From contig NZ_CP006270.1 of the NCBI RefSeq assembly GCF_000737575.1, positions 1,429,163 through 1,493,162 on the forward strand: DNA of 64,000 nt, given 5' to 3'. The notes below the pieces were generated by a model. That model had not been told where the DNA came from and did no database searches. It saw only the letters and a list, made by a program, of their open reading frames with translations. Position numbers and translations under genes: made by a program. This document shows positions 1-64,000 of the stretch, in pieces (position 1 is the stretch's first letter; each line of letters starts with the position of its first letter). Source of the stretch: Synechococcus sp. KORDI-49. Its GTDB lineage: Bacteria; Cyanobacteriota; Cyanobacteriia; PCC-6307; Cyanobiaceae.

Positions 1-458
1 GCCTCGGCAGCGGCTGAACCCCCCTCCGGCCTCAGAGCCTCCACCAGAGGATCAAAGCCAGCCAGCAGCACATCCATCGGGATCGGTACACCGATCACAC
101 CCGTGGAACAGATCAGCACCTCCTCCGCATCCAGGCCAAGACGATCCGCCAGCGCCTGAGTGGCACGCTGACTGTCGATCAGACCACGGTCACCCGTGCA
201 GGCATTGGCCTGGCCGGAATTGATCAACACCGCCCGCGCTGCTCCACCCTGCTGTTGCAGGCGATCTGCACACAGGTCAACGCAGGCGGCCCGCACACAG
301 GATCGGGTGAAACTGCCGGCGCAGACTGCCCCCTGCGGTGCGAGCAGCAGGGCCAGATCGGGCTTGCCGGAGGGTTTCAATCCGGCCACGATGCCTGAGG
401 CCAGAAAGCCCTGGGGTGCTGTGACACCGCCGGGCACCGGCTTCCAGGAGGACGCCAT
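1..458 (-). CDS. argJ: Glutamate N-acetyltransferase / amino-acid acetyltransferase ArgJ, N-terminal part
   Basis: ArgJ moves the acetyl group from N-acetylornithine to glutamate in the cyclic arginine pathway. About 152 N-terminal residues are visible, from the ATG at 458 to the window edge. They include the family's opening (a GGVTAPQGF-type stretch), an SGIVAGLKPSGKPDLAL-like segment and the conserved INSGQANACTG motif. The threonine where the proenzyme cuts itself lies beyond the window. The gene is divergent from coaE with only 39 bases between the start codons, so both promoters must be packed into or overlap this gap. Identification is firm; completeness cannot be judged. Confidence 0.93.
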   Translation of the reverse strand, partial: MASSWKPVPGGVTAPQGFLASGIVAGLKPSGKPDLALLLAPQGAVCAGSFTRSCVRAACVDLCADRLQQQGGAARAVLINSGQANACTGDRGLIDSQRATQALADRLGLDAEEVLICSTGVIGVPIPMDVLLAGFDPLVEALRPEGGSAAAE

Positions 459-497
459 CGCCGTCAAGGGAGACTGTTCTCATCCTGCCTTTGCGGC

Positions 498-1085
498 ATG
501 CAACGACGCATTGGACTGACAGGGGGAATCGCCAGCGGCAAAAGCACGGTTGGACGGTGGCTGGAAGCTCTTGGCTGGCCTGTGCTGGATGCGGATCATT
601 TCGCCAGGGACGCCATCGGACCGGGACAGCCTCAGACCCTGGCCGTGCTGGAGCGCTACGGAGAGGTTGTGGCCATCGATGGATGCGCCATCAACCGAGC
701 CGCTCTGGGCCGCATCGTGTTCAGGGACGCCTCTGAGCGGGCCTGGCTGGAGCAGCTGATTCATCCGGTGGTCCGAGAGCGGTTCGATCAGGCCCTCGAT
801 GCCCTGGAGGATGAACCGGTGGTGGTGCTCATGATTCCCCTGCTGTTCGAGGCTGGACTCACGGGCCTGTGCAGCGAGATCTGGCTGGTCGACTGCGACG
901 AGCAGCAGCAGCTGGCGCGGATGATGCAGAGGGACGGTCTCGATGCGGTGCAGGCCCGAGCCAGGCTCGGTGCCCAGTGGCCTCTGGCCCGCAAACGCCC
1001 GCTGGCAGATCGCTTGATCGACAACCGCGGCACCAAGGAGGAGCTGGAGGATCAGCTCAGCCGTTGCGTCCTGGCTCCGCCCTGA
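498..1085 (+). CDS. coaE: Dephospho-CoA kinase
   Basis: CoaE phosphorylates the 3'-hydroxyl of dephospho-CoA, the last step of coenzyme A synthesis. At 195 aa it has the usual family length. A P-loop (GGIASGKST) sits at residues 9-17, and the family's DADxxAR-type nucleotide-site segment (DADHFARD) follows at about 31-38. The ATG at 498 puts the P-loop at the expected place near the N-terminus. The last 29 bases overlap the 3' end of the convergent oxygenase gene, so the two transcripts are complementary at their ends. Confidence 0.95.
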   Translation: MQRRIGLTGGIASGKSTVGRWLEALGWPVLDADHFARDAIGPGQPQTLAVLERYGEVVAIDGCAINRAALGRIVFRDASERAWLEQLIHPVVRERFDQALDALEDEPVVVLMIPLLFEAGLTGLCSEIWLVDCDEQQQLARMMQRDGLDAVQARARLGAQWPLARKRPLADRLIDNRGTKEELEDQLSRCVLAPP

Positions 1086-1887
1086 ACCATTTCGTGATCA
1101 CCCACTTGCTGCCGGACTCGACCGGCAGAGCCTCATGCAGGGTGAAGGGGTTCGGCGTGCCATCGGCCTGCAGGTTGTTCCAGGCCAGCGCCATCCCGGG
1201 AACGGGGCTGAAATGCCGTCCGAGGCGACGGAACAGGGTTTCACCCCCTTCCTCCACGGCGTTGAGATAAACCATCACCGTCCAGGTGCGCTGGCCGCCG
1301 TTGCTGGTGTGCTGGGTGAACTCCTTGGTGCCGGGAGCGAACCAGTCGGTGTGCTCCTTGAAGTACTCCCCGGGGTCGTAACGCTGCCCCTGAATCGGCT
1401 CCGACAGCCGTGGGTCAACGCCCAGCAGGGCCGCGAAGCGTTGATCCAGGCGTGCGGCAAACCCTGGGTGGTCCTGCCGCAGATGGCAGGTGCGGCTGGT
1501 GCGGTAGTCGCTGCTTCCACGGGTGACGGTGGAAGGCTGGAGCGATCCGTTGATGGCCTCGATCAGCTCCCGGCATTCCTGACGGGACAACAGGCCGGGC
1601 AATTCATAGAGCTGGGCCAGGGGGGTGTCGAGCCGCCAGGCCCGCGGCAGATGGTCCGGTCGGGTGAGCGGGGCCTCGAACCAACGACGCCAGTCCGGTG
1701 TGGGGGCCGATGATCGCGGGACCGACGTCAGGACTGTTTCAGGCGAGTCGAGCACCGCTTCGATGGCTGCACGCTCGAACCCCTGAACCAAGGCGCGATC
1801 GATCAAGCCAACCGGATCGCAGCCGCGGTCACGATTGTGCAGCAACCATTCCCTCCAGGCATCAGGGATGGAGGGTCCGGTCGTCAT
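1057..1887 (-). CDS. 2-oxoglutarate/Fe(II) oxygenase, prolyl 4-hydroxylase-like
   Basis: This 276-aa protein has a C-terminal double-stranded beta-helix dioxygenase domain of the prolyl 4-hydroxylase alpha-subunit type. The iron ligands are readable as His179-x-Asp181 and His251. Lys261, ten residues after the distal His, is placed to bind 2-oxoglutarate. The N-terminal ~90 residues are not part of that domain and I do not recognise them. The start overlaps the gatB stop by four bases (ATGA), so the two genes are probably cotranscribed. The substrate is unknown; a protein or peptide side chain is only the family expectation. Confidence 0.8.
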   Translation of the reverse strand: MTTGPSIPDAWREWLLHNRDRGCDPVGLIDRALVQGFERAAIEAVLDSPETVLTSVPRSSAPTPDWRRWFEAPLTRPDHLPRAWRLDTPLAQLYELPGLLSRQECRELIEAINGSLQPSTVTRGSSDYRTSRTCHLRQDHPGFAARLDQRFAALLGVDPRLSEPIQGQRYDPGEYFKEHTDWFAPGTKEFTQHTSNGGQRTWTVMVYLNAVEEGGETLFRRLGRHFSPVPGMALAWNNLQADGTPNPFTLHEALPVESGSKWVITKWFRAEPGRNG

Positions 1888-3362
1888 TCCCCTTTGAGCC
1901 TGCGGCTGAGGATCTGATTGGCGAGCTTGGGATCAGCCTTGCCTCCCGTTTTCTTCATCAACTGCCCGACGAAGAAACCCTGCAATTTGGTCTTCCCGCC
2001 CCGGAAGGCCTCCACCTCACCCGGATGGGCCGCCAGGAGGTCATTCACGATCGCTTCGATCGCCGCGGGGTCGCTGATCATCCCCAGTCCCCGCTCGTCC
2101 ACGAGCGCTTTGGGTGAGCCTCCCTTCTCAAGCAGATCGGGAAGGATCTCCTTGGCGATCTTGCCGCTGATCTTGCCGCCGTCGATCAGCTTCACCATCT
2201 CGGCCAGCTGCTCCGGGCGGAACGGCAGATCGTCGTAACCAAGGCGATTGCTGTTCACATGGGCCGCGATGTCGCCGGTGATCCAGTTGGCGGAGAGCTT
2301 GGCGTCGGCACCGGCGGCGACAACAGCCTCGAAGTAGTCCGCCATCGGTCGTTCGTCGGTGAGCACCCGGGCGTCGTACTGGGACAGCCCCAGCTCATCG
2401 GCATACCGATGCCGCTTGGCCGCCGGCAGCTCGGGCAATTCAGCGCGCCAGGACTCCCGCTGATCCGCGCTCACCTCGATCGGGCCGAGGTCGGGATCCG
2501 GGAAGTAGCGGTAATCACTGGCGCCTTCCTTGCTGCGCATGCTCTTGGTGAGCTGCTTGCCCTCATCCCAGAGCCGGGTCTCCTGAACGATCGGCTCACC
2601 GGTCTCGTAGGCCTTGATCTGACGCTTGATCTCGTACTCACAGGCCTTCTGAATGGCTGAGAAGGAGTTCATGTTCTTGATCTCCACCTTCGTGCCGAAG
2701 GGCGCATCCGGCCCCCGACGCACGGAGATGTTGACGTCGCAACGCAGGGAGCCCTCCTGCATGTTTCCGTCGCTGACGCCGAGATAACGCATGATCCGGC
2801 GGATCTCCGAGGCGTATTCGGCCGCTTCGCGACCCGTGCGCAGGTCCGGCTTGCTGACGATCTCCGCCAGAGCCACACCGGCCCGGTTGTAGTCCACCAG
2901 CGAATGGGTGGATCCGGCCAGGCGATCGCTGCCGGCATGCACGAGCTTGCCGGCGTCCTCCTCCATGTGAAGGCGTTCGATGCCGATGGTCTTCAGATAG
3001 GAGTCCTTGCCCTTCTCGGCCACCTCAACTTCGATCCAGCCCTCCTCGGCGATCGGCTCGTCGTACTGGGAGATCTGATAGTTCTTCGGAAGGTCGGGGT
3101 AGAAATATTGCTTGCGGTCGAACTTGCTGTGTTCGGCGATGTTGAGGTTCAACGCCATCGCCGCCTTCACCGCGTACTCGAGCACCTTCTGGTTCAGCAC
3201 AGGCAACGTGCCTGGCAGCCCGCACACCACAGGGTCGATGTGGGTGTTGGGATCGTCTCCGAAGGCGGTGGACGCCGCCGTGAAGATCTTGCTGTCGGTG
3301 CCCAGCTGCACGTGGGTCTCCAGGCCGATCACGGCTTCCCAGGCGGGCTCTGCTGCGGCCAT
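1884..3362 (-). CDS. gatB: Asp-tRNA(Asn)/Glu-tRNA(Gln) amidotransferase subunit B
   Basis: GatB is the kinase/tRNA-binding subunit of the GatCAB complex. It activates the side-chain carboxylate of mischarged Glu-tRNA(Gln) so GatA can supply ammonia. Cyanobacteria generally lack GlnRS and need this route. The 492-aa product has the expected length, the N-terminal EAVIGLETHVQL motif, the YFYPDLPKNYQISQYD segment and a C-terminal YqeY-like tail ending in KLANQILSRRL. It is followed by the oxygenase gene with a four-base overlap. gatA and gatC are not in this window. Confidence 0.97.
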   Translation of the reverse strand: MAAAEPAWEAVIGLETHVQLGTDSKIFTAASTAFGDDPNTHIDPVVCGLPGTLPVLNQKVLEYAVKAAMALNLNIAEHSKFDRKQYFYPDLPKNYQISQYDEPIAEEGWIEVEVAEKGKDSYLKTIGIERLHMEEDAGKLVHAGSDRLAGSTHSLVDYNRAGVALAEIVSKPDLRTGREAAEYASEIRRIMRYLGVSDGNMQEGSLRCDVNISVRRGPDAPFGTKVEIKNMNSFSAIQKACEYEIKRQIKAYETGEPIVQETRLWDEGKQLTKSMRSKEGASDYRYFPDPDLGPIEVSADQRESWRAELPELPAAKRHRYADELGLSQYDARVLTDERPMADYFEAVVAAGADAKLSANWITGDIAAHVNSNRLGYDDLPFRPEQLAEMVKLIDGGKISGKIAKEILPDLLEKGGSPKALVDERGLGMISDPAAIEAIVNDLLAAHPGEVEAFRGGKTKLQGFFVGQLMKKTGGKADPKLANQILSRRLKGE

Positions 3363-3455
3363 CTCGGCATCGGTTCAGACGCCTGAATCCTATGGAAAGG
3401 CAGCGTCGGTGCCTGTCGAGCTGTTGACCTAGAACAAACGGAAGCGATCGACGAC

Positions 3456-4598
3456 GTGAGCGACACCGCGGCCCAAGAGCGGATCCTTGTCCTGGGGGGC
3501 GGTCTGATGGGACTGGCGATGGCGCATCAGCTGGCCAGACGCGGGCGACAGGTTCTGGTGATCAGCCGGCGGCGAAGCGAAGCAGCGGGCTTCGTCGCCG
3601 CCGGCATGCTCGCCCCCCACGCAGAAGGACTGCAAGACGAGCTGCTGCAGCTCGGTGAAACGAGCTTGGAGCGCATCCCGAGCTGGGTGGCCCAGATCGA
3701 AGCCGACAGCAGCCTCCCCTGCGGTCTCCGCACCAGTGGAATCGTGGTGCCGTTCACGGATGCGGGAGAACGGGATGCCTATCCCACCGCTGCCCTTGGG
3801 CAATCTCTGAACCGATCTCAACTTGAGCAGGAGATCCCGGATCTGGGGGAGGACTGGACCACTGGTCTGCTGTTTGAGCAGGACGGACAGATCGACAACC
3901 GCCGCAGGCTGATGCGAGCCCTGGAACGAGCCTGCGTCTCACTCGGCGTGCATTTTCTCGAGGGCGCCGAAGTGAGCAAGCTTGCCCAGGACTCCGATGG
4001 AGCTCTCAGGGGCGTGCAGGTGCGTACCGCGGAGGGAGACGAACAGGTCTTCGAGACAAGGGCAGCTGTTCTCTGCAGTGGAGCTTGGAGCCGAATGCTG
4101 GTCCCTGAACTGCCGGTCTTCCCCGTGAAGGGGCAGATGCTGTCTCTCCAGGGCCCTCGCGAGGCCTTGAAGCGGGTGATCTTCGGCCCCGGCATCTATC
4201 TCGTTCCGCGGGAGGACGGTCTGGTCGTCGTCGGAGCCACGAGCGAACGGGAGGCAGGCTTTTCCGAGGGGCTCACCCCGGATGGTCAGAAACAGCTGCA
4301 GACGGGAATCGCCAGCCTGTTGCCGGTTGCTGCGGGCTGGCCACCGATGGAGCGCTGGTGGGGCTTCCGCCCCTGCACCCCGGATGAAGGCCCGCTGCTC
4401 GGACCTGGCCCGAGTTCCGGTCTGTGGCTGGCCTGCGGCCATCACCGCAACGGCGTGCTGCTTGCCGCCGTGACCGCCCAGCTGCTGACAGCGGCGATCT
4501 CGGAGGAACCCCTCAGCAGCAGCGATGAAGCGCTGCTGAGGGCTTTCAACTGGTCACGGTTTGCGGAGAGGGATCAACCCTCGACGCGCCAACCCTGA
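3456..4598 (+). CDS. thiO: FAD-dependent glycine/D-amino acid oxidase (ThiO-like)
   Basis: A 380-aa FAD oxidoreductase of the DAO family. An N-terminal dinucleotide-binding GGGLMG motif is at about residues 14-19. The middle has the FPVKGQML and [16 protein letters not shown] stretches typical of glycine oxidase, and a C-terminal FAD-binding segment contains [16 protein letters not shown]. ThiO oxidises glycine to the imine used for the thiazole ring of thiamine. The neighbours do not confirm a thiamine role, so a general amino-acid deaminase remains possible. The start is GTG at 3456. The end overlaps the convergent ndk by 25 bases. Confidence 0.75.
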
Positions 4599-5029
4599 TC
4601 CGACGGCGTCCAGTCGTTCAGTTCCGAGGCGTCGAACCAAAGACCGATCTCGAACGCAGCTGTTTCAGGGGCGTCGGAACCGTGGATGACATTGCGACCG
4701 ATGTTCACCGCCAGATCACCCCGGATGGTGCCGGGCTCAGCCTCAAGGGGCTTGGTGGCACCGATCAGCTTGCGGGCGCTGGCGATCACGCCGTCGCCTT
4801 CCCAGACCATGGCCACCACCGGGCCGGAGGTGATGAACTCCACCAGCCCAGCGAAGAAGGGGCGCTCCTTGTGAACCCCGTAGTGCTGCTCAGCAAGCTC
4901 ACGGCTAGGAGTGGTCTGCTTCAGCCCCACAAGCTTGAACCCCTTGCGCTCGAAGCGGCCGAGGATCTCTCCCACCAGGCCGCGCTGGACGCCGTCGGGC
5001 TTGATGGCGATGAACGTGCGTTCGGCCAT
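4574..5029 (-). CDS. ndk: Nucleoside diphosphate kinase
   Basis: Ndk transfers the gamma phosphate between nucleoside tri- and diphosphates through a phosphohistidine. The 151-aa sequence starts [20 protein letters not shown] and carries the catalytic His116 inside NVIHGSD, both diagnostic. Length is normal and the start is the ATG at 5029. The 3' end overlaps the ThiO-like gene on the other strand. Confidence 0.97.
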
Positions 5030-5151
5030 GGGTTGGTATCAATCAGAAAGCGCCGTCATCGTCAGCGCTGGCCTGCCCGCTTGGCAAGTACAGAGGATGA
5101 GCTCCGACAGGAATGTTCCTAGATTCCGGCCGTGCACGTTGACGAGCGCAG

Positions 5152-7070
5152 GTGGCTGACGGCGAAGGCTGGTCGATCCAGAACAGTTCAGCGCTCTACG
5201 GGCTCGACCGATGGGGTGAGCCCTACTTCGCGATCAACGGCCGCGGACACATCAGCGTTCAACCGCAGGGAGAACGCGGCGGCAGTCTTGACCTTGTGGA
5301 TCTGGTGTCCGAGCTGCGCGGTCGCAACCTCGGCCTGCCCCTTCTGATTCGCTTCGACGACATCCTGGAAGACCGGCTGGAGCGGCTTCACGCCGCGTTT
5401 GAGCGCGCGATCTCCCAGTACGGCTACCAGGGCCGTTACCAGGGTGTCTTCCCGGTGAAATGCAATCAGCAGCGCCACGTGGTGGAGGAGCTGGTGAGCT
5501 GCGGGCGCCGCTGGAACTTCGGGCTTGAGGCCGGAAGCAAGGCCGAACTGCTGATTGCCCTGTCCCTGCTCGATGACCCGGATGCGTTGCTGATCTGCAA
5601 CGGCTACAAGGATCGCCTCTACATCGAGACAGCGATCCTGGCGCGCCGCCTCGGCCGACAACCGGTGGTTGTGATCGAACAACCCGACGAGGTGGATCGC
5701 ATCATCGAGGCGAGCGGCAGTCTCGGAGCGGCTCCCTACATCGGCGTGCGCGCAAAACTGTCCAGCCGCAGCACCGGTCGCTGGGGAAGCTCAGTGGGCG
5801 ACAAGGCGAAATTCGGACTCTCGATTCCCGACCTGCTGACAACCGTGGAACGTCTGCGGGATCACGATCTGCTCAAGGATCTGCGTCTGCTGCATTTCCA
5901 CATCGGCAGTCAGATCAACGACATTGCCGTTCTCAAGGACGCCCTCCAGGAGGCCGCTCAGATCTACGTGGAGCTGCGACGGCTCGGAGCCCCCATGGGC
6001 TTCCTGGACGTCGGCGGTGGGCTGGGCATCGACTACGACGGCAGCCGAACCGCCACGGCGGCGTCGACGAACTATTCGCTGCAGAACTACGCCAACGACG
6101 TGGTGGCCACGGTGCGGGAATGCTGCGAACCCAACGGCGTGGAGGTGCCCACGTTGGTGAGTGAAAGCGGGCGGGCCATCGCCAGTCACTTCTCGCTGCT
6201 GGTGTTCGACGTGCTGGGCAGCAGCGCCCTGCCGGCCTCCATTCCCGATCCTGCTGCTGAAGAACCGCTCACCGTCCGCAACCTGAGGGAGACCCTGGCC
6301 ACGATTCAGGGGCTGCCGGACACCACGGATTCACGGCTCGTCCGTCTGCAGGAAGCCTGGAATGACGCCCTGAAGTTCAAGCAGGACGCCCTCGCCGCCT
6401 TCCGGCTCGGTTACATGGGGCTTCCCGACCGTGCCACCGCCGAACAACTCACCTGGGCCTGCGCCGATGCCATCGCCAGGCAGTTACCGGAGCAGGGAGC
6501 CGTCCCCGAGGAACTCTCAGCCCTCCGCAGTGCGCTCGCCGGCACGTACTACGCCAACCTCTCCATCTTCCGTTCAGCGCCGGACACCTGGGCCATCGAT
6601 CAGCTCTTCCCGGTCTTGCCGATTCAGAGGCTCGACCAGCGCCCGACCCGGCTGGCCAATCTGGCTGATCTGACCTGTGATTCCGATGGACGCCTGGATC
6701 GTTTCATCGGTGACGGCCAACCCAAGCCGCTGCTGGAACTCCACGACCTGGCGCCTGGTGAGCCTTATCTGATCGCACTCTTCCTCAGCGGCGCCTACCA
6801 GGAGGTGATGGGCAATCTGCACAACCTGTTCGGGACCACGAACGCCGTTCACATCCGGCTAAGTCCCGGGGGGAGCTATCGGGTGGATCACGTCGTGCGT
6901 GGGGACACCAACGCCGATGTCCTGGAAGCGATGGAACACGATCCACGCGCTCTGCTGGAACGACTGCGGGTGGCCGCCGAAGCCGCGATCAGCGCCGGTC
7001 AGCTCCGCATCGATGAATCACGTCGCCTGCTGGATCACCTGGAGAGCAGCCTGCGCCAGACCACCTACCT

Positions 7071-7080
<10 letters not shown>
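5152..7080 (+). CDS. speA: Biosynthetic arginine decarboxylase
   Basis: SpeA is a PLP enzyme that decarboxylates arginine to agmatine, the first step of the polyamine route. The 642-aa product has the family's usual length. The PLP lysine is K103 in [10 protein letters not shown], and [11 protein letters not shown] and [13 protein letters not shown] belong to the alanine-racemase-like barrel. The GTG at 5152 is preferred because the protein then begins a few residues before the conserved [11 protein letters not shown]. The downstream partners speE and speB are about 54 kb away in this window rather than adjacent. The 3' end overlaps the convergent alaS by 10 bases. Confidence 0.96.
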
Positions 7081-9737
<2,657 letters not shown>

Positions 9738-9762
9738 GGGAGGGAAGGCGATTCCAGCCGTC

Positions 9763-10179
9763 ATGATCGCTCCTGAGCCGCCGACCATCGTGGCTGAACT
9801 GCCCAGCGAATCCGAGGCCCGCGCCCGACTGCGGTGGCAGTCGATCGGCTGGGCCCTGCTGGCCGGCGTCAGCGCAGGGTTGATGAGCCTGCCCTGGGGG
9901 CTTGAGATGGCGATCCGCTCGGGAGGTTGTGGTCTCTTCTACGGGCTGCTGGCCTTTCATCTGCAGCGTGTGGACCCAGACGACAGCCACCTGCAGGCGG
10001 GACTGGTGGGAGCGATCTGCGGCGTGCGCAGCCTCGGCCTGCCGCTGAGCCTCGAAAACCTGCGGACAGACGCTCTGGCATTATTAATCGTGGAGCTCCT
10101 TCAGGCTTGGCTGCCGCTGATCGGCAGTGCTCTCCTGCTCAACGGACTCCACCGCTTCCTTCCCGCGTCGCGGCCATGA
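9763..10179 (+). CDS. Conserved hypothetical membrane protein
   Basis: A 138-aa protein of unknown function from the ATG at 9763. Hydrophobic segments are visible around residues 24-40 (the [20 protein letters not shown] region), near 45-60, near 75-90, and at the C-terminus ([21 protein letters not shown]), which suggests three or four membrane spans. The stop overlaps the start of the SNF2 helicase gene (ATGA), so the two are translationally coupled. Its start is 25 bases from the alaS start on the opposite strand, leaving little room for separate promoters. An earlier in-frame ATG at 9661 would lie inside alaS and is unlikely. Confidence 0.75.
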
Positions 10180-13100
10180 GCCTGCTGCACGCCACCTGGC
10201 TTCCCGCCATCCGCTCATCCACCAGTTCAGGGCAGCCGGCCCTGCTGGTGTGGGCTGACACGTGGCGCGTGGCGACTCCGGCGGGACCGGGCCTGACTCC
10301 TGCCCTGCATCCGTTCACCCTCGCCAGCGAAGACCTCAAGGCCTGGTTGCAGGAGCGGGATCTGCTGCCCGACGGCAGCATCGACGCCACGGCTTGCCTC
10401 ACCTTGCCCAGCCGCACGGTGAAACCCCGCAAAAGCCGCAGCAAGACAGACGAGCCGATCGATGAAGAGACGACGGGCTGGACCGGCCTCCCGATGCAGG
10501 CGGGAGAACCGATCCCGAAACAGACGGAATGGTGGCCTTGGCAGGTGGAGGGTCTGGCGGTGGAGCCGTCCGCTGCCACGGACTGGCTCTCTCGACTGCC
10601 CCTGTCCGGTCATCATCCCGACCTGGCCGATGAACTGCGCTGGTGGAGCCATCTGCAGCGGTGGGCCCTGAGCCTGGTGGCCCGTGGCCGCTGGATTCCG
10701 CAGATGGAGCTGAGCAAGGGCGAGGGGTACCCCCACCGAGCCCGCTGGGTGCCCCTGCTCAACCGGGAGGAGGATCGGCGACGACTGGAGGATCTCGCCG
10801 CCAGCCTGCCCCTGGTGGCCACCTGCGCTCTTCCCTGGAGGGAACCGATGGGGCGGCGCAGCAATCGCATGACGCGGCTGCGGCCGGAAGCGATGCGAGC
10901 CGCCAATCCCGTGGCCTGCTGCAGGCCACGCAGCGGTCGTCTGCGGGTCGCAACGCTGCTGGAGGATCTCGTGGATGCGCAGTTGCGCAAGGACTTCCGG
11001 CCCTCCGGCGATGGGCTGGACCCGCTGCTGACCCTCTGGCAGGACGCCCTCGCGTCGTCCACCGGCGTGGTGGAGGTGAGCGATGAAGAGGCAGAACGGC
11101 TTTCCAGCGCCAGCCTGCACTGGAGGGAAGGGATCGCCGGTGATGTCGCCGCGGCCCGCACCTGCCTGGAGCTGAACACGCCCTCGGACGGTGAAGACCT
11201 CTGGGAACTGCGCTTCGGCCTGCAGGCGGAAGCCGACCCCAGCCTGAAACTGCCAGCCGCCGCGGCCTGGGCATCAGGAGCCGACACCCTGCAGCTGGGG
11301 GAGGTGAAGGTGGATCAGCCCGGTGAGGTGTTGCTGGAAGGACTGGGACGGGCGCTCAGTGTCTTCCCTCCGATCGAACGGGGACTGGACACCGCGACTC
11401 CGGAGACGATGCAGCTCACGCCAGCGGAAGCCTTCGTCCTGGTGCGAACGGCAGCGCGCCAGCTGCGGGATGCCGGAGTCGGCGTGGATCTCCCCCCAAG
11501 CCTGTCGGGCGGCCTGGCCAGTCGCCTGGGTCTGGCCATCAAGGCGGAACTGCCCGAACGCTCCAGCGGTTTCACCCTGGGTGAATCCCTCGACTGGAGC
11601 TGGGATCTGATGATCGGGGGGGTCACCCTGACCCTGCGGGAGCTGGAACGGCTCTCCAACAAGCGAAGTCCGCTCGTGCGGCACAAGGGGGCCTGGATCG
11701 AACTTCGGCCCAACGATCTCAGGAACGCCGAACGCTTCTGCGGGGCCTCCACCGACCTGAGCCTGGACGATGCGCTGCGGCTCACGGCGGCGGAAGGCGA
11801 ACTGATGATGCGTCTGCCGGTGCATCAGTTCGATGCCGGGCCCCGCCTGCAGGCGGTTCTTGAGCAGTACCACCAGCAGAAAGCGCCCGACCCGCTGCCG
11901 GCTCCAGAAGGATTCTGCGGTCAGCTCCGTCCATATCAGGAACGGGGGCTGGGCTGGCTGGCGTTTCTGCACCGCTTCGATCAGGGCGCCTGCCTGGCTG
12001 ATGACATGGGGCTGGGCAAAACGATCCAGCTGCTCGCCTTCCTGCAGCACCTCAAGGCTGAACAGGAGCTGAAGCGTCCGGTGCTGCTGGTGGCACCGAC
12101 CTCCGTGCTCACCAACTGGAAGCGGGAGGCGGAAGCGTTCACTCCGGAGCTCACGGTGCAGGAGCACTACGGTCCACGCCGGCCCTCCACCCCGGCCACG
12201 CTGCACAAGGCCCTGAAGGACGTGGATCTGGTCCTCACCAGCTATGGCCTGCTGCAGCGGGACAGTGAGCTGCTGGACAGTCAGGACTGGCAGGGAGTGG
12301 TGATCGATGAAGCCCAGGCGATCAAGAATCCCAGCGCCAAGCAGAGCCAGGCCGCCAGGGATCTGGCGCGCCCCAGCAAGAGCAACCGCTTCCGGATCGC
12401 CCTCACCGGCACGCCGGTGGAGAACCGGGTCAGCGAGCTCTGGGCGCTGATGGATTTCCTCAATCCCCGGGTGCTTGGGGAAGAGGACTTCTTCCGCCAG
12501 CGCTACCGCATGCCGATCGAGCGGTACGGCGACATGGCCTCACTGCGGGACCTCAAGGCGCGGGTGGGTCCGTTCATCCTGCGCCGGCTCAAAACCGACA
12601 AATCGATCATCTCGGATCTGCCGGAGAAGGTGGAGCTGAGCGAGTGGGTGGGCCTGAGCAGGGAGCAGAAATCCCTCTACAGCAAAACGGTGGAGGACAC
12701 CCTGGATGCCATCGCCCGAGCACCCCGCGGCCAGCGTCACGGGCAGGTGCTGGGGCTGCTGACCAGGCTCAAGCAGATCTGCAACCATCCGGCCCTGGCC
12801 CTGAGGGAAGACGCGGTGGACGATGGCTTTCTGGGGCGCTCCGCCAAGCTGCAACGCATGGAGGAAATCCTGGACGAGGTGATCGAAGCCGGCGATCGCG
12901 CCCTTCTCTTCACCCAGTTCGCGGAATGGGGACATCTGCTGAGGGCCTGGATGCAGCAACGTTGGAAAGCGGAAGTTCCCTTCCTGCATGGAGGCACTCG
13001 CAAAAGCGAACGCCAGGCGATGGTGGATCGTTTCCAGGAGGATCCCCGCGGCCCGCAGCTGTTCCTGCTGTCTCTCAAGGCTGGCGGAGTCGGTCTGAAC

Positions 13101-13370
13101 CTCACCCGAGCCAGCCATGTGTTTCATGTGGACCGCTGGTGGAATCCAGCGGTGGAGAATCAGGCCACGGACCGGGCGTATCGGATCGGCCAGACCAACC
13201 GCGTGATGGTGCATAAATTCATCACCAGCGGCTCGGTGGAGGAGAAGATCGATCGGATGATCCGAGAGAAATCACGCCTGGCGGAGGATGTGATCGGATC
13301 CGGCGAGGATTGGCTCGGAAGCCTCGCCGGCGATCAACTCCGCGATCTCGTTGCCCTCGACGACACCTGA
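10176..13370 (+). CDS. SNF2-family DNA-dependent ATPase / helicase
   Basis: A 1064-aa SNF2/Rad54-type ATPase. The C-terminal half holds the helicase core: LADDMGLGKTIQ (Walker A, ~residue 607), VLLVAPTSVLTNW (Ia), VIDEAQ (II, ~710), LTGTPVENR (III), then the second RecA lobe with LLFTQF, LLSLKAGGVGLNLT and ENQATDRAYRIGQ (VI, ~995). The N-terminal ~550 residues resemble the long N-terminal region of bacterial HepA/RapA-like SNF2 proteins. Such enzymes move along duplex DNA and remodel protein-DNA complexes; the target here is unknown. The ATG at 10176 overlaps the previous stop, and the next gene encodes a SWIM zinc finger. Confidence 0.92.
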   Translation: MSLLHATWLPAIRSSTSSGQPALLVWADTWRVATPAGPGLTPALHPFTLASEDLKAWLQERDLLPDGSIDATACLTLPSRTVKPRKSRSKTDEPIDEETTGWTGLPMQAGEPIPKQTEWWPWQVEGLAVEPSAATDWLSRLPLSGHHPDLADELRWWSHLQRWALSLVARGRWIPQMELSKGEGYPHRARWVPLLNREEDRRRLEDLAASLPLVATCALPWREPMGRRSNRMTRLRPEAMRAANPVACCRPRSGRLRVATLLEDLVDAQLRKDFRPSGDGLDPLLTLWQDALASSTGVVEVSDEEAERLSSASLHWREGIAGDVAAARTCLELNTPSDGEDLWELRFGLQAEADPSLKLPAAAAWASGADTLQLGEVKVDQPGEVLLEGLGRALSVFPPIERGLDTATPETMQLTPAEAFVLVRTAARQLRDAGVGVDLPPSLSGGLASRLGLAIKAELPERSSGFTLGESLDWSWDLMIGGVTLTLRELERLSNKRSPLVRHKGAWIELRPNDLRNAERFCGASTDLSLDDALRLTAAEGELMMRLPVHQFDAGPRLQAVLEQYHQQKAPDPLPAPEGFCGQLRPYQERGLGWLAFLHRFDQGACLADDMGLGKTIQLLAFLQHLKAEQELKRPVLLVAPTSVLTNWKREAEAFTPELTVQEHYGPRRPSTPATLHKALKDVDLVLTSYGLLQRDSELLDSQDWQGVVIDEAQAIKNPSAKQSQAARDLARPSKSNRFRIALTGTPVENRVSELWALMDFLNPRVLGEEDFFRQRYRMPIERYGDMASLRDLKARVGPFILRRLKTDKSIISDLPEKVELSEWVGLSREQKSLYSKTVEDTLDAIARAPRGQRHGQVLGLLTRLKQICNHPALALREDAVDDGFLGRSAKLQRMEEILDEVIEAGDRALLFTQFAEWGHLLRAWMQQRWKAEVPFLHGGTRKSERQAMVDRFQEDPRGPQLFLLSLKAGGVGLNLTRASHVFHVDRWWNPAVENQATDRAYRIGQTNRVMVHKFITSGSVEEKIDRMIREKSRLAEDVIGSGEDWLGSLAGDQLRDLVALDDT

Positions 13371-13375
13371 GCACG

Positions 13376-14248
13376 ATGACCACGACCAACGGCATCACAT
13401 CCATCGGCGATCAAGGGCTCGGCCAGCAGCCCTGGTGGGTGGAACAGTGGATGGAGCTGATCAACGGCTACCGCTTCAAGAAACGGCTGGAGCGGGCCTG
13501 GAGCTACGCCCGCGAAGGCAATGTGACCTCGATCCGCTTCGAAGGCCGGCGCGTGCATGCCCGGGTGCAGGGCACGGGAGAGGACCCCTACAAGGTGAAG
13601 CTCTGGCTGGACGTGCTGAGCGATGAAGACTGGGCCTACGTGCTCGAAGCACTGGCGCAGAAAGCGCGCTGGTCCGCTCAGCTGCTGGCGGGGATCATGC
13701 CGGCGGACATCGAACGTGCCTTCGCCGCCAGCGGCAAGCGCCTGTTCCCGTTCAAGCTTCAGGAGGTGCGCAGCGAATGCAACTGCCCTGACAAGGCCAA
13801 CCCCTGCAAGCACATCAGCGCCGTTTATTTCCTGATGGGGGATCGCTTCAGCGAAGACCCCTTCGTGCTGTTCCAGCTGCGGGGCCGCACCCGCACCAAG
13901 CTTCTGGAGGACCTGGCGGAACAGCGGCGCAAGGCCCTGGCCAGCCTCGCCGAGCAGAGAGCCGGGGACGCCGCCCCCCCCGAGGAGACGCCTCCTCCCC
14001 TCCTGCCGCATCCGGCCGTTCTCGATCCCGCTCTCTGGTGGCGCTACAACCGCAGCCTCGATGGTGATCTTGTGGTGATCACCGCAGCGATGGAGGGCGA
14101 CACGGGCCTCGATGCCGCCGGCGATCTGCCGCTGGCCGAGGACCCCCGCTTCCCAGATGCGCGCAGCACGTTTCTGAGCAACCTTCGCGGCCACGGTCAG
14201 GCCAGTGCCCAGCGGGCCATGCTCCAGGCCATGGCAGCGGGCCATTGA
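13376..14248 (+). CDS. SWIM zinc-finger protein
   Basis: A 290-aa protein with a SWIM-type zinc-binding motif: C-x-C then C-x-H in ECNCPDKANPCKH at about residues 136-151. SWIM domains bind DNA or proteins and are often found inside, or next to, bacterial SNF2 helicases. The gene starts five bases after the helicase stop, so the pair likely forms one functional unit. The C-terminal ~100 residues are low in recognisable motifs, with a proline-rich linker (PPEETPPPLLPHP). The ATG at 13376 was chosen over a longer frame that would run back into the helicase gene. Confidence 0.85.
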   Translation: MTTTNGITSIGDQGLGQQPWWVEQWMELINGYRFKKRLERAWSYAREGNVTSIRFEGRRVHARVQGTGEDPYKVKLWLDVLSDEDWAYVLEALAQKARWSAQLLAGIMPADIERAFAASGKRLFPFKLQEVRSECNCPDKANPCKHISAVYFLMGDRFSEDPFVLFQLRGRTRTKLLEDLAEQRRKALASLAEQRAGDAAPPEETPPPLLPHPAVLDPALWWRYNRSLDGDLVVITAAMEGDTGLDAAGDLPLAEDPRFPDARSTFLSNLRGHGQASAQRAMLQAMAAGH

Positions 14249-14255
14249 TCAGGGC

Positions 14256-14732
14256 ATGAATGAAGCCCCCTGGTTGACCGGGGAGAAGCGTGGACTGGTG
14301 ACGCTGCTGCTGAGTTCCCATCAGCGGGCCTTCGGTCGCCCGCTCATGGCTTGTGAACGCTCGCGCCAGTCCATGCGACTGGCCTGCCAGGAACTGTTCG
14401 CCTGCGGCTTTCCCGTGCTGGCCCATGGCACGGGCAGCGACCCGCTGATCATCTACGGCAATGCCGCAGCTCTGCAGCTCTGGGGCCTGCGATGGGAGCA
14501 GCTCGTGGGCATGCCCTCACGCCTGACAGCACCGGAGGAGGAGCGCAGCGAGCGGCAGACGGCCCTCATCGAGGCACAGACCAAGGAAGCGATTCGTGGC
14601 TACAGCGGCACCCGCGTCAGCCACAGCGGGCGCCGGTTCCAGATCCGCGATGCCCGCATCTGGACCCTCTGGGACGAAGAGAACCGCCGCTGCGGCCAGG
14701 CGGCCTGTTTCAGCGACTGGTGGTGGAGCTGA
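14256..14732 (+). CDS. MEKHLA-domain protein (PAS-like)
   Basis: A 158-aa protein resembling the MEKHLA family, a PAS-related domain known from plant HD-ZIP III proteins and stand-alone bacterial proteins. The middle part (DPLIIYGNAAALQLWGL, MPSRLTAPEEERSERQ) and the end (SGRRFQIRDARIWTLWDE) are the family-like stretches. A sensor or ligand-binding role is inferred only from the PAS relation. It begins seven bases after the SWIM gene stop, so it probably belongs to the same transcript. An in-frame start at 14205 would overlap the SWIM gene. Confidence 0.7.
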   Translation: MNEAPWLTGEKRGLVTLLLSSHQRAFGRPLMACERSRQSMRLACQELFACGFPVLAHGTGSDPLIIYGNAAALQLWGLRWEQLVGMPSRLTAPEEERSERQTALIEAQTKEAIRGYSGTRVSHSGRRFQIRDARIWTLWDEENRRCGQAACFSDWWWS

Positions 14733-14908
14733 GCTCGGATCCATCGTTTCGGTTTCAACGACATTCCAGTGGTGCCAACCGAACCCAGTCGTATGCACCG
14801 AACCTCAATAGACGGTTCTCGCCCTTCTGGATGTCATCAAGGCCGCGCAGATTGTCATTGCGGGCGTTCAACCCAGTCCGCAGATGTTCACTCTTCGGAT
14901 CAACAATC

Positions 14909-15304
14909 ATGCTGACCCTGCATCAATCCCCTTTCGATCTGTTCGAGCGTCTCGAACAGCAGATGGCCTCCGCCGAACGTGTTCCCAACGCCGAGGTGAT
15001 CGAAGCCGATGACTCCTACACCGTTCGCCTCGAGCTGCCGGGTGTGGAGCGTGCGTCCATCGACGTCAAAGCCACCGACCGCACCCTGGTGGTGAGCGCC
15101 GAGCGCCGTGGCGCACGCGACGGCGAAGCCGAGAAGCCCGCTCTGCTGAGCGAATTCCGCAACGGTACCTGGAGCCGCAGCTTCCGATTCCCCACAGGAC
15201 TCGACCGCGATCAGCTGCAGGCCACCTACCGCGACGGCATTCTGGAAATCAGCGCCGGCAAAGCCGTCAGCCACACCAGTGTCACGGTGAAGGTCGAAAG
15301 CTGA
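14909..15304 (+). CDS. Small heat-shock protein, Hsp20/alpha-crystallin family
   Basis: A 131-aa holdase chaperone. The alpha-crystallin domain covers most of the protein, with the conserved LELPGVERASIDVKATDRTLVVSAER and YRDGILEISAGKA segments. The N-terminal SPFDLFERLEQQM is typical of cyanobacterial HspA-like proteins. It binds unfolding proteins during heat or light stress. It has its own 176-base upstream gap (14733-14908), in which I find no CIRCE element, and it ends at a strong intrinsic terminator at 15337. Confidence 0.92.
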   Translation: MLTLHQSPFDLFERLEQQMASAERVPNAEVIEADDSYTVRLELPGVERASIDVKATDRTLVVSAERRGARDGEAEKPALLSEFRNGTWSRSFRFPTGLDRDQLQATYRDGILEISAGKAVSHTSVTVKVES

Positions 15305-15336
15305 CGCACCGCACGGCGGTGGACAGAACGGACTCA

Positions 15337-15360
15337 CCCCCGCTTCGGCGGGGGTTTTTT
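15337..15360 (+). terminator. Rho-independent terminator after hsp20
   Basis: A perfect 7-bp stem (CCCCCGC/GCGGGGG) closes a TTCG tetraloop and is followed at once by six T residues. It lies 32 bases after the hsp20 stop and before the convergent transporter gene, so it ends the forward transcript. Confidence 0.93.
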
Positions 15361-15380
15361 GCTGGCCCCTCCCTCGTCGT

Positions 15381-16694
15381 TTAGGAGGCTCCGAGGCCAA
15401 CGAAATAGCGGGCGATGAACAGCAGGCTGAAGCCTGTGAGAAACGCCAGGCCGAACCAGCTGAGTCCGCGCATCAGAGGGCTGTAGCGGTAAGCCGGCGG
15501 CACCAGAGAGCTGTTGATGGTGTCCATCGCCATCCAGGCGAACAACGGCGCCGTGAGGAAACTGCCCGTCATCGCGCCGAACACGAAATCCTTCACGCTG
15601 AGCCCGCCGCTGCGGGCCCAGACCAGCGCCGCCACGGCCACCAGCAGATGAAGGACCACCCAGAGACTGAAACGCCGCCGCTGGGGACCCGGGCTGGCAT
15701 CACCGCTGTCATGCCCACTCCAGAGTCCCTGGATGGCGGCGATGCTGCGGGGATAGGCGTCGAGACAGGTGATCGTGGTGCTGAACATGGCCGCGAAGGC
15801 CGCCGGAATGATCACCCAGGCCGCCCAGCCTCCCATGGCTTCGGTGTACAGCCGGATCAGTTTCTGCGCGAAGGACAGCGTTGAACCGCTGAGCATCCCG
15901 TCGCCACTGCCGTACATCGTGTAAGCCCCGAGTGTCACGAAGAAGAACGCCGTGATCAGGGAAACGCCGTAGCCCAGATTGAAATCGAGATCCGCCTCCT
16001 GGGGCGAAGCCGTGTGCTCTGTGTCGCGAGCGCGGGAAAACATCCAGAGCGAAGGCCAGACGCACATCTCCACCGGTCCCGGCATCCAGCCCATCAGGGG
16101 GATCAGAAAACCGAGGTTGGCCAGCGTCCAGGGACTGGGATCCGTGGACACCCAGCTGCCGGCCACGTCTCCGACGGAACCCCGGAACAGCAGCGAAATC
16201 GCTGCCACGCCGGTGAGCAGGGTGAGCAGCACCACCAGCAGCTTCGAGAGACGATCAAGGGCGCGGTAGTGACCGAGAACGAGCACAAGAGCGCTCACCA
16301 CCAGCACCACAATGGAGAGCCCATAGGGGTCCTGCCCAGCGAGCGGTGGCACGTTGGTGAGCAGCAGACCGGCCACGAAACTCACCGCCGCGATCGTCAT
16401 CGTGCCCGTGGCCAGGGTCACCAGCAGGTAGAGCGGCAGATAGGCCGGATGGCGCCGTTGGAAACCCTCCAGCAGCGAGAGACCCGTCGCTGCGGTGAAA
16501 CGGCTGCCGACCCTCAGGAAGGGGTACTTCACGAGGTTGGTGATCACGATCAGGCCCACCAGGGCAAACCCGAAACGGGCACCCGCAGTGGTGGAGGACA
16601 TCAGATGCGATCCACCGATGCAGGCCGCGGCGAACAGAACCCCAGGGCCGATGCTCTTGCGCAGCGAACTCACACCCGCAGTCGTCGGTGCCAT
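15381..16694 (-). CDS. Atypical NRAMP-family transporter
   Basis: A 437-aa polytopic membrane protein with about 11 hydrophobic segments and overall NRAMP similarity. TM1 reads GPGVLFAAACIGGSHL, where transition-metal NRAMPs have a DPGN motif. The TM6-like segment reads GWMPGPVEMCVW, where the usual MPH motif has its metal-binding histidine. The substrate is therefore probably not the usual Mn/Fe; NRAMP-related proteins with altered motifs are known to carry Mg or Al species, or may couple differently. The ATG at 16694 (MAPTTAG) is preferred over one five codons earlier. The gene is divergent from the flavodiiron operon, with 83 bases between starts. Confidence 0.8.
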   Translation of the reverse strand: MAPTTAGVSSLRKSIGPGVLFAAACIGGSHLMSSTTAGARFGFALVGLIVITNLVKYPFLRVGSRFTAATGLSLLEGFQRRHPAYLPLYLLVTLATGTMTIAAVSFVAGLLLTNVPPLAGQDPYGLSIVVLVVSALVLVLGHYRALDRLSKLLVVLLTLLTGVAAISLLFRGSVGDVAGSWVSTDPSPWTLANLGFLIPLMGWMPGPVEMCVWPSLWMFSRARDTEHTASPQEADLDFNLGYGVSLITAFFFVTLGAYTMYGSGDGMLSGSTLSFAQKLIRLYTEAMGGWAAWVIIPAAFAAMFSTTITCLDAYPRSIAAIQGLWSGHDSGDASPGPQRRRFSLWVVLHLLVAVAALVWARSGGLSVKDFVFGAMTGSFLTAPLFAWMAMDTINSSLVPPAYRYSPLMRGLSWFGLAFLTGFSLLFIARYFVGLGAS

Positions 16695-16777
16695 GCCATC
16701 TCCTTGCATCCGCCCACTCTGCAGGGGGCGGTGCAGGGGAAAGCCTTCGTACGATCAACCTTCACGAGGCTGGATCC

Positions 16778-18529
16778 ATGGTCGTCGCCCCTCCCGTTGC
16801 ACCCCGTCTGGGCCTCCAGTGCGAAGCCATCGCGGCGGACACCACCACAATCCGCTCCCTCGACTGGGACCGCAGCCGCTTCGACATCGAGTTCGGCCTG
16901 CGCAACGGCACCACCTACAACGCCTTTCTGGTCAGGGGCGAGCGAACGGCCCTGATCGACACCAGCCACGCCAAATTCCGCGACACCTGGATACCACTCC
17001 TGAAGCAGCAGATCGATCCCACGACGATCGACGTGCTGATCGTCAGCCACACGGAACCCGACCACTCCGGCCTGATCGGCGACCTGATCGACCTCAACCC
17101 AGAGATCGAGATCGTGGGATCGAAGGTGGCGCTCCAGTTCCTGCAGGACCAGGTGCACCGGCCCTTCCAGTCCCGTGCCGTGAAATCCGGGGAAGAACTG
17201 GATCTCGGCACCAATCCCGACAGCGGTGTTCAGCACCGCTTCGAATTCCTCAGTGCACCCAACCTGCACTGGCCGGACACGATTTTTTCCTTCGACCACG
17301 GCACTGGCATCCTCTACACCTGTGACGCCTTCGGGCTGCACTACTGCTCGGACGATGTCTTCGATCAGGATCCCGGCGCGATTGCACCGGATTTCCGCTT
17401 CTATTACGACTGCCTGATGGGGCCCAATGCCCGCAGCGTGCTGCAGGCCCTCAAACGCATGGACAGCCTGCCGGAGATCAAGACCATCGCCGTCGGTCAT
17501 GGACCTCTCCTGCACCACCATCTCAGTCACTGGGTGGGCGACTACCGCGATTGGAGCAGCCAGCGCAGCAAGGGCGAGAGTTACGCCGCGGTTTGCTACC
17601 TGAGCCAGTACGGATTCTCAGATCGGATCAGCCAGGCAATCGCCCATGGGGTCGGCAAGGCCGACGCCCAGGTGCAGCTGGTCGACCTTCGCGCCACGGA
17701 CCCTCAGGAACTGACCGCCCTGATCGGGGATGCCAAGGCAGTGGTGGTTCCCACCTGGCCGGCAGAACCTGACGCCGACCTGCAGACATCGATCGGCACA
17801 CTACTGGCAGCGCTTCATCCCAAGCAGCTCGTCGCAGTCTTCGACGCGTTCGGTGGCAACGATGAACCCATCGATGCCGTGGCCGATCAGCTGCGCAGTC
17901 AGGGACAGAAGCAAGCCTTTGCGCCGCTGCGCATCCGCCAGCTTCCACAGGGAAGCGATTACCAGCGCTGCGAAGAAGCCGGGACCGACCTTGGCCAGCT
18001 TCTGACCAAGGACAAGGCCATTGCCGCGATGAAGAGCCTGGATGGCGAGCTGGACAGAGCCCTGGGTCGGATCAGTGGTGGGCTGTACGTGGTGACCGCC
18101 AGCCAGGGTGAAGGGGATGAGCGGCGTCGCAGTGCCATGGTGGCGAGCTGGGTGAGTCAGGCCAGCTTCACGCCTCCCGGGCTCACCGTGGCTGTGGCCA
18201 AGGACCGGGCGATCGAGGCCTTGATGCAGGTTGGCGATCGCTTCGTGCTCAACGTGCTGCGACAGGACAACCACCAGCAACTGCTCAGACATTTCCTGAA
18301 GCGTTTCCCGCCCGGTGCCGATCGATTCGCCGGTGTGAACGTGCTCGACGGTGTCGCGGATGGGGGCCCGGTTCTTGGAGACGCCCTGGCCTATCTCGGC
18401 TGCCGGGTGGAGCAGCGCATGGAAGGCCCCGACCATTGGGTGATCTATGCGGTGGTGGAACAGGGCAATGTGGCGGATGCCGATGCCAGCACTGCTGTGC
18501 ATCACCGCAAAGTGGGTAATCACTACTGA
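16778..18529 (+). CDS. flv3: Flavodiiron protein, Flv3-like (canonical diiron site)
   Basis: A 583-aa A-type flavoprotein with three modules: metallo-beta-lactamase-like diiron domain, flavodoxin domain (from about residue 265) and C-terminal NAD(P)H:flavin reductase domain (from about 430). The diiron ligands are intact: H-x-E-x-D-H in SHTEPDHSG, His in NLHWPD, Asp in YTCDAFG and His in VGHGP. In cyanobacteria Flv1 and Flv3 together reduce O2 to water using photosynthetic electrons without releasing peroxide. Canonical ligands point to the Flv3 partner. The stop overlaps the next gene's ATG by one base (TGATG). The ATG at 16778 was chosen because conserved sequence starts just after it. Confidence 0.93.
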   Translation: MVVAPPVAPRLGLQCEAIAADTTTIRSLDWDRSRFDIEFGLRNGTTYNAFLVRGERTALIDTSHAKFRDTWIPLLKQQIDPTTIDVLIVSHTEPDHSGLIGDLIDLNPEIEIVGSKVALQFLQDQVHRPFQSRAVKSGEELDLGTNPDSGVQHRFEFLSAPNLHWPDTIFSFDHGTGILYTCDAFGLHYCSDDVFDQDPGAIAPDFRFYYDCLMGPNARSVLQALKRMDSLPEIKTIAVGHGPLLHHHLSHWVGDYRDWSSQRSKGESYAAVCYLSQYGFSDRISQAIAHGVGKADAQVQLVDLRATDPQELTALIGDAKAVVVPTWPAEPDADLQTSIGTLLAALHPKQLVAVFDAFGGNDEPIDAVADQLRSQGQKQAFAPLRIRQLPQGSDYQRCEEAGTDLGQLLTKDKAIAAMKSLDGELDRALGRISGGLYVVTASQGEGDERRRSAMVASWVSQASFTPPGLTVAVAKDRAIEALMQVGDRFVLNVLRQDNHQQLLRHFLKRFPPGADRFAGVNVLDGVADGGPVLGDALAYLGCRVEQRMEGPDHWVIYAVVEQGNVADADASTAVHHRKVGNHY

Positions 18530-20322
18530 TGAGCGCGACCGCAACACGGCAGACCATCCAGCTGCCGATTGATCACGGTGTGGTCGGACTGCGTGGCCTG
18601 AGTCCTGAACGCAGCCGGTTCGAGCTGGAATACGCCCTGGAGCGGGGGAGCACGGCCAACAGCGTGCTGTTCGAAGCCGCTGACGACCAGCCCGCCGTTC
18701 TGGTTCATCCCCCGGGGGCGGCTTACGGCGACGTGTTTCTGCCCGCCTTGGCCGCTCTGGTTCCTGGCGGTGATCAACCACTCCTGGTGGTGGTCGGTCA
18801 CGTGAACCCGAACCGGGTGGCTCTGCTGCGCATGCTGGCGGAGGCTTATTCCAGGCTTGAACTGATCGCCTCCAACGCCGGCGCCAAGCTGTTGCAGGAG
18901 CTGTGGAGCCTGCGCAAGCCCGCGCCTGCGGGCCAGGAGAACGCACAACCGCCACTACCCGATCTGCCGGCGATTCGCGTGATCCGTCATGAGCAGGATC
19001 TGCCATTGGGCTTCGGCCGCAGCCTGCAACTGCTCCCAGCCCCCACGCCACGCTGGCCGGGAGGTCTGCTGGCGTTTGAAACGAGCCGGGGTCTGCTGAT
19101 GAGCGACAAGTTCTTCAGCGCCCACCTCTGCACGGCGGTATGGGCGGAAAGCAACCGCAGCAGCACCGAAGAGGAACGCCGCCATTTCTATGACTGCCTC
19201 ATGGCGCCCATGGCCCGTCAGGTGGATGCCCTGGTGGAACGGCTGGAAGACCTGGAGATCCGCACCATTGCGCCCGGCCACGGTCCGGCGATCGAAGTCA
19301 GCTGGCGAAGCCTGCTCAGTGACTACCGCCGCTGGGGGGAGCGTCATCAACACGCCAGCCTGACCGTGCTGCTCCTGTTTGCGAGCGCTTACGGCAACAC
19401 GGCCGCGATCGCCGATGCCCTGGCGCAGGGTGTGAGCCGCACCGGCATCCGTGTGAACAGCCTCAACTGTGAGTTCACCCCCGCGGATGAACTGGTGAAG
19501 GCGATTCAGCAGGCTGACGCGATCCTGATCGGCTCGCCCACACTGGGGGGCCATGCGCCAACACCGATTGTGTCGGCTCTCGGCACATTGCTGGCAGAAG
19601 GGGATCGCAGCAAACCGGTGGGTGTGTTCGGCAGCTTCGGCTGGAGCGGAGAAGCCGTTGATCTGCTGGAGAACAAACTGCGCGATGGCGGCTTCAGCTT
19701 CGGTTTCGAGCCGATCCGGGTGAAATTCAGCCCCGACGCGGCTCGCGTGAAGCAGTTGGAGGAAACAGGCACCCGTTTCGGCCGCCAACTGCTGCAGACG
19801 CAGAAGCGTGCACAGCGCCGCAGCGCCGGCGGGCTGAGCGAGAGTCGCAGCGATCCTGCTGTGGTGGCCCTCGGACGGGTGCTCGGCTCGTTGTGCGTGC
19901 TCACCACGCGCAAGGGAGACCTGAGCGGAGCGATGGTGGCCAGCTGGGTGAGTCAGGCCAGCTTCACGCCACCGGGAATCACTGTGGCGGTCGCCAAGGA
20001 CCGTGCCGTGGAAGCACTGCTGCACAAGGGTGATCGCTTCGCGCTGAACGTGCTGGCTGAAGGCCGTGAAAACGGACTGATGAAGCAGTTTCTCCAGCCC
20101 TTTGCACCGGGCGCCGACCGCTTCGCCGGACTGGAGCTGAACCACAGCCCAAGCGAACAGCCCCTGCTCCCGGACGCACTCGCCTGGCTCGAGGGGGAGG
20201 TGAAACAACGCATGGAATGCGGTGATCACTGGCTTGTTTATGCCCAGGTGAATCATGGAGGCCTGTTTGATACCCAGGGATCCACGGCGGTGCATCAACG
20301 GCGCAGCGGAGCGAATTACTGA
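18529..20322 (+). CDS. flv1: Flavodiiron protein, Flv1-like (degenerate diiron site)
   Basis: A 597-aa paralogue of the preceding protein with the same three modules. The iron ligands are partly lost: the H-x-E-x-D-H motif reads GHVNPNRV, and the later His is replaced by Arg (PTPRWPGG). Such basic substitutions are typical of cyanobacterial Flv1, which works with Flv3. The flavin-reductase domain (SGAMVASWVSQASFTPPG) is nearly identical to its neighbour's, which suggests duplication. Translation is coupled to the upstream gene through the TGATG overlap. Calling the pair Flv3/Flv1 is inference from the ligand pattern. Confidence 0.92.
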   Translation: MSATATRQTIQLPIDHGVVGLRGLSPERSRFELEYALERGSTANSVLFEAADDQPAVLVHPPGAAYGDVFLPALAALVPGGDQPLLVVVGHVNPNRVALLRMLAEAYSRLELIASNAGAKLLQELWSLRKPAPAGQENAQPPLPDLPAIRVIRHEQDLPLGFGRSLQLLPAPTPRWPGGLLAFETSRGLLMSDKFFSAHLCTAVWAESNRSSTEEERRHFYDCLMAPMARQVDALVERLEDLEIRTIAPGHGPAIEVSWRSLLSDYRRWGERHQHASLTVLLLFASAYGNTAAIADALAQGVSRTGIRVNSLNCEFTPADELVKAIQQADAILIGSPTLGGHAPTPIVSALGTLLAEGDRSKPVGVFGSFGWSGEAVDLLENKLRDGGFSFGFEPIRVKFSPDAARVKQLEETGTRFGRQLLQTQKRAQRRSAGGLSESRSDPAVVALGRVLGSLCVLTTRKGDLSGAMVASWVSQASFTPPGITVAVAKDRAVEALLHKGDRFALNVLAEGRENGLMKQFLQPFAPGADRFAGLELNHSPSEQPLLPDALAWLEGEVKQRMECGDHWLVYAQVNHGGLFDTQGSTAVHQRRSGANY

Positions 20323-20345
20323 GCTCGAGAGCCGGATGTGCCCCC

Positions 20346-20380
20346 GCTAACTCATACTGGCTATGAGTTAGCCCTACACT
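20346..20380 (+). promoter_or_regulatory. Perfect palindrome and -10-like element before rubrerythrin
   Basis: An 11-bp inverted repeat (GCTAACTCATA at 20346-20356, TATGAGTTAGC at 20362-20372) has a five-base spacer. Three bases later comes TACACT (20375-20380), a good -10 box, 21 bases before the rubrerythrin ATG. The palindrome covers the place where a -35 element would lie, so it looks like a repressor operator. The regulator is not identifiable from the sequence. No T-run follows, so it is not a terminator for the flavodiiron genes. Confidence 0.7.
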
Positions 20381-20401
20381 GAGGATCGCTCCTCCCGGCT
20401 T

Positions 20402-21115
20402 ATGGATCTCACCAAACCCTCCACCCAGGCCAATCTCGATGCCGCCTTCGGCGGAGAAAGCATGGCCAACCGCAAATACCTTTTCTTTGCGGACGTCGCC
20501 AAACAACTCGGCCACAACGAGCTGGCGAAATTGTTCCGGGAGACCGCTGCGCAGGAAACCGAGCATGCCTTCGCCCATTTCCGCCTTCTGCACCCGGAGC
20601 TGGCGGTGAAGGACCCGGCAGGCCTCAACGAAAGCGAGAAACAGGCGATCCTCAGCCGCTGCCTCGAGCTGGCCATCGAAGGGGAAACCTACGAATTCAC
20701 CACCATGTATCCGGAGTTCGCGGCCCAGGCTCGCAGCGACAGGGATGGGGGTGCCGAAGCGGAATTCAACGAGCAGATCGATGAATCCAAAGAGCACGCC
20801 GGCATCTTCCGCACCGCCGCCAAGAACTTCGGTCTGCTGGCCCCGATCGAGCAGCACCATGCCGAACGCTACGGCGTGGCCCTGCAAGCACTTCAGGGCA
20901 ACGGTGCCGCCGGAGAAAGCGAGAACCCTGTCGCCGGCAAGTGGATCTGCAAGGTCTGCTCGATGATCTACGACCCGGCGGAAGGCGATCCCGATTCCGG
21001 TCTTGCCCCGGGAACGCCCTTCGAAGCGATTCCCGACGACTGGCAGTGCCCGATCTGTGGAGCACGCAAAGCCAGCTTCGTGCCTTACCGCGAAGCCGAA
21101 CTGAAAGCAGCCTGA
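20402..21115 (+). CDS. Rubrerythrin
   Basis: A 237-aa non-haem iron peroxidase. The N-terminal ferritin-like four-helix domain (about residues 1-165) has the carboxylate/histidine motifs QETEHAF and [10 protein letters not shown] for the diiron site. The C-terminal rubredoxin domain (about 175-230) has two C-x2-C knuckles (CKVC, CPIC). It reduces hydrogen peroxide with electrons passed from the rubredoxin iron. Its place after the Flv pair fits a joint oxygen/peroxide defence, although it has its own promoter-like region with a palindrome. Confidence 0.94.
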
Positions 21116-21180
21116 CGCTCTCCCCCGCTTGGCGGCCATCTCCAGCAGGTTCCTGAAACACCTTGGTCAATGCTCTGGGT

Positions 21181-21708
21181 ATGAAAAACACAGCACGCAC
21201 GGATCTGCTGGTGATCTCCGCCAGCAATGGGGAAAACCTGAAACTGGCTGAGCGATTTGCCCAGCAGGCCCGAGCCCTTGGTCAGACCGCTGAGGTGCTC
21301 GACTTAACGGAGATCGATCTGCCGCTGTTCACCCCCCGCTCCCAGGCCCAGGGAATGCCGCGAGCGGTGGAACCGGTTCAGCAGCAGCTGATGACAGCCA
21401 CTCGCTGGGTGATCTGCGCTCCGGAATACAACGGCTCGATCCCACCATCACTCTCCAATGCCATCGCCTGGCTGTCGGTGACCGGGGAGGACTTCCGAGC
21501 GCTTTTCAATGGCCGGCCCATCGCCATGGCCACCTTCTCCGGAGGTGGCGGCATGGAACTGCTCCTGTCCTTACGCATCCAGCTCACCCACCTCGGCGCT
21601 CAGGTGGTTGGACGTCAACTGCTGAGCAATAACGCCAGACCCGCCAAGGACGACACCATCAACGACCTGCTGCAGCGGCTACTGCAGATGAGCCCACTAG
21701 TGCTCTGA
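21181..21708 (+). CDS. NAD(P)H-dependent FMN reductase
   Basis: A 175-aa flavodoxin-fold oxidoreductase. The N-terminal phosphate loop (ISASNGENLKLAE) and the family signature PEYNGSIPPSLSNAI place it in the NADPH-dependent FMN reductase/azoreductase group. It likely supplies reduced flavin or reduces quinones. I chose the ATG at 21181; an in-frame TTG at 21163 would add six residues. The pirin gene follows after 39 bases, so the two are likely cotranscribed. Confidence 0.88.
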   Translation: MKNTARTDLLVISASNGENLKLAERFAQQARALGQTAEVLDLTEIDLPLFTPRSQAQGMPRAVEPVQQQLMTATRWVICAPEYNGSIPPSLSNAIAWLSVTGEDFRALFNGRPIAMATFSGGGGMELLLSLRIQLTHLGAQVVGRQLLSNNARPAKDDTINDLLQRLLQMSPLVL

Positions 21709-21747
21709 ATCAGAACATCCTTTTGTCCATCCCACCCCGGAACCACC

Positions 21748-22488
21748 ATGCAACCGGCTGAGACAACGCAAGCTCCAACCGTCATCTTCCGCCCGGCAGC
21801 TCAGCGTTTTCACAGCCGATTGGATTGGCTCGACTCCCGGCACAGTTTTTCATTCGCCGGCCATGTCGACCCCGACTGGATGGGTTTCGGCCCCCTCCGG
21901 GTGATCAATGACGACACCATCGCGGCAGGCAGAGGCTTCGGCATGCACCCGCATCGGGACATGGAGATCATCACGGTGATGGTGGACGGTGAACTCAGCC
22001 ACAAGGACTCCATGGGGCACAGCGCCGTGATCCATGCCGGAGAGGTGCAGAGGATGTCGGCCGGCACCGGCATCACCCACAGCGAGATGAACAACAGCAC
22101 GGAATCCTGCCGGCTTCTTCAGATCTGGATCGAACCTGAGGAGCGTGGCATTCCCACCGACTACGAGCAGAAATCCTTCCCGATCGATACCCAATGGACA
22201 CCGCTGATCTCTCCTCAGAGCAACAACGGTGCCATGCGGATTGCCCGAAGCGTGCATCTCTGGCGTGCCAGACCGGCACAGACGAGCCAACTGACGCTCC
22301 CCTCGACCGGCGGGCCGCTGCTCTGGCTTCAGGTCATCAGTGGCACGGTGAATCTCAACGGCAGCGACGCTGTTCCGGAGCGCTTGCAGCAAGGCGATGG
22401 GCTGGGCTTCCACCGAATGGATGCTGTCATCGATGATCTGAGCGCCGCCGATGCGGAAGCTGACATCCTGCTGTTCGCTCTGCCATGA
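21748..22488 (+). CDS. Pirin family protein
   Basis: A 246-aa bicupin of the pirin/YhhW family. The N-terminal cupin holds the metal ligands in GMHPHRDMEIIT, followed by TGITHSEMN, as in quercetinase-active pirins. The C-terminal cupin (about 150-240) is less conserved. Bacterial pirins can dioxygenate flavonols or act as redox-linked regulators; the role in cyanobacteria is unknown. The neighbouring FMN reductase suggests a redox or quinone context. Confidence 0.9.
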   Translation: MQPAETTQAPTVIFRPAAQRFHSRLDWLDSRHSFSFAGHVDPDWMGFGPLRVINDDTIAAGRGFGMHPHRDMEIITVMVDGELSHKDSMGHSAVIHAGEVQRMSAGTGITHSEMNNSTESCRLLQIWIEPEERGIPTDYEQKSFPIDTQWTPLISPQSNNGAMRIARSVHLWRARPAQTSQLTLPSTGGPLLWLQVISGTVNLNGSDAVPERLQQGDGLGFHRMDAVIDDLSAADAEADILLFALP

Positions 22489-22733
22489 CACACCAGATCT
22501 GGACGGTGTTGGCTTGATCACGTTGTATCCAAAATAACTGAAAACTGTCGCTTGAATCACATCGATTGCGCTGCAAGGCCTTTGAGTGACAGGTTTTTTC
22601 CGGGATGCATGGAGATTCTTCAGACCAGGCACCGTGATCCCAAAAAGATTCCGTTGATGACGAGCACACCAGATGTTGTGGCCTCAAATGACGGAGACAC
22701 AAACCGATGATCCCCTGAGCGATGGGATTCCTG

Positions 22734-22928
22734 ATGAGCCAACAGGCCGTGGTGCGTTATCGCGGCTTTCTCTTGCTGCCTCAGACCAACCAGAGCTGGC
22801 TGGTGAGACCGGAACGCAGTCCGATGCGTCTGCTCCCGTTTCGGACACCGTCCTGCTCTCTGGCCGATGTGAAAGCACTGTTGGACTGGCGACTGTCAGA
22901 ACAGACGTCGGAGATTCACGCTGCCTAG
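22734..22928 (+). CDS. Small conserved hypothetical protein
   Basis: A 64-aa protein from ATG 22734; another ATG four codons upstream at 22722 is possible. The sequence (YRGFLLLPQTNQSWLVRPE, then a C-terminal SLADVKALLDWRL) reads as a compact folded domain like the small picocyanobacterial proteins beginning 'Y-x-GF'. No function is known to me. It stands alone between the pirin gene and a convergent small gene. The 245 bases before it hold nothing I can name. Confidence 0.65.
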   Translation: MSQQAVVRYRGFLLLPQTNQSWLVRPERSPMRLLPFRTPSCSLADVKALLDWRLSEQTSEIHAA

Positions 22929-22935
22929 ACCCTGT

Positions 22936-23193
22936 TCAGGCAGCGGCTGGCGGAGGCGTGGGATCACCGATGGGCTGCAACGGGATCACCAGAGTGGCCC
23001 AATGATCAGGCCGTTCCGCCCGCACACGGCGGGAGCGACGCACGCCGAAGGGAACCCTCACGACATTCGTTCCTTCGATCGGAAGGGTGTGGCCCCGCTG
23101 CAGAGCGGATTCCAGACCCTCAGGCAATGCGGGCAGGACCGGTTCAACTCGGTCCGATGATTGATCGCTTTTGAAGATGGTCTTCCGATCCAT
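22936..23193 (-). CDS. Small hypothetical protein
   Basis: An 85-aa ORF from ATG 23193. The product is rich in Arg, Pro and Val, with a stretch DHWATLVIPLQPIGDP near the C-terminus. It ends seven bases from the convergent 64-aa gene. Its upstream region (23194-23331) is AT-rich, with a GTGAAAATTTACAC near-palindrome, which could hold its promoter. No family is recognised. It is called because it fills an otherwise empty, gene-sized space with plausible codon use. Confidence 0.5.
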   Translation of the reverse strand: MDRKTIFKSDQSSDRVEPVLPALPEGLESALQRGHTLPIEGTNVVRVPFGVRRSRRVRAERPDHWATLVIPLQPIGDPTPPPAAA

Positions 23194-23331
23194 GGTGTCC
23201 CCCGACAGACGAATCAGTTGTCGAATAGTTTGCAGCTGGTCGATGGTGGTCCTAATCGAACCAAATCAAGTTTTCGGTTTTCAGTGAAAATTTACACGCC
23301 TGAGCAAGGCAACACCAGATGATCCGGCGTT

Positions 23332-26214
<2,883 letters not shown>

Positions 26215-26270
26215 GGGGAGCGGCAGCGAAAATCCCGCCGATCGTAAAGAAGGGAGACCGGCGGCCGATG

Positions 26271-26660
26271 TCAGCTGGCGTTCACCTTGGCGCTGTAGGC
26301 CGCCGCATCAAGCAGGGACTCCATTTGGGATGCGTTGCCGGGCCGTATCACCAGCAGCCAGCCTTCCCCGTGTGGATCGTTCTGAAGTTCCTCTGGGCTC
26401 GCGAGCACAGCCTCGTTGCGTTGCACCACCTCGCCGTCGATCGGGGCGTACATGTCCTCCACGGCCTTGACGGATTCCACCGAACCGAAGCTGTCGCCTT
26501 TGCTGAGACTGGCGCCGACATCAGGAAGATCAACGAAGACGATGTCCCCCAGCTGATCCACTGCAAAAGCGCTGATGCCGACTCGCACCAGCTCGCCGTC
26601 GGCATTCGCGTATTCGTGGCTGTCGGCGAAGCGGAAGGATTCGGGAAACGCAAACGCCAT
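26271..26660 (-). CDS. gcvH: Glycine cleavage system H protein
   Basis: GcvH is the lipoyl carrier that moves between the P, T and L proteins. At 129 aa it has the usual length, with the lipoylated Lys65 in the [18 protein letters not shown] motif. It lies between the PLP gene (11 bases upstream) and gcvP (56 bases downstream), so the three probably form one transcript. gcvT is elsewhere, at 63.5 kb. Confidence 0.97.
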
Positions 26661-26671
26661 CGTCTGGCGGA

Positions 26672-27973
26672 TCAGCAGCTCGCACCAGTCTGCGGGAGAT
26701 CGCGCAGCTCCGCAGCATCAAGAGCCGCCAGTGCCTCCTGGAGCGCGAGGCTGAGATGGGCCCGGTGGGTTCCGCCCTGCACGAAAAGATTGAACGGTTC
26801 CCGCAACGGAGCATCCGCGGAGAACTCGCTGGTCGAACCATCGATGAAGGTTCCGCCCGCCATCACCAGATCGCTGGCGTAACCAGGCATCGAAGCGGGC
26901 ACAGGATCCAGGTAGGAACCGACCGGGGACATGCTCTGGAATGCACGGCACACCACCTTGAGTGCCTCCGGTGAACCGAGGCGAACCGCCTGGATCAGAT
27001 CACTGCGGAACGCTCCCGGCGCAGGCTGAACGGCACACCCGAGCCGTTGAAACACCCCCGCCACCAGATCCGCTCCGATCAGGGCCTCCGCGACCATCTG
27101 CGGCGCCAGGAACAAACCCTGAAGCACAAGACGCTGGAGATCAAAACCGGTTCCACCCTCCCGGCCGATTCCCGGAGCCGTGAGACGGCAGCAGGCCTGC
27201 TCCACCAGATCAGACCGACCCGCTACGTAGCCCCCGGCCGGAGCGATGGTGCCACCGAGATTCTTGATCAGGGAACCGGCGATCAGATCCGCTCCGACAT
27301 GCGGTGGTTCCTGTTCTTCCACCAATTCGCCATAGCAGTTGTCAACGAAGCAGACGCAATCGGGCTGAGACGCGTGGATGCGTTCGCAGCAGCGTCCGAT
27401 CTCCGCAACGGAAATCGACGGGCGCCAGCTGTAGCCGCAGCTGCGCTGAATCAGCACCATCCGGGTCGGGACCTCCAGAGCCTGATCCAGTGCAGCTGTG
27501 TTGATCCCACCGTCCGGTGTCAGCTCCAGTTCGTCGTAGCGGACACCGAATTCAGCCAGGGATCCCTGCCCCTGCTCCCGCAGACCGATCACCTCCTCCA
27601 GGGTGTCGTAGGGCCGGCCTGTGATCGACAGCAGACGATCCCCGGGGCGAAGCACACCGAACAGTGCCGAAGCGATCGCATGGGTACCGCTGACGAACTG
27701 AAGCCGCACGGCCGCAGCCTCAGCGCCGAGCACGCGCGCAAACACCCGATCCACCACATCGCGTCCCTGGTCCCCGTGTCCGTATCCGGTCAGAGAGGCG
27801 AAATGCTGCGTGCCGACACGCTCCTCGGCCATCGCGGCCAACACCCGCTGAAGTCGCGGTTCAACCGCTGCCGTGCGTTGTGCCGCTGACGATGCCTGCG
27901 ACAGGGCCACATCCGCGACAAGAGAACGGGCCCGCGCCCGCATTGAGGCTGTTACTTCACCAGTCTTCACCAT
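26672..27973 (-). CDS. Methionine gamma-lyase-like PLP protein ('aluminium resistance' family)
   Basis: A 433-aa fold-type I PLP enzyme of the family often called aluminium resistance protein. Visible motifs include FVSGTHAIASALFGVLRPGD (cofactor phosphate region), the Asp in CVCFVDNCYGE and the Schiff-base Lys237 in GSLIKNLGG. Members resemble cystathionine/methionine gamma-lyases, but the in vivo substrate is not established. Placement directly before gcvH suggests it shares regulation with glycine cleavage. The ATG at 27973 was chosen; a longer frame reaches 28090 but its extra residues look non-coding. Confidence 0.85.
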   Translation of the reverse strand: MVKTGEVTASMRARARSLVADVALSQASSAAQRTAAVEPRLQRVLAAMAEERVGTQHFASLTGYGHGDQGRDVVDRVFARVLGAEAAAVRLQFVSGTHAIASALFGVLRPGDRLLSITGRPYDTLEEVIGLREQGQGSLAEFGVRYDELELTPDGGINTAALDQALEVPTRMVLIQRSCGYSWRPSISVAEIGRCCERIHASQPDCVCFVDNCYGELVEEQEPPHVGADLIAGSLIKNLGGTIAPAGGYVAGRSDLVEQACCRLTAPGIGREGGTGFDLQRLVLQGLFLAPQMVAEALIGADLVAGVFQRLGCAVQPAPGAFRSDLIQAVRLGSPEALKVVCRAFQSMSPVGSYLDPVPASMPGYASDLVMAGGTFIDGSTSEFSADAPLREPFNLFVQGGTHRAHLSLALQEALAALDAAELRDLPQTGASC

Positions 27974-28138
27974 GTCACTCCCGGCTCCAGGCCTGCTGCG
28001 TGCCTCCATGCTGCGTCTCTCCCGTAGGGGTTTCACCACTGGTTGCAGCGTCAATTCCTTTAGATTTCCGTCAATACAGGCAAAAACCACTCACCGTGTT
28101 TGCGCACGAGCGGTTCTGCCAAACCCTGGAGTTTCCTG

Positions 28139-29050
28139 TTGGTATCCACCCAAACAGCTGACACCCGCGAGCTTCGGCAGCGGGCGGCGGTGATGGCCCC
28201 CCGCGGTCCATTGTCGGCGCGGCAGCGACGCATCAAGTGGGGAACCACCAGCTTCATGCTGGTGATGCATGTCCTTGCAACGGTCGCCCTGCTGCCACGG
28301 TTCTGGAGCTGGCAGGGCTTTGTGGCCTTCGGGGTTCTGTACTGGATGACCGTGCTGGGGGTCACGCTCGGACTGCATCGCCTGGTCGCCCACCGCAGCC
28401 TCGTCGTCCCGGTGTGGGTTGAGCGCATGCTGGTGCTCATGGGAACCCTGGCCTGCCAGAGCGGTCCGATTGAATGGGTGGGACTGCATCGCCACCACCA
28501 CCGTTTCTCCGATCAGGTCACCGATCATCACGATGCCGGTCGCGGACTCTGGTGGAGCCACAGCGAGTGGATGCTGCACGAGATTCCCGCTCTGAAAGAG
28601 CTGGACCGATACGCAGGCGATCTCCAATGCGATCCCTTCTATCGCTGGTTGGATCGCTGGTTCCTGCTGCTGCAGATTCCTCTCGGACTCAGCCTTTACT
28701 GGATCGGCGAAGCGGCTCAGATCCACGGTGGTGGACTTGGACTGGTTCTCTGGGCGATTCCACTGCGCCTCGTGGTGGTGTATCACGTCACCTGGCTGGT
28801 GAATTCCGCCACCCATGCCTTCGGTTACAGGAATTTCGACTGTCCGGATCTTTCCAGGAACTGCTGGTGGGTGGCACTGCTCTCGTTCGGCGAGGGCTGG
28901 CACAACAACCACCATGCCCATCCCGCCAGCGCCCGGCATGGTCTGCGCTGGTTCGAATTCGACCTCACCTGGCAGCACATCCGGTTGCTGAAACGCTTCG
29001 GCCTCGCCAGTCGGGTTCGCACCGCCCGCTACGTAGGCGGCGCCTCCTGA
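28139..29050 (+). CDS. Fatty acid desaturase, delta-9 (DesC-type)
   Basis: A 303-aa membrane di-iron desaturase. The three histidine boxes are clear: HRLVAH, HRHHH and HNNHH, with hydrophobic spans between them. The arrangement matches acyl-lipid/acyl-CoA delta-9 desaturases, which introduce the first double bond and adjust membrane fluidity. I favour the TTG at 28139 because a GGAG ribosome site ends seven bases before it. Other in-frame options are TTG 28100 and ATG 28193. It is divergent from the PLP gene across about 165 bases. Confidence 0.9.
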
Positions 29051-29117
29051 ATCCAATCCCGATCGGCCACGTCGTAACGTGGTCGATCGCACCGAAACCG
29101 TCGTCCGTCCCGGTCCC

Positions 29118-29576
29118 ATGCCCAAGCGTGTTCAAGTCGTCCTGAACGAGGACGTCCTCAGTCTCGGAAAGGACGGGGATCTGGTGGAAGTCGCTCCCGG
29201 TTACGCACGAAACTTCCTGTTGCCTTTCGGCAAGGCCGTTCCTCTCACCCCCGCGGTGATGAAGCAGGTGGAGCATCGACGTGCCAAGGAAGCAGAGCGC
29301 CAGGCCGCCCTCAAGCAGCAGGCTCTCGACTTCCGAACCGCCCTTGACACCATCGGCCGCTTCACGGTCAAGAAGCAGACCGGTGAAGACAACGTCCTGT
29401 TCGGAACCGTGACCAACGGTGACGTGGCCGAAGCCATCGAAGACGCCACCAAGAAGGAGATCGACCGCCGCGACATCGTGGTTCCGGAGATTCATCGCAC
29501 GGGCAAGTACACCGTGACCGTGAAGCTGCACACCGAGGTCACAGCTGAGATCAATCTCGAGGTGGTCAGCTATTGA
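29118..29576 (+). CDS. rplI: 50S ribosomal protein L9
   Basis: A 152-aa protein with the L9 N-terminal domain ([32 protein letters not shown]), a central helix rich in Lys, Glu and Ala, and the C-terminal domain ending in EINLEVVSY. It binds the base of the L1 stalk on 23S rRNA. The ATG at 29118 gives the standard start; the earlier in-frame GTG is not used in the family. dnaB follows 61 bases later, the common cyanobacterial order. Confidence 0.97.
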
Positions 29577-29637
29577 CCCCTGGCCAAACGGCGCAGCCGG
29601 GCCAGAGTGTGAAACCTGATTGCGTCGACCGGCCGCC

Positions 29638-31053
29638 ATGGTGAGTGTTCCCCTTGGTGATCAAGGCGAGTCAGCCGAAGGGGGACGCCGCGGCTTCGCC
29701 CGTGGGCGTCGTGATCAAGAGCCCAGCTTCGAGGCCCTGCCCGATTCCGTTCCGCCCCAGAACCTCGAGGCGGAGGAAGCGGTTCTGGGAGGCATCCTGC
29801 TGGACCCTGACGCCATCGGTCGTGTCGCCGATGTTCTGCAACCGGAGGCGTTCTATCTGAATGCCCACCGCGAAATCTTTCGAACCGCCCTGATGCTGCA
29901 CGGTCAGGGCAAACCCACAGACCTGACGGCGATGACCGCCTGGCTGGCGGACACCGGTTCCCTGGAGAAGGTGGGTGGCAACGGCCGTCTGATCGAACTG
30001 GTGGAGCGGGTGAGCTCCACGGCCTCGATCGAGCAGGTGGCGCGACTGGTGATGGACAAATTTCTCCGCCGTCAGCTGATCCGCTCCGGCAACGAGGTCA
30101 TCAAGCTGGGCTTCGATCAGAGCCTGCCCATGGATCAGGTGCTGGATCAGGCGGAGCAGACGATCTTTGCCATCAGCCAGGAAAAGCCCTCGAAGGGACT
30201 CACTCCCACCGCCGAGATCCTCACCCAGACCTTTGAAGAAATTGAAAGTCGCTCTCTGGGCACCTCGGTAGCCGGGATCCCGGTGAACTTCTACGACCTG
30301 GATGCCATGACCCAGGGTCTCCAGAGGAGTGATCTGATCATCGTGGCCGGTCGTCCAGCCATGGGTAAAACCTCGATCGTGCTCAACCTGGCCAAGAACG
30401 TGGCCCAGCTGCACGACCTGCCGGTCTGCGTGTTCTCTCTGGAGATGAGCAAGGAGCAGCTCACCTACAGGCTGCTGTCGATGGAGGTGGGCATTGAAGC
30501 TGGCCGGCTGCGTACAGGCCGGTTGCAGCAGGAGGAATGGCCACTGTTGGGGCAGGGCATCAACAGCCTCGGCCAGCTGCCGATCTACATCGACGACAAA
30601 CCCAACTCCGGCGTGCTGGAAATGCGTTCCCTCTGCCGGAGGCTGATGGCGGAACAAGGCAAAGAGCTGGGACTGGTGGTGATCGACTACCTGCAGCTGA
30701 TGGAAGGCTCCAGCCCGGACAACAGGGTGCAGGAAATCTCCCGGATCACCCGTGCCCTGAAAGGCATGGCCCGGGAACTGAACGTGCCGGTGATCGCCCT
30801 CTCCCAGCTGAGCCGTGGCGTGGAATCGCGCACCAACAAACGGCCGATGCTGAGCGACCTGCGGGAATCAGGCTCAATCGAACAGGATGCCGATCTGGTG
30901 CTGATGATCTACCGCGACGAGTACTACAACCCGGAAACTCCGGATCGAGGCATCACCGAAGTGATCGTGACCAAGCACCGCAACGGACCGGTGGGCACGG
31001 TGAAGCTGCTGTTCGAGCCCCAGTTCACCCGCTTCCGCAACCTAGCGGCGTGA
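29638..31053 (+). CDS. dnaB: Replicative DNA helicase DnaB
   Basis: A 471-aa hexameric helicase that unwinds DNA at the replication fork. The N-terminal primase-interaction domain starts at PQNLEAEEAVLGG, and the RecA-like C-terminal domain has Walker A GRPAMGKTS and Walker B VVIDYLQLM, plus the SLEMSKEQL and LRESGSIEQDAD motifs. No intein interrupts it, although cyanobacterial dnaB genes often carry one. The start is ATG 29638. Confidence 0.97.
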   Translation: MVSVPLGDQGESAEGGRRGFARGRRDQEPSFEALPDSVPPQNLEAEEAVLGGILLDPDAIGRVADVLQPEAFYLNAHREIFRTALMLHGQGKPTDLTAMTAWLADTGSLEKVGGNGRLIELVERVSSTASIEQVARLVMDKFLRRQLIRSGNEVIKLGFDQSLPMDQVLDQAEQTIFAISQEKPSKGLTPTAEILTQTFEEIESRSLGTSVAGIPVNFYDLDAMTQGLQRSDLIIVAGRPAMGKTSIVLNLAKNVAQLHDLPVCVFSLEMSKEQLTYRLLSMEVGIEAGRLRTGRLQQEEWPLLGQGINSLGQLPIYIDDKPNSGVLEMRSLCRRLMAEQGKELGLVVIDYLQLMEGSSPDNRVQEISRITRALKGMARELNVPVIALSQLSRGVESRTNKRPMLSDLRESGSIEQDADLVLMIYRDEYYNPETPDRGITEVIVTKHRNGPVGTVKLLFEPQFTRFRNLAA

Positions 31054-31139
31054 GAATCCGGTGACCTTCCGGTTGTTGAGTTCTCCGGAAGGGAAGCCAC
31101 CAGCTGAGAATTGCGGAGCGTTCTGGTGGGCCCCTAACG

Positions 31140-32123
31140 GTGAAGGTTTTGGACGCCCGCTTTCAGAGCTGCGCCGATCTCCAGAGCCTGTCCCAGCCTG
31201 TCTCTCCAAACCTGAGCGCACTCCAACTCAGCGAAGGCCCTCTGGTGGGACGTCTGCGGATCATCAGTTGCGGTTTCTTCCGTCTCAACCAGTTGGAGAT
31301 CAACCAGACGCTGTTCCTCAGCGGCACCCGACGCCCGAGGCCCTGCACGATCGCCATTCCGCTGAGTGACCCACCAGCGACTGATCCCATCCGGGCCCAG
31401 GGGGTCTGCATGCCCTGGCCCGGAATGATGGGTTACAACGACCATCTGAACGATTGCGATCTGCGTTTGCCGGCAGGCACCACCCTGGCCACGGTGACCA
31501 TCTCCAGAGATCACCTGCTGGAGCGACACAGCCAGCACAGGGCAGGACAGCTGACCTTGGATCGCTGGAAAGACACCAATCAGCTGGAACTGCGGGAACC
31601 TCTGCGCTCGGAACTGCGAGCCCGGTTGAGACACCTGATTGAGCAACACGATCAGGCCACCGATCCGAGAGAGGTGGACGAGCTGATCGGATGCCTGCTA
31701 CGCGCTTTCGAGGATGTCGAGGTGGATTCCATGACGTTCGGTCAAAGAGAAGCTCGCCATGAAGCGGCCATCGAGCTGCTGCACTGGTTTTCGTGTCATT
31801 CCGACCAGAACCTCACCATGGATGAGCTGAGTGCGGTCTTGTATCAGTCGCGCACCTCCCTGTTCAAGGGCTGTCAGGAGCATTTCGGTCAAACCCCGCA
31901 GAAGCTTCAGCGATCGATCCGCCTCGATCTGGTGCGGCAGCTGCTGCTGGATCCCAACCGCTGTGATGGCATCCACCTGCAAGGAGTTGGAGCGATCGCG
32001 GCTCATCTGGGCTTCACCAGTCGCAGCCACTTCGCTCGCCGCTACAGAAAGCAGTACGGGGAGCTGCCTCAGGAGACGCTGCAGCGAAGCAAGACCCCCG
32101 GCGGATCAGATCCGCTTCCGTAG
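31140..32123 (+). CDS. AraC-family transcriptional regulator
   Basis: A 327-aa regulator. The C-terminal ~100 residues hold the two helix-turn-helix motifs of the AraC family ([26 protein letters not shown] and [26 protein letters not shown]). The N-terminal part (about 1-200) is a putative ligand-binding domain with no match I can name. PchR-like AraC regulators have this layout, so a metal- or siderophore-type signal is possible but unproven. The start is GTG 31140. It lies between dnaB and mnmG, giving no hint about targets. Confidence 0.85.
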
Positions 32124-32140
32124 CTGCGGATAATGAATCC

Positions 32141-34072
32141 ATGAGCTTCACCACGACCCCGAGCGAAGTCTTCGACGTGATCGTCGTGGGAGGTGGTCAC
32201 GCCGGCTGTGAGGCCGCGATCACCGCTGCACGGCTGGGGCTGAACACGGCCCTGTTCACCCTCAATCTCGACCGAATCGCCTGGCAACCGTGCAATCCCG
32301 CCGTGGGCGGACCGGCCAAGAGCCAACTGGTCCACGAAGTCGATGCCCTCGGTGGCGTGATCGGTCGCCTGGCCGATGCCACAGCGATCCAGAAACGCAT
32401 CCTCAACGCCAGCCGCGGACCCGCTGTCTGGGCCCTACGCGCCCAGACCGACAAACGCCTCTACTCCCGCCAGATGCTGCAGCTGCTGCAGCACACCCCC
32501 AACCTGGCCCTGCGCGAAGCGATGGTCACTGGCCTTGAGGTGAGTGGCGACGGCGCTCAGCAACGCATCACCGGTATCCGCACCTATTTCGGCAGCACCT
32601 ACAGCGCCGCAGCCGTGATCCTCACCGCCGGCACCTTTCTGGGAGGCCGCATCTGGGTGGGGCATCAATCGATGGCAGCAGGCCGCGCCGGCGAGCAGGC
32701 CGCCGAAGGCCTCACGGAAGCCCTCCAGCAACTCGGCTTCCACACTGACCGACTCAAGACGGGCACCCCCGCGCGGGTGGACCGGCGCAGCATCGCCCTC
32801 GATCAGCTGGAGGAACAGCCCAGCGATGCAGCCGATCGCTTCTTCTCCTTTGATCCGGCAGCCTGGACGAGCGGTGAGCAGATGAGCTGCCACATCACCC
32901 GCACCACCGCCGCCACCCATCAACTCATCCGCGACAACCTCGAGCAGACCGCCATCTACGGAGGTGTGATCGACAGCAAAGGTCCCCGCTACTGCCCTTC
33001 GATCGAAGACAAGATCGTTCGTTTCGCCGATAAGGACAGCCACCAGATCTTCCTGGAGCCGGAAGGACGGGACACCCCGGAGATCTACGTGCAGGGCTTC
33101 TCCACAGGGCTGCCGGAATCGATCCAACTGCAGCTGCTGCGCACCCTGCCCGGCCTGGAGCAATGCCTGATGCTGCGACCCGCCTATGCGGTGGATTACG
33201 ACTACCTGCCCGCCACGCAGCTCAAACCCTCCCTGGAAACCAAACGGGTCCAGGGCCTGTTCAGCGCCGGTCAGCTCAACGGCACCACCGGCTACGAGGA
33301 GGCCGCAGCTCAGGGCCTGGTGGCCGGCATCAATGCCGCTCGGCTCATCGGAGGCCAGGAGCCGGTGCACTTCCCCCGTGAGGGCAGCTACATCGGCACG
33401 ATGATCGACGACCTGGTGAGCAAGGACCTTCGCGAGCCCTACAGAGTGCTCACCAGCCGCAGCGAATACCGGCTGATCCTGCGGGGCGACAACGCCGACC
33501 GGCGCCTCACTCCTCTCGGCCGCGAACTCGGCCTGATCGACGACCGGCGCTGGCGGATCTTCGAAGACAAACTTCAGGCGATGGAGGCCGAGAAGCGTCG
33601 GCTGGAAACGGTGCGGCTGAAAGCGAGCGATCCCTCTGCAGCGGCGGTTGAGCAGCAGACCGGTGCGGCAATCAAGGGCTCGATCACCCTGGCGGACCTG
33701 CTGCGCCGACCTGGCATGCACGCCGCCGATCTGGTGGAGCACGGCCTCGCCGATGCCGACCTGCCTCTGCCGGTGCGGGAAGGCGCCGAAATCGACATCA
33801 AGTACAGCGGCTATCTGCAACGGCAGCAGCAGCAGATCGATCAGGTGAAACGTCAGAGCCAGCGCAAGCTGCCCTCCGATGTGGAGTACGCCGGCATCGG
33901 CACCCTGTCGCGCGAGGCTCGCGAAAAACTGAGTGAGATCCGTCCTGCCACCCTGGGGCAGGCCAGCCGCATTCCCGGTGTCAGCCAGGCGGACATCACA
34001 GCCCTGCTGATGTGGCTGGAGCTGCGTCAACGGCAGCAGAAGGACCTCGCCGCTGCCGGTCAGGCTCGATAG
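32141..34072 (+). CDS. mnmG: tRNA uridine-5-carboxymethylaminomethyl modification enzyme MnmG
   Basis: MnmG (GidA) binds FAD and works with MnmE to modify the wobble uridine U34 of some tRNAs. The 643-aa length is normal. The N-terminal FAD motif is [12 protein letters not shown], with the family signatures [15 protein letters not shown] and [21 protein letters not shown]. The C-terminal helical domain that contacts MnmE ends near [19 protein letters not shown]. The start is ATG 32141, 17 bases after the regulator gene. Confidence 0.97.
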
Positions 34073-34096
34073 CGTTGGGACCATCGGCCATCAGCC

Positions 34097-34780
34097 TTGG
34101 CATCACGCCTTCCCACGTCGCGTGCTTACTGGAACCTGCGCGCCGAGCAGGTGATGGACAGGGTGTTCGCCGACCCGGCACTTCGGAGGGATGCCAACCA
34201 TCTGGTGCCGGTTGATGTTGCTGTACACGAACCACAGCCGCTGCCCCCTGCGGACAACCCGCCACGCGGGGCTGACAGCTGGCAGATTCCACTACTGACC
34301 GCCGTCACGGCAGCATCAGTTGTCTCCATGGCCTGGCTGACCGGCAACTGGCAGACCACCAGTGCACGCCTCGAGCAGGAACGCCAGCTGCTGCTCATCG
34401 AGCGATTGCGTCCGCAACCACCCATCAGCACTGCAGAGCCGAAACCGGAACCTCCAGCCGTGACAACGCCGGCACCCAAGCTCTCACCAGCACCCACAGT
34501 CGCGCTGGAACCGCTGACTCTGCCTCTCCGGACACCCCAACCCCAACCCCCCGTCACCGCGCCAGTGATTCAGGACGAGCTGCCTCAGCTCACCGGTGTG
34601 GTGCAGGGACCCGGCAACAGCAGCTCGGCGATTTTTCAGCTGGGCAGCAACTCCCTCTCCAGCGGGATTGGAACCGCCATCGGGTCGAGCGGCTGGGTGC
34701 TGGAGTCCGTCAGCGAAAGCGGGGCCGTGATCAGCCGCGACGGCCAGCGCCGCAGCCTGGCGGTGGGAGGGATCCACTGA
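34097..34780 (+). CDS. Hypothetical single-span protein with a PilP/GspC-like C-terminal domain
   Basis: A 227-aa protein. One membrane span is visible around residues 73-89 (PLLTAVTAASVVSMAWLTG), followed by a short coiled-coil-like stretch and a long Pro-rich linker (about 112-160). The final ~65 residues (LTGVVQGPGNSSSAIFQLG, GSSGWVLESVSESGAVISRDG) have the repeat pattern of small beta domains in PilP/GspC pilus and secretion proteins. That resemblance is by eye only. The start is uncertain: TTG 34097 is used because residues before Met20 look conserved. Confidence 0.6.
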   Translation: MASRLPTSRAYWNLRAEQVMDRVFADPALRRDANHLVPVDVAVHEPQPLPPADNPPRGADSWQIPLLTAVTAASVVSMAWLTGNWQTTSARLEQERQLLLIERLRPQPPISTAEPKPEPPAVTTPAPKLSPAPTVALEPLTLPLRTPQPQPPVTAPVIQDELPQLTGVVQGPGNSSSAIFQLGSNSLSSGIGTAIGSSGWVLESVSESGAVISRDGQRRSLAVGGIH

Positions 34781-34839
34781 CATCTGCTGGCTCACTTCTG
34801 CCCTCTCCGCAGCATCTGTGGCAGGCCCCCACCGCGGCC

Positions 34840-35376
34840 GTGCTGACCGGGGAGGGCCCGCGTCAGCTGCCGGGCCCGTGGCGCTTGATGCTGCTGGGTG
34901 ACGGCAGCCCGACCCGTCATCTCAGGCTGCTCACCGGACAGCCTGTCGCCGTTGATCTGATCGGCATGACGCCGGAGCCGCTCGATCATCCTGATGCACC
35001 CCCAGAAGTGAAGGAGCTGACCCCCCCGCTGCTGCGGCGTCAGGTCTGGCTTCATTGCGACGGTCTCCCTCTGGCCTGGGCAGAGAGCTGGTGGAACCAG
35101 ACGGAAGCGGATCTGCACCTGCGCGATCGCAACCAGCCCATCTGGCGGAGTCTCACGGAAGGCCGTTCCGAACTGTTCCGAGAAGTGGATGGCCTCGCCC
35201 TGGTCAATGCCGACTGGCTTGAGCTGACCTTCGGACTGCGCGGACCGTTCTGGAGTCGCCACTACCGCTTCTTCCGCGGAGGCAAGGCCCTGACTGTGAT
35301 CCGGGAAGTGTTTAGCCCACAGCTGGAAACCTGGCTGGGCCCAACATTGCGCCAGGAGCTTCAAAGGAATTCATGA
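34840..35376 (+). CDS. Chorismate lyase-like protein
   Basis: A 178-aa protein resembling the cyanobacterial UbiC-type chorismate lyase (DUF98-like), which makes 4-hydroxybenzoate for plastoquinone. Typical stretches are LRRQVWLHCDGLPLAWAESWW and the closing FWSRHYRFFRGGKALTVIREVFSPQLE. GTG 34840 is the first ordinary start. The same frame stays open back to about 34777 (LPSPQHLWQAPTAAV), and that extension also looks coding, so an unusual CTG start is possible. The order mnmG, hypothetical, chorismate lyase is compact. Confidence 0.8.
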   Translation: MLTGEGPRQLPGPWRLMLLGDGSPTRHLRLLTGQPVAVDLIGMTPEPLDHPDAPPEVKELTPPLLRRQVWLHCDGLPLAWAESWWNQTEADLHLRDRNQPIWRSLTEGRSELFREVDGLALVNADWLELTFGLRGPFWSRHYRFFRGGKALTVIREVFSPQLETWLGPTLRQELQRNS

Positions 35377-35466
35377 ACAAATGCCCGAATTTGTTGGGAT
35401 TTGCTCTTGACAACTTGCCAATACATGTGCTCCGAGGAACATGTGAGCACACAGGTTCTCCGTGTC

Positions 35467-35919
35467 ATGGCTGTTACACCTCTCTGGCTCAGCCTCACCG
35501 ACCTCGGTCGGATCTACGGCATTTCGGCCATTCACTGCGGGCGCAGCCTGGAACAGCAGGGCTGGCGTGATCGCCGCGGCCGTCCGACCCCTGCCGCCCT
35601 GGAAGCCGGTGCCGCAATGAATGCCGGTCCTCACGGCCAGGGACGCTCCGTGCTCTGGAACCGGACGGTCTGCGGGACGCATCTGGAATCCCAGGGCTAC
35701 GAACCCATGAGCCGCAGTCTGCTTGTGGATCAGTGGACCCGACTGCTGGAAGCTCTTGAGCTGGGATCCCCTTCCATCAACGCCACGGCCGATCAGATGG
35801 CCGAGGACATGCCCCGGGAGCTGGTCGAGGAAGTCAACGACCAGCTCGCTGCCAGGGGCTGCACCTACCGGGTGTCAGGGCGTGCGCGTCAGGAAAGACG
35901 CAGTGCTTCGGCCTGCTGA
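35467..35919 (+). CDS. Conserved hypothetical protein
   Basis: A 150-aa soluble protein. The N-terminal part (LSLTDLGRIYGISAIHCGRSLEQQGWRD) could form a small winged or helical DNA-binding-like domain, followed by RRGRPTPAALEAG. The rest is helical and acidic with no motif I can name. ATG 35467 was chosen because the conserved-looking sequence starts there. Upstream lie a TTGACA box (35407) and ACATGTG repeats (35423-35445) that may be regulatory. The 3' end overlaps the convergent DUF1269 gene by 31 bases. Confidence 0.65.
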   Translation: MAVTPLWLSLTDLGRIYGISAIHCGRSLEQQGWRDRRGRPTPAALEAGAAMNAGPHGQGRSVLWNRTVCGTHLESQGYEPMSRSLLVDQWTRLLEALELGSPSINATADQMAEDMPRELVEEVNDQLAARGCTYRVSGRARQERRSASAC

Positions 35920-36410
35920 GCAGCTGCTTTCAGCAGATCACGCAGCTTGTCCTCATCGGTATGACTGAGGTTGGTTTTCACCAGGCGGGCGTTGGGGGCA
36001 TGGCTGCGCAGGCGCTCGATCACGCGATCAGGCGTGCCGTCCCGCACCAGCAGAGCCAGAGCAGCGCTGCCCTTGGGCAGGGTTTCGGCCAGCTCCCGCA
36101 GGAACTGATCATTGATGCCGATGTCGGTGAGTGCTCCTGAGGCAGCACCAGCACCGGCGCCGACAGCCGCACCCAGCAGTGGGCTGAGGAACAGCAGTCC
36201 GACGAGCATGCCCCAGAAGCTGCCACTGACAGCGCCGGCCGCCGCCATGTTGATGGCCTGGCGCAGATGGACGTGACCGTCCTCGCCATGCTCCAGCACC
36301 ACAGCATCTTCAAGGGAGATCAGATGCTCCTGCTGAATGCTGGCCAACTCGAGACGCACCTGCTCAGCTTCCTCGGCTTTCGGAAAGCCAACCACGATCA
36401 GGTCACTCAT
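35889..36410 (-). CDS. DUF1269 family membrane protein
   Basis: A 173-aa protein. The N-terminal domain (MSDLIVVGFPKAEEAEQVRLEL) is followed by a strongly hydrophobic, Gly/Ala-rich segment at about residues 55-95 (SGSFWGMLVGLLFLSPLLGAAVGAGAGAASGAL). A C-terminal domain follows (LVRDGTPDRVIERL). This layout matches DUF1269 proteins, which are membrane-associated and of unknown function. It ends within the 3' end of the opposite gene. Confidence 0.82.
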   Translation of the reverse strand: MSDLIVVGFPKAEEAEQVRLELASIQQEHLISLEDAVVLEHGEDGHVHLRQAINMAAAGAVSGSFWGMLVGLLFLSPLLGAAVGAGAGAASGALTDIGINDQFLRELAETLPKGSAALALLVRDGTPDRVIERLRSHAPNARLVKTNLSHTDEDKLRDLLKAAAQQAEALRLS

Positions 36411-36458
36411 TTGGGAGCCATAACTCTGGTTGAAACGTATCCAGAGGACCCGTTGCTG

Positions 36459-36878
36459 TCAGTCTCGGCGACGACTTGAGCGTGGCAGCACGCGACGTGG
36501 AGAACGCATCGGTTGCCGGACAGGCTGCTCATCGAGCTGCCCATCAAGCCCGGCGGTTCTCTGCCAGCGCTGCACACGGAAACTGTCATCCTCCGGCCAG
36601 CTGTCGTCGGCAGCCGGTGGCCGGCGGCGGGACACCGCCTGGAGCGGCCGCTTGCCGCCTCGACTGGATGCCTCCGGTGACGTCTGTTCCTGCCATGGCT
36701 CACGCCAGTCGTCATCGTCGTCCAACAGCCAATCGACCTTCTCGCCGACCCAGCGCCCCATCGAATCCAGATCCAGAGACGTCCGACGCTGACCGGGACG
36801 CCGACCTGACACCCCATCCACCAGCTGGCGACCGGTTTCCAGCCAGGTGTCCAACCGGCGTTCCATGCGTTGCTCCAT
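36459..36878 (-). CDS. Conserved hypothetical charged protein
   Basis: A 139-aa basic/acidic protein from ATG 36878. The N-terminal half (RLDTWLETGRQLVDGVSG, MGRWVGEKVDWLLDDDDDWREPW) looks conserved and amphipathic. The C-terminal half is Arg- and Pro-rich and probably disordered ([21 protein letters not shown]). No known domain or function. It lies nine bases after a possible 31-codon gene and two after-genes of the SprT run on the same strand, so it may share that transcript. Confidence 0.65.
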   Translation of the reverse strand: MEQRMERRLDTWLETGRQLVDGVSGRRPGQRRTSLDLDSMGRWVGEKVDWLLDDDDDWREPWQEQTSPEASSRGGKRPLQAVSRRRPPAADDSWPEDDSFRVQRWQRTAGLDGQLDEQPVRQPMRSPRRVLPRSSRRRD

Positions 36879-36887
36879 GCTTCGACG

Positions 36888-36983
36888 TTACCGACGCCGG
36901 CGCCGAAGCCAGCGTTCCCGTCGCAGGCCGATCAACGCGATCGTCATCCCGCCGAGCTGCAGGGTCATCAGAAAGGTCTCCAT
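36888..36983 (-). CDS. Possible 31-aa small membrane protein
   Basis: A short ORF reads as one hydrophobic helix (LMTLQLGGMTIALIGL) followed by a very basic tail (RRERWLRRRRR), which is a positive-inside single-span layout. Its ATG is one base after the SprT stop (TGAGATG), so it could be translated by ribosomes finishing sprT. At 31 aa chance cannot be excluded; the TM plus Arg-tail pattern and exact spacing are the support. Confidence 0.45.
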   Translation of the reverse strand: METFLMTLQLGGMTIALIGLRRERWLRRRRR

Positions 36984-36984
36984 C

Positions 36985-37530
36985 TCAGTCGGCAGGCTCG
37001 AACCGCAGCAGGCAACTGGCATCCCATCGCCCCCCATGCAACCGATCGCAACAGCGGCGGCAGGCTGCATTGCGCAGTCGCCGCCTGTAGGGAGAGCGCT
37101 GCCCACAGATCGGACAGACCGCCCACCAACGCGGTGCACGAGCCGGAACGGGATAGCAATGACGCACCTGCACCTGGAAGCTGTCCTGAGAGGCATTGAT
37201 GGCCGCCATCCGCTCCCGGAATCGCGGCCCATGGCTTTCACGCACCTTCTGCACCAGATCCACCCAGGCGTGGATCATCTCGTGACAGAGCGTGCTTTCC
37301 GTGGCAGCCCGGGGCAGTGGCTCCAGCACCGGTCGGGACAGAACGATTTCACAGCCGCGATCCCCTGCGACGCCTGGGCCACGCCGGTAGCAGCCAGCCG
37401 TGCGGCTCATGCGGCCATCGCTCCAGCGCAGGGCCACCAGAGGGAGATCGGCGCTCCTACTCACCAGGGAACCTTCGAAATGTTCACGGTTGAGCCGGTG
37501 GAACAGCGGCAACAACGGCAGCAACGGCAA
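36985..37530 (-). CDS. SprT-like zinc metalloprotease
   Basis: A 181-aa SprT/SPRTN-family protein. The catalytic zinc motif is HEMIH in TLCHEMIHAWVDL at about residues 83-87, and a C-terminal zinc ribbon has CPICG and CRRCC. Eukaryotic relatives cut DNA-protein crosslinks; the bacterial role is not established. It is the first gene of a short minus-strand run with the possible 31-aa gene and the 139-aa protein. Confidence 0.85.
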   Translation of the reverse strand: MPLLPLLPLFHRLNREHFEGSLVSRSADLPLVALRWSDGRMSRTAGCYRRGPGVAGDRGCEIVLSRPVLEPLPRAATESTLCHEMIHAWVDLVQKVRESHGPRFRERMAAINASQDSFQVQVRHCYPVPARAPRWWAVCPICGQRSPYRRRLRNAACRRCCDRLHGGRWDASCLLRFEPAD

Positions 37531-37602
37531 CGGAGAACAGGCTGCGGTTGAGCGTCATCCTGCCTTGGTCAGTCAGACTCGTCGCTGCTTTGAAGGCAGG
37601 CG

Positions 37603-40081
<2,479 letters not shown>

Positions 40082-40101
40082 TCCAGAAGAGTCATTCGAA
40101 C

Positions 40102-41754
40102 TCAAAGCATGTCCAGACCGAAAGCAAAGGTATCAACCGTTCCGCTGTCCTCACTCGCCACCATCAGAACCCCACCGGTCGCTGAGGTCTTCACAAACAC
40201 ACTGCTCTCCGGCTCATCAGAATCAGGGGCCAACAGGGTGTGAACGTGCTGCGGATTCGTGACATCCGTGATCTCATAAACAGGGATCAGTGAACCACCT
40301 GTGGATCGTTCAAAGGTGATGAAGGCGAAGTGACGACCAGCCAGTTCAGCAATCTCGACATGCTCTGGCTCAATCCCTTTGTCGTCGCTGCGTCCATCGT
40401 CATACGTTCCTGCCATCGCTGCGATGCGATCCAGTTGATCACCTGAATCCCAGACCAGATCACCCGCAGTGTTGCGGATGCTGAAGGAACGTGCGCCGAA
40501 GCCAGTGATGGTATCGCTGGTGATCTGATCAACCACAAGCTTGAGGCGACCCTCACCAGCACCGCTGACGATGTCATTGGACCCAGCAAAGCCGTGATCA
40601 GCGGCATCATCCGCACGATCCTCATCGGCGTAGAAATCGTCATCGGCGACAGCGCCATATTTCATGGTTAGGAAGAACTCATCACCCTCTTCTGCCTCGA
40701 AGATGGTGCGCTTCTTACCAGCCTTGCCCTCATAAACATAGAGCATTGCGCCAGTCAAGCCATCCTCTACCTCAGCGATAGCGTTGCCCTTGTTGTTCTT
40801 CGAAAAACTGAATGTTCCATCAGAACCAGCCTCAAAATTAACATCATCAGGCCTGATTCTGGCATCACCTTCATTCGCCATCACCACATATGTGTCTCCA
40901 TTGCCGTCAGTGAAAACATCCATGCCATCAGGCATATAAAACCCATAGAAATCTCTGACACCAGGGTTGTAGAGCTCATCCCCATCAGGGCCGTCCTCAT
41001 TAGAGGTATCGACAATCCACCCGGACTGGTTCCAGTATTTCTCACCCAAGCCTGTCACAGATTCAATGGACTTGGCACCAAGATCAATACGAGCGATCGC
41101 GTTATTCTCCTGGAGTGTCACATAAGCAAACTCACCCGCAGGATCGATGGCGACAAACTCAGGCTCAAGTTCTCGCTTGGCAGAGCCACTCAGACCATGA
41201 AGCCGCACGTCGTTAGCCAGAAGTACAGATCGCGTAAAACCACTTTTATTGAATTTAAGCTCATCGTTGCTGATGACCTCGCCATCCTCAAAGCCAAGTA
41301 TTGAGACAGTACCGATCGGGTCAACACCATCCTCCGTGCCATAAAAGTCATTTGGTTCACCCTCATTGGCAATCACGATGGAATTACCACTCCAGGCGAT
41401 GGAGTCAGGGAGGAAGCCGACTTCCTGAGTGTCCTTAAGCTTGAGCCTTCCTTTTTTATTATAGCGATACAACTGCACCTCTCCACGCTCAGTCTTGTCG
41501 TCGGACACAGCGACAGCCATCCAACGACCTTTCACGGCGACAGACTGTGCATCACCACCAAGATCGTGATTCAACAGAACTTCAGGAGAATCAAGATCGG
41601 AGGAAAAACCCAGAATGCGCAGAAATTCATCACCGCCTGTCACAGCCGCAAAGCGCCCACGGCGCGACCAATCGATAATTTCAGCACCATCAATTGCAAT
41701 GCTGCTTGTGGGAGTGCTGGAAATCACCGGACTCAGATCAGCAAAAGAAGCCAT
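40102..41754 (-). CDS. Choice-of-anchor I family protein (beta-propeller-like)
   Basis: A 550-aa acidic protein similar to the choice-of-anchor I family, in which a YVTN/WD-like beta-propeller binds or degrades an unknown ligand. Conserved stretches include SIVIANEGEPND, LEPEFVAIDPAGEFAYVTLQENNAIARIDL and GIEPEHVEIAELAGRHFAFITFERSTGG. Family members are usually secreted, but no N-terminal signal peptide or C-terminal anchor is evident, so export by another route or a cytoplasmic role is possible. The DNA is visibly AT-richer than the neighbours, suggesting transfer. A near-perfect palindrome (41787-41800, centred on GAATTC) lies 33 bases upstream of the ATG. Confidence 0.8.
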   Translation of the reverse strand: MASFADLSPVISSTPTSSIAIDGAEIIDWSRRGRFAAVTGGDEFLRILGFSSDLDSPEVLLNHDLGGDAQSVAVKGRWMAVAVSDDKTERGEVQLYRYNKKGRLKLKDTQEVGFLPDSIAWSGNSIVIANEGEPNDFYGTEDGVDPIGTVSILGFEDGEVISNDELKFNKSGFTRSVLLANDVRLHGLSGSAKRELEPEFVAIDPAGEFAYVTLQENNAIARIDLGAKSIESVTGLGEKYWNQSGWIVDTSNEDGPDGDELYNPGVRDFYGFYMPDGMDVFTDGNGDTYVVMANEGDARIRPDDVNFEAGSDGTFSFSKNNKGNAIAEVEDGLTGAMLYVYEGKAGKKRTIFEAEEGDEFFLTMKYGAVADDDFYADEDRADDAADHGFAGSNDIVSGAGEGRLKLVVDQITSDTITGFGARSFSIRNTAGDLVWDSGDQLDRIAAMAGTYDDGRSDDKGIEPEHVEIAELAGRHFAFITFERSTGGSLIPVYEITDVTNPQHVHTLLAPDSDEPESSVFVKTSATGGVLMVASEDSGTVDTFAFGLDML

Positions 41755-41825
41755 CTCGAACTTAACTTTTGAAATCTCAACCTATGGCGCGAATTCACGC
41801 GAAAAAGGTGCCAACGATTTAAGAC

Positions 41826-42116
41826 TTGACTAAAAAGTGGTTAAGAGGACTTCGGCCAACTCCTGACGGATCAGAGCACCTGCTCAGATCAAAGGTGGAC
41901 AATCAAATCCCATGGCTTGATCAGATGGTGCCCGCCTCTGCAGACCCTCCCCTTCACCGCTGGATCAAGACCGACTGCGGCCGAGCCAAGCTGGCCGAGT
42001 TGGAGCAACGGCGAGGACCAATGGCACGGTTGCGTCTGACCTGGTTTGTGGCCCTTGCCGCCATCCGCGACTGGCCCCTGCCCGACCCGGATCAGAGCGA
42101 CGACTCCACGTCATGA
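41826..42116 (+). CDS. Small hypothetical protein
   Basis: A 96-aa ORF from a TTG at 41826. The residues (WLRGLRPTPDGSEHLL, then MARLRLTWFVALAAIRDWPLPDPD) suggest a real small protein with one weak hydrophobic stretch. The start is uncertain because no strong ribosome site is seen; Met34 is a fallback. The 3' end overlaps the convergent TVP38-type gene by 25 bases. Confidence 0.55.
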   Translation: MTKKWLRGLRPTPDGSEHLLRSKVDNQIPWLDQMVPASADPPLHRWIKTDCGRAKLAELEQRRGPMARLRLTWFVALAAIRDWPLPDPDQSDDSTS

Positions 42117-42712
42117 AGTGCGCGCCGCGCAGTCCTGCTGACAAGCACCACCACCCCAACCGTCGCCAGCACACCGGCCACCCGCAGTGCCCAGGTCAGT
42201 GGATCTGCCTCCCCGGCCAGCACCTCCCGGAAGCGAGCCACATCGCCCGCCAGAGCTCCGAGGCCGCAGAACAGCACCGTGCCGGGGATGATGCCGATCA
42301 AACCAATGCTGTAGTCCCGGAGTGACACCTCGCTGAGGCCGTAGGCCAGGTTGAGCAGGGAGAACGGAAACGCCGGCGACAGCCGGGTGAGCAGCACCAG
42401 TTTCAAGCCCTCCCGACTCACGGCCTGTTCCACCGCCTGCAGCTTCGGCACCTGCTGCAACCGCCTTCTCGCCCACTCCCGCAGCCAGCTGCGACCCAGC
42501 AGAAACACAACTTCCGCTCCAAGGCAGGCTCCCAGGAACACGAGTCCACTGCCGATCCAGGTGCCGTAGAGCGCCCCCGCCACCATCGATGCCCACACGC
42601 CAGGCAGCAGCAGCGTGACCCAGAGCGCATAGAGGGGAATGAACGCCACCGCCCCCAGCGGTGAGCGCAGAACCTCCAACAGATCAGGGAGCCATTGCTG
42701 AAGCGTTGACAT
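42092..42712 (-). CDS. TVP38/TMEM64 (VTT-domain) membrane protein
   Basis: A 206-aa DedA-like integral membrane protein. The core is the VTT domain: LPGVWASMVAGALYGTWIGSGLVFLGACLGAEVVFLLGR followed by LVLLTRLSPAFPFSLLNLAYGLSEV. Such proteins act in membrane lipid homeostasis or export and have been linked to metal or acid tolerance in some bacteria. ATG 42712 (MSTLQQWL) was chosen over an ATG 14 codons earlier. Confidence 0.85.
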   Translation of the reverse strand: MSTLQQWLPDLLEVLRSPLGAVAFIPLYALWVTLLLPGVWASMVAGALYGTWIGSGLVFLGACLGAEVVFLLGRSWLREWARRRLQQVPKLQAVEQAVSREGLKLVLLTRLSPAFPFSLLNLAYGLSEVSLRDYSIGLIGIIPGTVLFCGLGALAGDVARFREVLAGEADPLTWALRVAGVLATVGVVVLVSRTARRALHDVESSL

Positions 42713-42750
42713 CAGACAGACCGTCGCACCGACGGTGCGGAGCATTGCAC

Positions 42751-43539
42751 TCAACTGGACGCCGAGGTGTAAAACCGCAGGGCATACAGCCAGAACGCGC
42801 GGGCAGCAGCGAAAAACAGGACAGCCAGCGCAAGACCCGCCAGCAACATCGGAGCGGCGGCTTCACCCAGCAGCACTTGGGCGGGAACTGTGGTGAGAAA
42901 GGCCACCGGCAGCACCAGGGTGAACAGCAGGCGCAAGGCCGGTGGATAGGCAGTGAGTGGATAACGCCCCGAAGCCAGCAGAGCTCGCAACACCTCGGTG
43001 GCATTCCAGGTTTTGACGAACCAGATGCTGGTGGCGGCGATCAGAAACCAGAGCGAATAAAGGATCAAGCCACCGGCCAGCAGCATCACCACCACGGTGA
43101 AAAAGGAGGGCAGCGTGAGCACCACACCGGCCTGATGGCTGCCCCAGGCCAGGAGCCCCAGCCCCAGGCCAATTTCCGGCAGGCCCGCCGGCGACAGCGT
43201 GCGCAGCGACAGCCAGAACTGGCTGTCGATCGGTTTGAGCAGCACGAAATCCAGGGTGCCCTCGCGCACATGGGTGACGATCGCCCCGAGGTTGGGGCGC
43301 AGCCAGGTGGTGGCCATGCCGTCGAACACCGTGTAGAGCCCCTGCACCATCAGGGCCTGAGCCCAGCTCCAGCCCCCCAACGTCTGATCGGGGCCATAGA
43401 ACAGCGAGAGCAGAAACAGGCTGCCGCTGAGGCTCATCGCCACCGCCAGCAGCTCGATCAGCACATTGGCCTGATACTCCAGCTGCACCGCCACGGCCGT
43501 GCCCCAGAAGCGACGCAGGGTTCGCCAGTACCGCCCCAT
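42751..43539 (-). CDS. ABC-2 type permease, second subunit
   Basis: A 262-aa membrane protein with about six spans, of the ABC-2 exporter permease type (COG3694-like). It pairs with the preceding permease; the start overlaps that gene's stop by one base (TGATG). The C-terminus is strongly hydrophobic. An in-frame start at 43710 lies inside the upstream gene and encodes low-complexity sequence, so it is not used. The substrate is unknown. Confidence 0.85.
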   Translation of the reverse strand: MGRYWRTLRRFWGTAVAVQLEYQANVLIELLAVAMSLSGSLFLLSLFYGPDQTLGGWSWAQALMVQGLYTVFDGMATTWLRPNLGAIVTHVREGTLDFVLLKPIDSQFWLSLRTLSPAGLPEIGLGLGLLAWGSHQAGVVLTLPSFFTVVVMLLAGGLILYSLWFLIAATSIWFVKTWNATEVLRALLASGRYPLTAYPPALRLLFTLVLPVAFLTTVPAQVLLGEAAAPMLLAGLALAVLFFAAARAFWLYALRFYTSASS

Positions 43540-44336
43540 CAGGCCCCCATGGCGCTGTAGCGCCGCACGCCGGCCCGCCACAGCAGCAGCACCAGCGGCA
43601 ACAGCAGGGCAATCCAGGCCAGTTGCGCCCCGAAGCCCGCCAGCAGGTCCACCGGCTGGCCTGCCAGCACCCGGGCGGGAAAGTCGATCAGATACGGGAA
43701 GGGCGTCCACTGGGCCAAGGCCCGCACCGCCGGCGGAAAAGCCGTGAGCGGCGCCAGCAGGCCGGAAAGGAACAGGAAGGGAATGAATTGGAGCCGCTCC
43801 AGGGCACTGGCCTTCTCACTCCAGAAGCACAGGGCCGCAATCAGGCTCTGGAACAGGAAGGCGATGGCAAAGGCCATCCAGATGGCCAGCCAGGCCAGCA
43901 GAAAGCCCCCCAACGACGGCAACCAGAAGGCCTGGGGCTGCACCGTGAAGAACACGGCTGCGATCAGGGCCGCGAAGGGCAGACGCGTGAGCTGCTCACC
44001 GAGGTGGGCCGCCACATAACGCCAGAGCGGATGCAGGGGCTGCAGCAGGTAGGGCGACAAGCGGCCCAGCAGGGCGTCTTCCTCGAAGGCATAGACCACC
44101 CACACCACCGAGAACTGGCGCACCAGAAAAGCGCTGAGGAAATAGCGATCCAGGGCCACACCATCCAGCCCCAGCCCCGAGCGCGCGTCGCTGCCGCTCC
44201 AGACGCTGAGCATGATGAACGGAAGCACCCCGGAGAGAGCCCAGAGGGCGATCTCAGCGCGGTACTCGAGCATGTGGGCGTACTGGGAGCCCAGCAGCAC
44301 CCGGATGATCCGTCGGTTCAACCCGAAGATCCGCAT
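43539..44336 (-). CDS. ABC-2 type permease, first subunit
   Basis: A 265-aa membrane protein with about six hydrophobic segments, COG4587-like. Typical elements are FEEDALLGRLSPYLLQPLHPLWRYVAAHLGEQL and an ERLQFIPFLFLSGLLAPLTAFPP stretch. Together with the next gene it would form the heterodimeric channel of an exporter. The ATG overlaps the stop of the ATPase gene. Confidence 0.87.
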   Translation of the reverse strand: MRIFGLNRRIIRVLLGSQYAHMLEYRAEIALWALSGVLPFIMLSVWSGSDARSGLGLDGVALDRYFLSAFLVRQFSVVWVVYAFEEDALLGRLSPYLLQPLHPLWRYVAAHLGEQLTRLPFAALIAAVFFTVQPQAFWLPSLGGFLLAWLAIWMAFAIAFLFQSLIAALCFWSEKASALERLQFIPFLFLSGLLAPLTAFPPAVRALAQWTPFPYLIDFPARVLAGQPVDLLAGFGAQLAWIALLLPLVLLLWRAGVRRYSAMGA

Positions 44337-45310
44337 CAGACGCGCCCCTGCCGGAACAGCCCACCGATCAGTTCTTCGATCGGTGGATCGGTCACATCCA
44401 GATCGCGCACGGGAAAGCGGTCCAGCAGCTGCGCCACCACGGCGGTGAGCTGATCGCGGGGCACCAGCAGCCGCACATCACAACCCTCCAACTGCTCGAG
44501 ACGCCCCAAACCGGCCAGGGCCTCTGGGGTCGTGGGGGATTCCAGCTCCAGCCGCACCTCCCGCTCCGGCGCCAATTGATCGGCCAACGCCTCCAGGGGA
44601 CCATCGTGGAACAACCGCCCCTGGTGGATCAGCAGCACCCGGGGACACAGCGCCGTGATGTCGGCCATGTAGTGGCTGGTAAGCAGCACCGTCGCGCCCG
44701 TGCGGCGGTTGTAGTCCGCCAGAAACTGCCGCACCCGGGCCTGGGCATTCACATCCAGCCCCAGAGTCGGTTCATCGAGGAACAGCACCTCCGGCTCGTG
44801 CAGCAACGCCGCCAAGAGTTCAGCTTTCATTCGCTGGCCCAGAGAAAGCTTGCGCACCGGCCGGGTGAGCTCCTCCCCCAGCTCCAGCAGATCGGCCAGC
44901 TCGCTGATCCGCCGCCGGGCCACCCCATCGGGGATGCCGTAGACCGCCGCATTCACCCGCAGGGAATCCATCGGCGGCAGGTCCCAGAGCAGCTGCTGCT
45001 TCTGCCCCATCACCAGGGTGATCCGGCGCAGGAACTCCGCCTGGCGACGCTGGGGCCGGTACCCCGCCACCTGCACCTCCCCGGCGCTGGGGTGGATCAA
45101 GCCGCAGAGCATCTTCAAGGTGGTGGTTTTGCCGGCGCCGTTGGCACCGAGAAAGCCCACCATCTCGCCGGGCTCGATCGCGAACGACACGTCCTGCACC
45201 GCCGACACGTCCCGGGTGCGGCGGCGGATGAAATGGCGCAGGGTGCCGGCCAACCCGGGCTGCTTCTCGGCAACCCGGTAGATCTTGCTCAGCCCCTCAA
45301 CCTGAATCAC
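44336..45310 (-). CDS. ABC transporter ATP-binding protein
   Basis: A 324-aa ATPase (COG4586-like) that powers the two permeases after it. Walker A is GANGAGKTTT, the signature LSLGQRMKAELLAALLHEPEVLFLDEPTLGLD contains Walker B, and the switch His is in LLTSHYM. The ~80-residue C-terminal extension is typical of drug- or polysaccharide-type exporters. The three genes form one overlapping operon, which starts four bases after valS. Confidence 0.93.
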   Translation of the reverse strand: MIQVEGLSKIYRVAEKQPGLAGTLRHFIRRRTRDVSAVQDVSFAIEPGEMVGFLGANGAGKTTTLKMLCGLIHPSAGEVQVAGYRPQRRQAEFLRRITLVMGQKQQLLWDLPPMDSLRVNAAVYGIPDGVARRRISELADLLELGEELTRPVRKLSLGQRMKAELLAALLHEPEVLFLDEPTLGLDVNAQARVRQFLADYNRRTGATVLLTSHYMADITALCPRVLLIHQGRLFHDGPLEALADQLAPEREVRLELESPTTPEALAGLGRLEQLEGCDVRLLVPRDQLTAVVAQLLDRFPVRDLDVTDPPIEELIGGLFRQGRV

Positions 45311-45314
45311 CGAA

Positions 45315-48059
45315 TCAGCTCAGATCCGCCAGCCGCTTGCGGGCCAGATCCGCCTGAGCCTGCTTCTCATCCAGGTTGGCCTGGCATTCGGCCACCACCT
45401 CCGGCGGTGCCTTGTCGGCGAAGTTCGGGTTCCCGAGCCGCCCTGCCAGGCCTTTGATCTCCTTCTCGGCCTTGGCGATGTCTTTTTCGAGGCGGCCCTT
45501 GAGCGCATCGAGATCGACGAGGCCTTCGATCGGCAGCAGCACCTGCAGCTCACCGCTCACCCCCGCCAGAGCCTTGGCTACCGGAGCCGCATCAGCCTCC
45601 GCCGGCGCCATCACCGCCACCGACTCCGCCCGGGTTAGGGCCGTGATGTCGGCCGTGCCCTTGCTCAGCACAGCCGCCAGCTCGCCGCGGCCGGTGACGA
45701 AACGCACCGGCACCGACTGGGAGGGCTTCAGGCCAGCAACAGCACGCAGGTTGCGCACCACACGGATGGCGCCGATCAGCTCAGCGAAGGACGCTTCCAA
45801 CCCATCATCCAGAGCGCTTGCATCCAGCGCTGGCCAGGGCTGCAGGGCCAGGAAGGTGGTCTCCAGCTCACCGGTGACGCTGTGCCAGAGCTCCTCGGTG
45901 AGGTGGGGCATCAGCGGGTGCAGCATCAGGTGCATCTGACTGATCACCTTGGCCAGCACCTGCTTGGCCACCCGCTGATCAGCCAGGGCCTCGGCTGAGG
46001 GGTTCTCACCGGGGTTGAGCCGGCGCTTACTCAGCTCCAGATACCAGTCGCAGACGTCGTTCCAGGCGAACTCGTAGAGGCCCTTGGCCGCTTCACCCAG
46101 GCCATAGCTGCTGTAGCGCTCGGCCGTTTCCCGGTTCACCCGGGCCAGGCGCGAGAGGATCCAACGGTCTGCCAGCTGCAGGGCCGCGGGGTCCGGGTCA
46201 CCGAGTTGGGCCGGCGTTTCGCCGCCCAGGTTCATCAGGGCGAAGCGAGTGGCGTTCCAGAGCTTGTTGGCGAAGTTGCGCGAGGCCTCCACCGTGGCGG
46301 AAGTGTCTGTCTTGCGGTCGTAGTCCAGGCGGATGTCCTGCCCCGCCCCGGCCACCTCCCGCACCAGGGCGAAGCGCAAGGCATCGGTGCCGTAACGCTC
46401 GATCAGCAGCAGCGGATCGATGCCGTTGCCGGCGCTCTTGCTCATCTTGCGGTTCTGCTCATCCCGCACCAGGCCGTGGATGTACACGTCCTGGAACGGC
46501 ATCTCGCCGGTGAAAGCGCCGGCCATCATCGTCATCCGGGCCACCCAGAAAAAGATGATGTCGAAGCCCGTCACCAGGGTGCTGGTGGGGTACCAGCGCT
46601 GCAGATCAGCGCTATCGGCATCGGGCCAACCCAGGGTGGAGAAGGGCCACAAACCACTGGAGAACCAGGTGTCGAGCACGTCTTCGTCCTGCTCGATCTC
46701 CGCCGCGGCGCCGTACTCCGCCTTGGCCTTCTCCAGGGCTTCGGCTTCGTTGCGGGCCACCACATAAGGGGTGGTGTCGGTGTACTTGCCGCCGGTTTCG
46801 CTGATCACGAACCAGGCGGGGATGCGATGGCCCCACCAGAGCTGGCGGCTGATGCACCAGTCGCGGATGTCGGTGAGCCAATCGCGATAGACCTTCTCCC
46901 AACGCTCTGGGATGAAGCGGGGATCCTGCTTCTCAAGAGCTTCGCGGCAGCGAGCGGCCAGAGGCTCGGTTTTGACAAACCACTGGGTGGAGAGCAGCGG
47001 CTCCACCGGCACCTTGCCGCGGTCGGAATAGGGGACGCTGTGGCGGTAGTCCTCCACCTTCACCAGCAGCCCCAGGTCGTCGAGGCCGGCCACCACGGCC
47101 TTGCGGGCCTCGAAGCGATCCAGCCCCTCGAACTGGCCCGCCTCTTTATTCATCGTGCCGTTCTTGCGCATCACCGTGATCTGGGGCAGACCGTGGCGCT
47201 GGCCGATGGCGAAATCGTTGGGGTCGTGGGCCGGCGTCACCTTGACGCAACCGGTGCCGAAGTCCTTCTCCACGTGGTCGTCGGCCACGATCGGGATCTC
47301 GCGACCCACAAACGGCAGCGTGAGGGTCTGGCCCACCAGGTGGGCGTAGCGCTCGTCGGTGGGATTCACCGCCACCGCTGTGTCGCCCAGCATCGTTTCG
47401 GGCCGGGTGGTGGCCACCTCCAGATGGCCATCGCCGCTGCTGAGCGGATAGCGGAAATGCCAGAGGTGGCCGTCCACCTCCTTCATCTCAACCTCCAGAT
47501 CGCTCACCGCCGAGCCCGAGGCGGGGCACCAATTCACGAGGTACTCACCGCGGTAGATCAGCCCCTGCTCGTGCAGCCGCACGAAGGCCTCCTTCACCGC
47601 CTCACTCAGGCCCTCATCAAGGGTGAAGCGCTGGCGCTTCCAATCCACCGAGTAACCCAACCGCCGCAGCTGGCCCACGATGCGGCCACCGCTTTCGGCC
47701 TTCCACTGCCAGGCCCGCTCCAGAAAGGCATCCCGGCCCAGATCGTGGCGGGTTTTGCCCTCCTCCTTGAGCTGCTTCTCGAGGATCGTCTGCACCGCGA
47801 TCGAGGCGTGATCGGTGCCGGGCAGGCAGAGCACGTTCTTTCCGGCCAGGCGCTGGTAGCGCACGATCGTGTCGATCAGGGCTGTGTTGAAGGCATGGCC
47901 CATGTGCAGGCTGCCGGTCACGTTCGGCGGCGGGATCACCACCGAAAACGGTTCACCAGGCGCTTTGGGATCGGGATGAAACGCCCCCTGGTCCTCCCAG
48001 GCCTGTTGCCAACGAGCTTCCGTACCAACCGGGTCGTAGGTCTTGGCCAGATCAGGCAC
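45315..48059 (-). CDS. valS: Valyl-tRNA synthetase
   Basis: A 914-aa class I synthetase that charges tRNA-Val. The HIGH signature appears as HMGH in [18 protein letters not shown] and the KMSKS motif is intact in [14 protein letters not shown]. The editing domain has [15 protein letters not shown], and the C-terminal coiled coil (about 850-914) is rich in charged residues. The start is ATG 48059. The ABC exporter genes follow at a four-base gap, so they may be cotranscribed. Confidence 0.98.
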
Positions 48060-48147
48060 GGATGCGGAGCAGTGCGTGGGTCATGGTCGCAAAAGGGGGC
48101 CTCAACCGGGAAATCCACATAAATTGGGTCGGACGATTGGTGGATCC

Positions 48148-49413
48148 GTGCTCAGACGCAGCCATTGGGCAATGTTGGCCGCCTTTGCAGGCATCGGTCT
48201 CAGCATGAACGGATGCGGCACCAGCAACGCCGGCATTCCGGTGGTTCTGAGAGTGGCAAAAACAGTCGGCATTGAAGAAATTGTCAACGCCGAGGACTAC
48301 GACGAGCTCCAATCAAAAATTCAAAGCGTGATCCGGGAATTTCGTGATTACGACTCAAGCATCAGAATCAAACTAGCCCTCTACGACAACGAAAATTTCG
48401 TCCATCAGATCAGCAACCAAACCTGGGCCGGATTCGGACCAGACATCATCATTACGGACAGCAACACAACTCACGCTCTTCACGAAAAAGGATTAATTGA
48501 TACCGTTGAACTCACAACACCACAGCGAGAGGGCACTCCAGATCACCTTTTCCAACTGGTCACCAATCGCCAGGGAAAACTGTTAGGCAGGCCCGTGGCC
48601 CAGTACATCCAAGTCGCCTGTTACAACAAGGAGAAAATAAAAAACCCGCCAAAAACCAAGCAGGAGTTCGGCAACGATATTCATAAAGACACAACGTTCG
48701 GGATGTCACTTAACCTGAAAGACATTTTCTGGACGACTGAATTGTACGGAGCCGAACAACCTATGGCTTCAGCGATGCGCGGAACAGCACCCGACGCAAA
48801 GTCCAAGAAGAAGATAACTGATTGGCTTCACTGGCTTGAACACATGAGCTATCAACAGAATGTACGATTTATGAATAGTCAACAATCTCTGCGCTCCTCT
48901 TTTCTGGAAGGCAATCTCGACTGGATCACATGCTGGAGCTCAAGCCTTCCAGAACTTCGCAGAAAGCTGAAAGACAAGCTTGGCGTTTCACCTTTGCCAA
49001 AAAATATCAACAAGGACAAATTCCAATCCATCACAAAGCTCCAAGTCTGGTCACTGGGCCTTAATTCCAGCAAAGCTCAACGAGAGAAAGCTCTCGGGCT
49101 GATGGATTTCATCACGAAGCCCTGGGCCCAGAAAACCTATGTAATGGAAAACCGAAATAGCTTTCCTGTAAATAAGAATGCCGCCAAGATTGTCGCTTCA
49201 AAAATCGTGGGAGGAGAACAAGCCTTAGCTCAATTTGAACTTCGAAACGGCAGCGACGAACTTCGGAGAAGCTTCACCAACTCGGTGGTTTTCAGAGATC
49301 CCGCTCGATACAAGGTGATCACCACAGCACTGCAACGAACGATTTACGACATTAAAACTCCGGAAGAAACAACAGATCTCATCATCGAAACCATGATGGA
49401 GGAAAAATCATGA
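48148..49413 (+). CDS. Extracellular solute-binding lipoprotein
   Basis: A 421-aa family 1-type solute-binding protein. The N-terminus is a basic n-region (LRRSHW), a hydrophobic core and a Cys23 in the lipobox-like SMNGC, suggesting lipid anchoring; Asn at -2 is unusual. The mature part has the pattern of ABC-type sugar/osmolyte-binding proteins (GPDIIITDSNTTHALHEKGLIDTVEL, then WSLGLNSSKAQREKALGLMDFITKP). No ABC permease or ATPase is nearby. Instead it overlaps an MscS gene by four bases (ATGA). The DNA is AT-rich (26 G/C in the 60 bases from 48661). The GTG at 48148 is preceded by GGTGGA. Confidence 0.82.
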   Translation: MLRRSHWAMLAAFAGIGLSMNGCGTSNAGIPVVLRVAKTVGIEEIVNAEDYDELQSKIQSVIREFRDYDSSIRIKLALYDNENFVHQISNQTWAGFGPDIIITDSNTTHALHEKGLIDTVELTTPQREGTPDHLFQLVTNRQGKLLGRPVAQYIQVACYNKEKIKNPPKTKQEFGNDIHKDTTFGMSLNLKDIFWTTELYGAEQPMASAMRGTAPDAKSKKKITDWLHWLEHMSYQQNVRFMNSQQSLRSSFLEGNLDWITCWSSSLPELRRKLKDKLGVSPLPKNINKDKFQSITKLQVWSLGLNSSKAQREKALGLMDFITKPWAQKTYVMENRNSFPVNKNAAKIVASKIVGGEQALAQFELRNGSDELRRSFTNSVVFRDPARYKVITTALQRTIYDIKTPEETTDLIIETMMEEKS

Positions 49414-50735
49414 TTCAAGGTATTTTTGTTGAAGCCATTGGCTGGCTGGGTTATCTACAACGCGGCGAAGTTATTCTGCAGATCATTCTGATCGTCAGCC
49501 TTCTGGTTCTGGAAAACCAGATCGTCAAACAACTGCACAGAATTCAGACGATTGGTGTGCGCCGAATCGTCACACCAGGCCTTGCCTTCCTGAGCGGATT
49601 CCTCCTGGGAGCCCTGGGGCTGCCCGGACATTTCCTTAGCTTTCTGGGAGGTCTTTGGCTGCTCTGGCGTGCGCTGGTTCCGATCAAAAACCTGGTCAAG
49701 GAAAGACATCCAAGATGGCCAGTTGACGAGATCGATCAGACGATCCTGAGACCCGTCGTTCTCGTGGTCATCATCCTGACGTTTTTTCAGATGCTGGGCA
49801 GCCGGGAAGCTTTGGCGATGCTCCCGATCGGAACCGTGTTCGGCGTTGTGCTCACCATCGGCAAATTGCTCACAGCCTTGATGTTGGGTTACGCCATTGT
49901 CACGTTGTCCAGACAGCCGGCAGGACTGCTCTCCGGTTTCTTCACCCAGTTCTTCGGGCTCAGCAAGCAGAGCAGAACCGCCTTGGAAGTCATCCTCCAA
50001 TACAGCCTGATCGGGGTGGGAATCGTTGTTGTCGCCAATTATCTCGGCATCAACGGAGCCGCCATGGTGACGATCGCTGGAGGACTGTCTGTCGGTATCG
50101 GCTTCGGCTTGAAGGAAATCATCTCCAACTTCATCAGCAGCATCTGGATGTTGTTTGAAGGAACCGTGAGACCTGGTGAAATCCTGATGATCAATGGTGA
50201 CCCCTGCACCGTTCGAAAGCTGGGGCTGAGAGCCACACAACTCAAACGCGGACGGGATGGCGCAGAATTGCTGATCCCCAACCAAACGTTCTTCACCCAG
50301 GAAGCGGAATCGTTCACGGCTCAAGAGACGTCACGTCGCGGTGCCGTGGATGTTGGAGCTGCCTATCACCATGAACCGGGCCGCGTAATCGACATTCTTG
50401 TCGAACTCGCCAAAGAACATGAAAAGGTTCTGCCGTACCCAGCTCCAGCAGCCTTCACAACCGGTTTTGCGGATTCTTCCATCAATTACAAAGTTCTTTT
50501 CTGGGTCAGGAATCCCCTGGAAGCATTTCAGGTTGAAAGCGATCTTCGCCAGGTGATCTGGAGCCGCTTCGAAGAAAACGAAATCGGAATTCCCTTTCCG
50601 CAACGGCAGGTTTATCCAATGGAGTGGCCACCTTCCAAACAGCAGACACTCGAGATCAGACATCAAGACGACCGGAGCCTGCTTCCCGAGCAGCAGGAAG
50701 CAGAGCCACCGATCAACGATCAGCAGAAGGAATGA
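49410..50735 (+). CDS. MscS-family mechanosensitive channel
   Basis: A 441-aa protein with an N-terminal membrane region of four or five spans, then the MscS pore helix and beta domain at about residues 215-300 (GLSVGIGFGLKEIISNFISSIWMLFEGTVRPGE, then LIPNQTFFTQE). The cytoplasmic domain ends in a proline/glutamate-rich tail. MscS channels open under membrane tension and release osmolytes. It starts inside the end of the solute-binding gene, so the two products are made in a coordinated way. The function of the pair is inferred, not known. Confidence 0.9.
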   Translation: MIQGIFVEAIGWLGYLQRGEVILQIILIVSLLVLENQIVKQLHRIQTIGVRRIVTPGLAFLSGFLLGALGLPGHFLSFLGGLWLLWRALVPIKNLVKERHPRWPVDEIDQTILRPVVLVVIILTFFQMLGSREALAMLPIGTVFGVVLTIGKLLTALMLGYAIVTLSRQPAGLLSGFFTQFFGLSKQSRTALEVILQYSLIGVGIVVVANYLGINGAAMVTIAGGLSVGIGFGLKEIISNFISSIWMLFEGTVRPGEILMINGDPCTVRKLGLRATQLKRGRDGAELLIPNQTFFTQEAESFTAQETSRRGAVDVGAAYHHEPGRVIDILVELAKEHEKVLPYPAPAAFTTGFADSSINYKVLFWVRNPLEAFQVESDLRQVIWSRFEENEIGIPFPQRQVYPMEWPPSKQQTLEIRHQDDRSLLPEQQEAEPPINDQQKE

Positions 50736-50751
50736 CGTTGAACAATGGACG

Positions 50752-51378
50752 TCACTCCGCTGCCAAGCGCGTGAGATAAGCATCCCTTGATCCTGCATTG
50801 ATCCAACCGGTGGCAATCAGCTTGTTCTTCTGATCGTTGACACGACCCCTGTGAATGTGAGACGGGCCGGCTGGAAAAATCACGAGCTTGCCCCGCTCCG
50901 CCGGTTCGTGATGGTCCTGCCAGTGAAACTCCGTTCCTGCCTCATCAACCGAGTTGCAGTAAAGAATCCAGGCCAGCACCCGATGGACCGGCTCAGTGGC
51001 CTCCTCGCCGATGGTCCAGTCGCAGTGCCAACGCTTGAAGCCTTCTCCGGGTGCGTAGTGCTGAAGATTGAAGATCGGTACTACGAACAACTCCTGATCC
51101 GGACAGCACTCGCGGAACAGCGGCCGCTCCTGCAGATATCGCTCAAGGCCAGCATTCACACCCCGCAGGATCAACTGGGACAAGGCAAAGGCTTCTGCAT
51201 CGCTGCGGTCGATGGCCACCAGGCTGATATCGGTGCTCTGCTTGGCCGGCTCCCGGTCTGCGGCAGGCCCGAAAGCCACCCCCGGTCTTTGCAGATCCTC
51301 CCGACGGCCGAAAAACTCGATCACGGCATCGGCAACGGCCTCGAAACCACCATTCCGGTAACGGCCGATCAACGTCAT
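50752..51378 (-). CDS. 2-oxoglutarate/Fe(II) oxygenase
   Basis: A 208-aa double-stranded beta-helix oxygenase. The ligand motif H-x-D appears in RWHCDWT, with the distal His in PSHIHRG and an Arg two residues later that may bind the cosubstrate. The substrate is unknown. The ATG overlaps the stop of the 150-aa gene (ATGA), so they form an operon. Confidence 0.8.
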   Translation of the reverse strand: MTLIGRYRNGGFEAVADAVIEFFGRREDLQRPGVAFGPAADREPAKQSTDISLVAIDRSDAEAFALSQLILRGVNAGLERYLQERPLFRECCPDQELFVVPIFNLQHYAPGEGFKRWHCDWTIGEEATEPVHRVLAWILYCNSVDEAGTEFHWQDHHEPAERGKLVIFPAGPSHIHRGRVNDQKNKLIATGWINAGSRDAYLTRLAAE

Positions 51379-51827
51379 GTCGCCACCTCCAGCCTTGGAA
51401 TCGCCACCACCGCATCCAGCTGTTGCCAGCGGTTTTGATCGGCCACCACGAGCTCCTGCAGACCGACCCGCTGAACGGCAGCGGTGGCCCGTTCCAGATC
51501 GAGCGGCACACCTGGAGCCATCGGCATCACCAGCACATGCTGCTCCGCAGGATCACCCATCACCTGCAGATCGAGATCATCCAGTTCCCGCTCAAAGAAC
51601 ACACGACGCATCCTTGATGTGACCACAGGTCCGAGGGCCTCGACGAACTGTTTCATCCCTTCCTCATCTCCAGGGGAACCGCAGTTGAGAGACAGCCAGA
51701 TCAACAGCTTGACCCAGCTGTCACGGGTCCAGAGCGGCTGGAAGCTCTGACGGTGCTGACGCACCAGCTCTGTGATCGCGAAATCGAAGAGGGTGGCCTG
51801 GAGGCCAGTGACATCAGCGGAATCCAT
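51375..51827 (-). CDS. Conserved hypothetical protein, partner of the 2OG oxygenase
   Basis: A 150-aa soluble protein. Conserved-looking stretches are SWVKLLIWLSLNCGSPGDEEGMKQFVEALG, FFERELDDLDLQVMGDPAEQHVLVMPMAPG and LVVADQNRWQQLDAVVAIPRLEVAT. No known domain is recognised. Tight coupling to the oxygenase suggests a joint task, for instance a substrate or an accessory protein. It is divergent from the operon at 51882 with 54 bases between starts. Confidence 0.65.
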   Translation of the reverse strand: MDSADVTGLQATLFDFAITELVRQHRQSFQPLWTRDSWVKLLIWLSLNCGSPGDEEGMKQFVEALGPVVTSRMRRVFFERELDDLDLQVMGDPAEQHVLVMPMAPGVPLDLERATAAVQRVGLQELVVADQNRWQQLDAVVAIPRLEVAT

Positions 51828-51881
51828 GGGCTACATCCTCTCCGGCGAAAGGTCAGACTGGAAGGAACGGCTGGACCCCCG

Positions 51882-52139
51882 ATGGCCCTGGACCTGAACG
51901 ATCCCGAACTTGAGTTCGCCGACCTGGTCTACGCCTATCAGAGCTGGGTGATGGCGGTGATCAACGACGAGAAGCTCGATGGTGAGGAGAAACTCCTCAC
52001 GGACGACATCGCCGAGGACGCACTCAATTCGATGCGTTTCCTGCCCGGCGAGGTCACCAGCGCCATCGAGACCAGTCTCGCCCGTGTCTACGACGTGGAT
52101 GCTGACGAACTGGCCGAACTGCTCTTCCCGGAAGATTGA
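51882..52139 (+). CDS. Small acidic conserved protein
   Basis: An 85-aa acidic, helical protein (EFADLVYAYQSWVMAVINDEKLDGEEKLLTDDIAEDAL ... VDADELAELLFPED). No domain is recognised. A longer in-frame start at 51753 would lie in the divergent gene. It is the first gene of a compact forward operon and is followed by the SDR after six bases. Confidence 0.7.
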   Translation: MALDLNDPELEFADLVYAYQSWVMAVINDEKLDGEEKLLTDDIAEDALNSMRFLPGEVTSAIETSLARVYDVDADELAELLFPED

Positions 52140-52145
52140 TCTCCC

Positions 52146-53051
52146 GTGGCATGGACCGCTGAGGACATCCCCTCGCAGGAGGGTCGCCTTGCCCTGGTCA
52201 CCGGCGCGAACAGTGGCCTCGGGTTGGCAACCATCCAGGCACTCGCCGCCCGTCAGGCAACCGTGATTCTGGCCTGTCGCTCAAGCAGGAAAGCCGAAGC
52301 AGCACAGCAACAGCTGCAGGATCAGGGGCTCAGCCGACTGGAGCTGCTGGAGCTTGACCTGGCCGACCTGAGCAGCGTGCAACGCGCTGCCGAAAGCGTT
52401 CGCGATCGCTACGGCCATCTCGATCTGCTCATCAACAATGCCGGGGTGATGGCGCCCCCTCGCCGCACCACCGTTCAAGGTCATGAACTTCAGTTCGGCG
52501 TGAATCACCTGGGGCACCAGGCCCTCACCCAAGCGCTGCTGCCCCTGATGGAGAACCGTCCGGATGCCCGCGTGGTGACCGTCACGTCGGGGGCCCAGTA
52601 CTTCGGACGGATCCACTGGGATGATCCGAACTGGGAACAACGCTATGAGCGCTATGGCGCCTATGGCCAGAGCAAACTGGCCAACGTGATGTTCGCTCTG
52701 GAGCTGGACTCCCGCTTGCGTCAGCGCAGCAGCACCATCCGCTCCCTGGCTGCCCACCCCGGTTTGGCTCGGACCCAGCTGCAACCCACCGCCATCGCCA
52801 GTGGCGGCAACGGAGCCGAAGCCCTGGTCTACCGACTGATGGATCCCCTGTTCCAGAGCGCTGCCATGGGAGCCCTGCCCCAGCTGCATGCCGCCACTGC
52901 CCCTTCGGCCCAGGGCGGAGAGCACTACGGACCGAACCAGCTCGGTGGCCTTCGAGGCCACCCCAGCCGCTGTCGCGTCGCCCCGACCGCCAACAATCCA
53001 GTGGAACGCGAACGCCTCTGGAACCTGAGCGAACAGCTGATTGGTGCCTGA
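52146..53051 (+). CDS. Short-chain dehydrogenase/reductase
   Basis: A 301-aa SDR. The dinucleotide motif is TGANSGLG, followed by NNAG and the catalytic Ser and YGQSK (Tyr-x3-Lys). The general form is that of retinol dehydrogenase/protochlorophyllide-reductase-like SDRs, so an oxidation/reduction of a lipophilic alcohol or ketone is likely, but the substrate cannot be given. The start is GTG 52146. Its stop overlaps the next gene. Confidence 0.88.
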   Translation: MAWTAEDIPSQEGRLALVTGANSGLGLATIQALAARQATVILACRSSRKAEAAQQQLQDQGLSRLELLELDLADLSSVQRAAESVRDRYGHLDLLINNAGVMAPPRRTTVQGHELQFGVNHLGHQALTQALLPLMENRPDARVVTVTSGAQYFGRIHWDDPNWEQRYERYGAYGQSKLANVMFALELDSRLRQRSSTIRSLAAHPGLARTQLQPTAIASGGNGAEALVYRLMDPLFQSAAMGALPQLHAATAPSAQGGEHYGPNQLGGLRGHPSRCRVAPTANNPVERERLWNLSEQLIGA

Positions 53052-55035
53052 CTCCGGCACGGACTTCCAACGGCTCGCTCCCTACGTACTGGGGCGGGCG
53101 CGCCGAGGGGTGGTGGGATCCAGTCGCTATGCCCAGCGTCTGCGCACCGCCGTGCTGGAGGCTGCCCGTGACGCTGATCGCCGGCCCGTGCTGATCAGTG
53201 GTGAACCTGGTCTCGAGAAGGACAATCTCGCAGCTCTCATCCATTTCGGCTCCGGGGAGCGCCGTCGGCTGCTGCTGCGCCTGGACACGGCGGATCTGCA
53301 GGGAAGTGGTCGCCAGCTTCTCGACCATCTGGGTGAGAACAGCCTTCTGGTGAGTGGCATCGATCGGATGGAACCATCTCTGCAGCAGCGGCTGGTGGCC
53401 CTGGCCCGCGGTCAGGAGCCGGGATTTCAAGGGCGGGTGATGTTCACCAGTGAGAGCCCCGTCCCATGCCTCGATGCCATCGTGATCCCCATCAGGGTGC
53501 CTCCTCTGCGGGTGCGCCGCTCCGACCTGGGGGACTGGCTGCGGTACCAGCTGCGGCTGCAGAGCACGAATCGCGGCTGGAGCCGAGCACCGCAGCTGCC
53601 GGACTCGATCGTGCGTCGCCTGCAGAACCACGACTTTCCAAACAACATCCGCGAACTGGAACATCTGGTGGATCGGGCCCTGCGCCAGGCCCATCAGGAC
53701 AGTCAGGTGGGGCAGACCAGCGCCGCAGCACCGCCGACGGTGTTGCCGGAAGCCGTGTTCTGGACGAACCAGCGGGAACGGAGGCTTCGTTTTGACCTCT
53801 GGCGCTGGAAACCGCAACTGCGCGAATGGATGCGTTCCCCCTCTCTTTGGAACGGTCTGTTGTTCGGCCTGGTGAGCTGGTTGTTCGTGGCGGCCAATCT
53901 GGCGCTCTGGCTCGGCCCCCAGAACCGCGCTGAGAATCCGGTTCTGATCCTGTTCTGGGCCTGGTGGTGGCCGCTGATCCTGCTGACCTACCCGCTGGTG
54001 GGTCGTCTCTGGTGTGCCGTCTGCCCCTTCATGGTCTGGGGTGAGATCGCTCAGCGCCTGACTCCCTGGCGCAAGCGGGTCTGGCCCCATGGCGACAGTG
54101 ATCGCTGGGCCGCTCCGCTGCTGGCGGCGGGATTCGCCGCGATCCTGGTGTGGGAGGAGGTGTGGAATCTGGAGGACACGGCCTGGCTGAGTAGTTGTCT
54201 GCTGCTGCTGATCACCGCCGGTGCCGTGCTGGGTTCCCTGGTGTTTGAAAAGCGCTTCTGGTGCCGGCATCTCTGCCCCGTGGGCGGCATGAACGGCCTG
54301 TTCGCCAAACTCTCGATCCTGGAACTGCGGGCTGAAGCGGGCACCTGCGGAGGCAGCTGCAGCAGCTACGCCTGTTTCAAGGGGGGGCCTGCGGACGGCG
54401 AAGGGCTGGCCAGCCAGGGCTGTCCTCTGGGCACGCACCCGGCTCACCTCAGTGACAACCGCAACTGCGTGCTGTGTCTGACCTGCGCACAGGCTTGCCC
54501 GAACCGTTCCGTGCAGCTGCGGCTGCGACCACCTGCCGCGGACCTTCAGCCGCGCATGCAGCCCCCTGATGGGGAGCGAGGTCTGATCCTCGTGCTGGCC
54601 GGCGGCATCTGCCTGCATCACTGGCAGCGACTGCTCGGCTGGCTGCCCTTGACTCCTGACTCACTTCAGGAGGGAGCTCTGCTTCCACGGCTGAGCATCG
54701 CTGTGCTGGCGCTCGCCCTGCCCGCCATGGCGGGACTCTGGCTCGACCGCCGCTGGCTGTACGCCGGCCTGCCATTGCTCTGGTCGCTGCTGCTGGCGCG
54801 CCATCTGCCCCTCGGCATGGGTGAAGGCGGCACGCTGCTGCCTGAAGGCTGGCCGCAATGGCAGGCGGACCCGCATGTGATCGGATTTGCACAGACCCTT
54901 GTGGTGGTGATCGGATGGGCCGGAGCAGTGGCGCTGTCGCAGCGGCTGATGCGATCCTTCGACCGGAACTGGCGGATCGGCATGGCTGGGCTTCTCTTGA
55001 TTAGCGTCGGCGGACGCTGGCTGGTGGCGCATTGA
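53044..55035 (+). CDS. AAA+ (degenerate sigma-54-activator-like) / membrane polyferredoxin fusion protein
   Basis: A 663-aa fusion. The N-terminal ~220 residues have the order of an NtrC-type AAA+ domain, but Walker A reads GEPGLEKDN (about 53-61), Walker B reads SLLVSGIDRME with the acidic pair lost, and the GAFTGA loop is absent. The C-terminal half is a membrane protein with about seven spans and iron-sulfur cysteines: CAVCP and CRHLCPVGG in the NapH/NosR style, then CGGSCSSYAC, GCPLG and CVLCLTCAQACP. It probably moves electrons through 4Fe-4S clusters, while the AAA+ part may be structural or regulatory. Start GTG 53044 overlaps the SDR gene by eight bases; a TTG at 53041 is an alternative. 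Confidence 0.85.
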   Translation: MPDSGTDFQRLAPYVLGRARRGVVGSSRYAQRLRTAVLEAARDADRRPVLISGEPGLEKDNLAALIHFGSGERRRLLLRLDTADLQGSGRQLLDHLGENSLLVSGIDRMEPSLQQRLVALARGQEPGFQGRVMFTSESPVPCLDAIVIPIRVPPLRVRRSDLGDWLRYQLRLQSTNRGWSRAPQLPDSIVRRLQNHDFPNNIRELEHLVDRALRQAHQDSQVGQTSAAAPPTVLPEAVFWTNQRERRLRFDLWRWKPQLREWMRSPSLWNGLLFGLVSWLFVAANLALWLGPQNRAENPVLILFWAWWWPLILLTYPLVGRLWCAVCPFMVWGEIAQRLTPWRKRVWPHGDSDRWAAPLLAAGFAAILVWEEVWNLEDTAWLSSCLLLLITAGAVLGSLVFEKRFWCRHLCPVGGMNGLFAKLSILELRAEAGTCGGSCSSYACFKGGPADGEGLASQGCPLGTHPAHLSDNRNCVLCLTCAQACPNRSVQLRLRPPAADLQPRMQPPDGERGLILVLAGGICLHHWQRLLGWLPLTPDSLQEGALLPRLSIAVLALALPAMAGLWLDRRWLYAGLPLLWSLLLARHLPLGMGEGGTLLPEGWPQWQADPHVIGFAQTLVVVIGWAGAVALSQRLMRSFDRNWRIGMAGLLLISVGGRWLVAH

Positions 55036-55039
55036 TCGG

Positions 55040-55447
55040 ATGACGGACACCCTGCCCGCCCCAAGCACCCGTCAGAGAGCCTTGCTCGCCGCCCTCAGGG
55101 ACTGCGGTGACGAAATGAGCGGGCAGCAGCTGCACCGCAGCCTGGCTGGTGGCCCCTCAGCCATGGGTCTGGCCACGGTGTACCGCAACCTGAGACAGCT
55201 GCAGCAGAAGGGGATGGTGCGCTGTCGCCATCTGCCGACCGGCGAGGCGCTGTATGCCCCGGTGGAACAGGACCGGCACCACCTCACCTGCGTGGACTGC
55301 GGAGAAACACGACCGCTTGATCACTGCCCGATCCATGGCCTGAGCGTGCCCCAGGACACACAGAAGGATTTTGAACTGCTGTTTCACACGCTTGAATTCT
55401 TCGGCCTCTGTCAACGCTGCCGGGATCGGCAGCAGCTGCCGTCATGA
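55040..55447 (+). CDS. Fur-family transcriptional regulator
   Basis: A 135-aa repressor of the Fur/Zur/PerR group. The N-terminal winged helix holds GLATVYRNLRQLQQKG, and the C-terminal domain has the metal-site HHLTCVDCGE and the structural-zinc CxxC pairs (CVDC, CQRC). Which metal or signal it senses cannot be decided from sequence. It lies four bases after the fusion gene, so it may control, or respond to, that operon. Confidence 0.93.
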   Translation: MTDTLPAPSTRQRALLAALRDCGDEMSGQQLHRSLAGGPSAMGLATVYRNLRQLQQKGMVRCRHLPTGEALYAPVEQDRHHLTCVDCGETRPLDHCPIHGLSVPQDTQKDFELLFHTLEFFGLCQRCRDRQQLPS

Positions 55448-56178
55448 CCCTCGCTGCCACCTATCTGGGAGCGAACGGCTGGCTGCTCGAGGTGGGCTCG
55501 CTGCGGATCCTGGTGGATCCATGGCTGCGGGGCATGCTGAGCTTCCCGCCAGGGCCTTGGTTTCTCCGGGGGGAACTCGGAACAGAACAGCCGATTCCTG
55601 GTGACCTCGATCTGCTGCTGCTCACCCAGGGACTGGCCGATCATGCCCACCCAGCAACGCTGCGCCTGCTGCCCAGAGATCTGCCGGTGGTCGGCTCGGC
55701 TGCTGCTGCCCGTGTGGTGAAGTCACTCGGCTTCCACGCGGTGACGGAGCTCAAGCCTGGCGAAAGCAGCCAACATCAACAGCTGACCATTCGCGCCACT
55801 GCCGGCGCGCCTGTCCCGCAGGTGGAGAACGGCTATCTCCTGCACCATCCCGATGGCCAGCTGTATCTGGAGCCACACGGCTTCCTGGATCCCAATCTTC
55901 CGCCGCAACCCCTGGATGCCGTGATCACACCGATGGTGGATCTCGGACTGCCGCTGGCAGGGGCCTTCGTCAAAGGCTGCACCGTCGTGCCGGAGCTGGT
56001 GAAACGCTTCCAGCCTCGAACCGTCCTCGCCAGCACATCAGGAGGCGATGTTCGCTTCGAAGGAGCGCTCAGCGGCCTGCTGCAGATGGCCGGATCGGCT
56101 GCAGAAACAGCGACATGCCTGCCCGCCGAGACCCGCTGGCTGAATTCCAGCCCTGGCGAGAGGTATCAGCTTCGCTGA
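55444..56178 (+). CDS. MBL-fold metallo-hydrolase-like protein
   Basis: A 244-aa protein of the metallo-beta-lactamase superfamily, with TYLGANGWLLEVGSLRILVDPWLRG at the start and a LLLTQGLADHAHPATL segment where HxHxDH would be. That site reads QGLADHAH, so the usual first histidines are missing and metal binding or catalysis is doubtful. Such 'YycJ/UlaG-like' proteins in cyanobacteria are uncharacterised. The ATG overlaps the fur-type gene by four bases. Confidence 0.78.
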   Translation: MTLAATYLGANGWLLEVGSLRILVDPWLRGMLSFPPGPWFLRGELGTEQPIPGDLDLLLLTQGLADHAHPATLRLLPRDLPVVGSAAAARVVKSLGFHAVTELKPGESSQHQQLTIRATAGAPVPQVENGYLLHHPDGQLYLEPHGFLDPNLPPQPLDAVITPMVDLGLPLAGAFVKGCTVVPELVKRFQPRTVLASTSGGDVRFEGALSGLLQMAGSAAETATCLPAETRWLNSSPGERYQLR

Positions 56179-56215
56179 GCGGAGAAGCGGGCAGGAGACA
56201 AATCGAAACAAACGC

Positions 56216-56232
56216 GTTACATTTTGTATCAA
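56216..56232 (+). promoter_or_regulatory. HLR1-like element (RpaB site) before hli
   Basis: The bases GTTACATTTTGTATCAA fit the HLR1 tandem consensus (two TTACA-like half-sites ten bases apart); the first half-site is perfect and the second differs in two of seven positions. HLR1 is bound by the response regulator RpaB, which represses high-light genes in low light. It ends 13 bases before the hli ATG. CGTTAC (56215) and GTAACG (56237) also form an inverted repeat around it. Confidence 0.6.
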
Positions 56233-56245
56233 TCGCGTAACGGTC

Positions 56246-56482
56246 ATGCAGTCCAACCAAGCCAACGAGACGTGGTTTCAGTCCACTGCTGCCCGCGACA
56301 TTCATCTTGAACAGCTCAAGCGTGCTGAGCTCTTCAACGGACGCGCGGCCATGCTCGGAATCGTGATCGGAATCCTCACCGAAGGTCTCACCGGCGCCGG
56401 GATCGCTCACCAGATCGGCCTCGGCGCTCTGATTGACGGCTATGCAGCCTGCCGTACCCAGTTCCTTCCCTTCTGCTTCTGA
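56246..56482 (+). CDS. hli: High-light-inducible protein (Hli/HLIP)
   Basis: A 78-aa single-helix relative of plant Lhc proteins. The chlorophyll-binding helix contains ELFNGRAAMLGIVIGILTEGLTG (ExxNGRxAMxG) at about residues 28-50. It binds chlorophyll and carotenoid and dissipates excess energy in thylakoids during high light. Control by RpaB is suggested by the HLR1-like element just upstream. Confidence 0.94.
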   Translation: MQSNQANETWFQSTAARDIHLEQLKRAELFNGRAAMLGIVIGILTEGLTGAGIAHQIGLGALIDGYAACRTQFLPFCF

Positions 56483-56675
56483 TCCTTTCGAGCCTCTAGC
56501 GAACAGAGGCAAGTCATCGCTGCAGCGCCTTTTCACAGGCTGCGACAGCGGTGACTCAACTTCAGAGGATCTGACCGTGTGACTTTGAACAGTCAACGAG
56601 CGTTGGGCTTCATCAAATTCTCATGCAGCACTGAGCTGCTGCTTCTTTCCAGAGATCGCGGCCATGGAAGGCTGA

Positions 56676-57038
56676 ATGGAAAGAGAAGCAGTCAACATGC
56701 AAATTCCTGAAGGATCTCAGGGCACCAGTTCCATTCCTACATCCGCTTCACCTCAACAGCTGAGATCGCTCCATCGACAACGCCATACCAGCGAATTGAT
56801 CGAGTCGGCCAGACAATCACTGCGTGAAGAGTTAAGCCAAAACGGAACAATAGATTTCAACAAAGCCCAGCGAGACGTGATTCAGAGCTGCATGGTGATG
56901 AGCAAAATTCTTGAAAAACTTGAGGGTATGGCACCCATCGAAAATCGTGAGCACATGATCAGACAGACCTCCATCACCCGCCATCAACTCAAGAATTTAA
57001 TCAGCAACATGACGCAATACAACATCAGCATTCGCTGA
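56676..57038 (+). CDS. Hypothetical helical protein
   Basis: A 120-aa soluble protein from ATG 56676 (alternative ATG 56697). It is helical, with a polar N-terminal tail, a middle SLHRQRHTSELIESARQSLREEL and a C-terminal MIRQTSITRHQLKNLISNM. No domain is recognised. It sits in AT-rich DNA after the hli gene. The 193-base gap before it has a small stem (56494-56512) but no T-run. Confidence 0.6.
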   Translation: MEREAVNMQIPEGSQGTSSIPTSASPQQLRSLHRQRHTSELIESARQSLREELSQNGTIDFNKAQRDVIQSCMVMSKILEKLEGMAPIENREHMIRQTSITRHQLKNLISNMTQYNISIR

Positions 57039-57145
57039 AACCATCATCTTCTAACCAGGCAATTCCAAAATACCTCTCAGGCAATGCTCACCCATGGGTG
57101 AAAAGAGTTGATCACAGTGAAGTGAACCAGACTGAATGGAAATCC

Positions 57146-57400
57146 ATGATTCGCGCATTGGCCTCCTGTGTCGTTGCTTCCCTTCTGAGCGCAACTCCCG
57201 CCGTCGCTCAGAATCACAGTTATTTTTCGACGCCTCATTACGGCGGTGGCTACAACTATCGGCACAGCAGCACCGGGAACTTCGGAACCTTCATGCCATC
57301 CGCCGCATCAGGACACGGACATGTTCGAGCCGATCAAGGGTGGAATCAGGCAACTTTTGGCCATGCTTACAGAACGACACGGCCGAGCTTCCGTTATTGA
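57146..57400 (+). CDS. Small secreted protein of unknown function
   Basis: An 84-aa protein with a signal peptide: MIRALASCVVASLLSATPAVA, with an AVA cleavage site after residue 21. The mature ~63 residues are rich in Gly, His, Tyr, Ser and aromatic residues (YFSTPHYGGGYNYRH, SASGHGHVRADQG). No homologue is known to me. GTG 57098 upstream is possible but lengthens the n-region without benefit. Confidence 0.65.
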   Translation: MIRALASCVVASLLSATPAVAQNHSYFSTPHYGGGYNYRHSSTGNFGTFMPSAASGHGHVRADQGWNQATFGHAYRTTRPSFRY

Positions 57401-57451
57401 ATCCGAAATGATGCCAATCGATCATCGCGAAGATTCCCGTGGCAGAAAAAA

Positions 57452-57763
57452 TCAGTACGCCCAGAAACAGAACAAATAGATCAGCAACGAAAGGCCGAAC
57501 ACAGCCATGCCAATCGACGTTTTAATGCGCATCCACTTTTTATCCCACTTGTAGGGAGCCATCACAAGAATTGAAAATAATGTAGACGCGGCATACAAAA
57601 CAAGTGTGTGCTTTGGCTGCTGTTTGGACGACAGGATGACGATGCCATGCCAAAGAAATATCAGCATCGACGTATAGGAGGAAATCGCGCCGAGGTTGTA
57701 GAGCAGTTCCTTCCGTTTTTGCAACTGAATTCCAATGGATTGCGAGATTTTCACGAAGCGCAA
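57452..57763 (-). CDS. Hypothetical membrane protein
   Basis: A 103-aa protein with three likely spans (SSYTSMLIFLWHGIVIL, LVLYAASTLFSILVMAP, SIGMAVFGLSLLIYLFCFW) and a basic N-terminus. The DNA is clearly AT-rich (24 G/C in the 60 bases from 57541). No function is known. It lies between convergent neighbours within the tRNA-flanking stretch. Confidence 0.6.
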   Translation of the reverse strand: MRFVKISQSIGIQLQKRKELLYNLGAISSYTSMLIFLWHGIVILSSKQQPKHTLVLYAASTLFSILVMAPYKWDKKWMRIKTSIGMAVFGLSLLIYLFCFWAY

Positions 57764-58279
57764 GCCAGGCGGGACAATTTCTTATAGCCATCCCGCCCAA
57801 ACCGAGCAAGCTCGCGGCGAGCACAACGGGGAAAGGCAGTGAGTGACAGCCGGTGACTCCTTGGCCAAAGTGATCGTGATGCCCGATATAAGTAACGATT
57901 CAGGCAAAAACTTTCAGACAATTCTCAGCATCTTTAGCTCGACTGGGGGAGTGAATTGCTTGTGGTTCCTGCAAAAGTGGATTCGAACAATACTCAGCCT
58001 CACAATCACGATTCATCCGATGACTTCAGTTTCCCAGAACCGTTTCAACACCCAGTGCTTCAAACGATGGAGATGACCTCAGCCATCACCATCTGAGTAT
58101 TTGTCGGGAAGCCTGATGCCTCCCCAAGAACAATGGCAGGCTGAAAGCTATACAAAACCCGAAAGGGAAAGGCAGGGCAGTTTGATTGTGCTGATCGATC
58201 TCCCGACACAACCTCTTGCGTTCCACCTGTGGCATGAACACACGGAGATCAACCGGAGTGACGTACCTGAATGGACCAA
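57764..58279 (+). other. Non-coding stretch, no gene recognised
   Basis: About 516 bases without a convincing gene. A 77-codon ORF at 57843 has no coding character (mixed Ser/Ile composition, no conserved feature), and one at 58101 runs into the tRNA. I see no terminator or known RNA motif. It could be a remnant of small-gene turnover next to the tRNA. Confidence 0.6.
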
Positions 58280-58351
58280 TGGGCGATACCGGGATCGAAC
58301 CAGTGACAATCTGCTTGTAAGGCAGGTGCTCTACCGCTGAGCTAATCGCCC
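58280..58351 (-). tRNA. tRNA-Val (anticodon TAC)
   Basis: A complete cloverleaf on the minus strand. The 7-bp acceptor stem GGGCGAT pairs with ATCGCCC, the D-arm has AGCTCAGCGGTAGAGC, the anticodon stem CTGC/GCAG encloses CTTACAA (anticodon TAC), and the T-arm is TGGTTCGATCCCGG-like. The discriminator base is A at 58280. The 3' CCA is not encoded. Its 3' end points into the AT-rich stretch. Confidence 0.96.
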
Positions 58352-58409
58352 TCGCTGCTGATTCTGCCTGAACACGGCACGCTGATCCCAGCACTGCCTG
58401 AACCCCGTG

Positions 58410-58892
58410 ATGGCCTCAGGCCGGAATCACGATCGCGCCACAGCTCTCTGGAGCCTGCCATGGGGCCTCGTGGTCGCACTGGTTCTGGGCTGGCAGGCGG
58501 GACTGATCGCGGCAGCCTCCTTTCTGATCGGGGGGCTTTGGCTTTCACCGGACCTTGACACCCGATCACTGGCGCTTCGTCGCTGGGGAGCCCTGCAGTG
58601 GCTTTGGTGGCCCTACCGCACCCTCTTGCCTCATCGGTCGTTCTGGTCCCACGGTCCGGTGATCGGCACGCTGCTGCGCCTGCTGGTGTTGCTTGGCTGG
58701 GCAGGACTGGTGATAGCGCTGCTGCCCGGCCGATCCATCGCCGAACTGCCCCAGGCGCTGTTGCAGGGAATCCGTCGTCATCCCGCACCAGCTCTGGCCT
58801 TGCTGCTGAGCCTGGAGGCGAGCGTCTGGCTGCATCTGCTCCTCGACGGTGACCCCTGGCCATCGGAATGGCGCGGGCAGCACCGCCGGTGA
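58410..58892 (+). CDS. DUF2227 family putative metal-binding membrane protein
   Basis: A 160-aa protein with the family's N-terminal SGRNHDRAT motif, SPDLDTRSLALRRWG and a later HRSFWSHGPVIGTL, which contain the Asp and His residues proposed to bind metal. About three hydrophobic segments are present, and LEASVWLHLLLDGD ends the domain. Function is unknown. ATG 58410 is preferred to GTG 58407. Confidence 0.85.
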   Translation: MASGRNHDRATALWSLPWGLVVALVLGWQAGLIAAASFLIGGLWLSPDLDTRSLALRRWGALQWLWWPYRTLLPHRSFWSHGPVIGTLLRLLVLLGWAGLVIALLPGRSIAELPQALLQGIRRHPAPALALLLSLEASVWLHLLLDGDPWPSEWRGQHRR

Positions 58893-58922
58893 GAGGGTGG
58901 GCGCGCAAGCGAACCCAGCACC

Positions 58923-59735
58923 ATGGCTGCCACCCGCTCCGAGGCCCTGCAGGAGCTGATCGATGTGGTGGCCAGGCTGCGGGATCCCGTCAGCGGCTGT
59001 CCATGGGATCTGGCCCAGACCCATGCATCCCTGGTGCCATACCTGCTGGAAGAGGCCCATGAGGTGGCGGACGCCATCCGCCACGGCGATGACGACCACA
59101 TCAATGAAGAGCTCGGTGACCTGCTGCTGCAGGTGGTGCTTCACGCCCGCATCGCCAGTGAGGAGAAGCGCTTCAACCTCGACACGGTGGCTCGGGGCAT
59201 CACCGACAAGCTGATCCGCCGTCATCCGCACGTCTTCGGTGGCGACCTCCGCAGCTGGGAGGAGATCAAGGCGGCTGAACAGGCGGACATCCACGGATGC
59301 TCCAACAGCCCCCTGAGCGATCGTCTCGCCGGGAAAGTGCGCGCACTGCCCGCTCTCGCCGCGAGCATGACCATTTCGAAGCAGGCCGCCAAGGCGGGCT
59401 TCGAATGGGACAGCATCGACGGGGTCTGGGAGAAGGTGCACGAGGAGCTCGATGAGCTCAAGGAAGCGGTGGCGAGCGGCGATCGGGGCCATGCCCAGGA
59501 GGAACTCGGTGACCTGCTGTTCACCCTGGTGAATGTGGCCCGATGGTGTGGCATCGAACCGGAGGAAGGGCTGGCCGGCACCAACCGGCGCTTCCTGGAT
59601 CGCTTTTCCCGGGTTGAAGCCGCCCTGGACGGCGATCTTCAGGGCCGCAGCATCGTTGAGCTGGAAACTCTCTGGCAACAGGCCAAGGCCCAGATCAAAG
59701 CTGAGCAGTCAGCTCCCGCTGCAGAAACGCCGTGA
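58923..59735 (+). CDS. mazG: Nucleoside triphosphate pyrophosphohydrolase MazG
   Basis: A 270-aa protein with two tandem MazG domains. The first has EEAHEVADAI (about 44-53) and EELGDLLLQVV; the second has EELDELKEAV and EELGDLLFTLV. These acidic helices bind magnesium and hydrolyse NTPs to NMP plus pyrophosphate, cleaning altered nucleotides and influencing (p)ppGpp effects. The 3' end overlaps the convergent hydrolase gene by 41 bases. Confidence 0.95.
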   Translation: MAATRSEALQELIDVVARLRDPVSGCPWDLAQTHASLVPYLLEEAHEVADAIRHGDDDHINEELGDLLLQVVLHARIASEEKRFNLDTVARGITDKLIRRHPHVFGGDLRSWEEIKAAEQADIHGCSNSPLSDRLAGKVRALPALAASMTISKQAAKAGFEWDSIDGVWEKVHEELDELKEAVASGDRGHAQEELGDLLFTLVNVARWCGIEPEEGLAGTNRRFLDRFSRVEAALDGDLQGRSIVELETLWQQAKAQIKAEQSAPAAETP

Positions 59736-60435
59736 CTGTTGCCCAGGCCTGATCCGCCAGTGGCGGATCCCAGCGCCAACCGTCATCCCTGAGAAACGTG
59801 TGATTGGCGTCAAACAGCACCGTCTCGTGCCGGAGTTCAACCAGAGCACTGAGGATCTGCTCACGAGCTTCTCCGGGAACGTGAGGATCTTCGGACCCGA
59901 ACACCGTCAGAAGCGCTCCCTGAATCTCCCCGACCCGCTGCAGTGAATCGGCGACGCCACGGCCGAGCCCACCGTTCTGAAGGCCTGTCGGATAGATGCA
60001 GGCCGTGGCCTTGATCTGCGGGCGTAGAGCCGCCCGGAACGCAAGATGACCGCCGATGCAGAAACCGATTGCCCCAAGGCGAGCGGCATCCACGGCCTCA
60101 TCCAGCTCCAACCATTGCAAAACAGCATGGGCATCGGTGTCGTAAGCGCTGACCTCCGTGCGGCGTGCGGCGTCATTGCCACGCAGACGCCCGACTGCAT
60201 CGGGTTCAATCACGGTGCCCACAGGCTCAACCCGGTGAAAAATCTCCGGTGCAGCCACCACGAAGCCATACCCCGCCAACCGGTTGGCCAGCCGCAGGAT
60301 CGGGTCCCCGAGCTGATAGATGTCCGAATAGAAGAGAATGCCGGGCCAGGGTCCAGGCGCCACGGGCCGGGCCACGTGGATCCTCATCAGGCTGTCATCA
60401 ACGGTCAACCCGATGGTCTGCTGCTCGATCCGCAT
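59695..60435 (-). CDS. Dienelactone hydrolase family protein
   Basis: A 246-aa alpha/beta hydrolase. The nucleophile is Cys in GFCIGGH, the acid Asp is in FGSEDPHVP and the His in FDANHTFLRDD, matching dienelactone hydrolases. The substrate is unknown; cyanobacterial members are uncharacterised. ATG 60435 is preferred over an in-frame ATG 20 codons earlier. The start lies 13 bases after the arfB stop. Confidence 0.9.
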   Translation of the reverse strand: MRIEQQTIGLTVDDSLMRIHVARPVAPGPWPGILFYSDIYQLGDPILRLANRLAGYGFVVAAPEIFHRVEPVGTVIEPDAVGRLRGNDAARRTEVSAYDTDAHAVLQWLELDEAVDAARLGAIGFCIGGHLAFRAALRPQIKATACIYPTGLQNGGLGRGVADSLQRVGEIQGALLTVFGSEDPHVPGEAREQILSALVELRHETVLFDANHTFLRDDGWRWDPPLADQAWATVTAFLQRELTAQL

Positions 60436-60448
60436 GGATGGCGGTGGA

Positions 60449-60883
60449 TCACTCCTCAAGTGTTGGCTTGTTGCGACGTTGCCGCTTGAGATCACCGCGC
60501 TTTTTCTTGGCCTCCAGACGCCGCTTCACAGCACCCCGACCTGGACGCGTGGCCTTCCGCGACGGAGGAGGGGGCTTGAGGCCCTCCCGCAGGAGATGCG
60601 ACAGCCGAGCCATGGCGGCTTGGCGGTTCTGCCACTGGGACCGCTCCTCAGCGGCCACGACACGCAGACAACCATCGGACAGCCTTGACCCCAGCCTCTC
60701 CAGCAACCGTGCCCGACGGATGGGACCGAGCACCGAGCAGGCCTCCAGATCAAGGAGCAGCTCCACCCTGGAATCCGTGGTGTTCACGCCCTGTCCGCCG
60801 GGCCCTGAAGCCCTTGAGAAACGCCATTGCAACTCCCCGGCAGGGATCACCAGGCGCTTGTTGACGACGAGATCCTGCACCAT
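60449..60883 (-). CDS. arfB: Alternative ribosome-rescue factor ArfB-like (GGQ) protein
   Basis: A 144-aa peptidyl-tRNA hydrolase of the ICT1/YaeJ type. The catalytic GGQ is in RASGPGGQGVNTTDSRVEL, and the basic C-terminal tail (KRRLEAKKKRGDLKRQRR) would enter the mRNA channel of stalled ribosomes. It lacks the codon-reading domain of ordinary release factors. It is followed by the hydrolase gene. Confidence 0.92.
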   Translation of the reverse strand: MVQDLVVNKRLVIPAGELQWRFSRASGPGGQGVNTTDSRVELLLDLEACSVLGPIRRARLLERLGSRLSDGCLRVVAAEERSQWQNRQAAMARLSHLLREGLKPPPPSRKATRPGRGAVKRRLEAKKKRGDLKRQRRNKPTLEE

Positions 60884-60948
60884 GCATTCACGCTGGCATC
60901 TTCCCCCGGCTGCGGAGTTAGCTGGAAACAGTCGGAGGTCGGATCACC

Positions 60949-61794
60949 ATGCCCGTTTGGGTTGATGAGGAACATCGGCAGGTCCGTTACGGACTCGCCG
61001 GTGAGGTGCTGGTGGAGAAAACCAGTCCGTTCCAACGGATCACCCTGATCCGCAGTGAGCGCTACGGCAATGCATTGCTGCTGGATGGCTGCTGGATGAC
61101 GGCCGAGAGGCAGGAACGTCACTATCACGAAGCTCTGGTCCATCCGGCCCTCTGCGGCGCCGAGGCGATCGAGCGCGTGCTGGTGATCGGCGGCGGAGAT
61201 GGCGGCACCGCCCGGGAGTGTCTGCGCCATCAGGGCGTGCAGCATCTGGACATGGTGGAGATCGACGGCGAAGTTGTGAATCTGTGCCGGACCCATCTGC
61301 CATCGCTTGGCGGATCCGCCTGGAGCGACCCCCGCCTGCATCTCACCGTGGGGGATGGCATTGCGTGGGCTGCAGACGCCCCGGACAGCAGTTATGACGT
61401 TGTGCTGGTGGATGGATCCGACCCCGCCGGCCCGGCAGAAGGCCTGTTCAACCGGGGCTTCTTCGAGCAGTGCCGACGCATTCTCAGACCTGGCGGCGTG
61501 TTCGGCACCCAGAGTGAATCACCGGAAGCCTTCCGAGAGGTGCATGTCGCCATGGTGCAACTGATCCGGGAGGTGTTCGGCCACGCGGATCCGATGTACG
61601 GCTGGGTGCCGATGTACCCCAGCGGATGGTGGAGCTGGACCTTCGCAGCCAAGGATGGCCCCCGGTATCTCCACAGCGACAGCCAGCGGGCAGCCGTCGT
61701 GACCTCCGACTGCGAGATCTGGAGTCCCCGCTGGCAGCAAGGGGCCTTCCAGGCCGTCCCCGCATTCATCGATCGGGAGATCAACCATGGCTGA
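60949..61794 (+). CDS. speE: Spermidine synthase
   Basis: A 281-aa aminopropyltransferase that makes spermidine from putrescine and decarboxylated SAM. The SAM-site motif is [18 protein letters not shown], then MVEIDGEVV and [25 protein letters not shown]. Its end overlaps speB by eight bases, so the two are cotranscribed. SpeA at 5.2 kb provides agmatine. Confidence 0.96.
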
Positions 61795-62665
61795 TCCGGA
61801 CAAGCCGCCCTTGTTCGACAGGAGCGGCACCATTTTCATGGCAGCGAAACGCGATCCCTCCGGCTGCCAGGTTGGGCTCTTCGGGGTGCCCTATGACGGC
61901 ACCACCTCCTTCCGTCCTGGAACCCGCTTCGGACCAGCAGCCATCCGTGAGGTGAGCCAGGGACTGGAGACCTACTGCCCCCAGCTGGATCGGGACCTGG
62001 AGGATCTGAGCTTCGCCGATCTGGGAGCCGTGGAGATCCCCTTCGGAGCCCCCGAGCCGGTGCTGGAGCTGGTTCGTCAGGCCACAGCCACGGTTCTGAC
62101 CCAGGGACTACGGCCCTTGATGCTCGGTGGAGAACACTCGATCAGCTCCGGCGCTGTGGCCGCCGTGGCGGAACGGCACCCCGATCTGGTGCTGGTGCAG
62201 CTCGACGCCCACGCTGACCTGCGCGACAGCTGGCTGGGGACACGGCACAGCCATGCCTGTGCCATGCGTCGCTGTCTGGACGTGCTGCCCAGCGGACAGC
62301 TGTTGCAACTGGCGATCCGCAGCGGCACCCGAGAAGAGTTCCAGGAACTGAAGGCCAGCGGTCGTCGGATCACGGATGCAGAAGCGTTGCGGCAAGCCCT
62401 GACACCACTGCAAGGGAAACCGATCTATCTCACGGTGGATCTGGACTGGTTTGATCCAGCGGTCCTACCCGGCACAGGCACACCGGAACCCGGAGGCTTC
62501 CACTGGCGGGACTTCGCCGCCGTGATCGAGATCCTGCAACACCATCAGCTGGTGGCGGCCGATGTGGTGGAACTCGCTCCGCAGCTCGACACCAGTGGGA
62601 TCAGCGCTGTCTTGGCCGCCAAGGTCACCCGCAGCCTGCTGCTGCTGCTCGGAAACCGTCAATAG
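61787..62665 (+). CDS. speB: Agmatinase
   Basis: A 292-aa arginase-family Mn enzyme that splits agmatine into putrescine and urea. Metal ligands are in [18 protein letters not shown] and [22 protein letters not shown]. It sits directly after speE and completes the SpeA-SpeB-SpeE spermidine route. The last seven bases overlap the convergent cyclic-nucleotide-domain gene. Confidence 0.96.
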
Positions 62666-63063
62666 AAGTGCCGCGCCTGGCTGCGCTGCTGCCGCAGCCG
62701 CTGGTGCTGCTTCAGCAGCAGATCGAGCACGAGGGTGGGATGCCGATGAATCAAGGTCAGAAAACCGGTCCGATTCAATCGGATCAGCGCCAGCGGAGTC
62801 AGTGCCCTTGCATCACGACTGTGATATTCGGTGGCCGCAACGAGATCTTCGTAGAAGAAGAGTTCACCAGGCCCGTAACGCATGCGATTGCGAGGGCCAC
62901 TGCTGAGCTCCACGAGGCCTCTCTGAACGACGTGGATCGCCTGAACCGGCTCTCCCCTCCGAAACACCAACGCACCGGTCGGAAGGGTGAGGCGGTCCCC
63001 CTCAGGGTGCTCCTCCATCAGCTCGAGCGGCGTCGCTTTGGTGCCGGAAGCACTCAAGTCCAA
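62659..63063 (-). CDS. Cyclic nucleotide-binding-domain protein without HTH
   Basis: A 134-aa Crp-type sensory domain (PTGALVFRRGEPVQAIHVVQRGLVEL, MRYGPGELFFYEDLVAATEYHSRDARAL). The C-terminus continues as one basic helix ([28 protein letters not shown]) and stops before any DNA-binding helix-turn-helix. It may bind a ligand without acting as a direct transcription factor. The phosphate-binding residues of CRP are not obviously conserved. Confidence 0.82.
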   Translation of the reverse strand: MDLSASGTKATPLELMEEHPEGDRLTLPTGALVFRRGEPVQAIHVVQRGLVELSSGPRNRMRYGPGELFFYEDLVAATEYHSRDARALTPLALIRLNRTGFLTLIHRHPTLVLDLLLKQHQRLRQQRSQARHFY

Positions 63064-63156
63064 TCAAATCCAAACAATCATCTTCTGATCATCTCTGCTT
63101 TTACAAGGTGAGCAGGAGCACACATGTGCAAATTGGTTCGGTTTCTTGAGTCGGCC

Positions 63157-63372
63157 TCAAGCCAAGGCCCGGTCAAGTTCCAGCTGATGGTCCATCTCCT
63201 GGACAACGGCGGCGCCGATCCTGGGCAGCTCCGGCGACCTTGGCGTCCAGTGGTGACAGACCACCAGATCAGCCACCTCAGCGTGAACCTCCAGACGGCG
63301 CAAGCGGCACCAACCGGCAGCAGCCGCTCCTCCACCGGAGCAGTGCTGACAGGTTCGGCAACAGAGCCGCAT
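63157..63372 (-). CDS. Small cysteine-rich protein
   Basis: A 71-aa protein with an N-terminal Cys cluster (LCCRTCQHC, then WCRLRRL) and a later CHHWTPRSPELP, suggesting zinc or an iron-sulfur ligand. The rest is EVHAEVADLV and helical. The function is unknown. Both GTG 63378 and ATG 63372 can start it. A second, overlapping frame at 63078-63335 on the same strand lacks coding character. Confidence 0.6.
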   Translation of the reverse strand: MRLCCRTCQHCSGGGAAAAGWCRLRRLEVHAEVADLVVCHHWTPRSPELPRIGAAVVQEMDHQLELDRALA

Positions 63373-63420
63373 GGACACGGGGAGATCCCCTGAATGAAAG
63401 CTCAGGGTAAGGACGGTTCA
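63330..63420 (+). promoter_or_regulatory. Possible glycine-riboswitch-like leader of gcvT
   Basis: The leader before gcvT contains GAAAGCTCAGGGTAAGGAC (about 63396-63414), similar to the conserved 3' end of glycine aptamers (CUCUCAGG-n-AAAGGAC), after a small GGGG/CCCC hairpin (63379-63390). The 5' half (GGAGC at about 63347) is much less like the consensus. Glycine riboswitches before gcvT are common, but this match is partial. Confidence 0.3.
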
Positions 63421-63509
63421 GAAAATGGACGAAGTCAGCACACGAATTTCCGGTTTCACTTCCAACTGCTGAAGCGGTCCATAAGATTGCGCGTCGCCAC
63501 TGATGGGCC

Positions 63510-64000
63510 ATGGCACTCCTGCGTACCCCGCTCCACGACCTCTGCCGCGAGGGCGGTGGCCGCATGGTCCCCTTTGCCGGATGGGAGATGCCGGTGCAGT
63601 TCAGCGGATTGATTCAGGAACACAAAGCTGTCCGTGAACGGATGGGGATGTTCGACATCTCCCACATGGGCGTCCTGCGACTGGAGGGCCCGAAGCCCAA
63701 GGATGCTCTGCAACAGCTCGTCCCAACCGACCTTCACCGCATCGGCCCGGGTGAAGCCTGCTACACGGTGCTGCTCAACGACCGCGGAGGCATCCGCGAC
63801 GATCTGATCGTCTACGACCGCGGTGCCCTGGATGCTGATCGCGGCTCACTTGTTCTGGTGATCAACGCGGCCTGCGCCGACAACGACACCGCCTGGATCC
63901 GTGAACGGATGGAACCGGCTGGACTGACGGTCACCGACAGCAAGGCTGACGGTGTGCTGCTGGCCCTCCAGGGTCCGCAGGCCATCCCCCTGCTGGAACG
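63510..64000 (+). CDS. gcvT: Glycine cleavage system T protein (aminomethyltransferase), N-terminal part
   Basis: GcvT releases ammonia from the aminomethyl-GcvH intermediate and hands methylene to tetrahydrofolate. The first ~163 residues are visible, with the family motifs LHDLCREGGGRMVPFAGWEMPVQF, GMFDISHMGVLRLEG and CYTVLLNDRGGIRDDLIVY; the frame runs off the window. ATG 63510 is the start. It is far from gcvH/gcvP, so these genes are separately controlled. Confidence 0.96.
   Translation, partial: MALLRTPLHDLCREGGGRMVPFAGWEMPVQFSGLIQEHKAVRERMGMFDISHMGVLRLEGPKPKDALQQLVPTDLHRIGPGEACYTVLLNDRGGIRDDLIVYDRGALDADRGSLVLVINAACADNDTAWIRERMEPAGLTVTDSKADGVLLALQGPQAIPLLE

Follow-up and report, generated by a model that had tools for sequence, protein, structure and literature searches.

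A conserved cyanobacterial fusion of a sigma-54-activator-type AAA+ domain with a NapH/NosR-like membrane iron-sulfur module

NapH, NosR and RdhC have four transmembrane helices and two CX3CP motifs in common, as set out in a section of PMC5928378 in which quinol oxidation is proposed for NapH, and NosR and RdhC, once thought to be regulators, are assigned to electron transfer. The fusion protein described here resembles them in having four helices with two CX2-3CP motifs and then a Cys-rich 4Fe-4S segment on the same side, but it differs in having no FMN domain by Pfam, in carrying an extra C-terminal membrane part and in scoring far below the NapH and NosR cut-offs. With the sigma-54 activators (bEBPs, such as FleQ, FlrC, NtrX, PspF and NorR) it shares an AAA+ core plus lid, the fold, a GxS segment and the P-loop Lys, whereas GAFTGA, the Walker B Glu, the Arg-finger stretch and the HTH are missing, the domain is joined to a membrane module and the genome has no RpoN. 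A passage in PMC3162934 gives sigma-54 and its activators as absent from 29 cyanobacterial genomes, and one in PMC12316311 names two cyanobacteria as having rpoN. No paper on the fusion family was found in the open-licence PMC literature.

Within the window (the whole stretch of 64,000 nucleotides that was analysed), the fusion gene lies at 53044..55035 on the + strand, overlaps the stop of the upstream SDR gene and encodes 663 amino acids from a GTG start; TTG at 53041 is an alternative start, and the frame is free of stops to 55035 (+). The protein begins with a bEBP-type AAA+ core (aa 18-140, 53095..53463, +), which has the P-loop GEPGLEKDN at aa 53-61 and Glu137 at the sensor I position, followed by the AAA+ lid (AAA_lid_14, aa 147-222, 53482..53709, +). 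Four transmembrane helices (about aa 263-423, 53830..54312, +) then carry a CX2CP (C324, C327) and a CX3CP motif (C407, C411) on the predicted cytosolic side, and lead into a cytosolic iron-sulfur segment (aa 424-505, 54313..54558, +) with conserved Cys at 435, 439, 444, 460, 475, 478, 481 and 485. The C-terminal membrane extension of about five helices (aa 506-663, 54559..55032, +) is the membrane part with the lowest conservation.

Confidence in this anatomy is high. The first-pass annotation had described one fused gene rather than two split by a frameshift, with an NtrC-type AAA+ module joined to a NapH/NosR-like membrane module, and all of this held up. Both halves of the single frame exceed Pfam cut-offs: Sigma54_activ_2 (aa 24-140, 33.1 bits against 25), AAA_lid_14 (aa 156-218, 28.7 against 27) and, in two stretches, Fer4_5 (32.5 against 22). 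PF00158 reached 15.4 bits against a cut-off of 20.2 in the window protein and was above it in 6/6 relatives scanned; across the window's genome its matches were three other proteins (frames of 925, 912 and 853 aa), the fusion gene not being among them. In the AlphaFold model (mean pLDDT 77.9, pTM 0.61), residues 18-243 match the bEBP AAA+ domains of FleQ, DmpR, FlrC, NtrX and PspF in the PDB, and VIA Z values between the AAA+ part and bEBP structures were 14-17 over about 205 residues (rmsd 2.8-4). The same domain order was found in homologs 62-91% identical to the window protein (55 aligned sequences) and in distant ones at 41-50%, indicating that it is due neither to a frameshift in the window's genome nor to chance. 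Pfam detected no HTH, Fis-type or other, in the window protein (E 10) or six relatives (E 1), and no DNA-binding domain in any of these seven family members. PADLOC matched the lid alone, to RtcR-type regulators, while PHROGs gave two weak matches, both to families of unknown function.

When cyanobacterial genomes were surveyed for the same fusion, a check that the first-pass annotation had proposed, a match at E 1e-20 or better was found in 103 of the 386 sampled genomes of the phylum and in 61 of 142 genera. The lid family PF25601 was detected in 107/386 genomes, of which 102 belong to the window's class; every one of the 108 lid matches in that class overlaps a fusion-family match, so that no bEBP descendant other than the fusion was detected there in this sample. 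In Synechococcus elongatus, a control genome, Fer4_5 and AAA_lid_14 each gave a match. The five lid-positive genomes of the phylum that fall outside the class have other lid proteins. Three genomes of the phylum from a non-photosynthetic class (G106, G321 and G325) encode proteins of 660-778 aa in which one frame has two matches to the bEBP lid. Among the carriers, the lid was found in 102 of 103, the exception being G257, in which the copy (L153, 7880-9854) is split into overlapping frames of aa 1-467 and 451-662 by a frame change or sequencing error. Two MAGs (WTFZ01 and NHBY01) each had two different copies on separate contigs (L034 and L077; L084 and L086) and are perhaps mixed bins, and a record titled as a Bifidobacterium breve MAG (L107), which contains the picocyanobacterial fusion gene at about 62% identity, is probably a misnamed bin. 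A tblastn search of 50,697 phage records gave no match to the fusion protein. Of 72,556 plasmid records, 11 matched: nine over the membrane part only, and two, from cyanobacteria, over the AAA+ part as well.

RpoN (PF04552) had no match in the window's genome, the place where the first-pass annotation had suggested looking for it. A classical sigma-54 role is thus impossible there, as had been argued, and by membership the fusion protein is not a sigma-54 activator. The broader premise, that cyanobacteria lack sigma-54, fits nearly all sampled genomes but needs qualifying, since RpoN exceeded its cut-off in 2/386 (62 bits in G125, a carrier, and 23.1 bits in G224) and two cyanobacteria are named in the passage cited above. 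The G125 match, to the RpoN DNA-binding domain, lies in a 207-aa frame (G125:C1:411956-412339), which may be a fragment or an acquired gene. None was above cut-off in the 80 of 103 carriers checked, a set to which G125 does not belong.

Motifs were compared in 116 aligned sequences, comprising 111 that we call type A (77 near and 34 far) and 5 of a sister family, type B. The GAFTGA-like pattern occurs in 0/116, and alignment to PspF and NorR of E. coli shows its segment to be absent. The Arg-finger stretch is missing in type A aligned with the same two proteins, and column 105, the place of the Walker B Glu, never has Glu among the commonest residues of any group in the 116 sequences; column 104, the Walker B Asp place, is Asp in 64/111 type A. 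The lack of a GAFTGA loop and of a Walker B acidic pair, both noted earlier from the single sequence, is therefore borne out. The Walker A had been called broken and is better described as altered. In the GEPGLxKDN loop, Gly53, Glu54, Lys59 and Asp60 are present in 111/111 type A sequences, and Pro55, Gly56, Leu57 and Asn61 have conservation of 0.98, 0.99, 0.98 and 0.97. Since the Walker A of PspF and NorR ends in GKE and not GK[ST] in the alignment, GEPGLEKDN departs less than it seems, and its chief loss in the window protein is the Gly to Glu change just before the Lys. That position (58) is Glu in 92 and Gly in 15 of the 111 (14%; 6/77 near, 9/34 far), the remainder being Asp, Gln or Ala, and it changes at least 8 times on the membrane-module tree.

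At least 98% conservation was reached at 22 positions of the type A core. These make up 15 of 25 positions in nucleotide-site segments against 7 of 98 others (8/16 against 7/98 with the P-loop left out), a descriptive comparison because the segments, whose roles in PspF we take as given, were picked after conservation had been seen. The alignment suggests an AAA+ site that has been retained to bind and has lost what hydrolysis and contact with sigma-54 require. The domain might instead be an active ATPase that remodels a different target, in the membrane or in regulation, as the invariant P-loop Lys, the 15/111 sequences that have Gly58 and the GKT P-loop of 4/5 type B members would allow. We consider it very unlikely, given that no Walker B Glu is present, that type A is without the Arg-finger stretch, that the sensor I Asn of PspF is replaced by Glu at position 137 in 111/111 type A, and that the sensor II Arg is found in only 81/111.

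The membrane iron-sulfur module is the most constrained part of the protein. Twelve Cys, including C324/C327 and C407/C411, are present in 116/116 sequences, except those at 444 and 460 (115 each), and mean conservation is 0.80 for the membrane part and 0.82 for the Fe-S segment, compared with 0.64 for the AAA+ core. Values of pN/pS, calculated from eight sequences of the window's genus and near it with pS near 0.6 and so partly saturated, were 0.39 for the AAA+ core, 0.31 for the lid, 0.15 for the first four helices, 0.10 for the Fe-S segment and 0.28 for the C-terminal helices. All parts are under constraint, and the redox core most. The AAA+ core is thus the fastest-changing soluble part, as a relic merely yet to be deleted might be, and the gene is split in one genus member (L153) and cleanly lost from others. 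Nevertheless, the lid is kept in all but one carrier and the 22 strictly conserved core positions include a derived motif absent from PspF and NorR, and a relic is extremely improbable. With the P-loop Lys and Asp retained throughout type A, the AAA+ part is not decaying.

Counts of K plus R in the loops (8, 4, 11 and 2 inside against 1, 0, 1 and 0 outside) follow the positive-inside pattern and predict an N-in topology, with the Fe-S segment and the two Cys motifs facing the cytosol. The protein has the arrangement of the NapH/NosR type, in which four helices with two CX2-3CP motifs are followed by two motifs for binding 4Fe-4S, the clusters themselves being predicted. E. coli NapH aligns to it at E 7e-06, and the NapH/MauN model TIGR02163 matches aa 312-492 with 42 bits, far below its cut-off of 213; the NapH and NosR models are likewise far below theirs. 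Pfam gave no covalent-FMN domain even at E 10; nap, nos and rdh genes were not seen around the fusion gene, and within the window's genome Fer4_5 matches the fusion protein alone. A fold search with the membrane module found no PDB entry at E 0.001 or better (best Foldseek E 1.8, VIA Z at most 6.2), and the Fe-S loop was poorly modelled (pLDDT under 50 at 431-475).

The part of the window protein at aa 257-565 also matches, at 24-30% identity, polyferredoxin-only proteins of about 450 aa from Azospirillum, Deinococcus and haloarchaea, annotated as "4Fe-4S binding protein"; two scanned by Pfam (L159 and L162) had no AAA+ domain. In Azospirillum the gene for such a relative lies beside FTR1, and in Natronorubrum beside metal transporters, as would fit a protein that reduces metals or assists their transport, comparable with a copper/iron reductase or with FtrD of FtrABCD. 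FTR1 (PF03239) occurs in 69/83 carriers outside the window's family, and a Zur-like gene adjoins the window gene. However, the FTR1 permease was not found in the window's genome or in 20/20 carriers of its family, 38 genomes have FTR1 without the fusion gene, and the association over the whole sample (counts 69, 34, 38 and 245; Fisher p about 1e-23) is confounded by lineage, for which reasons it was rejected as evidence of an FtrD role. With no recurrent metal gene nearby in 37 outgroup loci, a metal role seems improbable.

In the window's genus the gene order is SDR, fusion gene, FUR-family gene and metal-hydrolase-like (MBL) gene, all adjacent, an arrangement seen in 8/83 near loci plus L190 and L191. 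The SDR-family oxidoreductase gene (52146..53051, +) is directly upstream and is a neighbour in this genus only. The FUR-family gene (55040..55447, +) is directly downstream, and its product has Asp78, His80, Cys84, Cys87, Cys96, Cys124 and Cys127, which line up with the metal-site residues given for the Synechococcus Zur SYNW2401 in a portion of PMC9337993, each one place further on. The FUR protein is therefore very likely Zur, judging from these residues. A zinc hypothesis drawn from this neighbour was nonetheless rejected: SDR and FUR are adjacent in 7/7 relatives without the fusion gene (four genus members and three other family members), and a FUR gene is near the fusion in 0/37 outgroup loci, pointing to a local arrangement and not a reliable functional link. 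No recurrent partner of type A was found in these 37 loci; the most frequent family among the neighbours, which by eye is a SasA-like kinase, occurs in 7/37 at varying places. Elsewhere in the window (48118-50735, +), the gene for an SBP_bac_8 solute-binding protein shares 4 bases with that for an MscS-type channel; in near relatives the two are 37-53% and about 60-64% identical, respectively, so that the sensor half of the pair changes faster.

Most members outside the window's family have an additional CRP-like domain at the N terminus. An extension of more than 110 aa, aligning as one family, is present in 36/39 outgroup sequences, and cNMP_binding was above cut-off in 6/6 members scanned outside the family. 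A profile search, in which both positive controls were found, detected no such domain near the window gene or in 83/83 near loci, 6 of the 80 named ones having fewer than 600 bases upstream. The domain is without the Arg of the cAMP signature. Two regulator-derived domains, CRP-like and bEBP, thus precede the Fe-S module in these outgroup sequences, as would suit a redox-sensing signalling protein in which the state of the membrane Fe-S module changes the AAA+ (and CRP-like) module and makes it hold or free a regulator; that the window copy adjoins zur would also suit it. This is the main rival reading, if on balance unlikely, as no member scanned has a DNA-binding domain, the CRP-like domain lacks its Arg and is missing in the window's family, FUR is not a neighbour in any outgroup locus, and SDR-FUR is intact in 4/4 genus members without the gene.

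Type B is like type A in combining CRP-like, AAA+ and polyferredoxin parts with a common membrane module, but differs in a GKT-type P-loop (in four of the five aligned, which are L145, L146, L148 and two plasmid copies), in a cysK neighbour and in forming one separate clade beside type A on the membrane-module tree, a quick tree with long-branch warnings that was used for the A/B grouping only. In 7/12 type B loci cysK lies downstream at a distance of one or two genes. On plasmids of Aulosira and Pseudanabaena (L157 and L158), islands that contain the type B fusion with cysK after it lie near genes for psbA and petC, L158 having DsrE and rhodanese genes too, and HdrA- and HdrC-like frames with other Fe-S proteins were seen by eye at L194 and L195. 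From its neighbour genes, we infer a sulfur or low-oxygen setting for type B. Database names for type B are "nitrogen assimilation regulatory protein" or "cyclic nucleotide-binding domain-containing protein", and names such as the former are probably misleading.

The domain order, the AAA+ fold, the loss of residues for sigma-54 contact and hydrolysis, a retained altered P-loop and near-invariant Cys are shown for the fusion, a distinct conserved family that probably moves or senses electrons. As to the mechanism, our confidence is moderate to low. The leading candidate, to which we give slightly less than an even chance, is an electron-transfer protein of the NapH/NosR kind that sits in the membrane, faces the cytosol and has a bEBP-derived pseudo-ATPase as its cytosolic regulatory module, and we rank it somewhat above the redox-responsive scaffold or signalling part that the first-pass annotation had suggested. 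The membrane module would take electrons from the quinone pool or give them to it, with the 4Fe-4S centres as the route to a partner in the cytosol. The AAA+ module may bind a nucleotide or a partner without ATP turnover and so set the assembly or activity of the electron path. Support for the electron-transfer reading comes from the near-invariant Cys together with the high conservation and lowest pN/pS of the membrane/Fe-S part, from the cytosolic topology, the NapH HMM match and the E. coli NapH alignment, and from the P-loop Lys and Asp of type A with strict positions clustering at nucleotide-site segments. The type B place beside cysK suggests a metabolic rather than regulatory setting, no DNA-binding domain was found in the seven members scanned, and NosR and RdhC were reassigned to electron transfer in the cited section of PMC5928378. 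The electron-transfer reading is weakened by the low scores against the NapH, NosR and NapH/MauN models, by the lack of a conserved redox partner gene near type A in the outgroup loci, and by a membrane module that matches no solved structure and has a poorly modelled Fe-S loop.

A more specific and rather improbable version would have the sole surviving cyanobacterial line of sigma-54 activators converted, a single time, into a gate that senses adenylates and acts on a membrane electron carrier. A pseudo-ATPase ring would bind ATP or ADP via the derived P-loop and let electrons pass, or stop them, between the quinone pool and an Fe-S acceptor in the cytosol. If this were true, the energy state of the cell would control an electron branch of the photosynthetic membrane.

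Three things escaped the first-pass annotation: the wide distribution of the family, the third, CRP-like domain that its members usually carry, and a sister family whose P-loop is of the GKT type. Reviews of sigma-54, in the passage with the 29 genomes, list cyanobacteria as without the factor or its activators; here a clear activator descendant, the sigma factor gone, is conserved inside a membrane redox protein in well over a third of the sampled genera. It is a defined example of exaptation of a transcription ATPase, and as only a single gene is involved, knocking it out could expose an electron branch or redox sensor so far undescribed in photosynthetic bacteria.
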